A stretch of 64,000 bases of DNA from Acidobacteriota bacterium (GTDB taxonomy: Bacteria > Acidobacteriota > Terriglobia > Acidiferrales > UBA7541): contig QHYZ01000060.1 of the NCBI GenBank assembly GCA_003225295.1, positions 1-64,000 on the forward strand, read 5' to 3'. Below are positions 1 through 64,000 of this stretch, one piece after another (position 1 is the stretch's first letter; every line of letters starts with the position of its first letter). Made by a program: the position numbers and the translations under genes. Below the pieces are notes generated by a model that saw nothing but the letters and a program-made list of their open reading frames with translations, was not told the origin of the DNA and ran no database searches.

Positions 1-1001
1 ATGGTTACACGTGGATCTGCGTCATTGGGATTGGGATGAGCGGTAGCGTAGCGTCGTTGTAGTACATTCATCTCAGCGCGCGCCTGTTCGAAGCTGACTT
101 GCGGCTTCAAGCGGGCGAAACCCTTCAATAAACCTACCGTGCGCCAAGCTCCAGATGGAAGCGCAGACCATTCGGACGGGCGGGTCACCCAAATGTCTAC
201 GTCAGCCGTCGGAAAGACAAAACCCGCGGGCAAGACGCCAATAATTGTGTACGGGACGGCATCAACGGTGGCGGATTTACCGACAACGTGTGGATCACCG
301 TTGAATCGGCGCCACCATAACTCGCTGCTGATCATGGCCACAGGATCCCCTCCATGCTTGTCCTCTTCTGGAAGGAAGCTGCGTCCAAGCATGGGCTCCG
401 TGCCTAGAATCGCCAGGAAATTCGCGGAGACGCGAGCGGCATTCACAACCTGAGGCTCACTGCCACCGGAAAGAGTGAAATTCTCTAGCGGTCCGAAGGC
501 TCCCAATTCGCTGAAGGACTTAGCGGTGGCTCGCATCTCCTCAAATCGCACTTCGTTGAACGCTTGATCAATTACGTTGCGATTGGGGACCGTCAGCACG
601 AGACGCACCAGTCGGCCCGGATCACGGTATGGCAACGGCTTCAGGAGCACTGCTCGGATCACCGTAAACATTGCTGTGTTCACGCCGACACCGAGCGCTA
701 GGGTCAGGACAGCCACGAGCGTGAAGCCGGGATCTTTCCGGAGCATGCGTAAGCCATAGTGCACGTCCTGGGCAACAGTCTCCGCGAGCCATCCAGGCGC
801 TTGTTGACGGCACTCCTCGCGTGTCTGTTCAACCCCTCCGAAAGCGATTGCCGCTTGTCGCCGCGCTTCTTCAGCCGACATGCCCGCGGCTATGTTCGTC
901 TCGATGAGATGTTCGAGGTGCGATCGTAGCTCCTCATCTACATCGGTGGGAGCCTTGCGTGCGACCAGAAACCGGAGACGTGTTAGAAATTCGGCGAGCA
1001 T
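1..1001 (-). CDS. ADOP-family MacB-like ABC transporter permease, N-terminal part (runs off window)
   Basis: The frame is open from an ATG at 1001 down to base 1, so only about 333 N-terminal residues are present. Residues 1-70 form a soluble charged prefix (starting MLAEFLTRLRFL) with an EEARRQAAIAFGG segment, typical of the permease prefix of acidobacterial duplicated orphan permeases. A membrane segment follows near residues 95-125 (LVAVLTLALGVGVNTAMF). A MacB-type periplasmic core begins after it, with motifs such as ILGTEPMLGRSF and DPHVVGKSATVD. The start lies 10 bases after the padR stop, so the two genes form an operon. ADOP permeases lack an adjacent ATPase and their substrates are mostly unknown. 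Family assignment is confident; function is not. Confidence 0.88.
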   Translation of the reverse strand, partial: MLAEFLTRLRFLVARKAPTDVDEELRSHLEHLIETNIAAGMSAEEARRQAAIAFGGVEQTREECRQQAPGWLAETVAQDVHYGLRMLRKDPGFTLVAVLTLALGVGVNTAMFTVIRAVLLKPLPYRDPGRLVRLVLTVPNRNVIDQAFNEVRFEEMRATAKSFSELGAFGPLENFTLSGGSEPQVVNAARVSANFLAILGTEPMLGRSFLPEEDKHGGDPVAMISSELWWRRFNGDPHVVGKSATVDAVPYTIIGVLPAGFVFPTADVDIWVTRPSEWSALPSGAWRTVGLLKGFARLKPQVSFEQARAEMNVLQRRYATAHPNPNDADPRVT

Positions 1002-1011
1002 TCGTGGCCTG

Positions 1012-1341
1012 TTAGACTCGCTCCAGCACGAGGGCTATTGCGTTTGTCAGTCGATTCCAATCTTCCATTTCGGCTTGTAGTTGCTTCTTCCCTGCACGAG
1101 TAAGCGAGTAGAACTTCGCGCGACGATTGTTCTCGGAAACACCCCAGTCGGCTTTGATCCAGCCTTTGTATTCCAATCTGTGCAGTGCGGGATATAAGGA
1201 CCCCTGTCCAATTTGCAGCGCGTCTTTCGATACTTGTTGAATACGTTCGGCGATTCCCCACCCATGCATGGAAGCAAGCGCCAGCGACTTCAAGATCAGC
1301 AAGTCGAGCGTCCCTTGTAGAAGATCGGTAGATTGCTTCAT
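1012..1341 (-). CDS. PadR-family transcriptional repressor
   Basis: This 109-residue protein starts MKQSTDLLQGTLDLLI. It has the PadR winged-helix signature: a LLQGTLDLLILKSL first helix, HGWGIAERIQQ, then a GQGSLYPALHRLEYKGWI recognition and wing region, and YSLTRAGKKQL. An in-frame ATG lies 11 codons upstream, but I chose 1341 because GAGGGGAGAG sits directly before it and family members begin with MK-x-x-LLQGTL. The stop is 10 bases from the ADOP permease start. In Acidobacteriota this pairing is very common, and the repressor is expected to control its own operon. The effector is unknown. Confidence 0.93.
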   Translation of the reverse strand: MKQSTDLLQGTLDLLILKSLALASMHGWGIAERIQQVSKDALQIGQGSLYPALHRLEYKGWIKADWGVSENNRRAKFYSLTRAGKKQLQAEMEDWNRLTNAIALVLERV

Positions 1342-1356
1342 CTCTCCCCTCGGCAT

Positions 1357-1394
1357 TCGACAAGAGAATGCCATCGGTTCCTGTCGAGTGTCAA
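1357..1394 (-). promoter_or_regulatory. Candidate padR-ADOP promoter with inverted-repeat operator
   Basis: On the minus strand a perfect -35 TTGACA (1394-1389) is followed after 18 bases by a weak -10 CATTCT (1370-1365). The inverted repeat TCGACA (1357-1362) / TGTCGA (1382-1387) spans the spacer and -10, where a repressor would block RNA polymerase. It does not match the classic ATGT-N-ACAT PadR box, so the operator call is inference. Confidence 0.4.
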
Positions 1395-1457
1395 GGGGTA
1401 GCTTAGCGTGGATTTTTTGAGCCTCAGTGAACCTCAGTGAAGTAGCAATGAAAAGTG

Positions 1458-1486
1458 TTGACTTTCGCTTTTTGTTCGCCTATAGT
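1458..1486 (+). promoter_or_regulatory. Sigma70-type promoter for the Y-family polymerase gene or its leader RNA
   Basis: TTGACT (1458-1463), a 17-base spacer and TATAGT (1481-1486) match the housekeeping consensus well. Transcription would start near 1493, about 228 bases before the first ATG with a good ribosome-binding site. I do not see a canonical LexA box (CGAAC-N4-GTTCG or CTG-N10-CAG) overlapping it. Confidence 0.6.
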
Positions 1487-1701
1487 GCGGGCGGTAGAGG
1501 AAACGGGAAACGGGTGGCGCGTCGGCTCCATTGCCGTCAAGGCTCTCACGAGACGGCCGCCACCCGTTGAAAGTTCCGAGCCGTAAGCGGGGTGAGGGGT
1601 CGACTCGAAAGGGTGATCCCTCGATCCCGAAGACGCATCGGTGACGCAAAAACGCGCTCCGCTCCGTCCATACCGCTCGGATGACAGTATAAGTTGCCCG
1701 C
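1487..1701 (+). promoter_or_regulatory. Foldable untranslated leader upstream of the Y-family polymerase
   Basis: Between the promoter and the ORF lie several nested complementary segments. GCGGGC at 1487-1492 can pair with GCCCGC at 1696-1701. A 10-base perfect inverted repeat, AACGGGTGGC / GCCACCCGTT, lies at about 1512-1570. A hairpin GAGGGGTC / GATCCCTC (one G-U pair) lies at about 1592-1622. The segment carries no convincing ORF on the plus strand. It could be a regulatory leader, a separate small RNA or incidental GC-rich folding. I matched it to no riboswitch, 6S, SRP or RNase P RNA. Confidence 0.35.
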
Positions 1702-1720
1702 TTCCCTATGAGGAGCCGCC

Positions 1721-3205
1721 ATGGACGTCTGTGTTGAAAACGTATTTACCGGCCCCGCCATTGAGGCCATCAATGTGATTCAAGCAACTGCGGATGAGGA
1801 GAAGCGCAGGGCCGCCCTCAACCGACAGTGCGGGTCTCAGGACAAGGAAGACCCGCGATACGGGGGCACGGGACAGGAAACCGGGGCACAGAGCCCGGGC
1901 CCTGCGGACTCAGCAGAAACACCACGCACGGAAACGGCGGCGGAGAAAAATCCGTGGTCCGCCTGGGCGTGGCTGGGAATGTGCAAAAACTCCAGCCGCA
2001 GAATTCCTAACATTGTGCACGTGGATGTGGACGCGTTTTTCGCTTCGGTGGAGCAAGTGCTGAATCCCAGGCTGCTCGGCAAGCCCGTGTTGGTGGGGCG
2101 CGGCGTAGTGGCTTCGGCGAGCTACGAAGCGAAGTTCCGCGGAGTGCGCACGGCGATGAGTTTTCGCGAAGCGCTGCGCATCTGCCCGAAAGCCGTTGTC
2201 GTGCCCGGGCAATACGAGCATTACGCCGATTTTGCGGAGCGCGTGCGGCGAATCCTTGAAACTTACACGCCCGCGGTTGAAACCGCTGCACTGGACGACT
2301 TTTACCTCGATTTTGCAGGCACCGAGCGACTGTATCCGGACTACCAAGGCACGCTGCGGCGTTTGCAGGCGGAGATATTTGGCCGCACGGGCCTGAACGT
2401 TTCGATTGGCGCGGCGCGAACGAAGGTGGTGGCGTCGATTGCGTCGCGGCTGGAGCGCCCACGGGGCTTTCGCGTGATCGCGTGCGGTGAAGAAGAAGCG
2501 TTCCTGACGCCGCTGTCGGTGGAAAAGCTCCACGGTATCGGCCACGTGCACACCGGGGTGCTGGCCGAGCGCGGCATCGTAACCATCGGCCAGCTGCGCC
2601 AGGTGCCCAAGCCCGCGTTGCAGGCTGCCTTCGGCGAAGCCATCGGCCAGCAAATCTGGGAACGCGCCCGCGGGCTGGATGGCCGCGAAGTGCTGCTGCC
2701 CTCGACGCCGAAATCCGTTTCGCGCGAAACAACCATCGAAGGCGGCACCATCGACACGGAATTTCTCGGCGGCCTGATCGAATATCTCAGCGAGCGCATC
2801 GGCTCGACCTTGCGCGAATACGGCAAGCAGGCGCGCACCATCGGCCTGCGCATCCGCTATGTCGATCAATTTTTGGCGCACCAGACAGTGCGGATCAGCA
2901 AACCAACCAACGACGAGCGCGAACTGCTCGTCACCGCCAAGGACCTCTTTGGCAGATTGTTCACGCGGCGCGTGGCCGTGCGCCTAGTCGGCGTCAGCGT
3001 GACGAACCTCGAAACCGATAAACGCCCGCACGAGCTCTTTGACACCAACGCCAACCGCCGCTGGTACTTGAACCGCGGCCTCGATTCCGTGCGCGGCCGC
3101 TACGGTTGGAACGCCGTCTTCTACGGCAAAGGCCTCGAGCTGCGCGAGCATTACGCGACCAAGCCGAATGGGCTGGTGCTCTCGACGCCATGCTTATCGA
3201 GGTAA
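1721..3205 (+). CDS. Y-family (DinB/Pol IV-like) DNA polymerase
   Basis: The product is predicted to act in translesion synthesis. The Y-family palm motif HVDVDAFFASVEQ is at residues 100-112, the fingers motif SASYEAKFRGVRTAM at 132-146, and the second catalytic motif reads AALDDFYLD at 189-197. The usual form of the last is S-[IL]-D-E-A-[FY]-L-D, so the second acidic residue is Asp193 instead of Glu. The helix-hairpin-helix region (LHGIGHVHTGVLAERGI) and the little finger follow. The start at 1721 has AGGAG six bases upstream, giving an 86-residue charged N-terminal extension absent from typical Pol IV. A core start at Met87 (1979) is possible but has a poor ribosome-binding site. dnaE2 follows after 69 bases, the usual damage-mutagenesis pairing. 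Retention of catalytic Asp102 and Asp192 argues against a purely structural ImuB. Confidence 0.87.
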   Translation: MDVCVENVFTGPAIEAINVIQATADEEKRRAALNRQCGSQDKEDPRYGGTGQETGAQSPGPADSAETPRTETAAEKNPWSAWAWLGMCKNSSRRIPNIVHVDVDAFFASVEQVLNPRLLGKPVLVGRGVVASASYEAKFRGVRTAMSFREALRICPKAVVVPGQYEHYADFAERVRRILETYTPAVETAALDDFYLDFAGTERLYPDYQGTLRRLQAEIFGRTGLNVSIGAARTKVVASIASRLERPRGFRVIACGEEEAFLTPLSVEKLHGIGHVHTGVLAERGIVTIGQLRQVPKPALQAAFGEAIGQQIWERARGLDGREVLLPSTPKSVSRETTIEGGTIDTEFLGGLIEYLSERIGSTLREYGKQARTIGLRIRYVDQFLAHQTVRISKPTNDERELLVTAKDLFGRLFTRRVAVRLVGVSVTNLETDKRPHELFDTNANRRWYLNRGLDSVRGRYGWNAVFYGKGLELREHYATKPNGLVLSTPCLSR

Positions 3206-3274
3206 TTTGGTGAGTTTTTCCTTCCCTTTCCCTACCTGATTTGAATTAACAAGCAGGGCTGCCGAAAGGCGGAC

Positions 3275-6200
3275 ATGCCTTCTCCCTTTCCATGTGGGGC
3301 TCCCGTGTTCGTACATCTGCATTGTCATAGCCATTATTCCTTTCTACGAGGCGTGGGGTCGCCGGAGGAAATCGTCGCGGCAGCGGTTGAGCAGAAAATG
3401 CCTGCCGTGGCGCTGACGGATACGAACGGGCTGTACGCCGCTGTTTCGTTTTACCAAGCAGCGAAAAAAGCAGGCATCCATCCCATCGTCGGCGTGGTGT
3501 TGGATGTCGAATTTTATGTTTCGAGCGAGCCATTTCGAAATTGCAAAAGCAAAACTCGACATTCGTCGAGTGCGCCTCTAACGCTGCTGGCGGCGGACAT
3601 GGAAGGCTACAGCAATTTGTGCCAACTCGTGACGCTGCGGCATTTGGGCACCACCAAGCCGTCACAAAATATTCGTTCCCCGGAAACCGATGGCCGACCG
3701 GTGACATTCGAGGAGTTGGCGGAGCACAACCGCGGCGTGATCGCATTGGCACCTGCGAACCATCTGCAGTTGATATCCTTCGCTTCGCTCAGGATGACAA
3801 ACGAAAAGAAGAGGGCGGGCGGGGCAAGTCCCGCCCCTACAAAAACAACTCAGGGAGACGACCATTGCCAGGAGCAAGGAATCTCTTCCACGAGTCAGGA
3901 GTCACCAATTGCCACTCACTTTTCACAACTCAAGGAGATTTTCGGCGATCGCTTGTATATCGAGGTGCAGCATCTGTCACCGGGCGACGGACAAACGCTG
4001 CGCGAGGCTGAGCGCCTCGGCCACGAACTGGGCGTGCCGCTGGTAGCGACAAACAATGTGCACTTCCTCCGGCCCGAGGAGCATTTGCATCATCGCACGG
4101 TGAACGCCATCCGCACAGGCGGCTTGCTGACGACAGTGGCGCCACCAGAAATCACTACCGGCAAGGCGTGGTTCAAACCGGTGGCAGAAATGCAGAAACT
4201 TTTCCCTGATCATCCGGAATTACTCCGAGCAACGCTGGAAATCGCCGAGCGCTGCAACTTGCAACTCGAGCTGGGGAAACTGATCTTTCCGGAGTTTACC
4301 GTTCCAGAAGGCCATACGCCGGATTCCTATTTGCAAAAGCTGAGCCTCACGGGCGCATTGAAACGCTATCACTCATTTACACCAGAAGTGCGCTCGCGGC
4401 TCATGCGTGAATTGGAGGTCATCAAAAAGTGGGGCCTGGCGCCGTATTTCCTGCTGGTATTGGAGATCGTGGAAGAAGCGCGGCGGCGCGGCATTCCCGC
4501 CGTCGCGCGCGGTTCGGCGGCGAGCTCCATGGTCACGTATTGCCTGGGAATTTCGCGCGTGTGCCCGTTACGATGGGGGCTGTACTTTGAGAGATTTTTG
4601 AATGACCAGCGCGGCGATTGTCCGGACATCGACATCGATATCTGTGGTGCGAGGCGCGATGAATTGCTCGACTATGTGTACCAGCGTTGGGGCGCGGAAC
4701 ACGTCGCCATGATCGCGAGTTTCATCACCCTGCACGCGCGGCTCGCGGTGCGCGAAGTGGCCAAAGTGTTTGGCGTGTCACCGGGAGAGGTGGACCGATT
4801 CACAAAGCGGCTGCCGCATCGGCCGGTGCGCGACATTCTTTCGGCGATTCGCGATCTGCCGGAGTGCCGCGACCTCCCCGTGCACGACGAGCCCTGGAAA
4901 ACGGTCCTGCAAGTAGCCTTGCGGCTCGACAACCTGCCACGGCATCTGGGGATTCATCCCTGCGGCACAGTGATTTCTGCGCGCCCGCTGACGTGGCTGA
5001 CGCCGCTGGAACGGGCGACAAAAGGGATCGTCGTGACGCAGTACGATATGAACGCCATCGAAGCGCTTGGCCTGATCAAGATGGATCTGCTCGGACAGCG
5101 CGGCTTCACGACACTGTCGCTGGCACTGGACAACGTGGAGAAAGCTAAGAACGGGGGCACTGACAACACAACAATAGCGCCGGATGGAACGACACCGTGT
5201 CCCAAACCGCGGGAGATCGATTTTGACGCCCTACCGGAAAACGATCCCGCGACGTGCGACGTGATCGCCGCAGGGCGAACGATCGGAATCTTTCAGATCG
5301 AATCGCCGGCCATGCGCGGATTGCTGCGAACGATGAAAGCTCGCACCCTTGAGCAAGTGGCACAGGCATTGGCACTGATCCGTCCAGGCGCGGCGGAGTA
5401 TGGGTCGAAAGAATTATTTGTGAAGCGGCTGCGCAAACAGGAAAACGTGACATTCGCTCATCCAAGACTCGAGCCCATTCTCGGCACCACACTTGGCGTA
5501 TGCATCTTCCAAGAGCAGGTAATGCAAATCTCACAGGCCATCGGGAACATGTCGCTGGCCGAAGCCGACCTTGTGCGGCGGGCGTCTACAAAAGTTTCCG
5601 GCCGGAGCGACCGCCAGCGATTGCTCGCGAAATTCATGAAAGCTGCAGGAATGATGGGATTGACGAGAGTCCAACGAAACGAAACCTGGATGATGGTCGA
5701 AAAATTCGCCGGCTTCGGCTTCTGCAAAGCGCACGCCGCGACGTATGCGGACATCTCCTACCGCATGGCGTATCTGAAGACGCATCATCCAGCGGAGTTC
5801 TTGGCAGCGATGTGCAGCGCGGGAGCGGGGTTCTATCACGTGTCGGGGTATGTGGAAGAAGCCAAGCGCTGGGGCATCGCGGTGCGGCTGCCGTCGGTGA
5901 ATCGTTCGCGGATGGAATACACGGTCGAGGCCGGCGAAAACGGAGCACACGCGCTTCGTATTGGACTGATGCAGGTGAAGGGCCTGCGCGTCGAAACGAT
6001 CATGGCTATTCTGCGCATGCGGGACGAAGCTGGCGCGTTCCGCTCTCTGGAGGATTTTTTGCACCGTGTGACAGTCGAACGCGATGAAATTCAAGCCCTG
6101 ATCAAGTGCGGTGCGTTCGACGAGGTCTGTAATATGACGCGGCCCACGATGCTGTGGCGCTGGAATTTCTTGCAAGCCGGTGGGAAAAATGCACGATCAG

Positions 6201-6664
6201 GAACGGCGGAGCTGACGGAGAACACAAAAACACTGTTTGTCACTGCGAATGCACATGATGCCATTGACGCGGCGCTGACGGAAATGCACGCGCCGGAATA
6301 TACGATCGAGCAAAAGTTAAAATACGAACGCGAGATTTTGGAAGTCTGCGTGAGCGGACACCCGCTCGATTTCCTGCCGCGCAACGGCGAAGCCTGGAGC
6401 GATGAACTAACGGGCCTGCGCGGGGAACGCGTGACCCTATGCGGCTGGGTGGTGACGTACCGCCACGTCGGAACAAAAAACTATCGCAACATGATGTTCG
6501 TCACGCTCGAGGACCAGCGGGGCGTGTATGAAGTGGTGCTCTTCCCCGATGCCTACGATCGATATGGCGGTCTGGTGTTTGAGACACGTTTAATGCGCGT
6601 GACCGGTCGCGTCCAGGACGACGGGCAGATCAACGGCGAGAAGCTGGAAGCGTTGAAAAAGTGA
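3275..6664 (+). CDS. dnaE2: Error-prone DNA polymerase III alpha subunit DnaE2 (ImuC)
   Basis: This 1129-residue C-family polymerase belongs to the error-prone DnaE2 class used with Y-family partners in damage-induced mutagenesis. The N-terminal PHP domain begins VHLHCHSHYSFLRG (residues 13-26). The catalytic aspartates are in PDIDIDIC (about 450-457) and KMDLLGQRG (about 602-610). A helix-hairpin-helix region follows, and the C-terminus is an OB fold (ERVTLCGWVVTYRHVG). The gene lies 69 bases behind the Y-family polymerase, so co-transcription is likely. Residues of about 165-213 are an unusual stretch within the PHP domain, encoded partly by a palindromic intergenic-type repeat (3771-3840) read in frame. 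The reading frame is otherwise intact and all main motifs are present. Confidence 0.94.
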   Translation: MPSPFPCGAPVFVHLHCHSHYSFLRGVGSPEEIVAAAVEQKMPAVALTDTNGLYAAVSFYQAAKKAGIHPIVGVVLDVEFYVSSEPFRNCKSKTRHSSSAPLTLLAADMEGYSNLCQLVTLRHLGTTKPSQNIRSPETDGRPVTFEELAEHNRGVIALAPANHLQLISFASLRMTNEKKRAGGASPAPTKTTQGDDHCQEQGISSTSQESPIATHFSQLKEIFGDRLYIEVQHLSPGDGQTLREAERLGHELGVPLVATNNVHFLRPEEHLHHRTVNAIRTGGLLTTVAPPEITTGKAWFKPVAEMQKLFPDHPELLRATLEIAERCNLQLELGKLIFPEFTVPEGHTPDSYLQKLSLTGALKRYHSFTPEVRSRLMRELEVIKKWGLAPYFLLVLEIVEEARRRGIPAVARGSAASSMVTYCLGISRVCPLRWGLYFERFLNDQRGDCPDIDIDICGARRDELLDYVYQRWGAEHVAMIASFITLHARLAVREVAKVFGVSPGEVDRFTKRLPHRPVRDILSAIRDLPECRDLPVHDEPWKTVLQVALRLDNLPRHLGIHPCGTVISARPLTWLTPLERATKGIVVTQYDMNAIEALGLIKMDLLGQRGFTTLSLALDNVEKAKNGGTDNTTIAPDGTTPCPKPREIDFDALPENDPATCDVIAAGRTIGIFQIESPAMRGLLRTMKARTLEQVAQALALIRPGAAEYGSKELFVKRLRKQENVTFAHPRLEPILGTTLGVCIFQEQVMQISQAIGNMSLAEADLVRRASTKVSGRSDRQRLLAKFMKAAGMMGLTRVQRNETWMMVEKFAGFGFCKAHAATYADISYRMAYLKTHHPAEFLAAMCSAGAGFYHVSGYVEEAKRWGIAVRLPSVNRSRMEYTVEAGENGAHALRIGLMQVKGLRVETIMAILRMRDEAGAFRSLEDFLHRVTVERDEIQALIKCGAFDEVCNMTRPTMLWRWNFLQAGGKNARSGTAELTENTKTLFVTANAHDAIDAALTEMHAPEYTIEQKLKYEREILEVCVSGHPLDFLPRNGEAWSDELTGLRGERVTLCGWVVTYRHVGTKNYRNMMFVTLEDQRGVYEVVLFPDAYDRYGGLVFETRLMRVTGRVQDDGQINGEKLEALKK
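3771..3840. repeat. HPERSEG-type palindromic repeat inserted in frame in dnaE2
   Basis: On the minus strand this segment would translate CHPERSEG, the hallmark of a dispersed repeat known from spurious ORFs in Acidobacteriota and other genomes. It is followed by a GC hairpin: GGGCGGG (3817-3823), loop GCAAGT, CCCGCCC (3830-3836). It encodes roughly residues 165-188 of DnaE2, without a frameshift or stop. A hairpin of the same design lies at 32912-32935. Confidence 0.7.
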
Positions 6665-6673
6665 CCGCTGATT

Positions 6674-6691
6674 CGTGAGTGGTGACTCACG
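6674..6691. other. Perfect hairpin 9 bases after the dnaE2 stop codon
   Basis: CGTGAGT (6674-6680), loop GGTG and ACTCACG (6685-6691) form a 7-bp hairpin. No U-run follows, so it is not a classical terminator. It might act in mRNA processing or stability. Confidence 0.4.
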
Positions 6692-6722
6692 GAAGCCATC
6701 CCGCGAACGCCATAGGTGCGTC

Positions 6723-7035
6723 ATGATTCAGCCAAGAAAACAAAACCCAGCGCCAGCGACAGAACCGGAGACCGGGCGCCCGGCCGGAACCGGCGAGGAG
6801 TGGCTGGGGCGAAACCGCAGCAGCAGGCGCCGGCTCTGGGAGCGATTGAATCCGCGGAGCCGCGGGCAGATTCGTATGATTGCCGAGGCGCTGGCGCTGC
6901 AGCAAATTCACGCACAGCTCCCCGAACCACTGCGCTGCACGCCTCAGCACTACGATAAACGAACTCGAGCGGCTAGTAGCCCGGACGCGGGCGCTGCTGG
7001 CGGAGGTAGCACGACGGACACCCCCGCGAGTGTGA
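6723..7035 (+). pseudogene. Possible small gene downstream of dnaE2, broken by one frameshift
   Basis: An ATG at 6723 opens a frame (MIQPRKQNPAP) that reaches an Arg-rich stretch and a helical-looking segment (MIAEALALQQIHAQLPE). Near 6950 the helical character moves to another frame: TTINELERLVARTRALLAEVARR, ending in TGA at 7033-7035. The two parts together read as one small alpha-helical protein. The original frame continues open into the following gene, but with low-complexity sequence unlike a real domain. I recognise no family. Alternatives are a sequencing error or a non-coding stretch. Confidence 0.3.
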
Positions 7036-7073
7036 AGGTTGCGGGCCGCGCTCAGCGGCGGGATACTTTCTCT

Positions 7074-8117
7074 ATGGCTGTCCCCCATAAGCGCGGCCCC
7101 CTTTTGCTGACGATCACTGTTCTGACGTTCTCCGCGATTGCTCTTTCCGCACGGGCGGATGAGATTCGCCTCAAAGACGGCAGGAAGCTTTACGGCGTGA
7201 TTGTCGCCTACGAAGACAACATGTTCAAGATCAAAACCGACTTTGGATATGAGCTCATCGAAAAGGACAAAATCGCGTCCATTGTTCCGTCAACACCGGC
7301 AGGAAAACCGGAAACGCCCCCCGCGGGGAAGAAAGATGCGGCCCAGCATCCATCCAAGCCCGACGCCGGTTCACAACCACAGGCTGAGCCAGCGGTCGCA
7401 TCGTCTTCCGATGCTTCGGCCACACCAGCGAATGCGAGCGCAAGAACGGCAGATCCGGGCCCGGCGGGGAAAGGCGATAAAGCACGGCCGAAAATAGGGA
7501 ACGCGGCTGTGAAGCCCGAAGTTCCCGCGAATACAGCGGCAGCCAATCTCCCTGCGCCGGCGATTAAGGGATCTCCGGTGGTAGTCGCTAATGGACTGGC
7601 GTCGGCTACGGCATCGCCTGCCCCGCCGAAAGAGCCCGAAGTTCCCGCAAACCGCGAAGAGATCCAAGGCAATCTCTACACGAATTACACTCACGGCTTC
7701 CGCATGTACAAAGCGCCGAGCTGGAGCTTGATCGAGGAAGCGCGCGGCGGCCTGCCAAACGCGATCGTGGCAATGGGCACATCCAACGAATCAACCCTGA
7801 TGGTAGTCGGCGAGGAGCAAACGAAAGAGCCTTTGGATGCGGCCGCCGCGGGTGTGGAAAAGCGGCTGCATGGGGTCTACTCCAACTACCAGCGCTTATC
7901 GGAGCGCAAAACGGCGGTCGGCGGACTACCAGCCGTGGAGTATCAGTATCGAGGGAAGGCCGACGACCACGACTGGTCGGGAAAGCTGGTGGTTGTTGCG
8001 CGCGGCAAGGACGTGTTCACGGTGCTGGCGATGACCTATGCCGACAGTGACCTCATTCAGATTCAGGAAAACGTGATCGCCCGGGCCATCGCCAGTCTCG
8101 TTTTCAACGCGCACTAG
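7074..8117 (+). CDS. Exported protein with SH3-like N-terminus, Pro/Ala-rich linker and C-terminal PsbP/DUF1795-like domain
   Basis: The frame is open far upstream, but Met at 7074 begins a clear signal peptide (MAVPHKRGPLLLTITVLTF, cleavage near SARA-DE), so I place the start there, giving 347 residues. Residues of about 30-70 (EIRLKDGRKLYGVIVAYED) form a small beta domain of the type often seen in acidobacterial exported proteins. Residues of about 75-190 are rich in Pro, Ala and Lys and probably disordered. Residues of about 200-347 (YTHGFRMYKAPSWSLIEE, then a long helix and strands) resemble PsbP-like or DUF1795 folds. The ribosome-binding site is weak. The role is unknown; a periplasmic or envelope-associated location is inferred. 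Confidence 0.7.
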   Translation: MAVPHKRGPLLLTITVLTFSAIALSARADEIRLKDGRKLYGVIVAYEDNMFKIKTDFGYELIEKDKIASIVPSTPAGKPETPPAGKKDAAQHPSKPDAGSQPQAEPAVASSSDASATPANASARTADPGPAGKGDKARPKIGNAAVKPEVPANTAAANLPAPAIKGSPVVVANGLASATASPAPPKEPEVPANREEIQGNLYTNYTHGFRMYKAPSWSLIEEARGGLPNAIVAMGTSNESTLMVVGEEQTKEPLDAAAAGVEKRLHGVYSNYQRLSERKTAVGGLPAVEYQYRGKADDHDWSGKLVVVARGKDVFTVLAMTYADSDLIQIQENVIARAIASLVFNAH

Positions 8118-8534
8118 CCCACTCTCTGCGGTTGGCAGTTCTTAATAACAGCAGAATAAGCGCTCGATCTTCCTTGGTTCCCCCCAAACGAATTGAGAAC
8201 CTCCGCGAGCCGGGACGTCAGCGACCGCGCTACCCTGGTACCGCCGGCTGTTTTTCGTCAGAGAGCGCGGAACTGGTTGAAAAGAAAAGGAGTTGAATCT
8301 TGCATACGTGCAAGAATGTGCAAAAGCGGATGCAAGAAGGATTTTATGGCTTGGCGTTCCGCACCGGGCAGCGAAAGAGTGCGTAACTACCTGATACGAC
8401 AGATGTTGCGATAGTCTTTGGGTTGAGAACGAAAAAGCGGCCGGGCGCCGACTGGAGCTGCGAAAACCGTCAGACTTTAAAACCAGTCCGTACCACGACC
8501 GAGGTCTAGAGAAAAGTGGGCAGAGATAACCGAC
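8118..8534. other. Convergent intergenic region, no gene recognised
   Basis: This 417-base gap lies between a plus-strand gene ending at 8117 and a minus-strand LysR gene ending at 8535. A 73-codon ORF at 8193-8414 has no recognisable features, no ribosome-binding site and an Arg/Cys-rich random composition, so I do not call it. No strong terminator hairpin was found. Confidence 0.5.
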
Positions 8535-9446
8535 CTAGCTGGCGGCGGCTTCGCCAGGCTCGGCGAGCTTACGGTGTTCGCGGATCATGCCGATGAGGGC
8601 CTGGGCGGCGCGAGGGAGGCTGCGGTCGCGGCGGTAAACCAGGCCGAGTTCGCGCCAGAGATCCACGCCTTCGACGGTGAGCAGCTTTACCTCGCCGGCT
8701 TTCACCTGATCCTTGGCAAAACTCTCGCTGATAAACGAGACGCCGGCATCAGCGGCGACGAAACGCTTGATCATGCCGATACTCGGCAATTCCATGGTCA
8801 CGTGAAGGCGCGAGCGGTACGGACGGAAGAGTTTGTCGAGCACCTGGCGCGTAAAACCAGTCCTCGGAAAGATAAGCGGCTGTTCGGCGACCTCTGCGAG
8901 CGTGATCTTCGAGCGATGGGCAAGTGGGTTTCGCGAGCTGACCATGAAGCGCAGGCGGTCTTTGTAAATGTGGTGCATCTTCAGATTAGGGGATTTGATA
9001 GGCAGGGTGACGATGCCCACGTCGGCGGAGCCGTCCTCCACGCGCTGCAAGATCTTGTGGCTGAAGTTGCGGTAAATACTGATGTGCACCAGCGGATAGC
9101 GGCGCTGAAATTCCGCAAAAATATCAGGAAGCAGGTAGAGGCACGTCGCTTCATTGGCGCCAAAAACGACTGGGCCCTGAACCACGTTGCCGCGGTCCGC
9201 GACGACCTGAATGGATTCGTCACGCAAGCGAAGCAGCTTTTCCGCGAACTCGAAAAGGACTTCGCCGGCAGGAGTCAGTTCCACGGACTTGGCGGAGCGG
9301 TCGAGCAGCCTAGCCTTGTATGCTTGCTCGAGCTGGCGAATTTGCGCGCTAACAGCGGATTGCGAGCGGAAGACCTTCTGGCCCGCGCGTGAAAAGCTCT
9401 TCAGTTTGGCGACGAAAACAAAAGTAGCAAGTTGATCGAAATCCAT
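8535..9446 (-). CDS. LysR-family transcriptional regulator
   Basis: This 303-residue protein starts MDFDQLATFVFVAKLKSF. It has the LysR winged helix-turn-helix at residues 3-62 (SFSRAGQKVFRSQSAVSAQIRQLEQ, with AGEVLFEFAEKLL after it) and a two-lobed effector domain from about 90 (GPVVFGANEATCLYLLPDIFAEFQRRYP). The C-terminal lobe includes VAADAGVSFISESFA. It is encoded 68 bases downstream of gltB on the same strand. By analogy with GltC of Bacillus it could regulate glutamate synthase, but that rests on position only. A perfect TATAAT lies 20 bases before its ATG, so it may have its own promoter. Confidence 0.92.
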   Translation of the reverse strand: MDFDQLATFVFVAKLKSFSRAGQKVFRSQSAVSAQIRQLEQAYKARLLDRSAKSVELTPAGEVLFEFAEKLLRLRDESIQVVADRGNVVQGPVVFGANEATCLYLLPDIFAEFQRRYPLVHISIYRNFSHKILQRVEDGSADVGIVTLPIKSPNLKMHHIYKDRLRFMVSSRNPLAHRSKITLAEVAEQPLIFPRTGFTRQVLDKLFRPYRSRLHVTMELPSIGMIKRFVAADAGVSFISESFAKDQVKAGEVKLLTVEGVDLWRELGLVYRRDRSLPRAAQALIGMIREHRKLAEPGEAAAS

Positions 9447-9466
9447 AGTCTAAACGTCCGGTGATA

Positions 9467-9472
9467 ATTATA
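9467..9472 (-). promoter_or_regulatory. Candidate -10 element of the LysR gene
   Basis: The minus strand reads TATAAT at 9472-9467, with the ATG 20 bases further on. The implied leader is only about 14 bases. No good -35 is visible 16-18 bases upstream, so the call is tentative. Confidence 0.3.
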
Positions 9473-9514
9473 GCGGATTCTTCCGTGGCGGACGCGGAGT
9501 TACTGTCCTTCCTC

Positions 9515-12500
9515 TCAGGCGTGAAGCGCAGTTTGTGAAATCGGCGCGATCGCTGGCACCGGCAAAATCGTGCGACGCCGTTTGAATTGGGCGAGAATGG
9601 CTCTCCAAGTACCCTCCACCGTACCCTGAAAATGTACCGGCTGCACGCGCATTAACGGCAAAGCCCCTCGCCGCGAGAGCAAGCGAGCCGCGCGAGGACT
9701 CGCCGTGAAGTGAACGTGCTCCTCCAGAGTGCGCCGCAACCAATTCTCTTCATCAGCATCGAGGTCGGCGAGCGTCACGAAATCGCGATGAAGCACATCC
9801 TCGGCCTCGGCCCGCAACACATAAGCCAGACCGCCAGTCATGCCCGAACCGAAATTCAGGCCGAGTGGCCCAAGAATGATGGCCACGCCGCCGGTCATGT
9901 ACTCACAGCCATGTTGACCGACACCTTCCACCACCGCGAGCGCACCGCTGTTTCGGACGGCAAAACGTTCGCCGCCCCGGCCAGCGACAAAGAGCTGGCC
10001 CGACGTCGCGCCGTAGAGCACGGTGTTGCCCGCAAGAACGTCACCGCGCCGGGAAGCAGCAAGCCCGGCGGCGATAGCGATGGTCCCGCCGGACAGTCCT
10101 TTACCGACGTAGTCGTTGGCTTCGCCATGGAGCTTGAGCGTCACTCCCTCGGCTAGAAAAGCCCCGAAGCTCTGACCCGCCGCGCCGTGAAATTCCTGGC
10201 TGATTTCGCCATCGACGCGGTGACCGTTCTTACGCCGGCGCATCAGTTCGCCGCTCAGGCCCGTGCCAACGCTGCGATCCGAGTTCTGAATCGGCTGGGA
10301 CTCATTTTGCAGCGTCAGCGAAGCATTGAAGTGAACCGAATCTTCCAGCGCCGCGACGTGGAGGCCCCGCTCCTGCTGCGGCGCCACTCGATTCGAGGAG
10401 GAGATCGGCACAATCAGGAGCGGATCCATTCCCGATCGCGCACTGAGCCGGTCGTACCAACCCGTGAGCTCGCTGAGCGAACGCACGCCAAGTTGCGCCA
10501 GCCGATTGCGCACTTCCTCGGCCAGTGAACGGAAGTACGCGATCACCATCTCCGGCTTGCCTTCAAATCTCGCACGCAACTTTTCGTCCTGCGTGGCGAT
10601 TCCCACCGGACAAGTATTGAGATGGCACTGCCGCGCCATGACGCATCCGATGGCCAACAGCGACGCGGTGCCAAAGCCGAATTCGTTCGCGCCGAGAATA
10701 GCGGCCAACACGATATCCCGCGCGAATTTCAGGCCTCCGTCCACGCGGAGAGAGAGTCGTGAACGGAGGCCCGCGCGAACCAGCGTGTCATGGGCTTCGC
10801 GCAATCCGATTTCCCAGGGAAGACCAGTATTCTTGATGGAGGTCAATGGCGAGGAGCCGGTACCGCCGTTGTGCCCGCTGATGGTGATGACGTCCGCACC
10901 TGCTTTCGCAACGCCCGCGGCAATGATGCCGACTCCGGCGCCGGAAACGAGTTTTACGCCGATACGCGCGCGCGGATTCACGGCGCGGAGGTCGTGGATC
11001 AATTGGGCGAGGTCTTCGATACTGTAAATGTCGTGATGCGGCGGTGGTGAAATCAGCGGCGTGCCTGGCGTAGCGTGCCGGATGCGCGCGATGTATTCGC
11101 TGACTTTCTTCGCGGGCAACTGGCCGCCCTCACCGGGTTTCGAGCCCTGCGCCATCTTGATTTCGATTTCTTCGGCGTGGACGAGATAGTCCGCGGTGAC
11201 TCCAAAACGCCCCGAGGCAACCTGCTTGATCTTGTTGGCCGCGGCTGGCTCAAAGCGATAGGTATTGGGATCTTCGCCGCCTTCCCCGGTATTGCTCCGG
11301 CCACCAAGCTGATTCATCGCCAGCGCCAGCGTGCGATGTGCTTCCGGACTGAGCGAACCGAGAGACATTGCTTGTGTGCTGAACCGTTTGACGATGGACT
11401 CGAGCGGCTCGACCTCCTCCAACGCAATGGCCGTGTCCGGAACGGTGTCGAGCAAGTCCCGCAGGAAGATCGGGCCTTGATGGTCTGCCAGCTCTTCAAA
11501 CGCCGAATAGGTTTTCGCTCCGGGCGCGCGCACATGCGCGTGGAGCCGGCGAACAACTTCGGGCGAACTGGCGTGAAGTTCTGCGCCTTTCCGGAACCGA
11601 TAAAGACCGGCATCCGCCAAGTCATCGGATTCACGAGAAAAGGCTGCTTTGTGCAAGTGCAGATAATCCAAGAGAAGATCGTCCAGCGATTTCTGGCCAG
11701 GAAAATCAGCGGCATCTTCAAACACTTCAGCGCAGAGATCCTCGGAGAGGCCCACGATCTCAAAGAGATGGCTGTTGCGATAACTGGCCAGGGTGGAGAC
11801 ACCCATGCGCGCGAGAACTTTGCGCAGCCCGGCATTGATGGCCGCACGGGCCTTTTCTATGCCGCCGGGTTCAAGAGATTCCGCAAACTCGTCCGCAAGG
11901 TAAGGCACCACGGCACTGGCGCCAGCCGCGACTAGCAGCGCCACATGATGCGTATCAAAGACCTGTGCCGATTCAACAATCAGCGGGACATCCCACCAGC
12001 CTTCGCGAACCATCGCTTTCCACACTGCCGCAGTAGCAAGCAGCGCAGGCAGCGATGCGCGATCGGCATTAACCGCGCGATCGGAAAGGAGGAGGAGCCC
12101 CGGGCGCCCACTGCTACTCAGTGGGGTAGTAGAAAGCTGAGCAAAACTGCAGCGCGCCCCCGAGACTCCACTGGCGGCAGAAAAAGTAATATCGATTCGC
12201 TGCTCTGGTCCAAGAATCGCGAAGAGTTGCGACAGCTGCCCGGCCGAAATCACCGGGCTCGGCAGCGTGATTCCGTCTTTCAAGTGGACATCGAGAGACA
12301 TCACGTGGGTTTCCCTCAAGGGGTCGATTGGCGGGTTCGTGACCTGCGCGAACCGTTGCTTGCAGTAGTCCCACAGAGTCCTTGGGAGGGCAGAAAGAAA
12401 TGCGGGCGGCGCGTCATCTCCCATGCTCCAGTCCGCTTCTTTGCCGTGCGCCAAGGCGGAAAAGAGAATTTTGAACTGATCTTCCGTCCAGCCGGCGGCG

Positions 12501-13900
12501 CCCGCGATGCGCTTTGGCTCATGGAGGGGGGCTGGCGCTGGGGTCACCGACGCTGTCAGCATTCTTTGCGGAATGGCGTTGCGGGCCTGCTGGATCGCGA
12601 GGCGCTTGAGGATGTCGCGCCAGCGCAAAAAGAGCCCGGTGGCGGGATTGGCAAGGATCATTTCTCCGGGGCCAAGCCGCTGGCGCTCAGCGATTCGCGA
12701 TTCGTCCAAATCAACCAAGCCGGTCTCGGATCCCGCGATCAGCAGCCCGTCATGCGTCAAGGTGTAGCGCAGCGGGCGCAATCCATTGCGATCCAACTTC
12801 GCTCCCACAAACTGGCCGTCGGAAAAAACCAAAGCAGCGGGGCCGTCCCAGGGTTCGCTGCGTTGCGAAAGCGCGGTCAGCGCGCCGCGCACGTCCCGCG
12901 AGAGCAAAGGATCCTTTTCAAAGGCGGGAGGAACCATGGCAAGCATGGCTTCCTCCGATGACAAGCCTTCCAGCAGCCGCAGCTCGAACCCGTTGTCGAA
13001 ACTGGCGGAATCGCTGACGTTTTCTTCGAGCAGGGGGAACCAGGATCCCACTGCAAGCCGCGAGCGGAATTCGGTTGCCTTGGCCCGCAGCCAGCGCCGG
13101 TTCGAGACAATCGTATTGATTTCACCGTTGTGCGCCACGTAACGAAACGGCTGTGCCAGATGCCAGGAAGGCTGAGTGTTGGTCGAATAGCGCTGATGAA
13201 AAACGGCGAATGTCGTTGCGAACGAAGGATCGCGCAAATCTTCGTAAAACTGCGGGAACTGCCAAGGCGTAAGCAGCCCCTTGTACACGATGGTCTGCGA
13301 GGAGAGCGAGCAGATGTAACATCGCGGCGGCAAGAGTGATTCTGCCCGTTTTCTCAAAAGAGAGAGACGCCACTCGAATCGCGCCATGGCCCGCGCCGGA
13401 TGGAATGGTTCGACAAAAAACTGCCAGATTTCGGGCATTGTTTCAAGCGCGCGGCGCCCTAGAGCATTGGTGTTCACCGGCACACGGCGCCAGCCGATGA
13501 CGCGCAGACGCTCAACGTCTGCGGCGGCTTCGACAGCGGCGCGGGCTTCGTCGATGACGGAAGAAGGAAGAAAGGCGCAGCCGACCGCGAACAATTCGGG
13601 CAGTTCAATTCCCTGCTCTGCCGTGCGGGCGCGGAAAAAGGCCTGCGGGAGCGAAGTGAGCAAACCGGCGCCGTCGCCGCTGGCTCCATCGGCGTCCACG
13701 CCTCCGCGATGGGTGAGGCGCTCTAAAGCCGTCAAAGCAAACTGGATAATATCGTAGCTGGGAGCGCCGCCCAGGCGGGCAATGAACCCTGTACCGCAGG
13801 CGTCGTGGTCTGGGTGGCCCCAGTTGGGGTGACCACCCTCGGTCGAACGCGCTCGCGCATCCGCCGCGCTGCTGTGGCCTCGACCGTTCGGGTAGTACAT
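9515..13900 (-). CDS. gltB: Glutamate synthase large subunit
   Basis: The product makes glutamate from glutamine and 2-oxoglutarate. At 1461 residues it has full family length. The N-terminal glutamine amidotransferase nucleophile is Cys35 in HDACGTGFIARLG, implying removal of a 34-residue propeptide. The FMN-barrel signature GGRSNTGEGGEDP lies near residue 870. The 3Fe-4S cysteines are in CVMARQCHLNTCPVG near 1085-1100. The C-terminal beta-helix with G-x-x-G repeats follows. No small subunit (gltD) is present anywhere in the window, so it either pairs with a distant GltD or works with ferredoxin. The ATG at 13900 has a poor ribosome-binding site. A LysR gene follows on the same strand. Confidence 0.96.
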   Translation of the reverse strand: MYYPNGRGHSSAADARARSTEGGHPNWGHPDHDACGTGFIARLGGAPSYDIIQFALTALERLTHRGGVDADGASGDGAGLLTSLPQAFFRARTAEQGIELPELFAVGCAFLPSSVIDEARAAVEAAADVERLRVIGWRRVPVNTNALGRRALETMPEIWQFFVEPFHPARAMARFEWRLSLLRKRAESLLPPRCYICSLSSQTIVYKGLLTPWQFPQFYEDLRDPSFATTFAVFHQRYSTNTQPSWHLAQPFRYVAHNGEINTIVSNRRWLRAKATEFRSRLAVGSWFPLLEENVSDSASFDNGFELRLLEGLSSEEAMLAMVPPAFEKDPLLSRDVRGALTALSQRSEPWDGPAALVFSDGQFVGAKLDRNGLRPLRYTLTHDGLLIAGSETGLVDLDESRIAERQRLGPGEMILANPATGLFLRWRDILKRLAIQQARNAIPQRMLTASVTPAPAPLHEPKRIAGAAGWTEDQFKILFSALAHGKEADWSMGDDAPPAFLSALPRTLWDYCKQRFAQVTNPPIDPLRETHVMSLDVHLKDGITLPSPVISAGQLSQLFAILGPEQRIDITFSAASGVSGARCSFAQLSTTPLSSSGRPGLLLLSDRAVNADRASLPALLATAAVWKAMVREGWWDVPLIVESAQVFDTHHVALLVAAGASAVVPYLADEFAESLEPGGIEKARAAINAGLRKVLARMGVSTLASYRNSHLFEIVGLSEDLCAEVFEDAADFPGQKSLDDLLLDYLHLHKAAFSRESDDLADAGLYRFRKGAELHASSPEVVRRLHAHVRAPGAKTYSAFEELADHQGPIFLRDLLDTVPDTAIALEEVEPLESIVKRFSTQAMSLGSLSPEAHRTLALAMNQLGGRSNTGEGGEDPNTYRFEPAAANKIKQVASGRFGVTADYLVHAEEIEIKMAQGSKPGEGGQLPAKKVSEYIARIRHATPGTPLISPPPHHDIYSIEDLAQLIHDLRAVNPRARIGVKLVSGAGVGIIAAGVAKAGADVITISGHNGGTGSSPLTSIKNTGLPWEIGLREAHDTLVRAGLRSRLSLRVDGGLKFARDIVLAAILGANEFGFGTASLLAIGCVMARQCHLNTCPVGIATQDEKLRARFEGKPEMVIAYFRSLAEEVRNRLAQLGVRSLSELTGWYDRLSARSGMDPLLIVPISSSNRVAPQQERGLHVAALEDSVHFNASLTLQNESQPIQNSDRSVGTGLSGELMRRRKNGHRVDGEISQEFHGAAGQSFGAFLAEGVTLKLHGEANDYVGKGLSGGTIAIAAGLAASRRGDVLAGNTVLYGATSGQLFVAGRGGERFAVRNSGALAVVEGVGQHGCEYMTGGVAIILGPLGLNFGSGMTGGLAYVLRAEAEDVLHRDFVTLADLDADEENWLRRTLEEHVHFTASPRAARLLSRRGALPLMRVQPVHFQGTVEGTWRAILAQFKRRRTILPVPAIAPISQTALHA

Positions 13901-13938
13901 ACCAGTTTATTGAACGGGCGGGGGGTGGATGTACAACG

Positions 13939-13954
13939 CAGAATTTTGATTCTG
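13939..13954. promoter_or_regulatory. Inverted repeat upstream of gltB, candidate operator
   Basis: CAGAAT-TTTG-ATTCTG is a perfect 6-bp inverted repeat with a 4-base spacer, 39-54 bases before the gltB start. Its position fits an activator or repressor site, possibly for the neighbouring LysR protein. The link is inference. Confidence 0.3.
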
Positions 13955-13995
13955 TGAATTGATTTCTTGATAGCTGAGGGTGAGCGCCAGAAACG

Positions 13996-15399
13996 CTAGA
14001 ACTTGGTCACTTCGGAAAAACAGAAGTCACGAACTTTCATGGCGGGCACGACCATCTCGAAAGCCTCTTCTCCGGTGGCCCGAACGGCAGGACCGAGCAG
14101 CTCGACGTTTTTGAGCATTTCAATGAGCGACTGATTGAATCGGAAGTTGCGCGCGGCGCCGGTAACCCGCCCATTCTCAACGAGAAAGAGGCCATCACGG
14201 GTCATCCCGGTCATCACCTTTTCATAAGGATCGACCTCCCGGATGTACCACAGGCGGGTCACCAGCAGCCCGCGGTCGGTGGAAGTGACCATTTTGTCCA
14301 TCGACGAGTCTCCGCCGCCGAAGACGAGATTCATGGGCGCTTCCCCGTATTCATTGGGCAGCGCAAAACCGTGTCCGGTGGGCCGTTTGCCCGCGGCTTG
14401 GGCGGCAGCGCGTGAATAGACAAGATTCTTCGGAATACCGCAATCCACCAGCAATACCCGCTGACGCGGCAGCCCTTCGCCGTCGAATGGCGCGCCCTGT
14501 TGGAGTGCGTGATAAACGTCGTCGCTGATGCTGATGTTTTGCCCGAAGAGCTGCTTGGCCATGCGCTCGTTCAGGCAGGACCGTTTGTCTTCCAGGGCAG
14601 TGGCGGCGAAATCGTAGAAGAGAAACCCCACGAGATCTAACACCGCAGCAGGTTCGAGGATTACCGTGTAGCGTCCAGGCGCAAGCTCGCGGGAGTTGAT
14701 GGCAAGGTGTGCTTTTTGGCAGGCTCGCGCGGCGAGTTTTTGTGGGTCGAACGCGCGAACATCTGTGGAATTGGCTTTGGCCCAGCTCGCAGCAGGGCCT
14801 TCCTGAGCCGTGATGGAAAACTCCGAGTGCGTTTCACGATAGGCCGCAAAAAGGCCTCGAGAATTTCCCACTACGGACTGGCTTTGGCCATTCGAATAGA
14901 TTCCGGCGGCAACCTGGCCTTTCTTAACGGCCAAATCGCAGGCATGCCGGACGGCCCGGGCTCGTTCTTCAGCGGAGAGGGCGGCGGTCTGTTTGATGAA
15001 ACGGTTCACGGCGCGATAACGCTGTTTTCCTGGCATCGGCAGAAGGCGCGGATCCTTCGGCTGGCGGTGTGCAAGAGAGAGAGAAACTTCGATCGCGGAG
15101 CGAAGCGAGTCTTCATGAATGCGATTGGTTGTGGCGCGCGCAGTGCGGCCGTCGACGACCGTGCGAATCGACACCGTCAGCCCGTGCTCGGCAACGTTTT
15201 GATGGATGGCGTTGTTGGCGAAACGCGTCAACGCGTCCGCAACTTCGTCCACATGGACTTCCGCCTCTTCGGCTCCCGTGGATTTCGCGAGACGAAGAAC
15301 GGTATCGACGATTCGCCGAAGCTCGCGCTCGTGGAGAAGTTCAGCGGCTCCGGCGCTCGATGCCGTTGATACTTTCCTGTTCTGGGCGGGCGGTTTCAT
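13996..15399 (-). CDS. tldE: TldE/PmbA-family subunit of the TldD/TldE metalloprotease
   Basis: This 467-residue protein starts MKPPAQNRK. TldE is the partner of TldD, and together they form a heterodimeric zinc protease that degrades unfolded peptides and matures some ribosomal peptides. The family features seen are an N-terminal GAEEAEVHVDEVADALTRF strand, GLTVSIRTVVDGRTARATTN and a C-terminal STDRGLLVTRLWYIREVDP segment. No HExxxH zinc motif is present, as expected for TldE. The frame is open 38 codons further upstream, but Met at 15399 overlaps the tldD stop as ATGA, a typical translational coupling, so I use it. Confidence 0.93.
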   Translation of the reverse strand: MKPPAQNRKVSTASSAGAAELLHERELRRIVDTVLRLAKSTGAEEAEVHVDEVADALTRFANNAIHQNVAEHGLTVSIRTVVDGRTARATTNRIHEDSLRSAIEVSLSLAHRQPKDPRLLPMPGKQRYRAVNRFIKQTAALSAEERARAVRHACDLAVKKGQVAAGIYSNGQSQSVVGNSRGLFAAYRETHSEFSITAQEGPAASWAKANSTDVRAFDPQKLAARACQKAHLAINSRELAPGRYTVILEPAAVLDLVGFLFYDFAATALEDKRSCLNERMAKQLFGQNISISDDVYHALQQGAPFDGEGLPRQRVLLVDCGIPKNLVYSRAAAQAAGKRPTGHGFALPNEYGEAPMNLVFGGGDSSMDKMVTSTDRGLLVTRLWYIREVDPYEKVMTGMTRDGLFLVENGRVTGAARNFRFNQSLIEMLKNVELLGPAVRATGEEAFEMVVPAMKVRDFCFSEVTKF

Positions 15400-16856
15400 T
15401 GGTTCGAAAATGCCGTCCCGATGTGCACGTTGCGGAAACGCGCCGGTGCTGCCCCATGGCCGGTGCCCACGGTCTGCATAGGCTGCCCTTTTCCACAATT
15501 GGGGGTGCCCCACAGCGTCCAGTGATCGAACCTGCAGATGGCGTCGCAGGAATTCCAGAACTCCGTGGAAATTCCGCTGTAGCTGGGATTCTTCAGCATG
15601 CGGACTTTCTTTCCGCCTTTGATCTCCCAGCCGATTTCCGTTGAAAACTGAAACTGGTAGCGCCGGTCATCGATGGACCAGGAGCGATTTGTTTCCAGCA
15701 GGATTCCGTCGTGCGTGTCGGAAATCAGATCGTCGTAGTCCCATGTGCCGGGCAGTAAGCTGACGTTGGTCATGCGAATGATCGGAAGGCGGTTCCAGCT
15801 TTCTGTGCGCATCGTTCCGGAAGAGCGATCCAGGCCCACCAGGTGCGCGGTTTCGCGATTGGAAAGATAGCCGCGGAATGTGCCATCTTTGATAATGTCC
15901 GTGCACTGCGCGGGAACGCCTTCGTCGTCGTAGGCAAAGGTGCCCAGTCCCTGTCCGTGATCGAGCCGCGCGTCCGCGACCACGTTCACAATGCTCGAAG
16001 CATATTTCAGCTGGTCCAACTGATCGAGCGTCAGAAAACTCGTGCCCGCGAAATTCGCTTCCTGGCCGAGGACGCGGTCCAGTTCGATCGGATGGCCGAT
16101 CGATTCATGAATCTGCAGTCCGAGCTGGCTGCCGCCGAGGATGAGTGTGCCGACCTTTTCCGGGCATTGCGATACCGAATGGAGCGCGGCGGCTTCTTCG
16201 GCGATGAGTGGCGCGTTTCTCATCAAATCGAGTGATTCAACGAGTTCGTAACCCTGCAGCGAATGCTGGCCGCCAAAACCATTAGGATATGAACGTTTTT
16301 GGATCTCCTCACCCTGAAAAGAAGTGGCGGCAATTCCGCACCCGGAAATCACTTTGCGCTGGTGAATGCGCGAGCCGATGCTCGAAGCAAACCAAGAATC
16401 GATCTTGCGGAATTGCATGTCCGTTTCCGTCAGTGTCACGCCTTTCACCTGGCGCATTTCGGCGTCGGCCGCGAGCAGCAATGCCAGCTGGGTTTCCAGG
16501 GGAATTTCGAACGGGTCCTTACGGAACGGGCTCTGCCAACTGTCCACGTAAGCCTTTTCCGGGGCAAGAACGACCTCGCTGCGTTTTGCCAGTGCCGAAG
16601 CCTTGGCGATGGAAACGGCCTGCGCCGCACAAGCCGCAAGGCCTTCGCGCGTCAAACGGTCCGTGGAGGCGAAGCCCCAGGCACCATTGGCCAGAACGCG
16701 AATGCCGAGGCCTAGCGATTCGCTCTGTGCCAGCGTGCCGACCTGGCCGTTCTTTGTCGTGAGGTCGCGCTGGCGCAGATGCATCACGCGCACGTCGCCG
16801 TAGGTAGCCCCGCGCAGCTTGGCCGTATCAAGCGCGTTTGTGCAGAGATCCCACAT
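15396..16856 (-). CDS. tldD: TldD metalloprotease catalytic subunit
   Basis: This 486-residue protein carries the TldD zinc motif HESIGH (HExxxH) in GLQIHESIGHPIELDR near residue 255. The conserved N-terminal KNGQVGTLAQSESLGLGIRV and C-terminal GTPNCGKGQPMQTVGTGHG complete the family pattern. The stop overlaps the tldE start (ATGA), so the two subunits are translationally coupled. No small precursor peptide is visible next to the pair, so a general peptide-quality role is more likely than dedicated peptide maturation. The ATG at 16856 has no strong Shine-Dalgarno sequence. A palindrome at 16911-16926 lies in its upstream region. Confidence 0.95.
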   Translation of the reverse strand: MWDLCTNALDTAKLRGATYGDVRVMHLRQRDLTTKNGQVGTLAQSESLGLGIRVLANGAWGFASTDRLTREGLAACAAQAVSIAKASALAKRSEVVLAPEKAYVDSWQSPFRKDPFEIPLETQLALLLAADAEMRQVKGVTLTETDMQFRKIDSWFASSIGSRIHQRKVISGCGIAATSFQGEEIQKRSYPNGFGGQHSLQGYELVESLDLMRNAPLIAEEAAALHSVSQCPEKVGTLILGGSQLGLQIHESIGHPIELDRVLGQEANFAGTSFLTLDQLDQLKYASSIVNVVADARLDHGQGLGTFAYDDEGVPAQCTDIIKDGTFRGYLSNRETAHLVGLDRSSGTMRTESWNRLPIIRMTNVSLLPGTWDYDDLISDTHDGILLETNRSWSIDDRRYQFQFSTEIGWEIKGGKKVRMLKNPSYSGISTEFWNSCDAICRFDHWTLWGTPNCGKGQPMQTVGTGHGAAPARFRNVHIGTAFSNQ

Positions 16857-16910
16857 GCGTGTAAGTCAGACTGAAAAACCTGTCAGCAAATGCATAAGGG
16901 CGCAGCACTG

Positions 16911-16926
16911 TTCCGACCCGTCGGAA
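16911..16926. promoter_or_regulatory. Palindrome upstream of tldD
   Basis: TTCCGAC-CC-GTCGGAA is a perfect 7-bp inverted repeat with a 2-base spacer, 55-70 bases before the tldD start in the 125-base gap after ahcY. It could be an operator or a short hairpin. No T-run accompanies it on either side. Confidence 0.35.
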
Positions 16927-16981
16927 TGCTACGCCCCGCAGAAAGATAACACCATCAAGCAGCCCGGAATGGCGGCGAGAG

Positions 16982-18337
<1,356 letters not shown>

Positions 18338-18360
18338 CTATGTTTCTCTAGTCTTGGAAG

Positions 18361-19551
18361 TTAGCTGCGCGCCCCGACCTCGGCAGTCGCGGCAGCCCCG
18401 AGGCCAGCGGCCTTGCGGAGAGCATCCGCGCGGTCCGTGCGCTCCCATGTGAATCCCGCGCCGCTGCGGCCGAAGTGGCCATAAGCAGCCGTGGCCTTGT
18501 AAATCGGACGGCGCAGGTTGAGCGTTTCAATGATGGCCTTGGGCGTCAGCATGAAGATTTCACGGATCAGAGCGGTGATTTTTTCTTCCGGCACATTGGC
18601 GGTGCCGAAGGTTTCCGCCATGACCGAGACAGGCTCGGCGACGCCGATGGCGTAAGCCAATTGCACCTCCGTTTTTCGCGCCAGGCCCGCGGCCACAATG
18701 TTCTTTGCGATATAGCGCGCCATGTAGCAAGCCGAGCGATCCACCTTCGAGGGATCCTTGCCGGAGAACGCTCCGCCGCCGTGACGGCTGTAACCCCCAT
18801 AAGTGTCGACGATAATCTTGCGGCCGGTCAAACCCGCGTCGCCCATGGGACCGCCGATGACGAATCGGCCCGTCGGATTGATGTGATATTTGGTTTTTGG
18901 GTCCAGCATCGAGGCGGGAATAATCGGCTTAATGACGTATTCGGTGATGGCCTCACGCAGGTCCGAGTTGGAGACCTTCTCGCTGTGCTGCGTGGAGATC
19001 ACCACGCAATCGACGCGGGCCGGGCGGCCGTTGCGGTACTCGATGGTGACCTGCGATTTTCCATCGGGCCGGAGAAAATCAACTTTATTGGCTTTGCGAA
19101 TCTCGGAGAGGCGCTGCGTGAGGCGGTGGGCGAGTTGGATGGGCATGGGCATCAATTCTTCTGTTTCGTCGCAGGCAAAGCCAAACATCAAGCCCTGGTC
19201 GCCCGCTCCGCCGGTGTCCACGCCCAAGGCGATGTCCGGCGACTGCCGCTTCACCGTGCACATGACGGCGCAGGTGTCTGCGTCGTAGCCGTACTTTGCG
19301 CGATCGTAGCCGACACCACGGATGGTACTGCGTACAAGCTCATCGTAGTTGACGTGCGCGCTGGTGGTGATTTCACCAGCGATGACCGCCACGCCCGTAG
19401 TGACAAGCGTCTCGCAAGCGACTCGCCCCTTCGGATCGTGCTTCATAACCTCGTCAAGGACGGAGTCAGAAATCTGGTCAGCAATTTTGTCCGGATGGCC
19501 CTCGGTGACGGACTCCGACGTAAATAAAAAGTTGCGTAAGGCTTCGCTCAA
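18361..19551 (-). CDS. metK: S-adenosylmethionine synthetase (methionine adenosyltransferase)
   Basis: This enzyme makes S-adenosylmethionine from methionine and ATP. Diagnostic motifs are [17 protein letters not shown] at the N-terminus, [12 protein letters not shown] (the ATP-binding GAGDQG hexapeptide), [18 protein letters not shown] and [16 protein letters not shown] (the P-loop-like GGGAFSGKD). The start I support is the TTG at 19551 (396 residues), with AAGGAG seven bases upstream. A longer in-frame reading from 19599 adds 16 residues outside the family pattern. It is followed by ahcY, so the methyl-cycle enzymes are co-directional. I looked for a SAM or SAH riboswitch in the 200 bases upstream and saw none. 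Confidence 0.96.
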
Positions 19552-19748
19552 ACGAATTCTCCTTCGTGACTTGCAGGGGAATGCACTGCTAGCATACACG
19601 CCTGATTATTCAGCTCTCTGCTAAACCCTACAAAACTACCATTCGCGCGGAGAAGAATCAACGTATTGATTCCGGCTAGCTTATTCCTGCGTCGAACGGT
19701 CGAAATCAGGCTGCCAACGGCGAATTGCTGCTTGGGAGTGGGCCAGGG

Positions 19749-20907
19749 CTAGGCCGCGTCTGCATCATCGTCCGGCTGGATGTCCAGCCTTCCTTTCGTC
19801 TTTTTGGCCATCAGGTAGGAGCGGATGAAGGGATCCAGATCACCGTCCATCACCCGGTCTACATCGCCCACTTCGAACTTCGTGCGGTGGTCCTTGATCA
19901 GGCGGTAAGGCTGCATGACATAGGACCGGATTTGACTGCCAAATGAAATGTCCAGCTTGCTCTCGTCAAGTTTGTCGGTGTGGGCCTGGCGCTTCTGGAT
20001 TTCCAGATCGTAGAGGCGCGAGCGGAGCATCTTCATGGCCAGCTCGCGATTCTTGCTCTGGCTGCGCTGGGCCTGACAGCCCACGACGATGTTGGTTGGG
20101 ATGTGCGTGATACGGACGGCGGTCTCCACCTTATTGACGTTTTGCCCACCTTTGCCACCCGACCGGAACGTGTCGACGCGCAAGTCTTCGGGACGGATGT
20201 TGATCTCGATACGGTCGTCAATTTCAGGAATTACGAAGACGGATGCAAAAGAAGTGTGGCGCCGCGCGGCCTGATCGAACGGAGAGATTCGAACCAGACG
20301 GTGAACGCCGGTTTCCCCCGCGAGAAGACCATAGGCATTTTCACCGGAAAATTGGATCGTCGCCGATTTGATGCCAGCTTCTTCTCCCGGAGTCTCATCG
20401 AGGACCGCGGCGGTCATCCCCCGGCGCTCCGCCCATCGCAGGTACATGCGAAGTAGGATGGATGCCCAATCCTGCGATTCCGTACCACCCGCGCCGGGCT
20501 TGATGGTCATGATGGCGTTGAGGTGGTCACTTTCGCCGGAGAGCAGCGTCCTCGTTTCCAGTTCGGAGACATAGCTATCCGCAGCATTGAGCTCGCGCTC
20601 CAGCTCTTTCAGCAGATCGTTTTTTTGCTCGACGTTAGTCTCTTCTTGAGCAAGGTGGATGTAGGTCTCGATGTCGCCAGAGATCGACGTGAGTTTCTCA
20701 TCCGCGGCAATCTGCTCTTCGGCGCGCTTTCGCTCGCGCAGAACGCTCTGCGCAGCTTCCTGGTTGTTCCAAAAATTGAGGTCGGCGACGCGTGCCTCGA
20801 GAGCCTTCAGGCGCTCACGATACTGTGGCGCGTCAAAGATAGCTCCGCACGAGCGTAACGCGCTGATTGAGCCCTTCGTAACGATGCTGGAGATCTTCGA
20901 GGATCAT
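19749..20907 (-). CDS. prfB: Peptide chain release factor 2, made by programmed +1 frameshifting
   Basis: RF2 terminates translation at UGA and UAA. The gene starts at the ATG at 20907 and runs 24 codons (beginning MILEDLQHRYEGL) to an in-frame TGA at 20835-20833. A +1 shift at CTT-TGA-C gives a further 361 residues, about 385 in all. The downstream part has the stop-recognition tripeptide SPF (RLVRISPFDQ), the peptidyl-hydrolysis GGQ loop (RSGGKGGQNVNK) and the coiled N-terminal helices expected of RF2. Read without the shift, only a 253-residue fragment from 20510 would be called. It lies 35 bases after lnt. Confidence 0.95.
20832..20847 (-). other. prfB: RF2 autoregulatory +1 frameshift site
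   Basis: The minus strand reads CGGAGC-TAT-CTT-TGA-C. CTT-TGA-C is the canonical slippery site plus weak stop context, and GGAG lies a few bases upstream, as the internal Shine-Dalgarno does in Escherichia coli prfB. Low RF2 would slow termination at this TGA and favour the +1 shift, raising RF2. Confidence 0.92.
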
Positions 20908-20942
20908 GTTTTTTCTGGTAAAGCGCCCGTCAGGGACGGACG

Positions 20943-22535
20943 TCACTTGGCCTTTCGAAAAGTTGCCGCAACTAGAATAACGGAAACGAGCACACAGAGC
21001 CAGGCGAACCCATCCCCAAAGCGCGCGTAAATCGTTTCGTCAGTTCGAAAATCATAAGGAAGATCGATCGCGGCGCGCACATCCGGGGGGAGCGGCTCGA
21101 AGACGCGGCCGTAGGGATCGACCGAAACCGTAAAGCCATTATTCGTGGAGCGCACGATCCAGCGGCGGTTTTCCACGGCGCGCACCCGCGCCATGCGCAG
21201 ATGCTGCTCGGCGGCGGCGGACCTTCCAAACCATCCGTCATTCGAAATGTTGATGAATAGCTGCGCACCGCCGGCGGCAAACCGGCGCACTTCGCCCGGA
21301 TAGATCGCTTCATAGCAGATAAAGACACCGAAGCTATTCCCCTGCGGAAGCTGCCCGACAACGTACTTGTTTCCCTTGTGGAAGCCGCCGACTTCGCCGG
21401 ACACACTGGTCACTACGCGATGGATCAATGGAAACGGCTCATACTCGCCGAACGGAACGAGATGGACCTTGTCGTATACGAATGTGCGCCGGCCTTGCGC
21501 ATCAAACAGCAGCGCGCTGTTGTACGGCAGGAGACTGCCTTGGGGCGCCGTGTCGGACGCGTTCACCGGTGATTTCCATTCGATGGCCCCTGCCAGGAAT
21601 GGGTGCCCGAAGCGGATCGCCAGTGTTGAGGCAATCTTTGCGAATTGTGAATCTTGAAACGAGAAAGGCGCGGGCGCTTCAGGCCAGACCAGAAGGTCCG
21701 GTTTTTCCGCCGCAGGGGCAAGGCTCATTCGTTCGATTTCCTCGAGGTCCTCCGCGTGCGCCGGGAACCAATCCGCGGCGTACGAGTCCACCTCCGGGAA
21801 ATTGAGCTGAACGGCGCGGGCGAAATGATGAGCTTGCGCTTGGGGTACAAGTCGCGGCCCGGCCAGCGTGCCGCCCAAAAGTATCGCCGTAGCAATGGCC
21901 GCGCATGCCATGCGCCCGCGAGGCGTCAGCGTGCCGGAACTGCTCGTCCATGCGAGCAATGCGTTGAAACACGCTACGAGAAAGGATAGCCCGTAAATTC
22001 CCGTGATGGTGGTGAGCTGAACGAGGCCCAGATTGGCAGCTGCGGGATAGCCAAGCAAGTTCCATGGAAAACTAATTTCCGGCAGATGTGCGCGAACAAA
22101 CTCGAACGTCACCCAGATAAATGGCGCACCTATGCATGCCAGCTCGATACTTTGAAGGGACACCCGGTGAACGGTCCAAGCAAAAGCGCCAGTGAGAATT
22201 CCCCAGGTAATGGCGATCAACAGCAAGAGGCCCCATCCACCGGCCACCGAGAGGCCGCCGTGAACGGCAAGAACCGTCGCAATCCATGGCACTGACGTTA
22301 GGACAAAAAGAAGCCCATGTAGAAATCCGCAACCAGACGCCACGCGAGCTCGCGCGCCAAACAGGGAAAAGAGAAGAATCCCAATGCAAAGCCAGGAATA
22401 GATACTCAGATAGAGACCAGTGTAGGAGAGCGAAAGCGCGGCACCAGACACGGCGCCAACTATGAGACGCAAGCCCGCAGGTATTTCCGCACCGGCCTGC
22501 ACGCGAAGATAGGAGAGCCAACTGCCCCGAGGCAT
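20943..22535 (-). CDS. lnt: Apolipoprotein N-acyltransferase
   Basis: This inner-membrane enzyme adds the third acyl chain to lipoproteins. The N-terminal half (residues 20-220) holds about seven or eight hydrophobic segments, and a nitrilase-fold domain follows. The catalytic triad can be placed: Glu in LLVWPEAPAPF (about 282), Lys in YDKVHLVPFGEYEPF (about 360) and Cys in FICYEAIYPGE (about 409). The ISNDGWFG and RAVENRRWIVRSTNNG segments are family hallmarks. A last membrane segment ends the 530-residue protein. The start overlaps the slipin-SPOR stop by one base (TGATG), so it is coupled to the envelope genes upstream. prfB follows. Confidence 0.95.
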   Translation of the reverse strand: MPRGSWLSYLRVQAGAEIPAGLRLIVGAVSGAALSLSYTGLYLSIYSWLCIGILLFSLFGARARVASGCGFLHGLLFVLTSVPWIATVLAVHGGLSVAGGWGLLLLIAITWGILTGAFAWTVHRVSLQSIELACIGAPFIWVTFEFVRAHLPEISFPWNLLGYPAAANLGLVQLTTITGIYGLSFLVACFNALLAWTSSSGTLTPRGRMACAAIATAILLGGTLAGPRLVPQAQAHHFARAVQLNFPEVDSYAADWFPAHAEDLEEIERMSLAPAAEKPDLLVWPEAPAPFSFQDSQFAKIASTLAIRFGHPFLAGAIEWKSPVNASDTAPQGSLLPYNSALLFDAQGRRTFVYDKVHLVPFGEYEPFPLIHRVVTSVSGEVGGFHKGNKYVVGQLPQGNSFGVFICYEAIYPGEVRRFAAGGAQLFINISNDGWFGRSAAAEQHLRMARVRAVENRRWIVRSTNNGFTVSVDPYGRVFEPLPPDVRAAIDLPYDFRTDETIYARFGDGFAWLCVLVSVILVAATFRKAK

Positions 22536-23881
22536 CAGTGCTTCACGATGGCTCTAAAACCTGCGCCCTTGAGGCCTATCCTGGCCGCGTCGGCGGCCTT
22601 CGGATCGGCGTAAGGGCCGACTTGCACGCGGTAATACTTGTCGGCATGCGGAGAAAGAACGAACGCGGGAAAGTTTTTCTTCTGCAAACGCGTCGCGAGT
22701 TCCAGCGCATCCGCTTCTTTTGTCAGCGCCGCCACCTGCAGGGTATAACTACCCCCTGGAATGGGTGGCGTGTTCAGAGTCTTCGATGAACCGCCGGAGG
22801 TTCTCGGCGGCGCGGTGGACCTCACAAGCACGGGCACGTTTTTTTGTGCTGGCGCGGTTGGAGACGCTGCGGGCTTCAGATGGTCTTCGGTTTTCTTATT
22901 GTCGCCGGCGTGATAAAACTCCCAATCCGAATTCGGCGGCGCCGCTGTGTCCGTCGGGGTGGCGGAAGGAGCGGGACTGCTGGTGCGCTTCGACCTGGCG
23001 TCCGACTTGGGAAAAACGGAATTCTCCGGCTTCTTGAAGAAATCTGTTGAGGCACGCACGGGGCTATCGTACTGGTTGCGCCCCATGACGTAGCCGAGCG
23101 TAAAAAACACGCCCGACTGCGGCCCCCCTAAATTCTTAGTCCACTGATTAATGATATCGATAGGCAAGGGAAACACAATCGTTGTGTTCTTCTCGACACC
23201 TATCTCCGTCAGCGTCTGCAAGTAACGGAGCTGGATTGCGGAAGCCTGCGTGGCCAGAACTTTCGCGGCATCCGCGAGTTTCTGTGAAGCTTCGAACTCT
23301 CCTTCAGCGTGAATGATTTTTGCGCGGCGCTCGCGTTCGGCCTCCGCCTGCTTTGCGATTGCACGCTGCATCTGTTCGGGGATGTCGACCTGTTTCACCT
23401 CGACTTTGGAAACCTTGATGCCCCAAGGTTCGGTGTCTGTGTCGAGTATGATCTGGAGCTTGGCGTTGACCTTATCGCGCTGCGAGAGTATTTCATCGAG
23501 TTCAAACTGCCCGACGACACTGCGAATGGTCGTCTGCGCGAGCTGCGAAGTCGCATACGTGTAGTTCTGAACCTGCGAAAGCGCCTGGTTGGCGTCGACC
23601 ACGCGGAAGTAGCAAACCGCATTGACCTTCACTGAAACGTTGTCTCGCGTGATGATGTCCTGTGGCGGAACGTCGAGCGTCTCAATCCGCATGTTGATGC
23701 GGTAGAGTGTTTCAATGGGCCAAAAAACAAGATTTATGCCGGCGCTTTTTGCCTCGGGTATCAATCGCCCGAGCCGAAGTACCACGCCCCGCTCCCACTC
23801 CTTGATGATGTACAGCGAATTCCAAAACCAGATGAGCCCGAGGCCCACGATCAACGCCATCCCGATGAAACTGATCTCCAT
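22535..23881 (-). CDS. Slipin (SPFH/band 7) protein fused to a C-terminal SPOR domain
   Basis: Met at 23881 is preceded by AGGAGG, giving 448 residues. A membrane anchor at residues 4-25 (ISFIGMALIVGLGLIW) is followed by an SPFH domain: EWERGVVLRLGRLIP, IETLDVPPQDIITRDNVSV and AEREREAKIIHAEGE-like coiled helices. Residues of about 290-365 are a Ser/Pro/Ala-rich linker. Residues of about 368-448 (YTLQVAALTKEADALELATRL, YYRVQVGPYADPKAA) form a SPOR domain, which in characterised proteins binds peptidoglycan lacking stem peptides. It lies directly after nfeD and is coupled to lnt. Slipins usually partner NfeD. The SPOR tail suggests that the assembly is tethered to septal or damaged wall, which is inference. 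Confidence 0.9.
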   Translation of the reverse strand: MEISFIGMALIVGLGLIWFWNSLYIIKEWERGVVLRLGRLIPEAKSAGINLVFWPIETLYRINMRIETLDVPPQDIITRDNVSVKVNAVCYFRVVDANQALSQVQNYTYATSQLAQTTIRSVVGQFELDEILSQRDKVNAKLQIILDTDTEPWGIKVSKVEVKQVDIPEQMQRAIAKQAEAERERRAKIIHAEGEFEASQKLADAAKVLATQASAIQLRYLQTLTEIGVEKNTTIVFPLPIDIINQWTKNLGGPQSGVFFTLGYVMGRNQYDSPVRASTDFFKKPENSVFPKSDARSKRTSSPAPSATPTDTAAPPNSDWEFYHAGDNKKTEDHLKPAASPTAPAQKNVPVLVRSTAPPRTSGGSSKTLNTPPIPGGSYTLQVAALTKEADALELATRLQKKNFPAFVLSPHADKYYRVQVGPYADPKAADAARIGLKGAGFRAIVKH

Positions 23882-23906
23882 CTTCTCCTCCTGAAGGTAA
23901 GAATTC

Positions 23907-25304
23907 TTATTTCGCTGCCGAGACAGCCACACCGGCCGGCTCAACGTAAAGCTTCAATCCCTCGATACGCAAAACCATGACGGTCTCGCCTTCCTGCACG
24001 GGCCGCGAAGCTTCGGCCCGCCAGAGTTCGCCATGCACGCGAACCATGCCCTCAGCTCCTGCGGACAGCCGCGCAACCGCGACGCCCCGCGCTCCGATCA
24101 GCTCTTCCTTTCCCGTCGACGTTTTCCATTGCCGCGACCGCAAAACCAGCCGCATCAGAAATACGGCTAGCACCGCGAAGGGCAGCGTCCCTGCCAGCGC
24201 CACTCCTACACTCACTCCTCCGGAAGTAAGTGGCGAGCGAATCAGAAAGATCGCGCCCAGAAACATCGACACAACTCCCCCGAAGGCCAGTATGCCGTGA
24301 CTTGGAGCCTTAGCTTCAAGAATGAAAAACGCCAGGGCCAGCGCAATCAGGAACAGACCCGCAAGATTCACAGGCAGAAAATTCATGGCGTAAAGCGCGA
24401 GAATCAAGCAGATACCACCGATAACACCCGGAGCGATCACTCCCGGATGCGTGAATTCGGTATAGAGGCCAAGAACACCAAGAATCAGCAGCACAAAAAA
24501 AGCGTCGGGCTGGACGATGCGCGCCAGAAACTTCTGCCGCGCCGAGAGTGCAAAGGGCGTTCGCACCGGACTCTTCAGGACCAATGGCACCTGCGTTCCG
24601 TCGAAGCGCTTGATTGTTCGCCCATCCAGTTGCCGTAACAAATCATCGGGCGAGCTCACAATCAAATCGATCATTTTTCCATCCAGTGCCTCTTTCTCGG
24701 TAAAGGCTTTCGACTCGGTAATGGCTTTTTCCGCCAATTCCGGGTTGCGGCCGCGCCGGTCCGTGAAACTCCGCAGAAACGCCATCGCATCCTGGTTGAT
24801 CTTCTTTCGAAAAACTTCATCAATTTGCTGAGGGAATCCCCCGATCGCGATGATGGGCGAAGCCGCGCCTGCATGTGTGCCGGGAGCCATGGCGGCAATG
24901 TCCGCGGCTAGAAGAATATAGAAACCCGCCGACGCGCCGCGCGCACCGGTCGGTGAAACGTAAACGGCCACCGGCACAGCTGAGGCCAGGATGTGCTGGA
25001 TCATGTCCTTCATCGAATCGCTGAGCCCGCCCGGCGTATCCATGGTGATCAGAACCAGCGCGGCGTGGCGCCGCGCCGCGTCGGCAAGTCCTTCGTCGAT
25101 GTACGTGGCCAAGATAGGCTCCACTTCGCCATCAAGACTAAGCTCCAGAACGAGGGAAACGGACGAGTGCTGGTCCGCCGCAACCGCAGGCATCAGCAAG
25201 AAAACTACGGCAGCACCCAGGACACAAAAAAGGAAGGGGGCGGCAACAAATGCGGATCGCCAGGGATAAAAGGAGCGCTTCATTTTATGCCACCAATCGC
25301 TCAT
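23907..25304 (-). CDS. NfeD-family membrane serine protease (long form)
   Basis: The protein has 465 residues, the long NfeD form. It has an N-terminal membrane or signal segment (about 18-43) and a ClpP-like protease domain (LVLITMDTPGGLSDSM) with the nucleophile in the GARGASAGFYIL motif near residue 122 and the likely general-base Lys in FRKKINQDAM. A cluster of membrane segments lies at about 255-390. The C-terminal OB-fold NfeD domain (GARGVAVARLSAGAEG, then ILRIEGLKLYVEP) completes it. The start at 25304 overlaps the TPR gene stop (ATGA) and has GGAGG upstream. The slipin-SPOR gene follows after 25 bases, the usual NfeD-slipin pairing in membrane protein quality control. Confidence 0.93.
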   Translation of the reverse strand: MSDWWHKMKRSFYPWRSAFVAAPFLFCVLGAAVVFLLMPAVAADQHSSVSLVLELSLDGEVEPILATYIDEGLADAARRHAALVLITMDTPGGLSDSMKDMIQHILASAVPVAVYVSPTGARGASAGFYILLAADIAAMAPGTHAGAASPIIAIGGFPQQIDEVFRKKINQDAMAFLRSFTDRRGRNPELAEKAITESKAFTEKEALDGKMIDLIVSSPDDLLRQLDGRTIKRFDGTQVPLVLKSPVRTPFALSARQKFLARIVQPDAFFVLLILGVLGLYTEFTHPGVIAPGVIGGICLILALYAMNFLPVNLAGLFLIALALAFFILEAKAPSHGILAFGGVVSMFLGAIFLIRSPLTSGGVSVGVALAGTLPFAVLAVFLMRLVLRSRQWKTSTGKEELIGARGVAVARLSAGAEGMVRVHGELWRAEASRPVQEGETVMVLRIEGLKLYVEPAGVAVSAAK

Positions 25305-27064
25305 TCGGCACCTCCGCCTGGTTTTTTCTCGGTTGGCTTGGAGTTCTGCAGGTGGTCAAACAGTTGCTTGGCTTCTGCATAGTTCGGCGCCAGCTTGAGC
25401 GCTTTCTCGAGTTCCGCCCGCGCGAGATCCGGCTTCTTCTGTTCGAGGTAGATTCTCGCCAGCATCGTTCGCACTACCGCGGAATCTCGCGCTACCAGCG
25501 AAGCCTGCAATTCCTTCACCGCATCATCCAGCTTGCCCTGGCGGCGGTCAATTTCCGCAAGCCCGCGGTGCGCGGCGCCGCTGCTGGGATCATCCGCAAG
25601 AACAGCACGAAATTCCTTCTCCGCAGCATCGGCGTGTCCCGCGGAGAGTTCCTGCCGACCGCGCCGAATGCGCGTTGCAGGTGTGTCGCTCGAAGCAGCG
25701 GAAGCAGCGGAAGCAGCGGAAGCAGCCGCGCTCGCAGGAAGCTCCGCCGATTCAATCTCCGCGTGAAGAGCCGTTACGTCGAGCTCGGTCTTGACGCGAT
25801 TCAGCCGCGCCAGCGTTTCGTTCTTCGCGTCCAGGTGAATCGCCGGGAGTCCGTTGGGGCCAAAGGTTTCGTTCGCCGCCTCGCGTTCCTGGTCGGCCTC
25901 GGTTATGTTGCCGGCTTTTTCCAGGGACAGTATCAGCAGCGCCCGGTCTTCCGAGTTATCCGGCTCGCGCTCCGCGGCTTCGCGGAAATACGCCGCCGCA
26001 GCGGCGGCATCGTTGGTCTGTAACGCAAGCAGGCCAAGATTGAAGGCATAGTCGTCTTCGTCGGGATCCAAGTCGGCCGCGCGGCGAAAATCGGCTTGCG
26101 CCGCAGCCGTCTTGCCCTGCCGTGCCCGCGCAATCGCCAGGTCATTCAGAATTTCCGGCAGGTCCGCTGTGGAGACCCTGTTGTTCTTCAAGGCCTCCTG
26201 CAACGAAATGAACACTTCCTCCGCGTGATCGGGCTGACCAAGCAGAAGCCGGCAAACGCCCGTCGCGAAGAACGCTTCCACATAGCGATCGTGAGCTCTT
26301 GGCACCTTGGCGTACCACAGGAGCGCGGAATCGTAGTCGCGCCGCATGAAATAAGCTTCCCCCAACGCGAAGTCGGGTTCCGGCCATTCCGGCTCCAGAC
26401 GCGCCGCTTCCCGCAGTTCCCGCAAACGTGCATCATCCTCGCTGGCCAGCACGCCGCGAATGTAATGTTCAAATGCATCGAGACGCAGCGGACGCTGGCG
26501 TTTTGTGAACTCCGCGAGACTCAGCGAATAATTACGATCGTATGCGGAGAGCATTCGCCACACCAACCGGGAGTGCAGGTCCATAAGCGAATCCAACTTA
26601 CCGGTTTCCCGCAACGCCGGCAGCAGTCGCGCCGGACTCACCTTTAGCATCCGTGACTCGATGGTGAGCGACGTCCCGTCCACCGAAAACCGGCCAAAAA
26701 CCACAAAATCCGCGTCGAGGTCTTCGGCAATATGAAGCATGGTCGCGCGGCTCAGTTTCGAAGAACGCGGCAGGCCATACCGTTCCAGTTCGACAAGCCG
26801 CCCCGCGTGCGAATACACCTGCTCGCCGGCTCCCGACAGCCGCTGGATAGTCAACTCCTCCAGGCCCTCACCCAGCCAATCCAATCGTGGAGATGCGCCG
26901 GCATTTTCAAACGGAAAAACCAGATAGATCCCGTGTTGATAAGCTGCGGCAGTTCCCGCGCGCGGAGAGGGAGCGGGTGGTTGCGCGGCAACCGAAGTGG
27001 TTTCAAAAACGACGACGACGGAGAGTAAAACCAGATAACGCGCGCTGAGGAAAGGGCGCCCCAT
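25301..27064 (-). CDS. Exported TPR-repeat protein
   Basis: This 587-residue protein has a signal peptide (MGRPFLSARYLVLLSVVVVF, cleavage near VAAQ-PP). Residues of about 40-200 resemble a FlgO/TolB-like amino-terminal domain (GIYLVFPFENAG, then DADFVVFGRFSVDG). Several tetratricopeptide repeats follow at about 220-390 and 475-575, for example PEWPEPDFALGEAYFMRRD. A low-complexity Ala/Ser block (about 446-460) comes from a 9-base tandem repeat, GAAGCAGCG on the plus strand, at 25692-25724. The stop overlaps the nfeD start. It may scaffold an envelope complex; no enzyme motif is present. Confidence 0.85.
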   Translation of the reverse strand: MGRPFLSARYLVLLSVVVVFETTSVAAQPPAPSPRAGTAAAYQHGIYLVFPFENAGASPRLDWLGEGLEELTIQRLSGAGEQVYSHAGRLVELERYGLPRSSKLSRATMLHIAEDLDADFVVFGRFSVDGTSLTIESRMLKVSPARLLPALRETGKLDSLMDLHSRLVWRMLSAYDRNYSLSLAEFTKRQRPLRLDAFEHYIRGVLASEDDARLRELREAARLEPEWPEPDFALGEAYFMRRDYDSALLWYAKVPRAHDRYVEAFFATGVCRLLLGQPDHAEEVFISLQEALKNNRVSTADLPEILNDLAIARARQGKTAAAQADFRRAADLDPDEDDYAFNLGLLALQTNDAAAAAAYFREAAEREPDNSEDRALLILSLEKAGNITEADQEREAANETFGPNGLPAIHLDAKNETLARLNRVKTELDVTALHAEIESAELPASAAASAASAASAASSDTPATRIRRGRQELSAGHADAAEKEFRAVLADDPSSGAAHRGLAEIDRRQGKLDDAVKELQASLVARDSAVVRTMLARIYLEQKKPDLARAELEKALKLAPNYAEAKQLFDHLQNSKPTEKKPGGGAE

Positions 27065-27127
27065 GTCTGTTGCATTGTAACAGACGCAACCGCACGTTTC
27101 GCGGTGGACGTGCGGATCGAAATCGGT

Positions 27128-27967
27128 TCAGGGTTGCGTGCCGCCGGGGGACTTGGGAGTAAGAACTTCTTGCATCGCTGGATCTTTCAGGGCCGCTGCA
27201 AAAGAGGGGTCGGTCTTCACGGCCGACAGCTCTTTGTAGCCTTCGTCCTTGGCCTTTCGCAGGTAAATCAGACAACGCTCCAGGTTGCCGGCTTCCGCGA
27301 ACGACTTGGCAAGCAGGAAATAGAATCGCCCCCGGTCACCCACAGAGCGGTCCTGCAGAATCGACCCGCTCCTCGAGCTATTGTGCTCGAACAGCTGTGG
27401 ATCCAACGCCAGCGCTTGACGGAACGAGGAGATGGCCTGCTGGTATTTTTTTTCGCCAAAATACGCATAGGCAAGGTTGCTGTGGAGGACGGCCATGTCG
27501 CTACGAATGGTGATCGCTCTTTGATACGCCTTGATGGCGCGGCCGTACTTCTTCCGCTGATACCAAATTGTCCCGATGTTGTTTTGCGCATCGGCGTAGG
27601 AAGGATCAACCTTCGACGCACGTTCGTAATACTTTAGCGCCGCCCCCAGAGCTGCCTGTTGGTGCAGCGCAATTCCGAGCTTATTCAGATACACCGGATT
27701 CTGGGGGTTCTGATCCGCAAGCCGCTTGTAGGAAAGGGCCGCCTCTCGATAGTCTTTGCGCGCCATGTAAAGATCGGCAAGCTGCTCGTCGGTGAGCTCC
27801 GGCTTCACGACGATGACGGAAGACTCCGCCGGGGATTGTGGTTGCGACTGCCCTAACCGCGGCGCCACCGGAAGACCCGGAGTCTCAACGAAAGTCTGTC
27901 CTGCAGAGGACATGGAAAGCGTGAAGAGGAGAACGATTGCTGGAAACGCCATTCTAATGCTGGTCAT
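27128..27967 (-). CDS. Exported TPR-repeat protein
   Basis: This 279-residue protein begins with a signal peptide (MTSIRMAFPAIVLLFTLSM, cleavage near SSAG-QT). Tetratricopeptide repeats run from about residue 58 to 235, with clear consensus blocks (YLNKLGIALHQQAALGAAL, YADAQNNIGTIWYQRKKYG, VLHSNLAYAYFGEKKYQQA). The start overlaps the stop of the penicillin-binding protein gene (ATGA), so translation is coupled. The second TPR gene follows after 63 bases. A role as an accessory or scaffold for the cell-wall synthase is suggested only by position. Confidence 0.85.
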   Translation of the reverse strand: MTSIRMAFPAIVLLFTLSMSSAGQTFVETPGLPVAPRLGQSQPQSPAESSVIVVKPELTDEQLADLYMARKDYREAALSYKRLADQNPQNPVYLNKLGIALHQQAALGAALKYYERASKVDPSYADAQNNIGTIWYQRKKYGRAIKAYQRAITIRSDMAVLHSNLAYAYFGEKKYQQAISSFRQALALDPQLFEHNSSRSGSILQDRSVGDRGRFYFLLAKSFAEAGNLERCLIYLRKAKDEGYKELSAVKTDPSFAAALKDPAMQEVLTPKSPGGTQP

Positions 27968-30558
27968 GGCGAATCTCCCTTCTCCGGCTTAGGCTTAGCC
28001 TTGTCGGGGTCCTTCTTCTTACCCCCAAAGATACCAAAAATCTTCTGTAAAGGATTCTTTTTCTTTTCGCCGGATTGCGCTGAAGTATCAACAGGGGCTT
28101 GGCCGGTTGCCTGGGGCGGCCGATTGGGATCATAGGGGGTGACTGGCTGACCATTGGCATCCGTTTTCGGCGTTTTGGGCTCGCCCCCAAAGACTCGGGA
28201 GAGGATGGAACCCGCCGAAGTGAACAGGTTATGGCTCCCATGGACCTCGCAGTATACGGTCGGTGCGGAGCCTACCACATAGACCTCTTCCCGCGTCGTT
28301 GGACAATTGGCCGTGGCGAGCTGCAGGGTGTCCGGATCAATCAACACGGATTGCACTCCATCCGGCATCGCAAAATCCTTCACATCCCGGTACTGTGCGA
28401 GGGCCGTGGCACGGGTCATGAAGTCCGCCCAGATGGGTGCCGCTACTACACCGCCTGCAAGTCCAATGTCGCGATTGTCATCGAAGCCAATCCAGATCAC
28501 GCAGAGTAGATTCGAGGTGAATCCCGCGAACCATCCGTCGCGAGACGTCCCGGTCTTTCCCGCGGCGGGGAGTGTGAAGCCGCGCGCGCGGACGCTCGCG
28601 CCCGTGCCCCGGTTCAGAACATCCTTGAGCAGGCTGTCGACTAAGAATGCCACTCGTGGATCCAGCGCCAAGTGCGTCTGCGGCGTGAACTTCTCGAGCG
28701 GCGTACCGTCCGCATTGACAACGATGCGCAGAAACTGCGGCTCCGCGCGCGTCCCCATCGTGGCAAATGTCGTGTAACCGGCGGCGACATCGATAGGCGT
28801 CATTTCATACGCGCCGAGAGCGACAGATGGTGTCGGCTGAATGTTCATGCCCAGGCCCATTTTCCGTGCGACTTGCACGACTCGACCGTAGCCGATGAGT
28901 TCGGCGACTTTGACGGTCGCGACGTTGAGAGAATTCGTCAGCGCGTCGCGCACCGTGACGCGCCCCATGAATCTTTCATGGTAGTTATCCGGCGTGTATT
29001 CCTTGCCGTCGAATTCAAACGTCGTGGGCTCGTCGTCAATCGTCGTGGCAGGAGTGATGACGGGCTGCACGCCGTCAACGGCATTGTCGAATGCCGCGGC
29101 ATAGACGAACGGTTTGAACACTGAGCCGGGCTGGCGGTGCGCCAGCGCATGATTCAGCTGGCTCTGCCCGTAATCACGCCCGCCGATGACGGCCTTGATT
29201 TCCCCGGTCCGAGGATCCAGCGCGACCAGCGCCGCTTGCGCCTGCGGGATCGGCTCGGTACTTCCCTTCTTGGCCTGCTCGCGCCGCCACTTGTCGTACT
29301 TCTTCGCCAGAAGCAAGTCCACATTCTTCATCCCCGCATCGACGGCGGCGGCCGCGGCACGCTGCAGAACGGGATCAAGCGTCGTATAGACGCGGAAATT
29401 CTCGCTCAGCAATTCGTTCTCGGAATACTTGTCCAACAGATGGTCTTTCACCATGTCGACGAAATAGGGGGCTTCACTCCCCGAAATCGAGGTCCGGATA
29501 ATCTTTAGCGTGGCGCGCTTGGCATCCTGGACGTCCTCCGCGCTGATGTATTTGTTGTCGAGCATCTGCGTCAGCACACGGTCGCGAGCCTGCACTCCGC
29601 GCTCCGGGTGACGGTCAGCGGACGAATAATAATTTGGCGCGCGAATAATTCCCGCGAGGTAGGCGCATTCCGGCAACCCCAGTTGTCTCAAATCCTTTCC
29701 GAAGTAGGCCACGCTGGCTTCCGAGAATCCGCGAATGCCAAAGCTCCCGCGGTTGCCCAGGTAAACTTCGTTGGCGTACAGCTCGAAAATTTGCTGCTTG
29801 TTGAAGCGTTGCTCGAGCTCGATCGAAATCATGGCTTCGGAGAGCTTCCGCCGCCAGTTGCGATCGGTCGACAGAAAGAACGTGCGCGCCACTTGCATCG
29901 TAATGGTGCTGGCGCCCTGATAGTGCTGGCTGCTGTGCCGCACGTCGGCCCACGCCGCCCCCACGATGCGGATGAAGTCAAAGCCTCCGTGCTCGAAGAA
30001 GCGCTTGTCCTCGGCAGAAAGAATCGCGTCCACCAGCATTACCGGCAAGTCTTCATAGCGCACTGGCCGCCGCTTCTCACGCGCGCTGTCGAAAAGATTG
30101 GTAATGAGTTCCGGTTCGATTTCCGCGGTATCCAGTTCTCCGCCGCCGGCAAGCGGTTTGATGGATCGAATGCTCTTTCCCCGGAATTGAACCGCCAAAG
30201 CATTGTTCCCTGCGAAATAGGAAAGTTTCGAAGGCCGGATATCGACGGTATTCTCCTGCGCTGTGAATTGGCCAATGGCGTTTGCATCCTGGATCGGACG
30301 GTATCCCACGCGGGTGAGATACGCGGTTAGATCTTCCGGTCCCCAGGCTTGACCTGCCGAGATGTGTTCCGGCGCGGAGAAGATCTGCGTGGTGTTCTGC
30401 AGCACGTTACCGGAGAGTCGCGCATCGATCATGCGCGAGTACTTGACGTAGTAGTAGATGAAAACTCCGCCGGCGGCCAGAAACGAGGCGAAAACAGTGC
30501 CCAGGATCGTCAGGCCGATGGTTGAAGTAAAGAATCCCTTTTGAACGCGGATGCGCAA
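27964..30558 (-). CDS. Bifunctional class A penicillin-binding protein (PBP1-type)
   Basis: This peptidoglycan synthase has both glycosyltransferase and transpeptidase activities. It has 864 residues. A membrane anchor lies at about 12-38. A UB2H-like segment (DLTAYLTRVGYRPI) is at about 78-92. The GT51 domain has catalytic Glu in AEDKRFFEHGG (about 182) and TITMQVAR. The transpeptidase has Ser in GSVFKP (about 478), the SxN triad in TNSLNVA (about 541) and KTG in AAGKTGTSRDGWFAG (about 668). A charged Lys/Pro tail ends the protein. The UB2H-like region points towards PBP1b. The two TPR genes follow, and a small membrane protein gene lies 102 bases upstream. Confidence 0.94.
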   Translation of the reverse strand: MRIRVQKGFFTSTIGLTILGTVFASFLAAGGVFIYYYVKYSRMIDARLSGNVLQNTTQIFSAPEHISAGQAWGPEDLTAYLTRVGYRPIQDANAIGQFTAQENTVDIRPSKLSYFAGNNALAVQFRGKSIRSIKPLAGGGELDTAEIEPELITNLFDSAREKRRPVRYEDLPVMLVDAILSAEDKRFFEHGGFDFIRIVGAAWADVRHSSQHYQGASTITMQVARTFFLSTDRNWRRKLSEAMISIELEQRFNKQQIFELYANEVYLGNRGSFGIRGFSEASVAYFGKDLRQLGLPECAYLAGIIRAPNYYSSADRHPERGVQARDRVLTQMLDNKYISAEDVQDAKRATLKIIRTSISGSEAPYFVDMVKDHLLDKYSENELLSENFRVYTTLDPVLQRAAAAAVDAGMKNVDLLLAKKYDKWRREQAKKGSTEPIPQAQAALVALDPRTGEIKAVIGGRDYGQSQLNHALAHRQPGSVFKPFVYAAAFDNAVDGVQPVITPATTIDDEPTTFEFDGKEYTPDNYHERFMGRVTVRDALTNSLNVATVKVAELIGYGRVVQVARKMGLGMNIQPTPSVALGAYEMTPIDVAAGYTTFATMGTRAEPQFLRIVVNADGTPLEKFTPQTHLALDPRVAFLVDSLLKDVLNRGTGASVRARGFTLPAAGKTGTSRDGWFAGFTSNLLCVIWIGFDDNRDIGLAGGVVAAPIWADFMTRATALAQYRDVKDFAMPDGVQSVLIDPDTLQLATANCPTTREEVYVVGSAPTVYCEVHGSHNLFTSAGSILSRVFGGEPKTPKTDANGQPVTPYDPNRPPQATGQAPVDTSAQSGEKKKNPLQKIFGIFGGKKKDPDKAKPKPEKGDSP

Positions 30559-30660
30559 GTCTTAACTCCCGAGGGCTGAACTCTTATTGTCTCGCAAGAC
30601 CGCACTCTGGGAAAGGCGATCCTGGTTGCCAACAAAGCGGGCAACCGCGGCAGCGATAAC

Positions 30661-31056
30661 TCAGAAGAGGGCCTTATTCTCGCTGGACGGAGAAAAATGA
30701 AGATCCATGTGGTAGAAGAGCAAGTCCACAGGGATCGTGTATTCCGTCGATATCTTCACGACGGAATTCGTGGCCAATACCTTGATGGCGTCGCGCTTCA
30801 CAGGAAGTTCCAGTTCCTGCACGATCTTGAAAACATTGTCGCGAATCTGATCTTCGGTGTAGCGATTCACCACCGCGAAGCGCGCCTGTTCCAGCATCTT
30901 GTCCGTGAGCTGATAGTTCGAAACATAGATAGGCACAATCTTGACCGCGGAATAGATGATGAGCAGCAAGATCACCAGGTAAATGATGGCCTTGAGCTTG
31001 CCCTCTCCCCGTTCGGAGCGGCGGTGCAGTGGCGCGCGACGATCTCGGAAATGCAC
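30661..31056 (-). CDS. Small single-pass membrane protein of unknown function (DUF4845-like)
   Basis: The frame is open back to 31353, but that stretch overlaps the end of proS and lacks domain character. I place the start at the GTG at 31056, where GGGGGAGAC lies about seven bases upstream, giving 131 residues. A basic N-terminus (RDRRAPLHRRSERGEGK) precedes one membrane helix (AIIYLVILLLIIYSAV). About 85 extracytoplasmic residues follow (NYQLTDKMLEQARFA, then a beta-rich end). An ATG at 31182 is an alternative start that would add a CAYC segment. It sits between proS and the PBP gene. The family resemblance is tentative. Confidence 0.65.
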   Translation of the reverse strand: MHFRDRRAPLHRRSERGEGKLKAIIYLVILLLIIYSAVKIVPIYVSNYQLTDKMLEQARFAVVNRYTEDQIRDNVFKIVQELELPVKRDAIKVLATNSVVKISTEYTIPVDLLFYHMDLHFSPSSENKALF

Positions 31057-31202
31057 TAGATTCGTCTCCCCCGGTCCGTTCGTGCCACAGTAAGCGCACG
31101 GCGCGAACGGCGATAAGTGCTCCCTTAACTTCTCAAAGTTAGCACCTGCTTGAACGAGTGTCGAGAAATTGGCGAGGGACATGTTCCCGGAGAGAAATGG
31201 GC

Positions 31203-32666
<1,464 letters not shown>

Positions 32667-32756
32667 TCACGCGCAGTGGCGAAGACACTTCTTGCTCCGG
32701 GGATGACTCACCAGAACCGCCAGCGATGAAGAAAAATCGTGCCGCGTGAACTCAAA

Positions 32757-32785
32757 AGCGTATCGGAGGCGCCGCGATGTGTCAA
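32757..32785 (-). promoter_or_regulatory. Candidate promoter of proS and the downstream envelope genes
   Basis: On the minus strand TTGACA (32785-32780), a 17-base spacer and TACGCT (32762-32757) are followed about 115 bases later by the proS ATG. The -35 is perfect and the -10 weak. Confidence 0.45.
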
Positions 32786-33544
32786 CGAAACGAATAGCAA
32801 ATGTAATGGCGTCTAGAGTCGCGTAGTTACGAAGGTCCGGCGCGAATGATGGCGCTCCGGCGCGGCGGCCACAGCGGATTGGGCTTGGTCCTGGGGAAGG
32901 CCGGTTGCCCAGGGCGGGGGGACAAATCCCCGCCCGGGAAGAAACCGCTGTCCACCATGCAAACATCAGGAACGATGCCGCGGTAAGACCAATGGCTGGC
33001 TCGACAGCACGGTAGGATTGCTGATCATCCTTGCAGATGGCGCCATTCCCATTGAACTAGCGGAACGGAGGACACTCGCGCATGCCATCGACAAATCCAG
33101 GCGCGGCAAGTGAGTTCGGGTCTTCGACAAGCGCACCAGCCAAAATCGGTGGTGCTCCATTCAGCGAACCAAGCTGGCAACCGGAAACATCTCGCCGTCC
33201 ACGATGATGAAGGAGCTGCCCCACGCATTCGCGCCGAGTCTGTTGGGCGACCGGCGACGCGGATAACTTTTATGGCGCACGCCGTCTCTTGCCCGTTCCA
33301 GCATGGAGGAAAGATTTCAGAGCTTTATTGGTAGTCCAGTGAGACGCCTAACTGCTGCTGATTCTGGCCTAGGTCAAGTATTGCTTCGTTTCAGCCGCTC
33401 CTGGCAGGACTGCGTTTACGTCCGAGGTCGTCTCCATCACGGCCTTGCCCACCCACTCACAAGGAATTACTATCTCACTCGTTCTGAACGGACGCTTCCA
33501 GGCCGTGTCCGGCCAGCGATGCTCGATGAAGGAGAAATCACGCT
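32786..33544. other. Divergent intergenic region with a GC hairpin repeat, no gene recognised
   Basis: About 760 bases separate the proS promoter from the dienelactone hydrolase gene. Short ORFs occur on both strands (for example 32966-33160 and 33110-33334), but none has a family signature, a good ribosome-binding site or a consistent frame. Some fragments, such as LADGAIPIELAERRTLAHAID at about 33013-33100 on the plus strand, look coding-like and may be gene remains. A GC-rich hairpin lies at 32912-32935. Confidence 0.4.
32912..32935. repeat. GC-rich palindromic repeat, second copy of the dnaE2-type hairpin
   Basis: GGGCGGGG (32912-32919), loop GGACAAAT and CCCCGCCC (32928-32935) form an 8-bp hairpin. 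Its arms and CAAAT-like loop match the hairpin at 3817-3836. The intergenic position is the expected one for this repeat type. Confidence 0.55.
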
Positions 33545-34342
33545 ATGAAACGCATCACCTTGATTTCCTTGCTGGTTCTTTGCACAGCGCAAGTCACTTC
33601 GGCACAAGATTGGGCACGCGCGACGCTCGAAAAATCTTCGCGCCACCGCGAATGGGTCACCGTTAAGCACGATGGCCGCTCGGTAGAAACATTTGTCGTT
33701 TATCCCGAATCGAAGGGCAAGACTCCCGTGGTTCTGATCATCCATGAAATTTTCGGCATGACCGACTGGGTACAGGATCTGGCGGATCAGGTGGCCGCGG
33801 CGGGCTACATCGCGGCCGCTCCCGATCTTCTGTCCGGCATGGGCCCGAACGGCGGCCGCAGCAGCGATTTTGCGGAAGGCAAAACGATGGAAGCCGTAAG
33901 CCACCTGAATCCCGACCAGGTGACCGCGGATTTGAATGCCGCGGCGGATTATGCGCTGAAATTCCCCGCTTCGAATGGCAAGCTCTTTGTTGGCGGCTAC
34001 TGCTGGGGTGGCAGTCAAACATTCCGGTTCGCGACCAACCGCGGTGACCTGGCGGCCGCTTTCGTCTTCTACGGCGGGCCGCCGGAGAAGGAGGCGATGG
34101 CGCGCATCAAAGCGCCAGTCTACGGCTTCTATGCTGGGAATGATGCACGCATCGACGCCACCATCCCAGATACCATCACTCAAATGAAGGCGGCCGGCAA
34201 AGCGTATGACCCGGTAACTTACGACGGCGCCGGACACGGCTTCATGCGCGCCGGCGAAGCCCCCGATGCAAAAGAGGCCGACAAGAAGGCCCGCGCCGAC
34301 GCTTGGGTGCGCTGGAAGAGCCTACTCAGCGGCAGCAAGTAA
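33545..34342 (+). CDS. Exported dienelactone hydrolase-family protein
   Basis: This 265-residue alpha/beta hydrolase has a signal peptide (MKRITLISLLVLCTAQVTSA). The DLH-family triad can be read: nucleophile Cys in VGGYCWGGSQ (about residue 153), Asp in YAGNDARID (about 199) and His in DGAGHGFMR (about 229). The segment IIHEIFGMTDWVQDLADQ is the usual oxyanion-side region. AAGGAG lies about ten bases before the ATG. Exported DLH proteins hydrolyse esters or lactones whose identity the sequence does not reveal. It stands alone, convergent with the ABC-F gene downstream. Confidence 0.92.
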   Translation: MKRITLISLLVLCTAQVTSAQDWARATLEKSSRHREWVTVKHDGRSVETFVVYPESKGKTPVVLIIHEIFGMTDWVQDLADQVAAAGYIAAAPDLLSGMGPNGGRSSDFAEGKTMEAVSHLNPDQVTADLNAAADYALKFPASNGKLFVGGYCWGGSQTFRFATNRGDLAAAFVFYGGPPEKEAMARIKAPVYGFYAGNDARIDATIPDTITQMKAAGKAYDPVTYDGAGHGFMRAGEAPDAKEADKKARADAWVRWKSLLSGSK

Positions 34343-34653
34343 TGCCAGCGATGGTGCGCGGCTACGCCAAGGAAAGTCGAACTCGGCCCGAACGAGAGGG
34401 CGTTCCTCTGAGCTTCAGCCAAAGTGGGCACGTTGCGCGACCTGAGATAGGACTTCAGCGGGCATAGCGATAGAACAAACCGAAGAAAAAAGAGAGCAGC
34501 CTTATATCCCCGGCCTGAACGCCGGGGCTTTACGGCTAGGACAGGTAATCAAGGAAGGCAGCGCGCGTGCAACGGAATCGTAAAGAGTCCGGTATTCGAA
34601 GCTATGCAGGGCCCCGTAACTGCTGCCCCACGGCGAGACAAGGGCGGAGCGTA
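34343..34653. other. Convergent intergenic region with a GC hairpin
   Basis: No gene is recognised. CCCCGGC (34508-34514), loop CTGAAC and GCCGGGG (34521-34527) form a 7-bp hairpin followed by CTTT on the plus strand. It lies between two converging genes and might act as a weak terminator or be another dispersed palindrome. Confidence 0.4.
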
Positions 34654-36495
34654 TCAGCTCTGCTTTTGTTCTAGTTCTGCCCAGCGCGTGTACAGGTTAT
34701 CCACCAGTTTCTGGGCTTCGTCCAATTGAGTCCAAGCATTCTGGAGGTCGACACGATTGCTGGTGATCGCAGGATCATCGAGCGCGCCACGCTTGGTGTG
34801 CAGTTCCCTCTCGGCCTCAGCGATGCGGCTTTCCATGTTGTCGAACTCGCGGGACTCTGAATAGGAGAGTTTCCTTCTTGTGGCGGCAGGCCGACCCTGG
34901 ACTGCAGTTGCTTGCGGGCCGCGGTTTCCGTCCCCCGCTTTAGAAGCAACTTTGGACGGCCGTAATCGTTGCCAGGCTTCCCACTGTGCGTAATCGGCAA
35001 AGCGCTCCGCGCTTCCCTGGCCATCGAGCCCAACAACCACGGTTGATACGCGGTCCAGCATGAATCGATCGTGCGTGACCAACACCAGCGCCCCGGGGTA
35101 TTCGACCAGGCTCTCTTCCAGAATCTCCAGTGTGGGGATATCCAGGTCGTTGGTCGGCTCGTCCAGCAGGAGAAGGTCCGCAGGTTGAAGCATCAATTGT
35201 GCGATCAGCACGCGGGCCCGTTCACCCCCGGAAAGCCGGCCAACCCGCTGGTTCAGACTTTCCGCCGAAAAAAGAAATCGTTCGGCCCACGAAGCGACGT
35301 GGATGACGCGATCCTGATAAATCACCGCGTCGCTGTCCGGGGCAAGCGCCCGGCGCAAAGTCACATCGGGATCGAGTTCGCGATTCTGGTCGAAGTACAC
35401 AATTCGCAATCCCTCGGCGCGGCGAATTTTGCCTGACGCTGGCTTGATGTCTCCGTGCAGCAAGCGTAGCAAGGCGGTTTTGCCGCTGCCGTTTGGACCG
35501 ACCAGCCCCATTCGCATTCCGGACGTCACGCTGAAGTGAATGTCTTTGAAGAGTGTGCGACCGCCGACGTCGAAGGAAATTCCCTCCAGGGTGATGAGCT
35601 GTTTGGTCTTCCGGTTCGTCGGGGAGAAATCGATTTCGGCACTGGACGTGCGGCTGCGAGCGTTCATCTCGGCGAGCTCGCCGATCATCTCGTGTGCTTT
35701 GTCAATGCGCGCCTTCGCCTTCGTGGCGCGGGCCTTGGGTCCGCGGCGCAGCCATTCGAGCTCGGTGTGAACGCGGTTCTCGAGCGACTCCTGCCGCTTT
35801 TTCTGCGCATGCAGGTACTCTTCCTTGGCTTCAAGGAATGCGCTGTAGTTTCCGCCAACGCGGAACGCACCATCCGGATAGGCCCGGTTGAGTTCTACCA
35901 TTTCATTGGCAGCGTTTTCCAGAAAGTAGCGGTCGTGGCTGACCACCACGCACGCGAACGCAGCGTTCTGAAGAACGGATTCGAGCCATTGAATCCCCGC
36001 GAGGTCCAGATGGTTCGTAGGCTCGTCCAAGAGCAGGATGTCGGGCGCCTGAACCAAGGCTTCGGCGACGGCGAGCCGCTTGCGCCATCCGCCTGAGAGC
36101 GTCGCGGCGTGCGCATCAAGATCCGTAAAGCCCGCGCGGCCCAGTGTTTCGGCAAAACGCGAGGCTCGCTCGGCTTCGGGAACGGCGGCGCGTTCGAGAG
36201 CAGTCTCAATGGCAGAACGAATCGTCACGCCCGGCGCAAACTGCGAAATCTGGGCGACGGTACTGAGCCGCGTACCCTTGCGAACCGCCACGTCTCCGCT
36301 GTCCGGTTTGACGCGACCGATGAGCATCTCCAGCAGCGTCGACTTACCCGAACCATTCGGCCCAATCACGCCGATGCGGTCCCCTTCCGAAACGGTAAAC
36401 GAAATGTTCTGGAAGAGCGGTGTGAGACCGTATCTCTTCGACAGTCCTTGCGCGCTTATGATCGGAGGCAATTTTCTCGGCCTTCTCCTGTACAT
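34654..36495 (-). CDS. uup: ABC-F ATPase, Uup-like
   Basis: This 613-residue soluble protein has two ABC cassettes and no membrane segments. The Walker A motifs are GPNGSGKS (about 45) and GPNGSGKT (about 340). The signatures are LSGGWRKRL and LSGGERARV, and the Walker B motifs are LLLDEPTNHLDL and LLLDEPTNDLDI. The linker between the domains has the charged helices of ABC-F proteins. The C-terminal coiled coil (ESREFDNMESRIAEAERELHT up to the end) marks the Uup subgroup, linked to DNA structure and ribosome function. It is divergent from the flavoprotein gene at 36567, with 71 bases between. Confidence 0.93.
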   Translation of the reverse strand: MYRRRPRKLPPIISAQGLSKRYGLTPLFQNISFTVSEGDRIGVIGPNGSGKSTLLEMLIGRVKPDSGDVAVRKGTRLSTVAQISQFAPGVTIRSAIETALERAAVPEAERASRFAETLGRAGFTDLDAHAATLSGGWRKRLAVAEALVQAPDILLLDEPTNHLDLAGIQWLESVLQNAAFACVVVSHDRYFLENAANEMVELNRAYPDGAFRVGGNYSAFLEAKEEYLHAQKKRQESLENRVHTELEWLRRGPKARATKAKARIDKAHEMIGELAEMNARSRTSSAEIDFSPTNRKTKQLITLEGISFDVGGRTLFKDIHFSVTSGMRMGLVGPNGSGKTALLRLLHGDIKPASGKIRRAEGLRIVYFDQNRELDPDVTLRRALAPDSDAVIYQDRVIHVASWAERFLFSAESLNQRVGRLSGGERARVLIAQLMLQPADLLLLDEPTNDLDIPTLEILEESLVEYPGALVLVTHDRFMLDRVSTVVVGLDGQGSAERFADYAQWEAWQRLRPSKVASKAGDGNRGPQATAVQGRPAATRRKLSYSESREFDNMESRIAEAERELHTKRGALDDPAITSNRVDLQNAWTQLDEAQKLVDNLYTRWAELEQKQS

Positions 36496-36566
36496 AGTTT
36501 AACCTTGAGAGTCATTGCTGTGGAAACTCAGAAGGCCGCTGGTTCCGGCTCAAGTGAGACTCACTC

Positions 36567-37730
36567 TTGAAGCGCAACTTTGACACGTTGGTCCTTGGCG
36601 CTGGAGCCGCTGGACTCCTCTGCGCAATCGAGGCCGGCAAACGAGGGGGTCGTATCGCCGTGCTCGAGCATGCCGATCGCGTCGGCAAGAAAATCCTGAT
36701 CTCCGGCGGCGGGCGCTGTAATTTCACCAACATTTATTGCCAGCCGGAAAATTTCATTTCTGCGAACGAGCACTTCGCAAAATCCGCGCTGGCGCGGTAC
36801 ACGCCAGCGGATTTCATCGCACTGGTCGAAAAGCATCGCATTCCTTACCACGAAAAGACGCTCGGGCAACTCTTCTGTGACCGTTCCGCCGAGGACATCA
36901 CCGAATTGCTGGAATCGGAGTGCCGGGCGGCGGGAGTGCAGATTTTTCTGCAGAGCCGAATCCGGGAAGTGCAGCGCACCACGGAGTTCATGGTGTGCAC
37001 CGAATCCGGCGAATTTCGAGCCCCGGCCCTCGTCGTGGCCACGGGCGGACTTTCGATTCCCAAAATGGGTGCGACGCCGTTCGGATACCAGTTGGCGCGT
37101 CAATTCGGATTAAGAATCGTGGAGACCAGACCCGCGCTAGTGCCGTTCGTCCTGGCCGACAAAGATCGCCGCCGATACTGCGACTTGGCGGGCCTCTCGA
37201 CCGAAGTAGTCGCGAGGACCAATCATCACTCCTTCCGCGAAAAAATGCTGATCACCCACCGCGGTTTGAGCGGGCCAGCGATCCTGCAAATCTCCTCCTA
37301 TTGGCAGAAGGGGCAATCTATCCAGATCGATCTCGCTCCGCAACGCGAGATCACTGCAGTGATTCGCGCATCGAAAGCTCGTAATCTAGGCGCGGCGCAA
37401 AAGGCGTTTCACGGAATTCTGCCGAAGCGTCTCGCCGAACGCTGGCTGGAAAACTATGCCCCCGCCGCCTGGACCAATGATGCGCTGACGAAATTGGAGA
37501 AGCAGGTACACGAGTGGATGATCAAGCCGGCGGACACCGAGGGCTACGACAAGGCAGAGGTGACGGCCGGCGGCGTGGATACCGCCGAATTGTCGGGCAA
37601 AACGATGGAGTGTCTAAAGATCAAAGGACTATTTTTCATCGGCGAAGTCGTCGATGTCACCGGTCATTTGGGTGGATTCAATTTTCAGTGGGCTTGGGCG
37701 TCGGGTGCCGCCGCAGGCCGCGCGCTGTGA
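36567..37730 (+). CDS. HI0933/YhiN-family FAD-dependent oxidoreductase
   Basis: This 387-residue protein starts at a TTG at 36567. The N-terminal dinucleotide motif is TLVLGAGAAGLLCAIEAGKRG, followed by the family hallmark GKKILISGGGRCNFTN (about 41-56). Later motifs are VVATGGLSIPKMGATPFGYQLA, KMLITHRGLSGPAILQIS and a C-terminal GLFFIGEVVDVTGHLGGFN with the FAD-contacting GGFNFQWAWASG. The family includes BaiN-like reductases, but most members have unknown substrates. The ribosome-binding site is weak. An ABC-F gene converges on it 30 bases downstream. Confidence 0.93.
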   Translation: MKRNFDTLVLGAGAAGLLCAIEAGKRGGRIAVLEHADRVGKKILISGGGRCNFTNIYCQPENFISANEHFAKSALARYTPADFIALVEKHRIPYHEKTLGQLFCDRSAEDITELLESECRAAGVQIFLQSRIREVQRTTEFMVCTESGEFRAPALVVATGGLSIPKMGATPFGYQLARQFGLRIVETRPALVPFVLADKDRRRYCDLAGLSTEVVARTNHHSFREKMLITHRGLSGPAILQISSYWQKGQSIQIDLAPQREITAVIRASKARNLGAAQKAFHGILPKRLAERWLENYAPAAWTNDALTKLEKQVHEWMIKPADTEGYDKAEVTAGGVDTAELSGKTMECLKIKGLFFIGEVVDVTGHLGGFNFQWAWASGAAAGRAL

Positions 37731-37760
37731 AAACAACGAAGGATCTCGAAGATTGCGTAC

Positions 37761-39386
<1,626 letters not shown>

Positions 39387-39484
39387 AACCCTCTAAGTAT
39401 AGCGTGGATTGGGCGTTCGCGCTGGCCGCTAGGTACAACATTTGGGGGGATAGAACACCGTGAGGAAAAAACGCTGAGCCACGC

Positions 39485-41089
39485 CTACGGCAAACTGAAC
39501 GCAAAGAGCGCCGACCCCGCCGCGACGGCCACATATTGTTTGCCGTCGATCGCAAAGGACATCGGTGACGAATACACCGACGCTCCGCACTGAAAGTGCC
39601 AGAGCGCTTTGCCCGAAGCGGCCTCCAGGGCCATGAAGTTGCCCTCCGCATCGCCGGTGAAGACGAGCCCCCCTGCCGTAGAAAGCACACCGGACCACGT
39701 CGGCGAGAGATGCTTCCATTCCCACTTCAATTTTCCGGTGTGCGGATCGATGGCGCGCAGCGCACCGGTGAACGGCTCGGCATCGTCGTTCGGAAAGTAG
39801 GCACTGCCGTAGAAAGCGTGCCCCGCTTCGTATGGCTGCGGGGCGGTGCTGAAGACGTCACACTGCTCCCGCGCCGTTACATAGAAGAGCCGCGTTTGCG
39901 GATCGTAAGTAGGCGACATCCAGTTCGTTGCTCCGGCCGCCCCCGGGCACACGCGATTCCCTTCCGGAGTCGGCGAGGCGTCCTTTCGCGCCACGGGAGC
40001 TCCGCTTGCGTCCTTCGAGTCGCTCCATGTCACCTTCGCGAAAGGGCTCGCGAACACGATCTTTCCATTGGTGCGATCAATCAAATAAAAGAACCCGTTG
40101 CGGTTCGCTTGCACGATCAGGTGCTGGTCGCCCTGATCGATCATGACGGGCACTTGGGTGGCGTCGTAGTCATGCTCATCATGCTTGGAGAACTGAAAAT
40201 ACCATTTGAGCTTTCCCGTGTCTGGATCCAACGCCAACAAAGAATTGCTGTAGAGATTGTCGCCCGCGCGTCCTTCCCCGCGATTCGACGGCGAAGGATT
40301 GCCGGTGGTCCAAAAAGTAGTGTTGGTAGCGGGATCGTAGGTCCCCGTGATCCACGCGGGCGCCCCTCCGATTTTCCAGGAGTCGCCTTCCCACGTCTCA
40401 TGTCCCGCCTCGCCGGGACCAGGGATCGTGTAGAAGCGCCATTTGCGCGCGCCGGTCGCGGCATCGTACGCGTCAATGAAGCCGCGAATTCCATATTCCC
40501 CGCCCGACACTCCGATGAGCACGAGATTCTTGATCACCAGCGGCGCGAGCGTGATGCTGTAGCCATTGCGATAGTCCACCGCCGTAGCGTCCCACACCAC
40601 GCTTCCGGTCTTGGCGTCCAGCGCGATAATATGCGCATCCAGCGTGCCAAGAAAAACTTTGTCTCCCAAAATGGCCATCCCGCGATTCACGCGCCCGCAA
40701 CACGGCCGAATATCCGCCGCCAGCGCGCGTTGATATTGCCAGATCGGCCGGCCCGACCGCGCGTCGAGCGCAAATGCGCGATCGTCCTGGCCCGTGGCAT
40801 AGAGGATGCCGTCCACAACCAGCGGTGTCGTTTCGAATTTCCCGCCCGCCATCGTCTGATAAGCCCACTTGGGAACGAGCATCGCTGCGTTCGACGCGTT
40901 GATCTGGTCGAGCGCGCTGAACCGGTGTCCCGCGTAGTCGCCGGAGTACATCAGCCAGTTCTGCGGCTCCTTCCCCGAATCCAGCAGCCGCTGCGGCGTC
41001 ACCTGCGCGCGAGCGTTGGAGGCCAAGCCGCCCAAACTTAGCAGAGCCATAGCCAGCTGCATTCCCGTTTTCATGAAGGTGCTCTTCAT
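39485..41089 (-). CDS. PQQ-dependent (quinoprotein) dehydrogenase
   Basis: This exported beta-propeller enzyme oxidises an alcohol or similar substrate with pyrroloquinoline quinone. It has 534 residues with a signal peptide (MKSTFMKTGMQLAMALLSL, cleavage near ARAQ-VT). The adjacent-cysteine disulfide is in IRPCCGRVNRG (about 129-130). Tryptophan-docking propeller repeats such as ALDAKTGSVVWDA recur through the protein. A LALDPDTGKLKWYFQ block has D-x-D spacing. In methanol dehydrogenases such spacing marks lanthanide dependence, but I could not align the catalytic residue. The start overlaps the stop of the dihaem cytochrome gene (ATGA), which probably supplies its electron acceptor. No PQQ synthesis genes are present. 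Confidence 0.92.
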   Translation of the reverse strand: MKSTFMKTGMQLAMALLSLGGLASNARAQVTPQRLLDSGKEPQNWLMYSGDYAGHRFSALDQINASNAAMLVPKWAYQTMAGGKFETTPLVVDGILYATGQDDRAFALDARSGRPIWQYQRALAADIRPCCGRVNRGMAILGDKVFLGTLDAHIIALDAKTGSVVWDATAVDYRNGYSITLAPLVIKNLVLIGVSGGEYGIRGFIDAYDAATGARKWRFYTIPGPGEAGHETWEGDSWKIGGAPAWITGTYDPATNTTFWTTGNPSPSNRGEGRAGDNLYSNSLLALDPDTGKLKWYFQFSKHDEHDYDATQVPVMIDQGDQHLIVQANRNGFFYLIDRTNGKIVFASPFAKVTWSDSKDASGAPVARKDASPTPEGNRVCPGAAGATNWMSPTYDPQTRLFYVTAREQCDVFSTAPQPYEAGHAFYGSAYFPNDDAEPFTGALRAIDPHTGKLKWEWKHLSPTWSGVLSTAGGLVFTGDAEGNFMALEAASGKALWHFQCGASVYSSPMSFAIDGKQYVAVAAGSALFAFSLP

Positions 41090-41976
41090 TGGGCACCCAC
41101 GGAAAGCAGGTAGGCGATCACATCCTGAAGATCTTTATCGCTCAACATTTTTTGATCGTACGCCGGCATCAACGACTCACGGCTCTTTTCGAACGAACGT
41201 AGCCTGTCCTTTTCAAAAAGGTGAAGCTGCTCTCGCGTGTCTATCATTTGCAGCGTAAAGTGGTCTTCGTTCAACACCACGCCCATGAATTTCGTCCCGT
41301 CCGCCGTGACCACCGTGACGGTTTCGTATTCCTGCGAGAATTCTTTCATGGCCTCGGAAATGCCCTGAGCCAGCCGGCGACTGGGGCTCCGCAGCGACTC
41401 TACAATGTAGCCGGTAGAACGAGTCGAGCCCGTCGTACTCAGGTCCGGCCCGATGCGGCCTCCCTTTCCCTGAATCATATGGCACGTGCTGCAGCCCGCC
41501 GGCCCGTTGAAAAGCTCCTTCCCGTGCGCCACATTCCCAATGGCGGCAGCCTCACCCTTTTTCTCCACGCTCCGAATGTAGCTGATCACCTGCCATATCT
41601 CTTCTTCCGTCATGCCCACGCCTTGTTGTGTCGCTCCGTTCGGCGGCATGGCCGTGCCCGGAACTCCCTCGTTAATGGTTCGAAACAAATCGGGATCCGT
41701 GCTTCCATGCCGTTTCTTCGCGCGCGTCAAATCGGGTCCCCGGCCTCCGCCCCGCGCGCCCAATCCGTGGCAAAACGCGCAGTTTGCTCGAAATTCAAAT
41801 TCGCCGAGCTTTGCCGCTCGCGGATCGCCCGCAAGGGGATTCTTGTTCTGGGCCTGGAGAGATGCCGCGAACACTCCAATCATGAGCAGCAGCAGGGTGC
41901 AGGTGAAAAAAGCGCCCGCCCATGGCCGTGGCTGCTTAAGCGGGTCCGACAAACGCACGTTCTTAGCACTGAGCAT
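41086..41976 (-). CDS. Dihaem cytochrome c, partner of the PQQ dehydrogenase
   Basis: Two haem-binding motifs are present: CAFCHG near residue 65 and CSTCHM near residue 161. I use the ATG at 41976 (MLSAKNVRLSD, 296 residues). A longer frame begins at 42015 but lacks support. A hydrophobic segment at about 20-45 (FFTCTLLLLMIGVFAASL) is a signal or anchor. Each haem domain is followed by Met-containing loops (GTAMPPNGA, ESLMPAYDQKML). The second domain has an inserted 60-residue beta region (EYETVTVVTADGTKFMGV) seen in membrane-type cytochromes of Planctomycetes and Acidobacteria. The gene is coupled to the PQQ dehydrogenase and probably carries its electrons. Confidence 0.92.
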   Translation of the reverse strand: MLSAKNVRLSDPLKQPRPWAGAFFTCTLLLLMIGVFAASLQAQNKNPLAGDPRAAKLGEFEFRANCAFCHGLGARGGGRGPDLTRAKKRHGSTDPDLFRTINEGVPGTAMPPNGATQQGVGMTEEEIWQVISYIRSVEKKGEAAAIGNVAHGKELFNGPAGCSTCHMIQGKGGRIGPDLSTTGSTRSTGYIVESLRSPSRRLAQGISEAMKEFSQEYETVTVVTADGTKFMGVVLNEDHFTLQMIDTREQLHLFEKDRLRSFEKSRESLMPAYDQKMLSDKDLQDVIAYLLSVGAQ

Positions 41977-42359
41977 TAACGTGGCGGCTCCATCGTAACA
42001 GATAGCGAATTGCAAAAACTATAACACTCGTTCGCAAACAACTAATAGCGAAACGTCACGATGACACGATGAGCTGGACCAGCTGTCTCGGATTGCGCTT
42101 CACCGGCTCAGAAGTTCTCCTAAGTCCGGGAGTAGCGCGACAGCATGCCAACCGCAGCCAGCTCCGGATCGTGGCCATCAGGCGGACGCAGCTTCTCCTA
42201 AAAGCGTGACTTCATTCCATTCTTGAATATGCTTCGTTTTTGCGCGCTCTCCTGTTCTCTGTGACCGGCGCTTGCCTCGACCGGTCGGGGCGTTAAGTCC
42301 TCTTTTTTCATTCGACTCTCAGCGGTCTACCGCAACCCTCTTCGGCCGGCCACAGCAAA

Positions 42360-42389
42360 TTGGCTTTCGCACACCCCATCCGCTAAAAT
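42360..42389 (+). promoter_or_regulatory. Candidate glyA promoter
   Basis: TTGGCT (42360-42365), an 18-base spacer and TAAAAT (42384-42389) lie about 54 bases before the glyA ATG. I found no glycine-riboswitch core (GGAGAG or CTGAGG-type) in the leader. Confidence 0.5.
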
Positions 42390-42442
42390 TGCCTCACCGC
42401 CACAACGTGCCGGCAAATGCACCGGGCAAACGAGGAATCACG

Positions 42443-43756
42443 ATGAGCAAGACTACAAACGCCAATGACCGGATGAACCGCCCACTGGACTCTGTCGATC
42501 CCCAGATCGCCGATCTCCTCTGCGAAGAAGCCAAGCGACAGGCCACAGGTCTCGAGTTGATCCCCTCGGAAAACCTCGTCTCGGAAGCTGTGCTCGAAGC
42601 CATGGGCTCGATCTTCACCAACAAGTACGCCGAGGGCTATCCCGGAAGGCGCTACTACGGCGGTTGCGAGTATGCCGATAAAGTAGAGCAGCTCGCGATC
42701 GATCGCGCAAAGGAGCTATTCGGAGCGGAGCACGCTAACGTGCAGGCGCATTCGGGCACATCCGCGAATGTGGCCGTCTACATGTCAACCCTGCAGAAGG
42801 ACGACGTGGTTCTAGGAATGAACCTTTCGCACGGAGGCCACCTGACCCATGGGCATCCCCTAAATTTCTCCGGGCGGATGTACAAGTTCGTAGCCTACGG
42901 CGTGAAAAAGGAAGACGAGCGCATCGACTACGACGAAATCGAGAAGCTCGCCAGCGCGCACAAGCCAAAGATGATCGTCGCCGGTGCCAGCGCTTATTCG
43001 CGGATCATCGATTTCGAGCGCATTGCCAAAGCCGCGAAGTCCGTTGGCGCGCTCTTTTTTGTGGACATGGCGCACATCGCCGGACTCGTGGCCGTGGGCA
43101 TGCATCCGAGCCCAGTTCCGCACGCGGACATTGTTTCGACGACGACGCACAAAACGCTGCGCGGGCCACGCGGCGGCCTGGTCCTGTGCAAGGCGGCGTT
43201 TGCCAAGGAACTGGACAAGCTGACATTCCCCGGGACCCAGGGCGGTCCGTTGGTGCACACGATGGCGGCAAAGGCGGTGTGCTTGAAGGAAGCGATGGAG
43301 CCGTCCTTCAAGGAATATCAGAAACAGGTCGTGGCCAACACGAAAGCCATGGCCGCAGCTGTTGCCAAGCGCGGGTTCCGTATTGTCACCGGCGGGACAG
43401 ACAACCATCTCTTTTTGATCGACGTGCACTCGCGCGGCATCACCGGAACAGACGCCGAAAAAGCCCTCGATCGCGCAGGTATCACCGTGAATAAGAATTC
43501 GATACCGTTCGATCCTCTCCCGCCCATGAAAGGTGGCGGAATTCGTCTGGGCAGCCCTTCGGTCACCACACGCGGCATGCGCGAACCGGAGATGGAACAG
43601 ATCGGTGACTGGATCACGGAAATTCTCTCCAACATCGGCAACACCGAGGTCGAGCAGCGCGTGCGCAAGCAAGTTGCGGAGCTGGCATCAGGATTCCCGA
43701 TCTATGAGGCGCGCTTGCGAGGCGGTCCAGCGCGAACCGAACACGCCCACGTTTAG
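42443..43756 (+). CDS. glyA: Serine hydroxymethyltransferase
   Basis: This PLP enzyme interconverts serine and glycine and feeds tetrahydrofolate one-carbon units. I start at the ATG at 42443 (MSKTTNAND, 437 residues), which has GAGGAA upstream. The frame is open another 57 codons but without family sequence. Motifs seen are [31 protein letters not shown], the PLP-Lys box [15 protein letters not shown] (about 230) and the C-terminal [15 protein letters not shown]. It stands apart from metK and ahcY but belongs to the same methyl and one-carbon economy. Confidence 0.96.
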
Positions 43757-44179
43757 CCCAACGGGGAATCCCTGGGCTCGTATGAACATCCTCAAAGCGA
43801 CGGCCCATTTTCTAGCATTGGCTGGCAGGGCAACTCCCGATCATTAGACAGGATCTTGCGCCAAAGCATTAGCACATGACGAAAAACCACCTTCTACCGC
43901 TGGACACGGCTCTGGCCGCCGCCGTACGCGCTCGTTATGGCGCAGCGCCCAGGTCTTGCGGCGCAGCGGGGCCGCTGGCTCCCAAAGACCATGCTGGCAA
44001 CAACCGGGAAAGATTGAGAAAAGTTGCAGCGGGATGGGAAGCGCTCCGCCCCTCGCTAAACGCTGGCAAAGGACCTGTCCTCATTATAGGCCCTCCCACT
44101 AGAGTTCCGCTGGCCTAAGACTGTCCTCCGGGTCAGTAGATTCTGAGTAAGACTACGAGTAGCTTCGAGAAGGATTGGG
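43757..44179 (+). other. Intergenic region after glyA, one doubtful short ORF
   Basis: An 80-codon ORF (43876-44118) begins MTKNHLLPLDTALAAAVRARYG but has no good ribosome-binding site and matches no family I know. The rest shows no terminator, repeat or RNA gene that I can support. Confidence 0.3.
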
Positions 44180-44389
44180 ATGGGAAGCCTATTCGCGACC
44201 GTGTTACTCGATGTTCTGCCCATGACCCCGCTGGGTGGGACATTTTTTTTGGATGACTCACAATTGGTGTGGCGCGACTCCCCAGGCGTCGCGCGGGAAC
44301 TTCCCGATGTCCCGGAAATCCTATTCTCCTGCAACCGCCACGTGCCTGGTTTCCCGTCGGGCCTCGCGGTGGATGAGGTGAGCCGATGA
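44180..44389 (+). CDS. Hypothetical 69-residue protein coupled to the TPR gene
   Basis: The ATG at 44180 has AGAAGGA about seven bases upstream, and the stop overlaps the start of the TPR gene as ATGA, which supports translation. The sequence (MGSLFATVLLDVLPMTPLG) has one hydrophobic stretch and no recognised domain. The arrangement suggests an upstream partner or a leader that couples translation of the TPR protein. It could still be chance. Confidence 0.35.
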   Translation: MGSLFATVLLDVLPMTPLGGTFFLDDSQLVWRDSPGVARELPDVPEILFSCNRHVPGFPSGLAVDEVSR

Positions 44390-44850
44390 TGGATACGGAA
44401 GCCTTCCGTGAATTCAAGACCGGATTGACACTCCTGCGAGATAATTACGCCATGAAAGCTCTGCCGCATATGCGGCGCGCCGTCGACCTGGACAAGAACA
44501 ATCCCTATTACATGTCCTACTTGGGTGTGGTCCTGGCGCGCTCGGAAGGAAAATGGGGCGAAGCGGAACGGCTGTGTGACTCTGCGGTTCGCATGAAGCG
44601 AAATCAGGCACAGCTCTACTTGAATCTCGCTGAGGTTTATGCCACCGCTGGGCGGCGCGCCGACGCCGTTGACGCTTTGCAGACCGGGCTGAAATTTGCG
44701 CGCCGCGACATACGGCTGACCATTGCCATGAACAAACTTACGGCGCGCCGAGCTCCCGTTCTGAGCTTCCTCGGCCGTAGGCACCCGCTTAACCGTCACC
44801 TAGGAATATTAAGGCACCGCGCCATGCGGATGTTCGCGCAGACGACATAA
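44386..44850 (+). CDS. Small TPR-repeat protein
   Basis: This 154-residue protein has about three tetratricopeptide-type helices pairs: FREFKTGLTLLRDNYAMKAL, the YYMSYLGVVLARSEGKWGEA block, and QLYLNLAEVYATAGRRADA. The C-terminal 45 residues are basic (FLGRRHPLNRHLGILRHRA). No signal peptide is present, so it is probably cytoplasmic. A strong intrinsic terminator follows 27 bases after the stop. Partners are unknown. Confidence 0.75.
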   Translation: MMDTEAFREFKTGLTLLRDNYAMKALPHMRRAVDLDKNNPYYMSYLGVVLARSEGKWGEAERLCDSAVRMKRNQAQLYLNLAEVYATAGRRADAVDALQTGLKFARRDIRLTIAMNKLTARRAPVLSFLGRRHPLNRHLGILRHRAMRMFAQTT

Positions 44851-44876
44851 GATCGATCTCTCCACCCCCCAAACAC

Positions 44877-44919
44877 AAGAGCGGGCGTCCCGGTCCCCCG
44901 GGGCGCCCGCTCTTGCTTT
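44877..44919 (+). terminator. Intrinsic terminator after the TPR gene
   Basis: AAGAGCGGGCG (44877-44887) pairs perfectly with CGCCCGCTCTT (44904-44914), followed by GCTTTC. The 11-bp GC-rich stem is the strongest terminator stem in the window, though the U-run is short. It could work for the PilZ gene on the other strand as well. Confidence 0.8.
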
Positions 44920-44956
44920 CATCGGCTCAGCGGAATGGCTAAGCGCGCGACCTAGA

Positions 44957-45346
44957 CTAACGAAAGTTGGCGGAGCCAAAGTTATAAGAGTGTCGGATTC
45001 CCATTTCCATGAGGATCTTGATCCCGATGCCGAACATACCAGTCGGGAGAACGTCCCTTCGAACGACTTCCGCTAGGTACTCGCGGGCCATGGAAGCGGG
45101 ATCTTGTGAGTAGGGCATGGTTACGAACAGCCGCATGCCAACTTCATAGCCAGGTTCACTGGACTGAAAAAAAACACCGGAGCGGGAAACGCTGACTGAG
45201 CCGCGCATGTCTTCAAAGTCGTCTTTTTCCGGGTCGGAGGGACGCACGCGCATGAGCTGCGTAATCTTGCAACGGCGGCTGCCGCGGCGCTCCGTACGTG
45301 AAACCGGCTGTTTAGGGGAAGTTCCTGTTGGGGGTTTTTTCGTCAT
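44957..45346 (-). CDS. PilZ-like domain protein
   Basis: The most likely start is Met at 45346 (MTKKPPTGTSPKQ, 129 residues). A longer frame to 45433 exists. The basic motif RTERRGSRRCK and the later VSVSRSGVFFQSS resemble the RxxxR and [D/N]xSxxG elements of PilZ domains, with Ser in place of Asp or Asn in the second. MRLFVTMPYSQ and a strand before GIGIKIL follow the PilZ barrel. PilZ proteins bind cyclic di-GMP, but the degenerate second motif leaves binding uncertain. This divergent form is common in acidobacterial genomes. Confidence 0.7.
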   Translation of the reverse strand: MTKKPPTGTSPKQPVSRTERRGSRRCKITQLMRVRPSDPEKDDFEDMRGSVSVSRSGVFFQSSEPGYEVGMRLFVTMPYSQDPASMAREYLAEVVRRDVLPTGMFGIGIKILMEMGIRHSYNFGSANFR

Positions 45347-45433
45347 CAGATCGTGCTGGGTCGCCAAGGGTAAACCATCTTTCCGGAGAAACGTCGCGCT
45401 CCATCCGAGAAGAGTGTAACCCGGGGGCGACAA

Positions 45434-46062
45434 CTAAACCTATAGCGGAAACGTACCCAAGGACGTTCCAAGAAAATGGTAGTACGGAAGTACTACAAAC
45501 GGAAGGGAGGGGTGTGGAAAACGGCGCTGAGTGCTGACGAAGAAGAGGAGAGCGAGAAATCCCAAAGGGAAGGCGCGAACCGACTTGGTACCAATTCGAG
45601 ACGTCAGAGGAAGTTATGGTCGAGACCCTAAACGGTTCCTTTGCTGGGGATTTACGGCGGATGGAGAGAGTTGGTGGGTGTATCCCGGCGCGTTTGCGGA
45701 GAATAGCATTGGTGTGGTGTTCCGTGGAGTTCCAGCAAATCGCTGATTACGACTCCCCTCATCGTGGAGGGGCTCACCAACAAGGAAATTGCCAATCGCT
45801 TTTGTCTGTCGGAAGGCACGGTGAAAAACCGCTTGTACTGAATGACGCACAACATCGGCGCAGACGATCGTCTGGACAATTGAGCAGGCGTGCCGGACAC
45901 AGGAGTTCATGCCGTAGTTTTTAGCGTTCAGTGTTCAGTTTCCGATTCTTGAATTGACACGCATAGCAAAGAGTAACTTGCGTCGCATCCGAGGCTGAGG
46001 ATGACTTCCCTGCTCGGTTTGTGCGATTCTTCTTCCGCACAGAAGTCCGAGGACAGAGAACG
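45434..46062 (+). other. Gene-poor region with remnants between PilZ and MbfA genes
   Basis: Apart from the LuxR-type remnant at 45755-45883, the region has a 71-codon GTG ORF (45531-45746) whose end (WGFTADGESWWVYPGAFAE) looks protein-like, but it has no known family or clear start. A TTGACA lies at about 45957, upstream of mbfA, without a convincing -10. Confidence 0.3.
45755..45883 (+). pseudogene. Remnant of a LuxR-type helix-turn-helix domain
   Basis: One frame reads VEGLTNKEIANRFCLSEGTV followed by KNRLY, a clear LuxR/FixJ DNA-binding helix-turn-helix. TGA stops it at 45839-45841. After the stop the same frame continues MTHNIGADDRLDN to a second TGA at 45881-45883. No receiver or upstream domain is present, so this is a truncated and interrupted fragment. 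Confidence 0.75.
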
Positions 46063-47022
46063 ATGCTGAAAAAATTCAAAGAGCTGACGGAAAAAGAGAT
46101 TCTGGCGATCGCCATTGCCGCGGAAGAGGAAGACGGCCGGATTTACGGGGAGTTTGCGGATGCCCTGCGGGAAGCATATCCATCAACGGCGCAAATGTTC
46201 GAGGAGATGCGCCAAGAAGAGGTGATACATCGCGACCGATTGTTTGAGATGTTCCGCCAACGATTCGGAGATCACATTCCGCTGATTCGTCGGGAAAACG
46301 TGAAGGGATTCTTGACCAGGAAACCGGTTTGGCTGGTCCGGCCGTTGGGCGTGAAGGTTGCAAGGAAACAAGCGGAATTGATGGAGATGGAAGCGAGCCG
46401 GTTCTATGCACGGGCGGCAAGCCGGACCGGGGACGTGTCGACGCGGGAATTGTTGAACAAGCTTGCGGACGAAGAGAGAAAGCACACACAGACAGCGGGT
46501 GAACTCGAAGAAAAGCACCTTACCGCAAGCGCCAAAGCCACTGAGGATGAATCACACCGCAAGCTGTTCCTGCTGCAAGTAGTGCAACCGGGGCTGGCGG
46601 GTTTGATGGATGGCTCGGTGTCGACGCTGGCGCCGCTGTTCGCAGCGGCCTTCGCATCGCACAAGAGCTGGGAAGCGTTCTTGGTGGGACTGGCAGCTTC
46701 GATCGGCGCGGGGATTTCGATGGCCTTTTCCGAGGGGCTTTCCGACGACGGGTCGCTGACGGGGCGCGGATCGCCGTGGCTGCGCGGTGGGGTGACCGGG
46801 TTGATGACCACGGCCGGCGGAATCGGGCATACCCTTCCCTTCCTGATCAGCAATTTTCGTCTCGCAATGCTGGTGGCCGTCATCATCGTGGCCGTGGAGC
46901 TCGGGGTTATCAGTTACATCCGTCACCGCTACATGGATACGCCGTTCCTGCAGGCAGCGTTTCAAGTGATTGTCGGCGGGGTACTGGTATTTTTGACGGG
47001 TTGGCTGATCGGCAGCGCGTGA
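46063..47022 (+). CDS. mbfA: MbfA-like erythrin-VIT1 iron exporter
   Basis: The protein fuses an N-terminal ferritin-like di-iron domain with a C-terminal VIT1/CCC1-type membrane domain. I start at Met 46063 (MLKKFKELTEKEIL, 319 residues). The metal ligands are visible as helix pairs: AAEEEDGRIY, EEVIHRDRLF, ELMEMEASRFY and LADEERKHTQ. The membrane half begins VVQPGLAGLMDGSVSTLAPLFA and has about five membrane segments, with FSEGLSDDGSLTGRG in between. MbfA proteins export iron and protect against peroxide in rhizobia. Here it stands alone. Confidence 0.9.
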   Translation: MLKKFKELTEKEILAIAIAAEEEDGRIYGEFADALREAYPSTAQMFEEMRQEEVIHRDRLFEMFRQRFGDHIPLIRRENVKGFLTRKPVWLVRPLGVKVARKQAELMEMEASRFYARAASRTGDVSTRELLNKLADEERKHTQTAGELEEKHLTASAKATEDESHRKLFLLQVVQPGLAGLMDGSVSTLAPLFAAAFASHKSWEAFLVGLAASIGAGISMAFSEGLSDDGSLTGRGSPWLRGGVTGLMTTAGGIGHTLPFLISNFRLAMLVAVIIVAVELGVISYIRHRYMDTPFLQAAFQVIVGGVLVFLTGWLIGSA

Positions 47023-47119
47023 TGTGTGACGAGAGCGCAACAAGACACGCACAGCACTTCGCACCTCCAGGTAAACAATGCCATGGCCCAGCCAAGAATC
47101 TGGTCATCAAGCAAGGTGG

Positions 47120-50100
47120 CTAGTCCGTCTGGGCTGGAGCAGGGGCGGGTGAAACCCCGTGGGAGCGCGCGCGTTGAATCCAAGACTGCAAGCGATCCAT
47201 GTAGATATAAACGACGGGCGTAGTGAAGAGCGTGAGCATCTGGCTGAAGATGAGCCCGCCGACGATGGTGATGCCCAGTGGGCGGCGGAGTTCGGAGCCG
47301 ACACCCGCTCCGAGCGCCAGAGGCATGGCACCGAGTAGCGCGGCCATGGTGGTCATCAGAATCGGACGGAAACGCAACAAGCAGGCCTTGTAGATCGCTT
47401 CGACGGGAGACAATCCCTCTTCCCTTTCCACTTGAACCGCAAAATCAATCATGAGAATGGCGTTTTTCTTGACAATGCCAATCAGCAGAATAATGCCGAT
47501 GAGCGCAATGATGTTTAGATCGGACTTGATGAACTGGATCGCGAGGAGCGCGCCGATTCCAGCAGAAGGAATCGTGGAGAGGATGGTGATGGGATGAATG
47601 AAGCTCTCGTAGAGGATGCCGAGAACAATGTAGACGGCGGCGAGAGCAGTGATGATGAGCACCATCTGATTTGCAAGGGAATCCTGAAAGGCCTGCGCGG
47701 TGCCCTGAAAGGTGGCATGGACGGTCGCGGGAACACCGAGTTCGTGCTGGGCTGCCTGAATATGCAGGACAGCGGGGCCGAGCGAGGCGCCCGGCGCGAG
47801 ATTGAAGGATAGGGTGATGGCCGGGAAGATGCCCTGATGGTTGACGGAAAGCGCGGTGTTGGAATGCTCGTAGTGGGCGAAGGCGCTAAGGGGGACAAGT
47901 TTCCCGGAACTGGAGGGCACGTAAACGGAGTTGAGGGCCTCCGGACCTGGCTGGAATTCCGGCGCGACTTCCAGCACGACGTGATACTGGTTGAGGCCTT
48001 TGTAGATGTTGGAGACCTGCCGCTGGCCGAAGGCGTCGCTCAGGGTGTTGTCAATGTCCAGCACATCGACGCCCAGACGGCTGGCGGTGTCGCGATCGAT
48101 AGCGATGGCGCTTTCAAGCCCGTGCATCTGCTGGTCAGAATTGACGTCGCGCAGCTCGGGGATTTTAGCCAGGCGCCGCTGAACAATGGGAGCCCAATGA
48201 GTGAGATCGTCAAGATTGTCGGCCTGCAGGGTGTATTGATATTGAGCGGCGCTTCCGCGACCACCAACGCTGAGGTCCTGAACGGCCTGCAAATACAAAG
48301 CGGCGCCGGGGATTCCACTCGTCTTGGAGCGGATCCGTGCGATAACCTGGTCTGCGCTCAGCTTCCGCTCGTTCAGCGGCTTGAGCTGAGCGAACATGCG
48401 GGCTGTGCTGCCACCGCTGCCGCCGCCAGTGAATGAAATTACGGTGTCCACGGCGGGATCTTGCGAAACAATGTCGGTAAAAGTACGCATTTTTTTCGAC
48501 ATGGCGGCAAAAGAGAGATCCTGATCGCCTTGGATGCTGCCGTTGATTCGGCCGGTGTCCTGCTGCGGGAAGAAGCCTTTGGGAGTCTGGTAGAAGAGGT
48601 AACCATTCAGGCAAACCGTGCCGATCGTGACCAGCAAGATCAGGAACTGGTGGCGAAGCACCCAGCGCAAGGAGAAATCGTAAGTCCGGAGAAGACAGTT
48701 AAAGGCGTTTTCGGAAAAACGGTAGATCCTGTTGTGTTTGCCTGTTTCGTGGCGGAGGAAGCGCGCGCACATCATGGGCGTGGTAGTGAGAGAAACGAAA
48801 AGAGAGACCGCGATGGCCACGCTGAGAACGACAGCAAACTCGCGGAAAAGACGGCCCACGATGCCGCCCATCATAAGAATGGGGATAAAGACAGCCACGA
48901 GCGAAGTGCTCATCGAGAGCACGGTAAAACCGATTTCGCTGGCGCCCTTCATGGCGGCCTCGAAGGGCTTCATGCCTCCTTCGATGTGACGGGAGATGTT
49001 CTCGATGACGACGATGGCGTCGTCAACTACGAAACCCGTACAGATGGTCAGGGCCATGAGAGAGAGATTGTCCAGACTGTAGTGGCAGAGATACATCACC
49101 CCGAAAGTGCCGATGAGCGAAAGCGGGACAGCGACGCTGGGGATGATGGTGGCCCAAACATTCCGGAGAAATGCAAAGACCACGAAAATCACAAGGATGA
49201 TGGAAATGATGAGCGCAACTTCCACGTCATGGACCGAAGCGCGAATCGTGGTGGTGCGGTCAACGGCGACGCTCAGATGGAGAGAGGGAGAAATGGAAGC
49301 GCTGAGTAGTGGGAGAAGGGCGGTGATGCGGTCCACCGTCTCGATCATGTTGGCACCGGGCTGGCGAAAGATGGCAAGAAGCACAGCACGCTTTCCGCCT
49401 GAAAGTCCCAAGTTGCGCGTGTCTTCGACGGAATCGATGACCTCTGCGACGTCGCGCAAGCGTACCGGAGCGCCTACGTGTCCAGCAACGATCAAAGGCT
49501 GATATTCGTAGGCCTTAAAAAGCTGGTCTGTATCGGTGACGGCCCAGGTGTGCCTGGGGTCGGCGAGGGCGCCTTTCGCAAGGTTTGCGTTGGCCGCCTG
49601 GAGCGACTTGCGAACCGTTTCCAAACTGATGCCGTAGCTATTGAGCTGATTAGGGTTCACTTCGACACGCACGGCGGGGCGGGCGCTGCCCCAGGTAAAT
49701 ACTTGGCCGACGCCTTCGACCTGCGCGAGCTTCTGGGCAAGGATGGAATCAGCGGCATCGTAGATTTCCGCGGGTGGAATGTTCTCTGACGTCAGAACCA
49801 GGAGCATGATGGGAGCATCTGCGGGATTGACCTTGCGATAAGTAGGCTGGCCGGGAAGATCGGCGGGAAGCTGGCTGCGAGCGGCGTTGATGGAGGCCTG
49901 CACGTCGCGCGCGGCGGCGTTGATATCGCGATTGAGATCGAACTGCAGCGTTATGCCCGTGGAGCCGAGGCCGCTCGAGGAAGTCATCTGGGTGACGCCG
50001 GCAATGCGGCCGAACTGGCGCTCGAGGGGCGTGGCGACAGCGGAAGCCATGGTTTCCGGGCTTGCGCCCGGCAGGCCGGCACCGACGGAGATGGTTGGAA

Positions 50101-50236
50101 AATCGACTTGCGGAAGCGGCGCAACCGGCAGGAATCGGAAGGCCACGACTCCCGACAGAAGAATGGCGAAAGTAATCAGCGAGGTGGCCACGGGCCGTCG
50201 GATGAAGGGCGCTGAAAAGTTGGAAGAGAAATTCAC
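47120..50236 (-). CDS. RND multidrug efflux inner-membrane subunit (MdtC-like)
   Basis: This 1038-residue proton-driven transporter is of the HAE1 class. It has the usual twelve membrane helices and two large periplasmic loops. The relay aspartates are in [14 protein letters not shown] (about 405) and the relay Lys in [12 protein letters not shown] (about 922). It starts 3 bases after the stop of the other RND gene. The pair plus the upstream adaptor gene match the MdtABC pattern, in which two different RND proteins form a mixed trimer. No outer-membrane channel gene is in the window. Drug specificity cannot be read from the sequence. Confidence 0.94.
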   Translation of the reverse strand: MNFSSNFSAPFIRRPVATSLITFAILLSGVVAFRFLPVAPLPQVDFPTISVGAGLPGASPETMASAVATPLERQFGRIAGVTQMTSSSGLGSTGITLQFDLNRDINAAARDVQASINAARSQLPADLPGQPTYRKVNPADAPIMLLVLTSENIPPAEIYDAADSILAQKLAQVEGVGQVFTWGSARPAVRVEVNPNQLNSYGISLETVRKSLQAANANLAKGALADPRHTWAVTDTDQLFKAYEYQPLIVAGHVGAPVRLRDVAEVIDSVEDTRNLGLSGGKRAVLLAIFRQPGANMIETVDRITALLPLLSASISPSLHLSVAVDRTTTIRASVHDVEVALIISIILVIFVVFAFLRNVWATIIPSVAVPLSLIGTFGVMYLCHYSLDNLSLMALTICTGFVVDDAIVVIENISRHIEGGMKPFEAAMKGASEIGFTVLSMSTSLVAVFIPILMMGGIVGRLFREFAVVLSVAIAVSLFVSLTTTPMMCARFLRHETGKHNRIYRFSENAFNCLLRTYDFSLRWVLRHQFLILLVTIGTVCLNGYLFYQTPKGFFPQQDTGRINGSIQGDQDLSFAAMSKKMRTFTDIVSQDPAVDTVISFTGGGSGGSTARMFAQLKPLNERKLSADQVIARIRSKTSGIPGAALYLQAVQDLSVGGRGSAAQYQYTLQADNLDDLTHWAPIVQRRLAKIPELRDVNSDQQMHGLESAIAIDRDTASRLGVDVLDIDNTLSDAFGQRQVSNIYKGLNQYHVVLEVAPEFQPGPEALNSVYVPSSSGKLVPLSAFAHYEHSNTALSVNHQGIFPAITLSFNLAPGASLGPAVLHIQAAQHELGVPATVHATFQGTAQAFQDSLANQMVLIITALAAVYIVLGILYESFIHPITILSTIPSAGIGALLAIQFIKSDLNIIALIGIILLIGIVKKNAILMIDFAVQVEREEGLSPVEAIYKACLLRFRPILMTTMAALLGAMPLALGAGVGSELRRPLGITIVGGLIFSQMLTLFTTPVVYIYMDRLQSWIQRARSHGVSPAPAPAQTD

Positions 50237-50239
50237 CGA

Positions 50240-53200
50240 TCAATCTCCAGACACCGCTCCTGGCGCAGGCTCCTCGACGGGATTGCCGACGTGGAACGAG
50301 AAGCGGTGGGCCAGCCAGTCAAATGCAAGATAAACCACCGGCGTGGTGTAGAGCGTGAGCAACTGGCTGAGGATCAGGCCGCCGACGATGGTGATCCCCA
50401 AGGGGCGCCGCAATTCTGAACCGACGCCAGTGCCGAGCGCGAGCGGCAAACCGCCAAGCAACGCTGCCATGGTGGTCATCATTATGGGGCGAAAACGAAG
50501 GAGGCAGGCTTCGTAGATGGCGTCAAGCGGCGCCTTTCCTTCCTTGCGCTCCGCCTCGAGAGCGAAGTCGATCATCATGATGGCGTTTTTCTTGACGATG
50601 CCGATGAGAAGGATCATTCCGATTAGGGCGACAACGCTGAAATCGGTGCGGCAGATCAGGAGAGCAAGGATAGCGCCGACACCGGCGGACGGGAGCGTGG
50701 AAATAATCGTTATTGGGTGAATGTAGCTTTCGTACAGGATGCCGAGAACGATGTAGACCGTGATCACTGCCGCGAGGATGAGGATCGGCTCATTTGCGAG
50801 GGAATTAAGGAAGGCCGCCGCGGTGCCCTGAAAGGTGGCCTGCACGCTGGGCGGCATGTTCAGATCCTGCTTGACGCGGTTAATGGAGTTGACGGCGTCG
50901 CCAAGCGAGACATTGGGAGCAAGGTTGAACGAGAGCGTGACAACAGGAAACTGACCCTGATGGTTCAGCGCCAGAGCGGCAGCGCCGGGCTCGAAGCGCG
51001 TGAAGGCGCTGAGGGGAACCTGCGAACCGTTGGAGGATCTTACGTAAATATATTTCAGCGAATCGGGATCCTGCTGGAATCGCGGGTCCACTTCCAGGAC
51101 GACGTGATACTGATTGAGTTGCGTGAAAATGGTGGAGACCAGGCGCTGTCCGAAAGCGTCGTAAAGCGTGTTGTCAATATCGGCAGGAAGAATGCCCAGC
51201 CGCGAAGCGGAGTCGCGGTCGATGGTGAGTGCGGCGACGAGGCCCTGGTTCAACTGGTCGCTAGCGACATCGCGCAGCTCGGGTAGTGTTTTCAATTTGT
51301 CGATAAAGTGGGACGTCCAGTAGGAGAGTTCCTTGGGATCAACATCCTCAAGACTGTACTGAAATTGGGTCCGGCTCACACGATCTTCTACGGTCAGATC
51401 TTGAACGGGCTGGAGGAAGAGTGAAACTCCGTCGATTTTGGCGAGTTCGGGCTGGAGCCGGCGGATGACATCGGAGGCGCTGATTTTGCGCTGAGCGAGC
51501 GGCTTGAGATTGATCTGGATGCGGCCGCTGTTGAGCGTGGTGTTTGTGCCATCGATGCCGATGAAAGAGGAAAGGCTCTCGACCGCCGAGTCCTTGAGGA
51601 TTACGCCGGCCAACTCCCGCTGTCGCTGGGCCATGGCGGCGAAAGAAATGTCTTGCGCACCTTCGGAGACACCCAGAATAACGCCGGTGTCCTGGACCGG
51701 AAAAAATCCTTTGGGAACGTAGATATAGAGAAGAATGGTGCCGACAAGAGTGGCGACGGTGACGAGCAGCGTGGTGGTGCGGAACCGCAGGACAAACTGC
51801 AGGGTGCGGCCATAGAAAGCAATGATGGAGTTAAAAGCATTTTCCGACTTGCGATACATCCAGCTTTCTTCTTCCTTTTTGTGATGACGGAGGAGCTTGG
51901 CGCACATCATGGGGGTGAGCGTCAGAGAAACAAAGGCGGAAACGAGGATGGTGACAGCAAGGGTCACGGCAAATTCACGGAACAGGCGGCCGACGATATC
52001 ACCCATGAAGAGAAGAGGGATGAGCACGGCGATGAGCGAAATGGTGAGCGAAACGATGGTGAAGCCGATCTGCTCGGAACCCTTGAGCGCGGCCTGCAGC
52101 GGCGATTCCCCTTCTTCGATGTAACGGCTGATGTTCTCGATCATGACAATGGCATCGTCGACGACGAAACCGGTCGAGATGGTTAGCGCCATGAGAGAAA
52201 GGTTGTTAAGGCTGTAGCCGAGAAGATACATCACCGCGAAGGTGCCGATGAGAGAAAGAGGAACGGCAATGCTGGGAATAATGGTGGCGCGAATGCTGCG
52301 GAGAAAAAGAAAAATAACCATGACGACGAGAGCGACGGTGAGCACCAAGGTGAACTGCACGTCTTCGACGGAGGCCCGAATGGTGGTGGTGCGGTCCGTG
52401 AGAATGTCCACCTTAACAGCGGCGGGAAGCGCGGCCTTAAGCTGAGGCAAAAGCTTTGTCACGCGGTCGACCACGGCGATGATGTTCGCGCCGGGCTGGC
52501 GCTGAATATTCAGAATGACGGCGGGATTCTGATCGGCCCAGGCGGCCTGCCTGACGTTTTCTACGCCGTCAACAACGGTGGCCACGTCGGTCAGCCGCAC
52601 CGGCGCGCCATTTCGGTAGGCAACGATCAGAGGGCGATAGCTGTCGCTGGAGATGAGCTGGTCGTTTGCGCCAATGGTGTAGGCCTGATGCAGGCCGTCG
52701 AAAGTGCCCTTGGCCTGATCGACATTGGCCTGGCCGAGGGCGGTGCGGAGATCTTCCAGACTCATGCCGTAAGAAGCCAGGGCCGTGGGATTCGCCTGAA
52801 TACGAACGGCGGGACGCTGGCCACCGCTGATGCTGACGAGTCCGACTCCAGAGAGTTGAGAAATCTTCTGGGCGAGTGTGGTATCGGCGAGGTCCTCGAC
52901 TTTGGAGAGCGGAAGAGATGTTGAAGTGAGCGCGAGGGTCATGATGGGCGCGTCAGCAGGATTGACCTTGCTGTAGATCGGAGGATTGGGAAGACCCTGC
53001 GGGAGGAGATTGGATGCGCCGTTGATGGCGGCTTGAACTCCTTGCTCCGCGACGTCAATGTTCAAGTCCAGGCCGAATTGGAGGGTGATGATCGAGCTAC
53101 CGAAGGAGCTCGTAGAGGTCATCTGGTTCAAGCCGGGGATCTGGCCGAACTGGCGCTCGAGTGGCGCGGTGACTGAGGAAGCCATGACGTCCGGGCTGGC

Positions 53201-53359
53201 ACCGGGATAAAACGTTTGTACCTGGATGGTGGGGTAGTCGACCTGGGGCAATGCAGAGATTGGCAATTGCCGGAAGGCCACCCAACCCACCAGGAGGACA
53301 CCGACCATCAAGAGGGTGGTGGCGACCGGCCGCAGAATGAACGGCCGTGACGGGCTCAT
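50240..53359 (-). CDS. RND multidrug efflux inner-membrane subunit (MdtB-like)
   Basis: This 1039-residue HAE1-class RND protein is a paralogue of the following one. The relay residues are [14 protein letters not shown] (about 401) and [12 protein letters not shown] (about 922). Its start overlaps the adaptor stop (ATGA), and the next RND gene follows 3 bases after its own stop. The tight spacing makes a single transcript adaptor-RND-RND very likely. It is the first RND subunit after the adaptor, which is the basis for the MdtB comparison. Confidence 0.94.
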
Positions 53360-54705
53360 CGCGGAGACCCTCCGGCGCGGCCCTTCGACGGGCTCCCGGA
53401 TTGTGGCGCACCTTTAGCGGGAGACGGAGACGCAGAGCCGCGATCCGCGCCATTCGCGCCGGCCGCAGCGCTAGGATTGACTCTGGTCCCATCCTGCAAC
53501 TTGTCCTGGCCATCGATAACCACGACATCACCGGGATTCAAACCAGAGCTCACGCCGACGCTGTTGCCGGTAGTTTGCGCGATGGTGACGGGATAAATTC
53601 TCGCAACCGTGTCCTTCGTCGCGGGGTCTTTAGCGACACCATAGACATAAGTACCCTGTGGGCCGCGCTGAATGGCAGCAGTGGGAACGATGGTGAGATT
53701 GCGCTTGGTGTCGACGAGCAGGTGCACGTTGACAAATTGATTGGGGAAAAGGGCGTTGTCGGCATTGCTAAAGATGGACTTGAGCTTATAGGTCCCGGTA
53801 GTCGGATCAATCTGATTGTCAATGGTCTGCAGTTTTCCACTGGCGATTTTGGCGGTGTCGTCGCGGTCATAGGCATCGACGGCGAGCTGGACGCCCGAAC
53901 GAAGCTTGGCGTTCACCTGGGGAAGCTGATCCTGTGGCAGGCTAAAAATCACCGATACTGGCTGGAGCTGGGTGATGACCAGGAGTCCGTTGGTGTCTGA
54001 GGCATGCACGATGTTGCCGACATCGACGAGGCGGAGACCGATGCGGCCGCTGATCGGCGCAGTGATGCGGGAATAGGTGAGCTGGAGTTTGGCGTTGTCA
54101 ATCAGGCTTTGATCCGATGTAATGGCGCCATCAAACTGGCCAACCAATGCGGCCTGGGTATCGAGCTGCTGCTGCGGGATGACGCCTTCTTTAAGGAGCA
54201 GCTTATAACGCTCAAAATTGACCTCTGCATCCTTCCGTTGCGCCTGGTCTTTAGCAAGTTGTCCCTGAGCCTGCTCAAGCTGGACCTGGAAGGGACGGGG
54301 ATCAATCTGGGCGAGAAGATCTCCTTCGTGGACAAACTGACCTTCCTTAAACGCGATGCTGCTGAGCTGGCCATCGACGCGACTGCGAACCGTGACGGTG
54401 TTGAAGGCGGTGACCGTGCCAAGGCCATTGAAATAGACGCGCAAATCGCCACGTTGGGCGGTCGAAACGACAACCGGCACGATCAGGCTGCCCGCGCCGA
54501 ACCCCCCCCTGCCCTTGCCGGCCGCCCCGGGAGCGGCGGCATCTGCTGCCGAACTGGCGTTCCTCGAGTTGCGGTAATACCAACCACCAAGAGCGATAAC
54601 TCCAAGTACGAGAACCCAGAGCCACCAACGGCTCTTGGAGGGCACTGTGGCGGCAGTGCCGCGAGAGCCAGGTTCGGGAAGGTCTATGGACTTGGTCTGG
54701 CCCAT
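53356..54705 (-). CDS. RND efflux periplasmic adaptor (MdtA-like membrane fusion protein)
   Basis: I start at Met 54705 ([13 protein letters not shown]), which has AGGAG seven bases upstream, giving 449 residues. A membrane anchor ([18 protein letters not shown]) is at about 24-45. A lipoyl-like half motif ([20 protein letters not shown]) is followed by a coiled-coil hairpin ([21 protein letters not shown]). The second lipoyl half is [20 protein letters not shown], and a beta-barrel domain follows. The Pro/Ser/Gly tail is low complexity. It is the first gene of the adaptor-RND-RND operon and divergent from the cytochrome gene at 55039. Confidence 0.94.
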
Positions 54706-55038
54706 CCGTTCGCTCCTGTCATGAAGGCGGTTCCGCGAGAGAATCTGCCGAAGGCAGGACAATCGCAAGTAGACGCTGGGGGCTGCGGCGTCAGACACAA
54801 ACAGCTTACCGGAGACTATGGCCTGCGCCTAGATAAGACGGTTTTTGGAGGCAAATGGTTACGAAGGGCGCCGGGAAGCCGGCCGTGGCGTCCGGGTGGT
54901 CAAACCAGCATCGCAACCGAGGAGATTCTGGCAATTTGAGACGTGCAGAATTGTCCGGGAGAAAGTAGACTGTCGCGGAACGGTGCTGGTTTCGGAACAA
55001 ACAGCCAAAAACTTGGATGACTAGGAGACAAAAAACAC
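54706..55038. other. Divergent region between the pump operon and the cytochrome c gene
   Basis: These 333 bases should hold two divergent promoters. AGGAG serves the adaptor start, and ACTAGGAGAC precedes the cytochrome ATG. No convincing -35/-10 pair, operator or regulator gene was found. Confidence 0.4.
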
Positions 55039-55605
55039 ATGCTCAAGGGCTTGATCCTGGGGATTTTGCTGGGAATCCTGCTGGTAGCGGGGGGCGTCTA
55101 CTTCTACTTCTCCTCGGGGCGCGCCCCGGTGGCCACTTCGGCACCTCCGATCCCATTTGAAAAGACGCTGGCAAGGCTGGGACTGCATGCCTATCTGGAT
55201 AAGCTGCCGCACCCGGAGCCCCAGGCACCGGCGGATGAAGCCAACCTGGTGTCCGGCGCAAAGGTTTACAAGGAGCAGTGCGCCACATGCCATGGCCTAC
55301 CGAACGAACCCAAAACCGCGGTCGCGCAAGGGATGTTTCCCGCGCCGCCGCAACTCTTTCATGGCGTTGGCGTGACGGACGACGATGCGTGGGAATCGTA
55401 CTGGAAAGTGGAAAACGGGATTCGCATGTCGGGGATGCCTGGATTCAAGGGCCAACTGACGGAAACGCAGATCTGGCAGGTCAGCGTACTGGTGAAGAAT
55501 GCGGACAAGATCACGGAATCCGTGAAAAAGGAGCTCGCCGCAGGCGCGACTACACCGATGGAAATGGCCATGCCCGCGGGCAATCCGGCGCCGAAGAAGA
55601 AATAG
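55039..55605 (+). CDS. Membrane-anchored monohaem cytochrome c
   Basis: This 188-residue protein has an N-terminal anchor or signal segment (MLKGLILGILLGILLVAGG). The haem motif CATCHG is at about residues 78-83, with the candidate axial Met in GIRMSGMPGFKG near 135. The AKVYKEQC lead-in and the TDDDAWESYWKVENGIRM helix are typical of class I cytochromes. AGGAG lies about 14 bases upstream of the ATG. It converges with the MFS gene 16 bases downstream. Its redox partner is unknown. Confidence 0.9.
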   Translation: MLKGLILGILLGILLVAGGVYFYFSSGRAPVATSAPPIPFEKTLARLGLHAYLDKLPHPEPQAPADEANLVSGAKVYKEQCATCHGLPNEPKTAVAQGMFPAPPQLFHGVGVTDDDAWESYWKVENGIRMSGMPGFKGQLTETQIWQVSVLVKNADKITESVKKELAAGATTPMEMAMPAGNPAPKKK

Positions 55606-55620
55606 ATTCGACGCGCCGAA

Positions 55621-56871
55621 TTAAGGCGCCGGGCTGTGGAGCTTTTCAGTTTTTCGCAATTCAGGAAAATACCAAGACCACAAGGCGGTTACCGCCAGAG
55701 TGCCGAGGCCGCCCAGCACAACCGCAGGCACGATCCCGAACCAATGTGCGGTAAGCCCGGATTCGAACTGTCCCAGCTCGTTCGAAGCACCGACAAAAAT
55801 CATGTCCACGGCGTTCACGCGCCCGCGCATTTCATCGGGCGTGCTAACCTGAATGAACAACTGGCGAACAATCACGCTAACCATGTCCGTCGCGCCCACG
55901 AGAAGAAGTGCGATCAGAGAAATGGTAAGGCTGCGAGACAAGCCGAAAACAATGGTGGCTGCTCCAAATCCCGCCACGCACCACAGCATGGTTGATCCCG
56001 TTCGGTGTCCCAAAGGTTTGTGCGCAATCAAGGCCGCCATAGTCGCGGCTCCGGCCGCCGGTGCGCTGCGAAGAATTCCCAGGCCCCAAGGCCCTGTCTT
56101 TAGGATTTCCCTTGCATAGACCGGAAGCAGTGCGACGGCACCGCCCAGCAGGACGGCAAAGAGATCCAGGGAGATGGAACCGAGGATCAGTCTTTCACTC
56201 CGGATGTAGTGAAAACCCGCAAGCATGGTTTTCCAACTCATCGGCTCTCCCAGACGGGGATTAGATTGCGCCTTGATCGCCACAGTAGACATCGCGCCGA
56301 GGGCCGCTGCGATGAAAGAAAGCGTGTACACAGCGGCGGGCCCACGAAAAGCGGCGTAAACCAGACCTCCGAGTGAAGGACCCAAAATCACCGCGGATTG
56401 AATGAAGATCGAGTACCAGGCAACGGCAGTCTGAAAATCCTTCCCGGAGACCAGCTGGGGAAGAAACGCGCGGCTCACGGGTCCGTTGAAGGAGCGAACG
56501 ACACCGAGTAGTACCGTCACGGCGAAGATCGGGTAAACGGAATGCAGGCCGCGCAAAGTGAGAAAGAGCAGCGAGCCCGAGCAGAGCGTAAATCCACAAT
56601 AGCAGAGGACGAGTAGCGTGCGACGCGGATACCGATCCGCCGCGTGACCGGAAACCAGAAACAAGAAAATGCCGGGAAGAAATTGCGCCAGGCCGACGAG
56701 GCCAAGATCCAGCGGCCTTTTCGTGATTTCGTAGACTTGCCAGCCGACGGCGACTGCCTGCATCTCGGTGGCCAGCACGAGGAAGAAACGCGCCAGCTGG
56801 AAGAGAACCAAACTCGGATAGGTGGAAGCAATTCGCCTGGTGGCTTTGGAGATCTCGAGCGCGGCCATCAC
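55621..56871 (-). CDS. MFS exporter of the EntS/MFS_3 type
   Basis: This 416-residue protein has about twelve hydrophobic segments. The MFS loop motif is GHAADRYPRRTLLVLCY (about 75-92) after PGIFLFLVS. Later motifs are VRSFNGPVSRAFLPQLV and VSTPDEMRGRVNAVDMIFVGASNELGQFESG, the latter typical of EntS-like (MFS_3) exporters. Substrates of relatives include siderophores and drugs; none can be assigned here. It is downstream of the beta-propeller gene on the same strand, but the terminator at 56921-56963 separates them. Confidence 0.9.
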   Translation of the reverse strand: MMAALEISKATRRIASTYPSLVLFQLARFFLVLATEMQAVAVGWQVYEITKRPLDLGLVGLAQFLPGIFLFLVSGHAADRYPRRTLLVLCYCGFTLCSGSLLFLTLRGLHSVYPIFAVTVLLGVVRSFNGPVSRAFLPQLVSGKDFQTAVAWYSIFIQSAVILGPSLGGLVYAAFRGPAAVYTLSFIAAALGAMSTVAIKAQSNPRLGEPMSWKTMLAGFHYIRSERLILGSISLDLFAVLLGGAVALLPVYAREILKTGPWGLGILRSAPAAGAATMAALIAHKPLGHRTGSTMLWCVAGFGAATIVFGLSRSLTISLIALLLVGATDMVSVIVRQLFIQVSTPDEMRGRVNAVDMIFVGASNELGQFESGLTAHWFGIVPAVVLGGLGTLAVTALWSWYFPELRKTEKLHSPAP

Positions 56872-56920
56872 AGATTACTTTGCCACAAAATTGGAATGCC
56901 CACGAGGGATCGAGCAACGG

Positions 56921-56963
56921 CAAAAAAAATGCGCGCGAGCCGAGAGAGCGTGGCGGCTCGCGC
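56921..56963 (-). terminator. Intrinsic terminator after the beta-propeller gene
   Basis: On the minus strand GCGCGAGCC (56963-56955) pairs with GGCTCGCGC (56941-56933), then G/C/A bases and eight T residues (56929-56922). It ends the TonB-phosphatase-propeller direction before the MFS gene. Confidence 0.9.
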
Positions 56964-56991
56964 ACCACCAAAAGGGCCAATTGCGGATTGT

Positions 56992-57963
56992 TTATTGACC
57001 GAAAACGAGAATCGTGAATTGTCCTCCTAGATTCGCGGGCACGAAAAGATGATGCGTTTTGGGATCGAGGCCCATGGTCTTTGAACCTGGGTTGGTTGTG
57101 ACGTTTTCAAGAAGCGTATATTGGTCCGCGGAATCCTGATGGAATACCGCGATGGTGCCGCCTCCTGTTGACTGAAACACCAGTTTCGTCCCGGGGTCGT
57201 AAGCGGCTGCGTCCACGCGCTCGCCGATCGGAGCCGTGGTGATCACTTTGCCGCTATCGGCGTCCAGCACAACCATCAGTTGGCCGCCCCGGCAGCCGGC
57301 AAACAACCGGCGGGATTGTGGATCGAAAGCCAAAGCAGTGGCCGTTCCTCCCGGCGCCAGCGGCCAATGGTGCAGAACCTTCAGCGTGTTCGAGTCGATG
57401 TGAACGGTCTCCGCCTTTTCTTCAAGATTGATATAAACATTGCCTCTTCCATCCGCTGCGGCAAATTCCGGTCCGCCGCCCAGGTCAATGGTGCCAATCA
57501 CTTTTCCGTCCGCCGGGTTAATCACCGTGGTGTTATCGCTGTCACCGTTCATCGCGAAGACGTGCTTGGTACCGGGATCATAAATAATCGCGTCAGGTTT
57601 CTTTCCGACCTTGACTTCACCCAGCGTCTTTAGCGTCTTCAGGTCAAAGATGATCACGGAGTCTGATTTGCCTGCAGTGACGAATCCGCGGCCAAATTCC
57701 GGCACGACGGCCACCCCGTGAGCGCCCGGAGTATTTCGAATCGTGCCGACAAGTTCGGAGGTATCTGCATCGAGGACTTCGACTTGCGTGGCATGCGCGA
57801 TGTAAACGCGCCGCCCCGCTTCGTCCACGGTGACGTAGTCCCAGCTACCCGTGCCGGGAACGTTCACTTTCTTGATGATGTGGTATCCGGATGACGGCGA
57901 CGCCAGACTGGTTATCGCGAAAAGGCCGAGAATCGCTGTGCACACTGTGAAATTGCGTTTCAT
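56992..57963 (-). CDS. Exported YncE-like beta-propeller protein
   Basis: This 323-residue protein has a signal peptide (MKRNFTVCTAILGLFAITSL, cleavage near SLAS). It contains about seven repeated blades of the YVTN/YncE type, for example YDYVTVDEAGRRVYIAHATQ-like and PGTKHVFAMNGDSDNTTVINP blocks. No haem-binding CxxCH is present, so it is not an active cytochrome cd1. It follows the metallophosphatase after 60 bases and is closed by the terminator at 56921-56963. Such propellers may bind polymers or DNA; the role here is unknown. Confidence 0.88.
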   Translation of the reverse strand: MKRNFTVCTAILGLFAITSLASPSSGYHIIKKVNVPGTGSWDYVTVDEAGRRVYIAHATQVEVLDADTSELVGTIRNTPGAHGVAVVPEFGRGFVTAGKSDSVIIFDLKTLKTLGEVKVGKKPDAIIYDPGTKHVFAMNGDSDNTTVINPADGKVIGTIDLGGGPEFAAADGRGNVYINLEEKAETVHIDSNTLKVLHHWPLAPGGTATALAFDPQSRRLFAGCRGGQLMVVLDADSGKVITTAPIGERVDAAAYDPGTKLVFQSTGGGTIAVFHQDSADQYTLLENVTTNPGSKTMGLDPKTHHLFVPANLGGQFTILVFGQ

Positions 57964-58023
57964 TTTTTCTCCTATGATGAAATGTGATGCTCTGCCCGGT
58001 TCTCCCCTGAAAACTTGAAGCTC

Positions 58024-58929
58024 TCAGTGGCATTTTCCACTGCCGGAATCTGTGAAGCTCTTGCCCGTTTCGGGAATAAATTGCCAGTCGTAGGCGCCGG
58101 GCCTGAGAGTAAGTTTCAAGACGCCGAAGGCCGTGGCGTCGCGCAACTCGCTGTTGGGCCTTGGCGCGCCGAACGGGCGGTGATTCTTGCCGCCCGTGCC
58201 AACAACGAATTCGCGAATGCCACGCTGCGGATCGGCAACGCCCGCAGGCGTTTGCGGGGCGAAGCGCTCGTAATCGTGATCATGGCCGCCGACAACGATA
58301 TCGGCATTGGCTTGGTAGAGTGCCTGGAAGAGAGGCTTAACGGTGAGATCATTGCCGTGGGCGCTGCCGGAACTAAAGAGCGGTCGGTGCCAGTAGGCGA
58401 GCGTGCAGGCAGCGGGGTGAGCGGCAAGATCCGCACGCAGCCACCTTTCTTGCGGTGAACCGGCTTCGCAGCCGCCGACATCCCGGCACTCGCTGTTCAG
58501 CACGATGATATGCCAGGTTCCGAGTTCGTAGCTGTAGTAGCCGGTCTTCGGGTCGCCGGCTTCTGCTCCGAAATAGTTGAAGTAAGGTGCCGCACCAGCG
58601 GCATGAAACTCGTGATTGCCGGGTGCGGGGCGGGTGCGGGATTTTGCGCGGCCCCACGTTTTGTCGTAGCAGGTGAAGTTTTCCTTGCTGCCATCCGGAT
58701 AGGCCAGGTCGCCTACGGCCATGACAGTGCCGCCGACATTCTGGAGCAGTTTTGCCGTGGCTTCCGCGCCGGAAAGATCCTTGCAGTCGGCGATGTCACC
58801 CGCACCGACGAGGATGGCAGATTGATCCGCAGGCGGCGTGGCCGAGGACAGAATTGCCGGGCATGGAGAGAGCGTTGCCAACGCCTCCGCAGCAACTATC
58901 AACCCTATGCCCCAGAAGTGCTTTTGCAT
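58024..58929 (-). CDS. Exported calcineurin-like metallophosphatase (purple acid phosphatase-like)
   Basis: Met at 58929 (MQKHFWGIGLIVAAEALAT) begins a signal peptide and has GAGGGG upstream, giving 301 residues. The dimetal ligand series is complete: GAGDIADC, VGDLAYPDG, PGNHEFHA, AYWHRPLF and GGHDHDYERF. This is the pattern of purple acid phosphatase-like phosphoesterases. The enzyme should release phosphate from an ester in the periplasm. It lies downstream of the TonB receptor and upstream of the beta-propeller gene, all on the same strand. Confidence 0.92.
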   Translation of the reverse strand: MQKHFWGIGLIVAAEALATLSPCPAILSSATPPADQSAILVGAGDIADCKDLSGAEATAKLLQNVGGTVMAVGDLAYPDGSKENFTCYDKTWGRAKSRTRPAPGNHEFHAAGAAPYFNYFGAEAGDPKTGYYSYELGTWHIIVLNSECRDVGGCEAGSPQERWLRADLAAHPAACTLAYWHRPLFSSGSAHGNDLTVKPLFQALYQANADIVVGGHDHDYERFAPQTPAGVADPQRGIREFVVGTGGKNHRPFGAPRPNSELRDATAFGVLKLTLRPGAYDWQFIPETGKSFTDSGSGKCH

Positions 58930-58983
58930 CGCCAACCCCTCGATCGATTCATGACCATAGCGTGAGAAGGAAAAGTAAACCAA

Positions 58984-59318
58984 ACAACCTAAACACAGCT
59001 TAAATCACGGCCAGGAGAGATTAGAGACTCTGTAAGACGATCTTCGACAAGGGCGACCCCCCCTGTGACCTAGCCGGAAATTCCCGCGGAGCCCTTCCTA
59101 GGGGGTACCCAACCCCGTAGTTGCTTTTGCCAAAGGGAGCGGTAGTGTTTGAAAACAGGAGAGTTAGCCTTTCCCGCAGCGCAAACAGTGCGCCAGAGTA
59201 TCGAAACAAAAGGGGATGAATGCACAATGTTGTTAAGAGATCCAAAGCTCTCCTAGTTGGGAAGTGGAGCACCCCCCCTAGCCCTAGACTCCGGGCATTG
59301 GCATGAATTTCAAAGTCC
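58984..59318 (-). other. Non-coding GC-rich element between TonB and metallophosphatase genes
   Basis: The 335-base gap holds no ORF with support. It has poly-C runs at about 59057-59063 and 59272-59278. Inverted 8-mers CTAGGGGG (59098-59105) and CCCCCTAG (59274-59281) could pair, enclosing about 168 bases. On the minus strand the ends read CTAGGGGGGG and CTAGGTCACAGGGGGGG. This could be a structured leader of the phosphatase mRNA or a dispersed repeat. Confidence 0.35.
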
Positions 59319-62177
59319 TCATTTCTCGTGCAAGGGCGACCAGCGGAAGCCCGCGGCCACTGTGGGCTTGTAATATTCCCGCTGGATCATGTACTGCGGG
59401 CTGCCCTGATAGAAGCCGAAAACCTCGTTGTTGAGATTGAGGCCATACATGACGAACTGCAGGCCATGAACCAGGCGATAGCTGCCTTGAACGTCCGCCT
59501 GGAGGTGCGCATAGAGGTAGATGTCGCTATCTGGCCCCTTGATTCCTCCAGGAGTTATCGTGGCAGGACCACCAGCGAGCGGATCGGATCCGTCCTGATA
59601 TCTATACTCGAAGATGTTCGCGGCGTTGTAGGACAAGCCTGCACGAAAAGAGAAACGACCGCGATCATACGTCGGACTGATGTTCCAGGTGTGCGGGGCG
59701 GAGCGCGAGAGCCTTGGGTTGTCGGCGCGGTTGAAGAGCCCGATGGCTCTAGAATCGGTGTAGCCGTAATTTGCCGAGATACCGAAACCACCGAGCAGTC
59801 CTGGGAGAAACGTCAGATGTTGCAGGTAGGCGACTTCAAACCCCGTCACCCATCCGCTGCCGGCGTTGACGGGCTGCGTCACGTTGTAATGGCCCGGCGG
59901 AGCCCCCGAAACAGGAGGCTGATAGTTGGCGATTTGGACCGTTTTCGTTACGATCGGGTCGCTGAGGTTCTTATAGAAAAACCCTACCGCGATGAGTCCG
60001 AAAGGCTTCAGCGAATGCTCCAGGAGCACGTCGAAGTTGTCAGCGGTTTCCGCTTTGAGATGGGGATTCCCCAGGGAAGCGGTGTTGATGCCACCGCCCG
60101 TCGAGAAGCTCGCTGCCTGGGCGATGTCCTGCGGATTCGGACGCGACAAACCTCGACCGTAGACAAGACGGAGGTCGGTGTCACCGGTGAGGGCGATGCG
60201 TGCGGAGACGCTCGGAAGCACCTTAAGATAAGAACCGCCGAGTTTGCTTGTTAGCGTGCCCGCAACCGAATCAAAGCTCAAGGCATCGAGGTTGGTGCCC
60301 TCAAACCGAAGGCCAGCCACAAGGCGAACTCGGTTGAAATCAATGGTGTTCATCAGGTAGCCGGCAGAAACCTTTTCAATCAGGTCAAAGTTATTGCCAC
60401 TTACTACGGGAGGGCCGGAGAGTGCGCCGGGCATAGCGGTGTTGAAAGCGGCGAGGACGGCGCGGTAACCTGGGTCGTATCCCAGTGGGTAGGTACCATT
60501 ATAATAATTACTGTTCGATAAAACATTCGGGAATGCATTCAGCGGCAGCAGCGTCGTCCCGGCAGGAACCGAAAAATCGGGGGTGAAGGAATTGTCAAAC
60601 TTGTGTTCGTTGCGGAACTTGCCCCCAACTTCGATGGTGGAGAGGTGTGAACCCAGGTGGTAATTCTTGGCGACCGCTCCGTTCACTTGCAGATTCAACT
60701 GAGCGGTGAGCCCGATCGCGGCGCCGCCAATCCTGTCGAGCGACATAGTTGTCGGATCGTGCGCTTCGCTGTAGCAAACCGGAGCCCACTGCGGCAGGTA
60801 AATGTTCTTGGTCGCGGCGGGATCGAAGCTGCAGCTGCCGCTCGCGAGATTTGATCTGAAAGATGCCGTGGGATCGTTTTCGCCCAACTGCCGGGAGCGC
60901 GCGGCAGAGACGTCCCAGGCGAACCATGAACTCGTACGCACGTGCTTGCCGCCAAGCACCAGACTTCCGATGCCATAGTCCGGGAGCCGAATCTGGGTAT
61001 TGAAGCTCGGAGTGCCACCATTGCCGTTCAGGAGACCGACGGCCACCGGGTCGGTATTGTCGTTTAACGTGTACACCCAGCGATCACCGAAATTCTTGAA
61101 GTCCGAGTAGAAACCGCGAAGATAGATATTGGACCCCTCGGCAAGTTTGTAGTCCGTGCTGCCAGCTAGGCCCCAGCGGCTGCGGTAGTAACGATATTCG
61201 CGCTGGTCGATGGTGTCGAACCAGCGTGGACTCCCCGGAAGCAAGCTGGCGATATCTGGTACCGGCTCGATGTCGTCAATTCCGCGGCCGTTCCAATCGT
61301 AGGTGCCACCAATGAGCGCACCGAAACGCTTGTCGCTTCCGAATCGCTGGCCCATCGTGGCAGCGGTTTCGACCAGGCCGCGGCCATTTACGATGGGCGT
61401 GTATCCCCCCATTCCGTTGAGGGTGATGGTAGGCCGTTCGCCCGCCGTCTTGGTAACCAGGTTTACGGAACCACCGATTCCGTCCGCGTCCATGTTGGCT
61501 TGGAGGGTCTTGTTGATTTCAACGGACTCGACAATGTCAGCCGGAATGGCATCCAGCTTGATTTGGCGCACGCCCGATTCCGGAGAAGGCACGTTGATGC
61601 CATTGATGGTGACGCTTGTGAGCCGGGGCTCGGTACCACGGACCTGCACGTACTTGCCTTCGCCTTCGTCGCGCTCCAAGGTAACGCTAGGCAAACGGCC
61701 AAGGGCATCAGCCATATTGGCATTGGGCAGGCTGCGAATCACGTCCGAGGTGAGCACCTGCACAAGGTTGTCGGCGGTTAGCTGGCGGTTGATCTCCTCA
61801 GCTTCACCGGAGGCGCGCTCCGCAGTGACAAGGACTTCCAGATTTTGAGACCCGACCTCAAGCTTGGCGTCGAGGCTGGCAATCTGTCCGGCAGAGACGG
61901 TTACCTGCTTGGTGAAGCCGTTGAAGCCAATGTAAGTGATGCTGATCGTGAAACGGCCCGGTTCCACGTCATTGATGAAGAACTCGCCTTGGGTATGGGA
62001 AACGACGATAATTCCCTTAGGTTGTAGCTCAATTCGTGCGCCCTGCAAAACGCCACCGGAATTATCCGTGACGTGGCCACGGATTCCGCCCTTAGGCTCC
62101 TGGGCAAGAGCCGGCACCCCTAGGACAACAATGGCGCCTAGCGCCAATAAAAGCCTCTTCCCATTCGACATCATCAC
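59319..62177 (-). CDS. TonB-dependent outer-membrane receptor with N-terminal carboxypeptidase-regulatory-like domain
   Basis: This 952-residue protein has a signal peptide (MMMSNGKRLLLALGAIVVLG, cleavage near ALAQ-EP). Residues 28-115 (GGIRGHVTDNSGGVLQGARI) form the CarboxypepD-reg-like domain common in Bacteroidetes and Acidobacteria. The plug follows at about 130-245 (LPNANMADALGRLPSVTLERD, VRGTEPRLTSVTINGINV). The barrel continues to FRWSPLHEK, ending in a charged residue after an aromatic-rich strand. It resembles receptors of the TonB-Xanth-Caul class that import sugars or phosphate-bearing compounds. A metallophosphatase and a propeller gene follow on the same strand. Confidence 0.93.
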   Translation of the reverse strand: MMMSNGKRLLLALGAIVVLGVPALAQEPKGGIRGHVTDNSGGVLQGARIELQPKGIIVVSHTQGEFFINDVEPGRFTISITYIGFNGFTKQVTVSAGQIASLDAKLEVGSQNLEVLVTAERASGEAEEINRQLTADNLVQVLTSDVIRSLPNANMADALGRLPSVTLERDEGEGKYVQVRGTEPRLTSVTINGINVPSPESGVRQIKLDAIPADIVESVEINKTLQANMDADGIGGSVNLVTKTAGERPTITLNGMGGYTPIVNGRGLVETAATMGQRFGSDKRFGALIGGTYDWNGRGIDDIEPVPDIASLLPGSPRWFDTIDQREYRYYRSRWGLAGSTDYKLAEGSNIYLRGFYSDFKNFGDRWVYTLNDNTDPVAVGLLNGNGGTPSFNTQIRLPDYGIGSLVLGGKHVRTSSWFAWDVSAARSRQLGENDPTASFRSNLASGSCSFDPAATKNIYLPQWAPVCYSEAHDPTTMSLDRIGGAAIGLTAQLNLQVNGAVAKNYHLGSHLSTIEVGGKFRNEHKFDNSFTPDFSVPAGTTLLPLNAFPNVLSNSNYYNGTYPLGYDPGYRAVLAAFNTAMPGALSGPPVVSGNNFDLIEKVSAGYLMNTIDFNRVRLVAGLRFEGTNLDALSFDSVAGTLTSKLGGSYLKVLPSVSARIALTGDTDLRLVYGRGLSRPNPQDIAQAASFSTGGGINTASLGNPHLKAETADNFDVLLEHSLKPFGLIAVGFFYKNLSDPIVTKTVQIANYQPPVSGAPPGHYNVTQPVNAGSGWVTGFEVAYLQHLTFLPGLLGGFGISANYGYTDSRAIGLFNRADNPRLSRSAPHTWNISPTYDRGRFSFRAGLSYNAANIFEYRYQDGSDPLAGGPATITPGGIKGPDSDIYLYAHLQADVQGSYRLVHGLQFVMYGLNLNNEVFGFYQGSPQYMIQREYYKPTVAAGFRWSPLHEK

Positions 62178-62400
62178 ACCTCCGGTCGAAAACCACTGAG
62201 CTTTTCAAACGCCAGCAGTTAGGACCCTGGGGCGGTATGGGTCGTCGGAATACGGCTCGCCCCGTCCTTGGCCTCTATTTGCGGTGTGGATTGCTACTGG
62301 GAGATGAATGGCTAGTCACGAATCTTTGAAATAAGAATGAAAGAATCTTCAGATTCAGAGCTAGGGCGAATGGCACTGCATGTGCGAAGGCAGGAAGGGG
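62178..62400. other. Upstream region of the TonB receptor gene
   Basis: About 220 bases contain no ORF that I can support. An AT-richer stretch (62316-62365) may hold the promoter, but no clear Pho box or consensus promoter is visible. Confidence 0.4.
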
Positions 62401-63078
62401 CTAGCGATTCGTTGCCATGGGCAGAGTAATACAAAAGACGGAGCCGTTGCCTGTGAATGAGTTTTATGGGCTCGTTCTCATCGATCTTCCGGCGAAGAAG
62501 GCGCACAAAGGGCGTCGAGAGTGTTCTCTTCGATGTTTTCCGACGGCCCCCATACCCCTTCGAGAATGGCATGGCGAGAGACGGCACGCTCCTCGTGGCG
62601 CATGAGGAATTCAAGCAAGAGAAGTTCCGCCGGGGTGAGATGGATTTCTCGAGTCCCACGGAAGACGCGCCGCTCGGTGATCTCCAGCGCCAGATCGCAG
62701 AGTATGAGTTCGCGGCTCGGCTACCCGGCGCTCCGGCGCGCGGATACGGGCGAGCAAAACAGCAAACGAGAACGGTTTCGTCACGTAATCGTCGGCTCCT
62801 GAGTCAAGCCCTTTGACGATATCGGGGACATAGTCGCGAGCGGTAAGCATCAAAATGGTAATGTCTTGCCGGAGTTCGCGAAATCGGCGCGCGACCTGAA
62901 TCCCGTTGATTCCAGGCAGCATCACGTCGAGCAGGACAAGGTCGAACTGTGTGTCTTGCGCTAGGGAGAGTGCCGACGGGCCGTCGTGAGCAAGGCTCAC
63001 GGCGTGATTATCTTCCTGGAGCCCGCGCCGGAGCACCTGCGCCGTTCCCTTTTCATCTTCGACGACCAGGATCTTCAC
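62401..63078 (-). pseudogene. Decayed OmpR-type response regulator joined to the end of a histidine kinase
   Basis: From the ATG at 63078 the frame encodes a complete receiver domain: MKILVVEDEKG, phospho-acceptor Asp in LVLLDVMLPGINGIQV, and TKPFSFAVLLARIRA. Near 62730 the coding potential moves to another frame (LALEITERRVFRG, then LTPAELLLLEFLMRH), which is the OmpR winged helix. It moves to a third frame near 62530 (FVRLLRRKIDENEPIKLIH). The last 17 codons before TAG at 62401 read TGNGSVFCITLPMATNR, which resembles the carboxyl end of a histidine kinase. At least two frameshifts and an apparent deletion have removed most of the kinase. Confidence 0.8.
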
Positions 63079-63141
63079 GCCAGCTAACTGCTTTCTCCGG
63101 AACTTCCTCCATCATCCGCTTCCGCGACTTGAAATAAAGCC

Positions 63142-64000
63142 TCAGTGGGCATTTTTCGGTTGCAGATAGAAGTGGATCGCGGGCGTAAAGATGAGCGAAA
63201 GCACCATCGAGCTCAGAATCCCGCCGACGACAGTGATGGCGAGCGGCTTAAGCATCTGGGAGCCCTTCCCAATGGCGAAAGCCAAAGGGAGCATGCCGGC
63301 GACGGTGGCGAGCGCGGTCATGGCGATGGGCCGCAAACGGCGGCGGCCGGCCTGAATCATGGATTCCTCGGCGGAAAAGCCGAGGTCGCGGAAGCGGTGC
63401 TCGGCGTCAAGGAGAAGAATGCCGTTCTTCGCTACGATGCCAACTACCATGATCATGCCCATGAAGGAGGCGACGTTAAACGTCGTGCGAGTAACGAGAA
63501 GGGCGAGCAAACCGCCAAAAGTCGACAGCAAAGCGGAACCCAGAATCGCGGTCGGCGCGGAAAATGTGCGGAATTCGAACAGCAGCACGACAAATAGCAA
63601 CACCAACGCGAGCAGGAGAACCATGAGCAGATCGCCGAACGATTTCATTTGCTCCGCGTACGTGCCACCGTATTCCACGCGGACGGAGGGCGGCAGGTGA
63701 AGATCGTCGACAGCTTTCTTGACGGCGGTGATGCCCGATCCGAGATCCACGCCCTCGAAACGTCCCGTGACTTCCGCGAGCCTTTGAAGATTCTCCCGGC
63801 GGATTTCCGTCTGTCCGGGGTCCGAACTAACTGTTGCGAGGGAGCCGAGGGTTGCCGTGCGTCCGGTGGCGCTAGTGAGGAGCGTGTTGCTCATGCGATC
63901 CAGCGTCGCCCGGGCCTGCTCCGGGAATCGAACGCGGATGGTGTAAGCACGATCGTTTACAACCACGGGTGTGCTGGCAGGCTCGCCTTCCAGAATGGCG
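63142..64000 (-). CDS. RND efflux transporter, C-terminal part (runs off window)
   Basis: The frame is open to the window edge, so about 285 C-terminal residues are present, read from AILEGEPASTPVVV. The segment includes the last membrane helices and the relay-type VGIVAKNGILLLDAEHRFRD. SFMGMIMVVG and RRLRPIAMTALATVAGMLPLAF follow. The sequence GRFEGVDLGSGITAVKKAV is closer to heavy-metal (CzcA/CusA) RND proteins than to the MdtB/C-like pair in this window. The decayed regulator follows 63 bases downstream, so the pump may once have been under its control. Confidence 0.88.
   Translation of the reverse strand, partial: AILEGEPASTPVVVNDRAYTIRVRFPEQARATLDRMSNTLLTSATGRTATLGSLATVSSDPGQTEIRRENLQRLAEVTGRFEGVDLGSGITAVKKAVDDLHLPPSVRVEYGGTYAEQMKSFGDLLMVLLLALVLLFVVLLFEFRTFSAPTAILGSALLSTFGGLLALLVTRTTFNVASFMGMIMVVGIVAKNGILLLDAEHRFRDLGFSAEESMIQAGRRRLRPIAMTALATVAGMLPLAFAIGKGSQMLKPLAITVVGGILSSMVLSLIFTPAIHFYLQPKNAH

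Follow-up and report, generated by a model that had tools for sequence, protein, structure and literature searches.

Old palindromic repeats translated in frame within predicted disordered loops of a DnaE-type DNA polymerase from Acidobacteriota

A loop in the PHP domain of a DnaE paralogue, a repair-type C-family DNA polymerase of a soil member of the Acidobacteriota, carries repetitive DNA that is translated in frame. The 145-base stretch concerned is a composite of a CGTC-type REP, a GTAG-type REP, a decayed AGTCAC heptamer array and spacers, all within one loop. It is old in the nearest clade, shows a raised dN/dS and coincides with predicted disorder; repeats of several families recur in the same four loops of the orthologues, and two paralogue controls are nearly or wholly free of them. 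Near-neutral accretion of short REPs into disordered loops, wherever the reading frame stayed open, is the best explanation and very probably the right one. The window, that is, the whole stretch of 64,000 nucleotides analysed here, belongs to contig C264 of a genome of 8.13 Mb in 385 contigs, and L011 denotes its own row among the orthologues.

The polymerase gene (3275..6664, plus strand) is a single open frame of 1129 residues reaching from PHP to OB. Within it, a loop of 59 residues lies between two conserved shoulders, HNRGVIAL on the left (residues 151-158; 3725..3748, plus strand) and QLKEIFGD on the right (residues 218-225; 3926..3949, plus strand). Its first element is an extended CGTC-type REP on the minus strand (3767..3799), whose 21-base core ATCCTTCGCTTCGCTCAGGAT forms the hairpin at 3775-3795 and whose plus strand is translated as QLISFASLRMT. 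HPERSEG, the name under which the repeat had been noted, is its minus-strand reading, while the coding frame reads SFASLRMT; no paper using that name was found in the open-licence literature. A 13-base spacer (3800..3812) separates this unit from a GTAG-type REP on the minus strand (3813..3840, hairpin 3817-3836) with a GTAG tag, a 7-bp stem and a 6-base loop, translated as (R)AGGASPAPT. The decayed AGTCAC heptamer array follows on the plus strand (3889..3919) and is translated as TSQESPIATH. Further upstream, in another PHP loop (loop 1), lies a decayed TTTCGAAATTCGAAA-type repeat (3533..3565, plus strand) at distance 6 of 33, compared with a minimum of 14 in 60 shuffles. The sequence-only reading of this DNA was therefore right in placing a repeat in frame inside the PHP domain of a polymerase, its core at 3775-3795 being well within the open frame. 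Its assignment of all 145 bases to that one repeat stands for 21-33 bases; the rest is the GTAG palindrome, the AGTCAC array and spacers.

The GTAG and CGTC superfamilies of REPs were defined by Di Nocera, De Gregorio and Rocco in 2013 (PMC3733652). A CGTC-type REP bears a CGTC tag, often TGTC, and a stem of 8-9 bp starting from AT with a loop of 4-5 (PMC3733652). In the window copy, TGTC stands directly before the stem on the minus strand and the stem begins with AT; the predicted fold consists of the TCCTG-side pairs, an unpaired GA/GA step, 2 bp and a 3-base loop. ATCAA follows the stem in place of a CCA tail, but such a tail is said to fit only 'most' CGTC REPs (PMC3733652), so its absence alone does not exclude the assignment. 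The GTAG-type copy of the window has an unpaired GTAG tag at the end of a stem within the 5-13 bp range, whereas in the near-perfect palindromes of its relatives the tag pairs with CTAC and the type is less well matched. The hairpin score of the GTAG palindrome is 7 in the window row, equal to the maximum of 30 shuffles (7), and 9 in L012 against a maximum of 8 in 30 shuffles; only 3 of 200 shuffles match its folding energy. The CGTC core includes the heptamer GCGAAGC, an unusually stable DNA mini-hairpin. The folding energy of the core as a whole is unremarkable, an equally good value being reached by 21 of 200 shuffles; its identification rests on sequence and on further copies.

Could the likeness to repeats be accidental and the loop simply an ordinary conserved part of the PHP domain? 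The open reading frame and the sharing of the loop by the nearest relatives would fit such a view. However, the CGTC probe matches the loop at distance 1 of 26, while the minimum among 60 letter shuffles of the loop is 11, and the core occurs at five places in the own genome with at most two mismatches (one exact, the window copy), against none for the reversed-pattern control. The loop is, moreover, absent or unrelated in other orthologues. Chance similarity is refuted by these control matches, shuffles and orthologue loops, and its probability is next to nil. The AGTCAC array probe lies at distance 6 of 24, with a minimum of 8 among 60 letter shuffles. Of the five CGTC copies, three fall between long ORFs and two are in frame, which qualifies the earlier description of the repeat as normally intergenic; the copy count advised at that time reveals a repeat that is rare in this genome.

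The CGTC-type repeat is multicopy across relatives, with matches in 22 of 25 genomes, the own genome included. The core reaches 35 places in relatives belonging to another family of the order, and stem variants TCCT/AGGA, TTCT/AGAA, TGCT/AGCA and CCCT/AGGG are found among order-level relatives. In the five genomes G026-G030, of the same order and another family, the repeat is present in 19-35 copies, with several stem variants that are complementary in their two arms and a GAGCGAAGCGA core that hardly varies. The extended unit CTGCAGTTGAGATCCTTCGCTTCG (at most three mismatches) was matched in 15 of 36 genomes of the genus, again including the own genome and the DnaE copies of this genome, G015 and G014, with two matches in total for the reversed control; hence the bases to the left of the CGTC core are part of the repeat. 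At one intergenic place of the own genome (L199), a GTAG REP, an 11-base pyrimidine-rich spacer and a CGTC REP follow one another in the same order as in the loop. The GTAG-type and array components are scarcer at home. The palindrome GTAGGGGC..GCCCCTAC has no place in the own genome, and the GTAG subtype of the window has seven other places, each at three mismatches (control 0); the GTAGGGGC palindrome occupies up to 20 places in relatives. AGTCAC arrays occur in 13 of 25 genomes, with counts of up to 82 in relatives (array matches overlap) and none in the own genome. The loop thus resembles a relic of repeats that were once more numerous in this lineage and would since have mostly disappeared from it. 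For annotators this is a reason for caution, since what appears as a variable loop in an Acidobacteria protein can be mobile DNA of old date.

The age of the insert is indicated by its nearest relatives. L012 (94% identical) and L046 (84%, partial) hold the whole insert at the same site, and L013 (78-80% identical) has the CGTC repeat and the array. In the comparisons with L012 (0.115 vs 0.106) and L046 (0.51 vs 0.449), dS is the same for the insert as for the remainder of the gene. Meanwhile, the dN/dS of the insert over 53 codons is raised, at 0.37 vs 0.26 for L012 and 0.40 vs 0.13 for L046; the PHP part before the insert gave 0.32 and 0.26, respectively. Equal dS together with raised dN/dS in L012 and L046 means that the insert was present in the common ancestor and is weakly constrained, and a recent single insertion is ruled out by its presence and equal dS in these two. 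As the nearest-clade dN/dS values stay below 1 (0.37-0.40), some constraint may remain. The insert had been described as adding about 40-50 residues, which is a fair estimate in view of the 59 residues of the loop against 13 and 15 residues in L024 and L054, which have the shortest loops among the close orthologues. It had also been seen as a single, recent and conspicuous event; this part fails, because the nearest relatives share it at equal dS and it is one of many at four loops. The recommended alignment of relatives found the CGTC repeat at the site in three of the 28 other orthologues (L012, L046 and L013), the other 25 being without it. Conservation of the stretch in all close homologues had been named as the outcome that would count against a recent insertion, and the picture is mixed: three relatives share the repeat, and the protein there is not well conserved.

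An error of assembly or binning in a metagenome-assembled genome is a further conceivable source of such an insert. The genome is indeed split into 385 contigs, and its nearest named relatives are themselves MAGs, the nearest being Acidobacteria bacterium 13_1_20CM_58_21, with several other close ones labelled gp2. But the same insert is found in the assembly of another genome (L012, identical with L041, on MNIJ01000054.1, 94% amino-acid identity), by which an artefact is ruled out; we regard it as extremely improbable.

Beyond the nearest clade the history is more complex. Between L011 and L013 the insert has a dS of only 0.38, compared with 1.05 for the rest of the gene, and a dN/dS of 0.97, and L014, the sister of L013, is without the CGTC repeat. 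From these sequences, the CGTC repeat of L013 is likelier to be a later arrival or an exchange, and the low insert dS combined with its absence from L014 indicates that loop alleles were also exchanged or re-inserted. It is therefore worth considering that the repeats spread mainly via recombination of loop alleles between species or with genomic copies, which would be compatible with near-neutral accretion and to which we give somewhat less than an even chance. L013 carries not only the CGTC repeat but also the left shoulder of the L011 clade. Likewise, the loop-1 CGTC repeat of L017 has its left flank in common with L043 and its right flank in common with L044, across clades, while the tree neighbours of L017 (L049, L054, L018 and L029) hold another repeat. 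Nevertheless, different stems and families at one site require sources beyond a single donor allele. Two finds made by eye also argue against recombination as the main route: L057, which is more distant, has a GTAG dimer, and L061 a GTAG-like palindrome.

In the host polymerase the domain search gave PHP, alpha, finger, HhH and OB domains, and the OB hit ends at residue 1116 of 1129, so that the protein stops 13 residues past it with no C-terminal domain behind, a lack regarded as a hallmark of DnaE2 (PMC3919608). A fold search confirmed the DnaE fold and nothing beyond it. Three DnaE genes of the own genome were among the matches found. One, on contig C147, is DnaE1 (NF004226, 1460.7 against a cut-off of 1002), and another, on C330, is a canonical error-prone DnaE2 (NF004225, 1199.9 against 939). 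The window gene stays below both cut-offs (838.9 on NF004226 and 677.5 on NF004225), passes the superfamily model TIGR00594 as the sole one of the models, and encodes a protein 30% identical to that of C330. The C330 gene (L201, genome G000) is preceded by two ORFs, one with a RecA domain and one of the Y family, and their order suggests that they may be ImuA/ImuB-like. The identification of the host as DnaE2 in the sequence-only reading has accordingly to be corrected: the NF004225 cut-off and the separate DnaE2 on C330 rule it out as the canonical ImuC-type DnaE2 of this genome, and from its sequence we would call it a DnaE2-class paralogue of no assigned subgroup.

The gene resembles the DnaE2 class (PMC3919608; DnaE2A/B/X in PMC12926913) in ending just past OB and in PHP residues that are altered relative to the DnaE1 of its own genome (TDTNG/TDHGN, GVVLDV/GCEVYV and ATNNVHF/ATNDCHY). 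In other C-family polymerases metal is bound at such positions, in agreement with PMC3919608. Directly upstream of the gene lies that of a DinB-type Y-family polymerase (1721..3205, plus strand; 494 residues; NF002677, 257 bits against a cut-off of 256). Some DnaE2B genes likewise adjoin a Y-family polymerase gene, whose product bears a RecA-NT motif, and DnaE2B is reported from genomes without ImuA/ImuB (PMC12926913). Unlike those systems, the present genome also has a Y-family ORF beside its canonical DnaE2, and the window gene is below the NF004225 cut-off.

The same gene was compared in 29 orthologues. The length of loop 2, the loop described above, ranges from 8 to 85 residues. In this loop the CGTC repeat occurs in four orthologues, that of the window included, a GTAG palindrome was marked by eye in 18, and an AGTCAC array was marked in 18. 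Loop 1 holds a TTTCGAAATTCG repeat in 13 of the 29 and a CGTC repeat in five, three of which are decayed (of the five, only L017 and L044 also pass a stricter 25% limit); L046 was excluded from these loop-1 counts, its sequence beginning after loop 1. The GTAG dimer of L057 lies in loop 1. Loops 3 and 4 bear further palindromes and a AAGGAAATAAAGG-like repeat in other orthologues and none in the window gene. AlphaFold2, run with a 34-row alignment, returned a mean pLDDT of 81.1 for the window protein, with values below 50 at residues 1-9, 83-96, 164-209, 628-645 and 971-992. The four internal stretches of low pLDDT are the four repeat loops. The proposed check for a surface loop thus came out in favour as far as a predicted structure can tell, since the insert (164-209) falls below 50 amid a PHP core that is well predicted around loop 2. 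Together with the orthologues lacking the repeat and the raised dN/dS in the insert, this predicted disorder agrees with the earlier statement that a dispersed repeat is tolerated in a coding sequence.

Nine repeat probes gave 104 matches in the four loops of the 29 orthologues and 22 outside them; reversed probes gave nine, six of which fell in loop 3. At least one loop match was present in 24 of the 29. The loop limits were widened by hand around the segments with pLDDT below 50 and cover 140 of 1129 residues. The 22 outside matches map to residues 2-9 (nine), 214 (four), 999-1004 (five) and 887 (four), that is, to the N-terminus, to loop edges and to the vicinity of 887. The probes were partly chosen from the loops, three of them match one palindrome, and the KEV probe is of low complexity; hence the 104 matches are not independent and the enrichment in loops is partly circular, so that it describes the pattern without testing it blindly. 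For the CGTC and GTAG types, whose definitions come from other work, the loop pattern is the same as for the full set. Genome-wide copy counts cover the probes other than KEV, QGK and GACAG. In the paralogues, 20 DnaE1 genes gave one match (reversed probes, two), and by eye no gap was seen at the loop position in the 20 aligned rows; seven canonical-type DnaE2 genes of the own and related genomes gave none with the forward probes (of the seven, the own gene, L201, was assigned by NCBIfam, and L205 was covered in part). On the tree of the 29 rows, the minimum number of changes is two for the loop-2 CGTC repeat, seven for the GTAG palindrome, seven for the AGTCAC array, five for the loop-1 CGTC repeat and nine for the TTTCGAAATTCG repeat, with labels set by hand and the GTAG label by eye. 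As shared flanks reveal some exchanges, these changes are not called independent insertions.

A different reading is that the palindromes are kept for a function, either as hairpins in the DNA or mRNA of a mutagenesis gene, acting on pausing or mRNA stability, or as linkers to a binding partner, for instance the Y-family polymerase encoded next to it. The pairing in loop 2 lends it some substance. Among ten distinct copies of the palindrome, changes on both sides were found at 5 of 13 pairs, a number reached by 12 of 500 shuffles, and 90% of the cells were paired, a level reached by none of 500 shuffles, with slid controls at 30-51%. The count covers 11 of the 18 GTAG-marked orthologues (L011, L012, L018, L025, L043, L046 and L061 were left out), and its row L017_18_43 has the letters of L017; L018 and L043 share that stem and differ in the last letters. 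Plain drift would not produce such double changes; they call for selection, for quasi-palindrome correction or for the substitution of one family member by another. The pair types, on the other hand, are not in excess over shuffles (9 vs 9.2). Genomic copies in the genus include the alternative stems ACGAT, GCAGC and ACGGC as well, if not in every case within one and the same genome, so replacement or template-switch correction may be enough; selection on the loop-2 hairpin may also be a cause of the kept pairing.

Three further points would favour function. Taken over the two REPs (24 codons), dN/dS is 0.15 and 0.27 in the nearest clade, the lower value being that of L011-L012 with three changes; many REP-tagged genes act in replication and repair (PMC3733652); and the PHP domain of M. 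tuberculosis DnaE2 has been modelled as an ImuB contact (PMC12926913). Against it, orthologues have no repeats or unrelated ones at the same place, the loop length varies over the whole range given above, dN/dS is raised across the 53 codons, and PurL, which is not a repair gene, has such palindromes too. Taken together, we consider a function of the palindromes unlikely.

Repeats in frame are indeed met in other genes. The second in-frame CGTC copy of the own genome lies in an MrfA/HRQ1-like helicase, just before the MZB domain. In one loop of this helicase, CGTC-like repeats were seen by eye in four of 22 aligned orthologues, GTAG-like ones in five and a GACAG palindrome in three, with none evident in ten (24 loci had been retrieved; L189 and L194 were left out because the anchor was missing). 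Genome G005 carries two GTAG-type palindromes in frame in PurL (L164/L209, G005:C400), which scores far above its NCBIfam cut-off and is an enzyme of purine synthesis. The same genome has a GTAG palindrome in frame (VGAQHAAPL) in a RAYT-like gene (L163/L208, G005:C367; NF047646, 49.3 of 80 bits; Pfam Y1_Tnp, 23.6 of 23), with a second copy 329 bases upstream. In G005 and G009, 27 palindromes were read in context (19 of 20 in G005, the remaining one being the DnaE copy L019, and 8 of 11 in G009), and two ORFs of a recognised family were hit, PurL and the RAYT-like gene; six other palindrome-spanning ORFs submitted to Pfam had no family above cut-off. That two of the five CGTC copies of the own genome sit in repair-type genes is suggestive only, being too few for a claim, and PurL and the RAYT-like gene speak against a preference for repair genes. 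Contigs C212, C294, C302 and C357 of G005 (L154, L158-L159, L160 and L162) each bear two or three identical GTAGGGGCACGATATATCGTGCCCCTAC palindromes, some inside ORFs; the ORFs tested had no Pfam family above cut-off and no PHROGs match. A phage origin of these repeat-dense contigs was considered and dropped, as three ORFs gave no PHROGs match.

Under near-neutral accretion, the CGTC REP, the GTAG REP and the AGTCAC array would have settled in an ancestral disordered PHP loop in stop-free frames. On either strand, both REP consensus units can be read through in two of three frames, so that a length in register makes many insertions translatable. Insertions that broke the frame or the fold would have been lost and those in disordered loops kept; the latter would then drift almost neutrally, be lost or swapped, and outlast the genomic repeat population, with no function of their own. 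The GTAG REPs may have been brought by RAYT transposases, their hypothesised movers (PMC3733652), and the CGTC REPs would have entered by some unnamed route; the same paper found no transposase dedicated to the CGTC type. For the GTAG type, the RAYT-like gene of G005 with its palindromes supports such mobilisation, as do Y1-transposase matches in 23 of 25 genomes, with RAYT and IS200 kinds unsorted. A more directed building of the loops, through RAYT insertion and template switching at palindromes, with the gene as a favoured insertion target and the palindromes kept paired as nucleic acid, perhaps at a raised rate when the polymerase itself is active, is in our estimation quite unlikely.

Insertion of REPs into genes is already known. 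REPs lie inside repair genes, DnaE2 among them, and dimers and groups encode 20-30 and up to 82 residues. Its authors suggest that REPs may be neutral where they fall in loops, and also that they may influence the mutator state (PMC3733652). The palindromes described here are like those intragenic GTAG/CGTC REPs in being tagged and in frame within repair or replication genes. They are also similar, by the description given in PMC3733652, to the Rickettsia palindromic elements, which are palindromic repeat DNA in frame in protein genes of a different host lineage. In the parts of PMC3733652 available, however, the cases are listed by genome and their sites mostly differ, apart from recB, which is affected at about one site in two Xanthomonas, and the Acidobacteria passages of the main text concern transposases. 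Here, by comparison, several families are found in the same four predicted disordered loops of 29 orthologues, with paralogue controls, and decayed copies outlive the genomic population. The new part is therefore the multi-species, multi-family and multi-loop series with its paralogue controls; no paper describing such a series was found in the open-licence literature searched by titles and abstract openings. One listed case has thus become a comparative series of one gene, 29 orthologues, four loops, several families and two paralogue controls. With such a series, counting can serve to test what Di Nocera et al. left open, namely whether neutrality or selection accounts for the REPs in repair genes.

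Two minor observations may be added. The own genome contains two error-prone-type sets, the DinB-type gene with the DnaE paralogue (1721-6664) and the RecA-domain/Y-family/DnaE2 group on C330, a combination at odds with the DnaE2A/B rule of PMC12926913. In L017, L020, L023, L024 and L044, AGTCAC arrays extend across the gene start, around window residues 2-9, and the start codon or leader of these five polymerase genes may itself be derived from a repeat.
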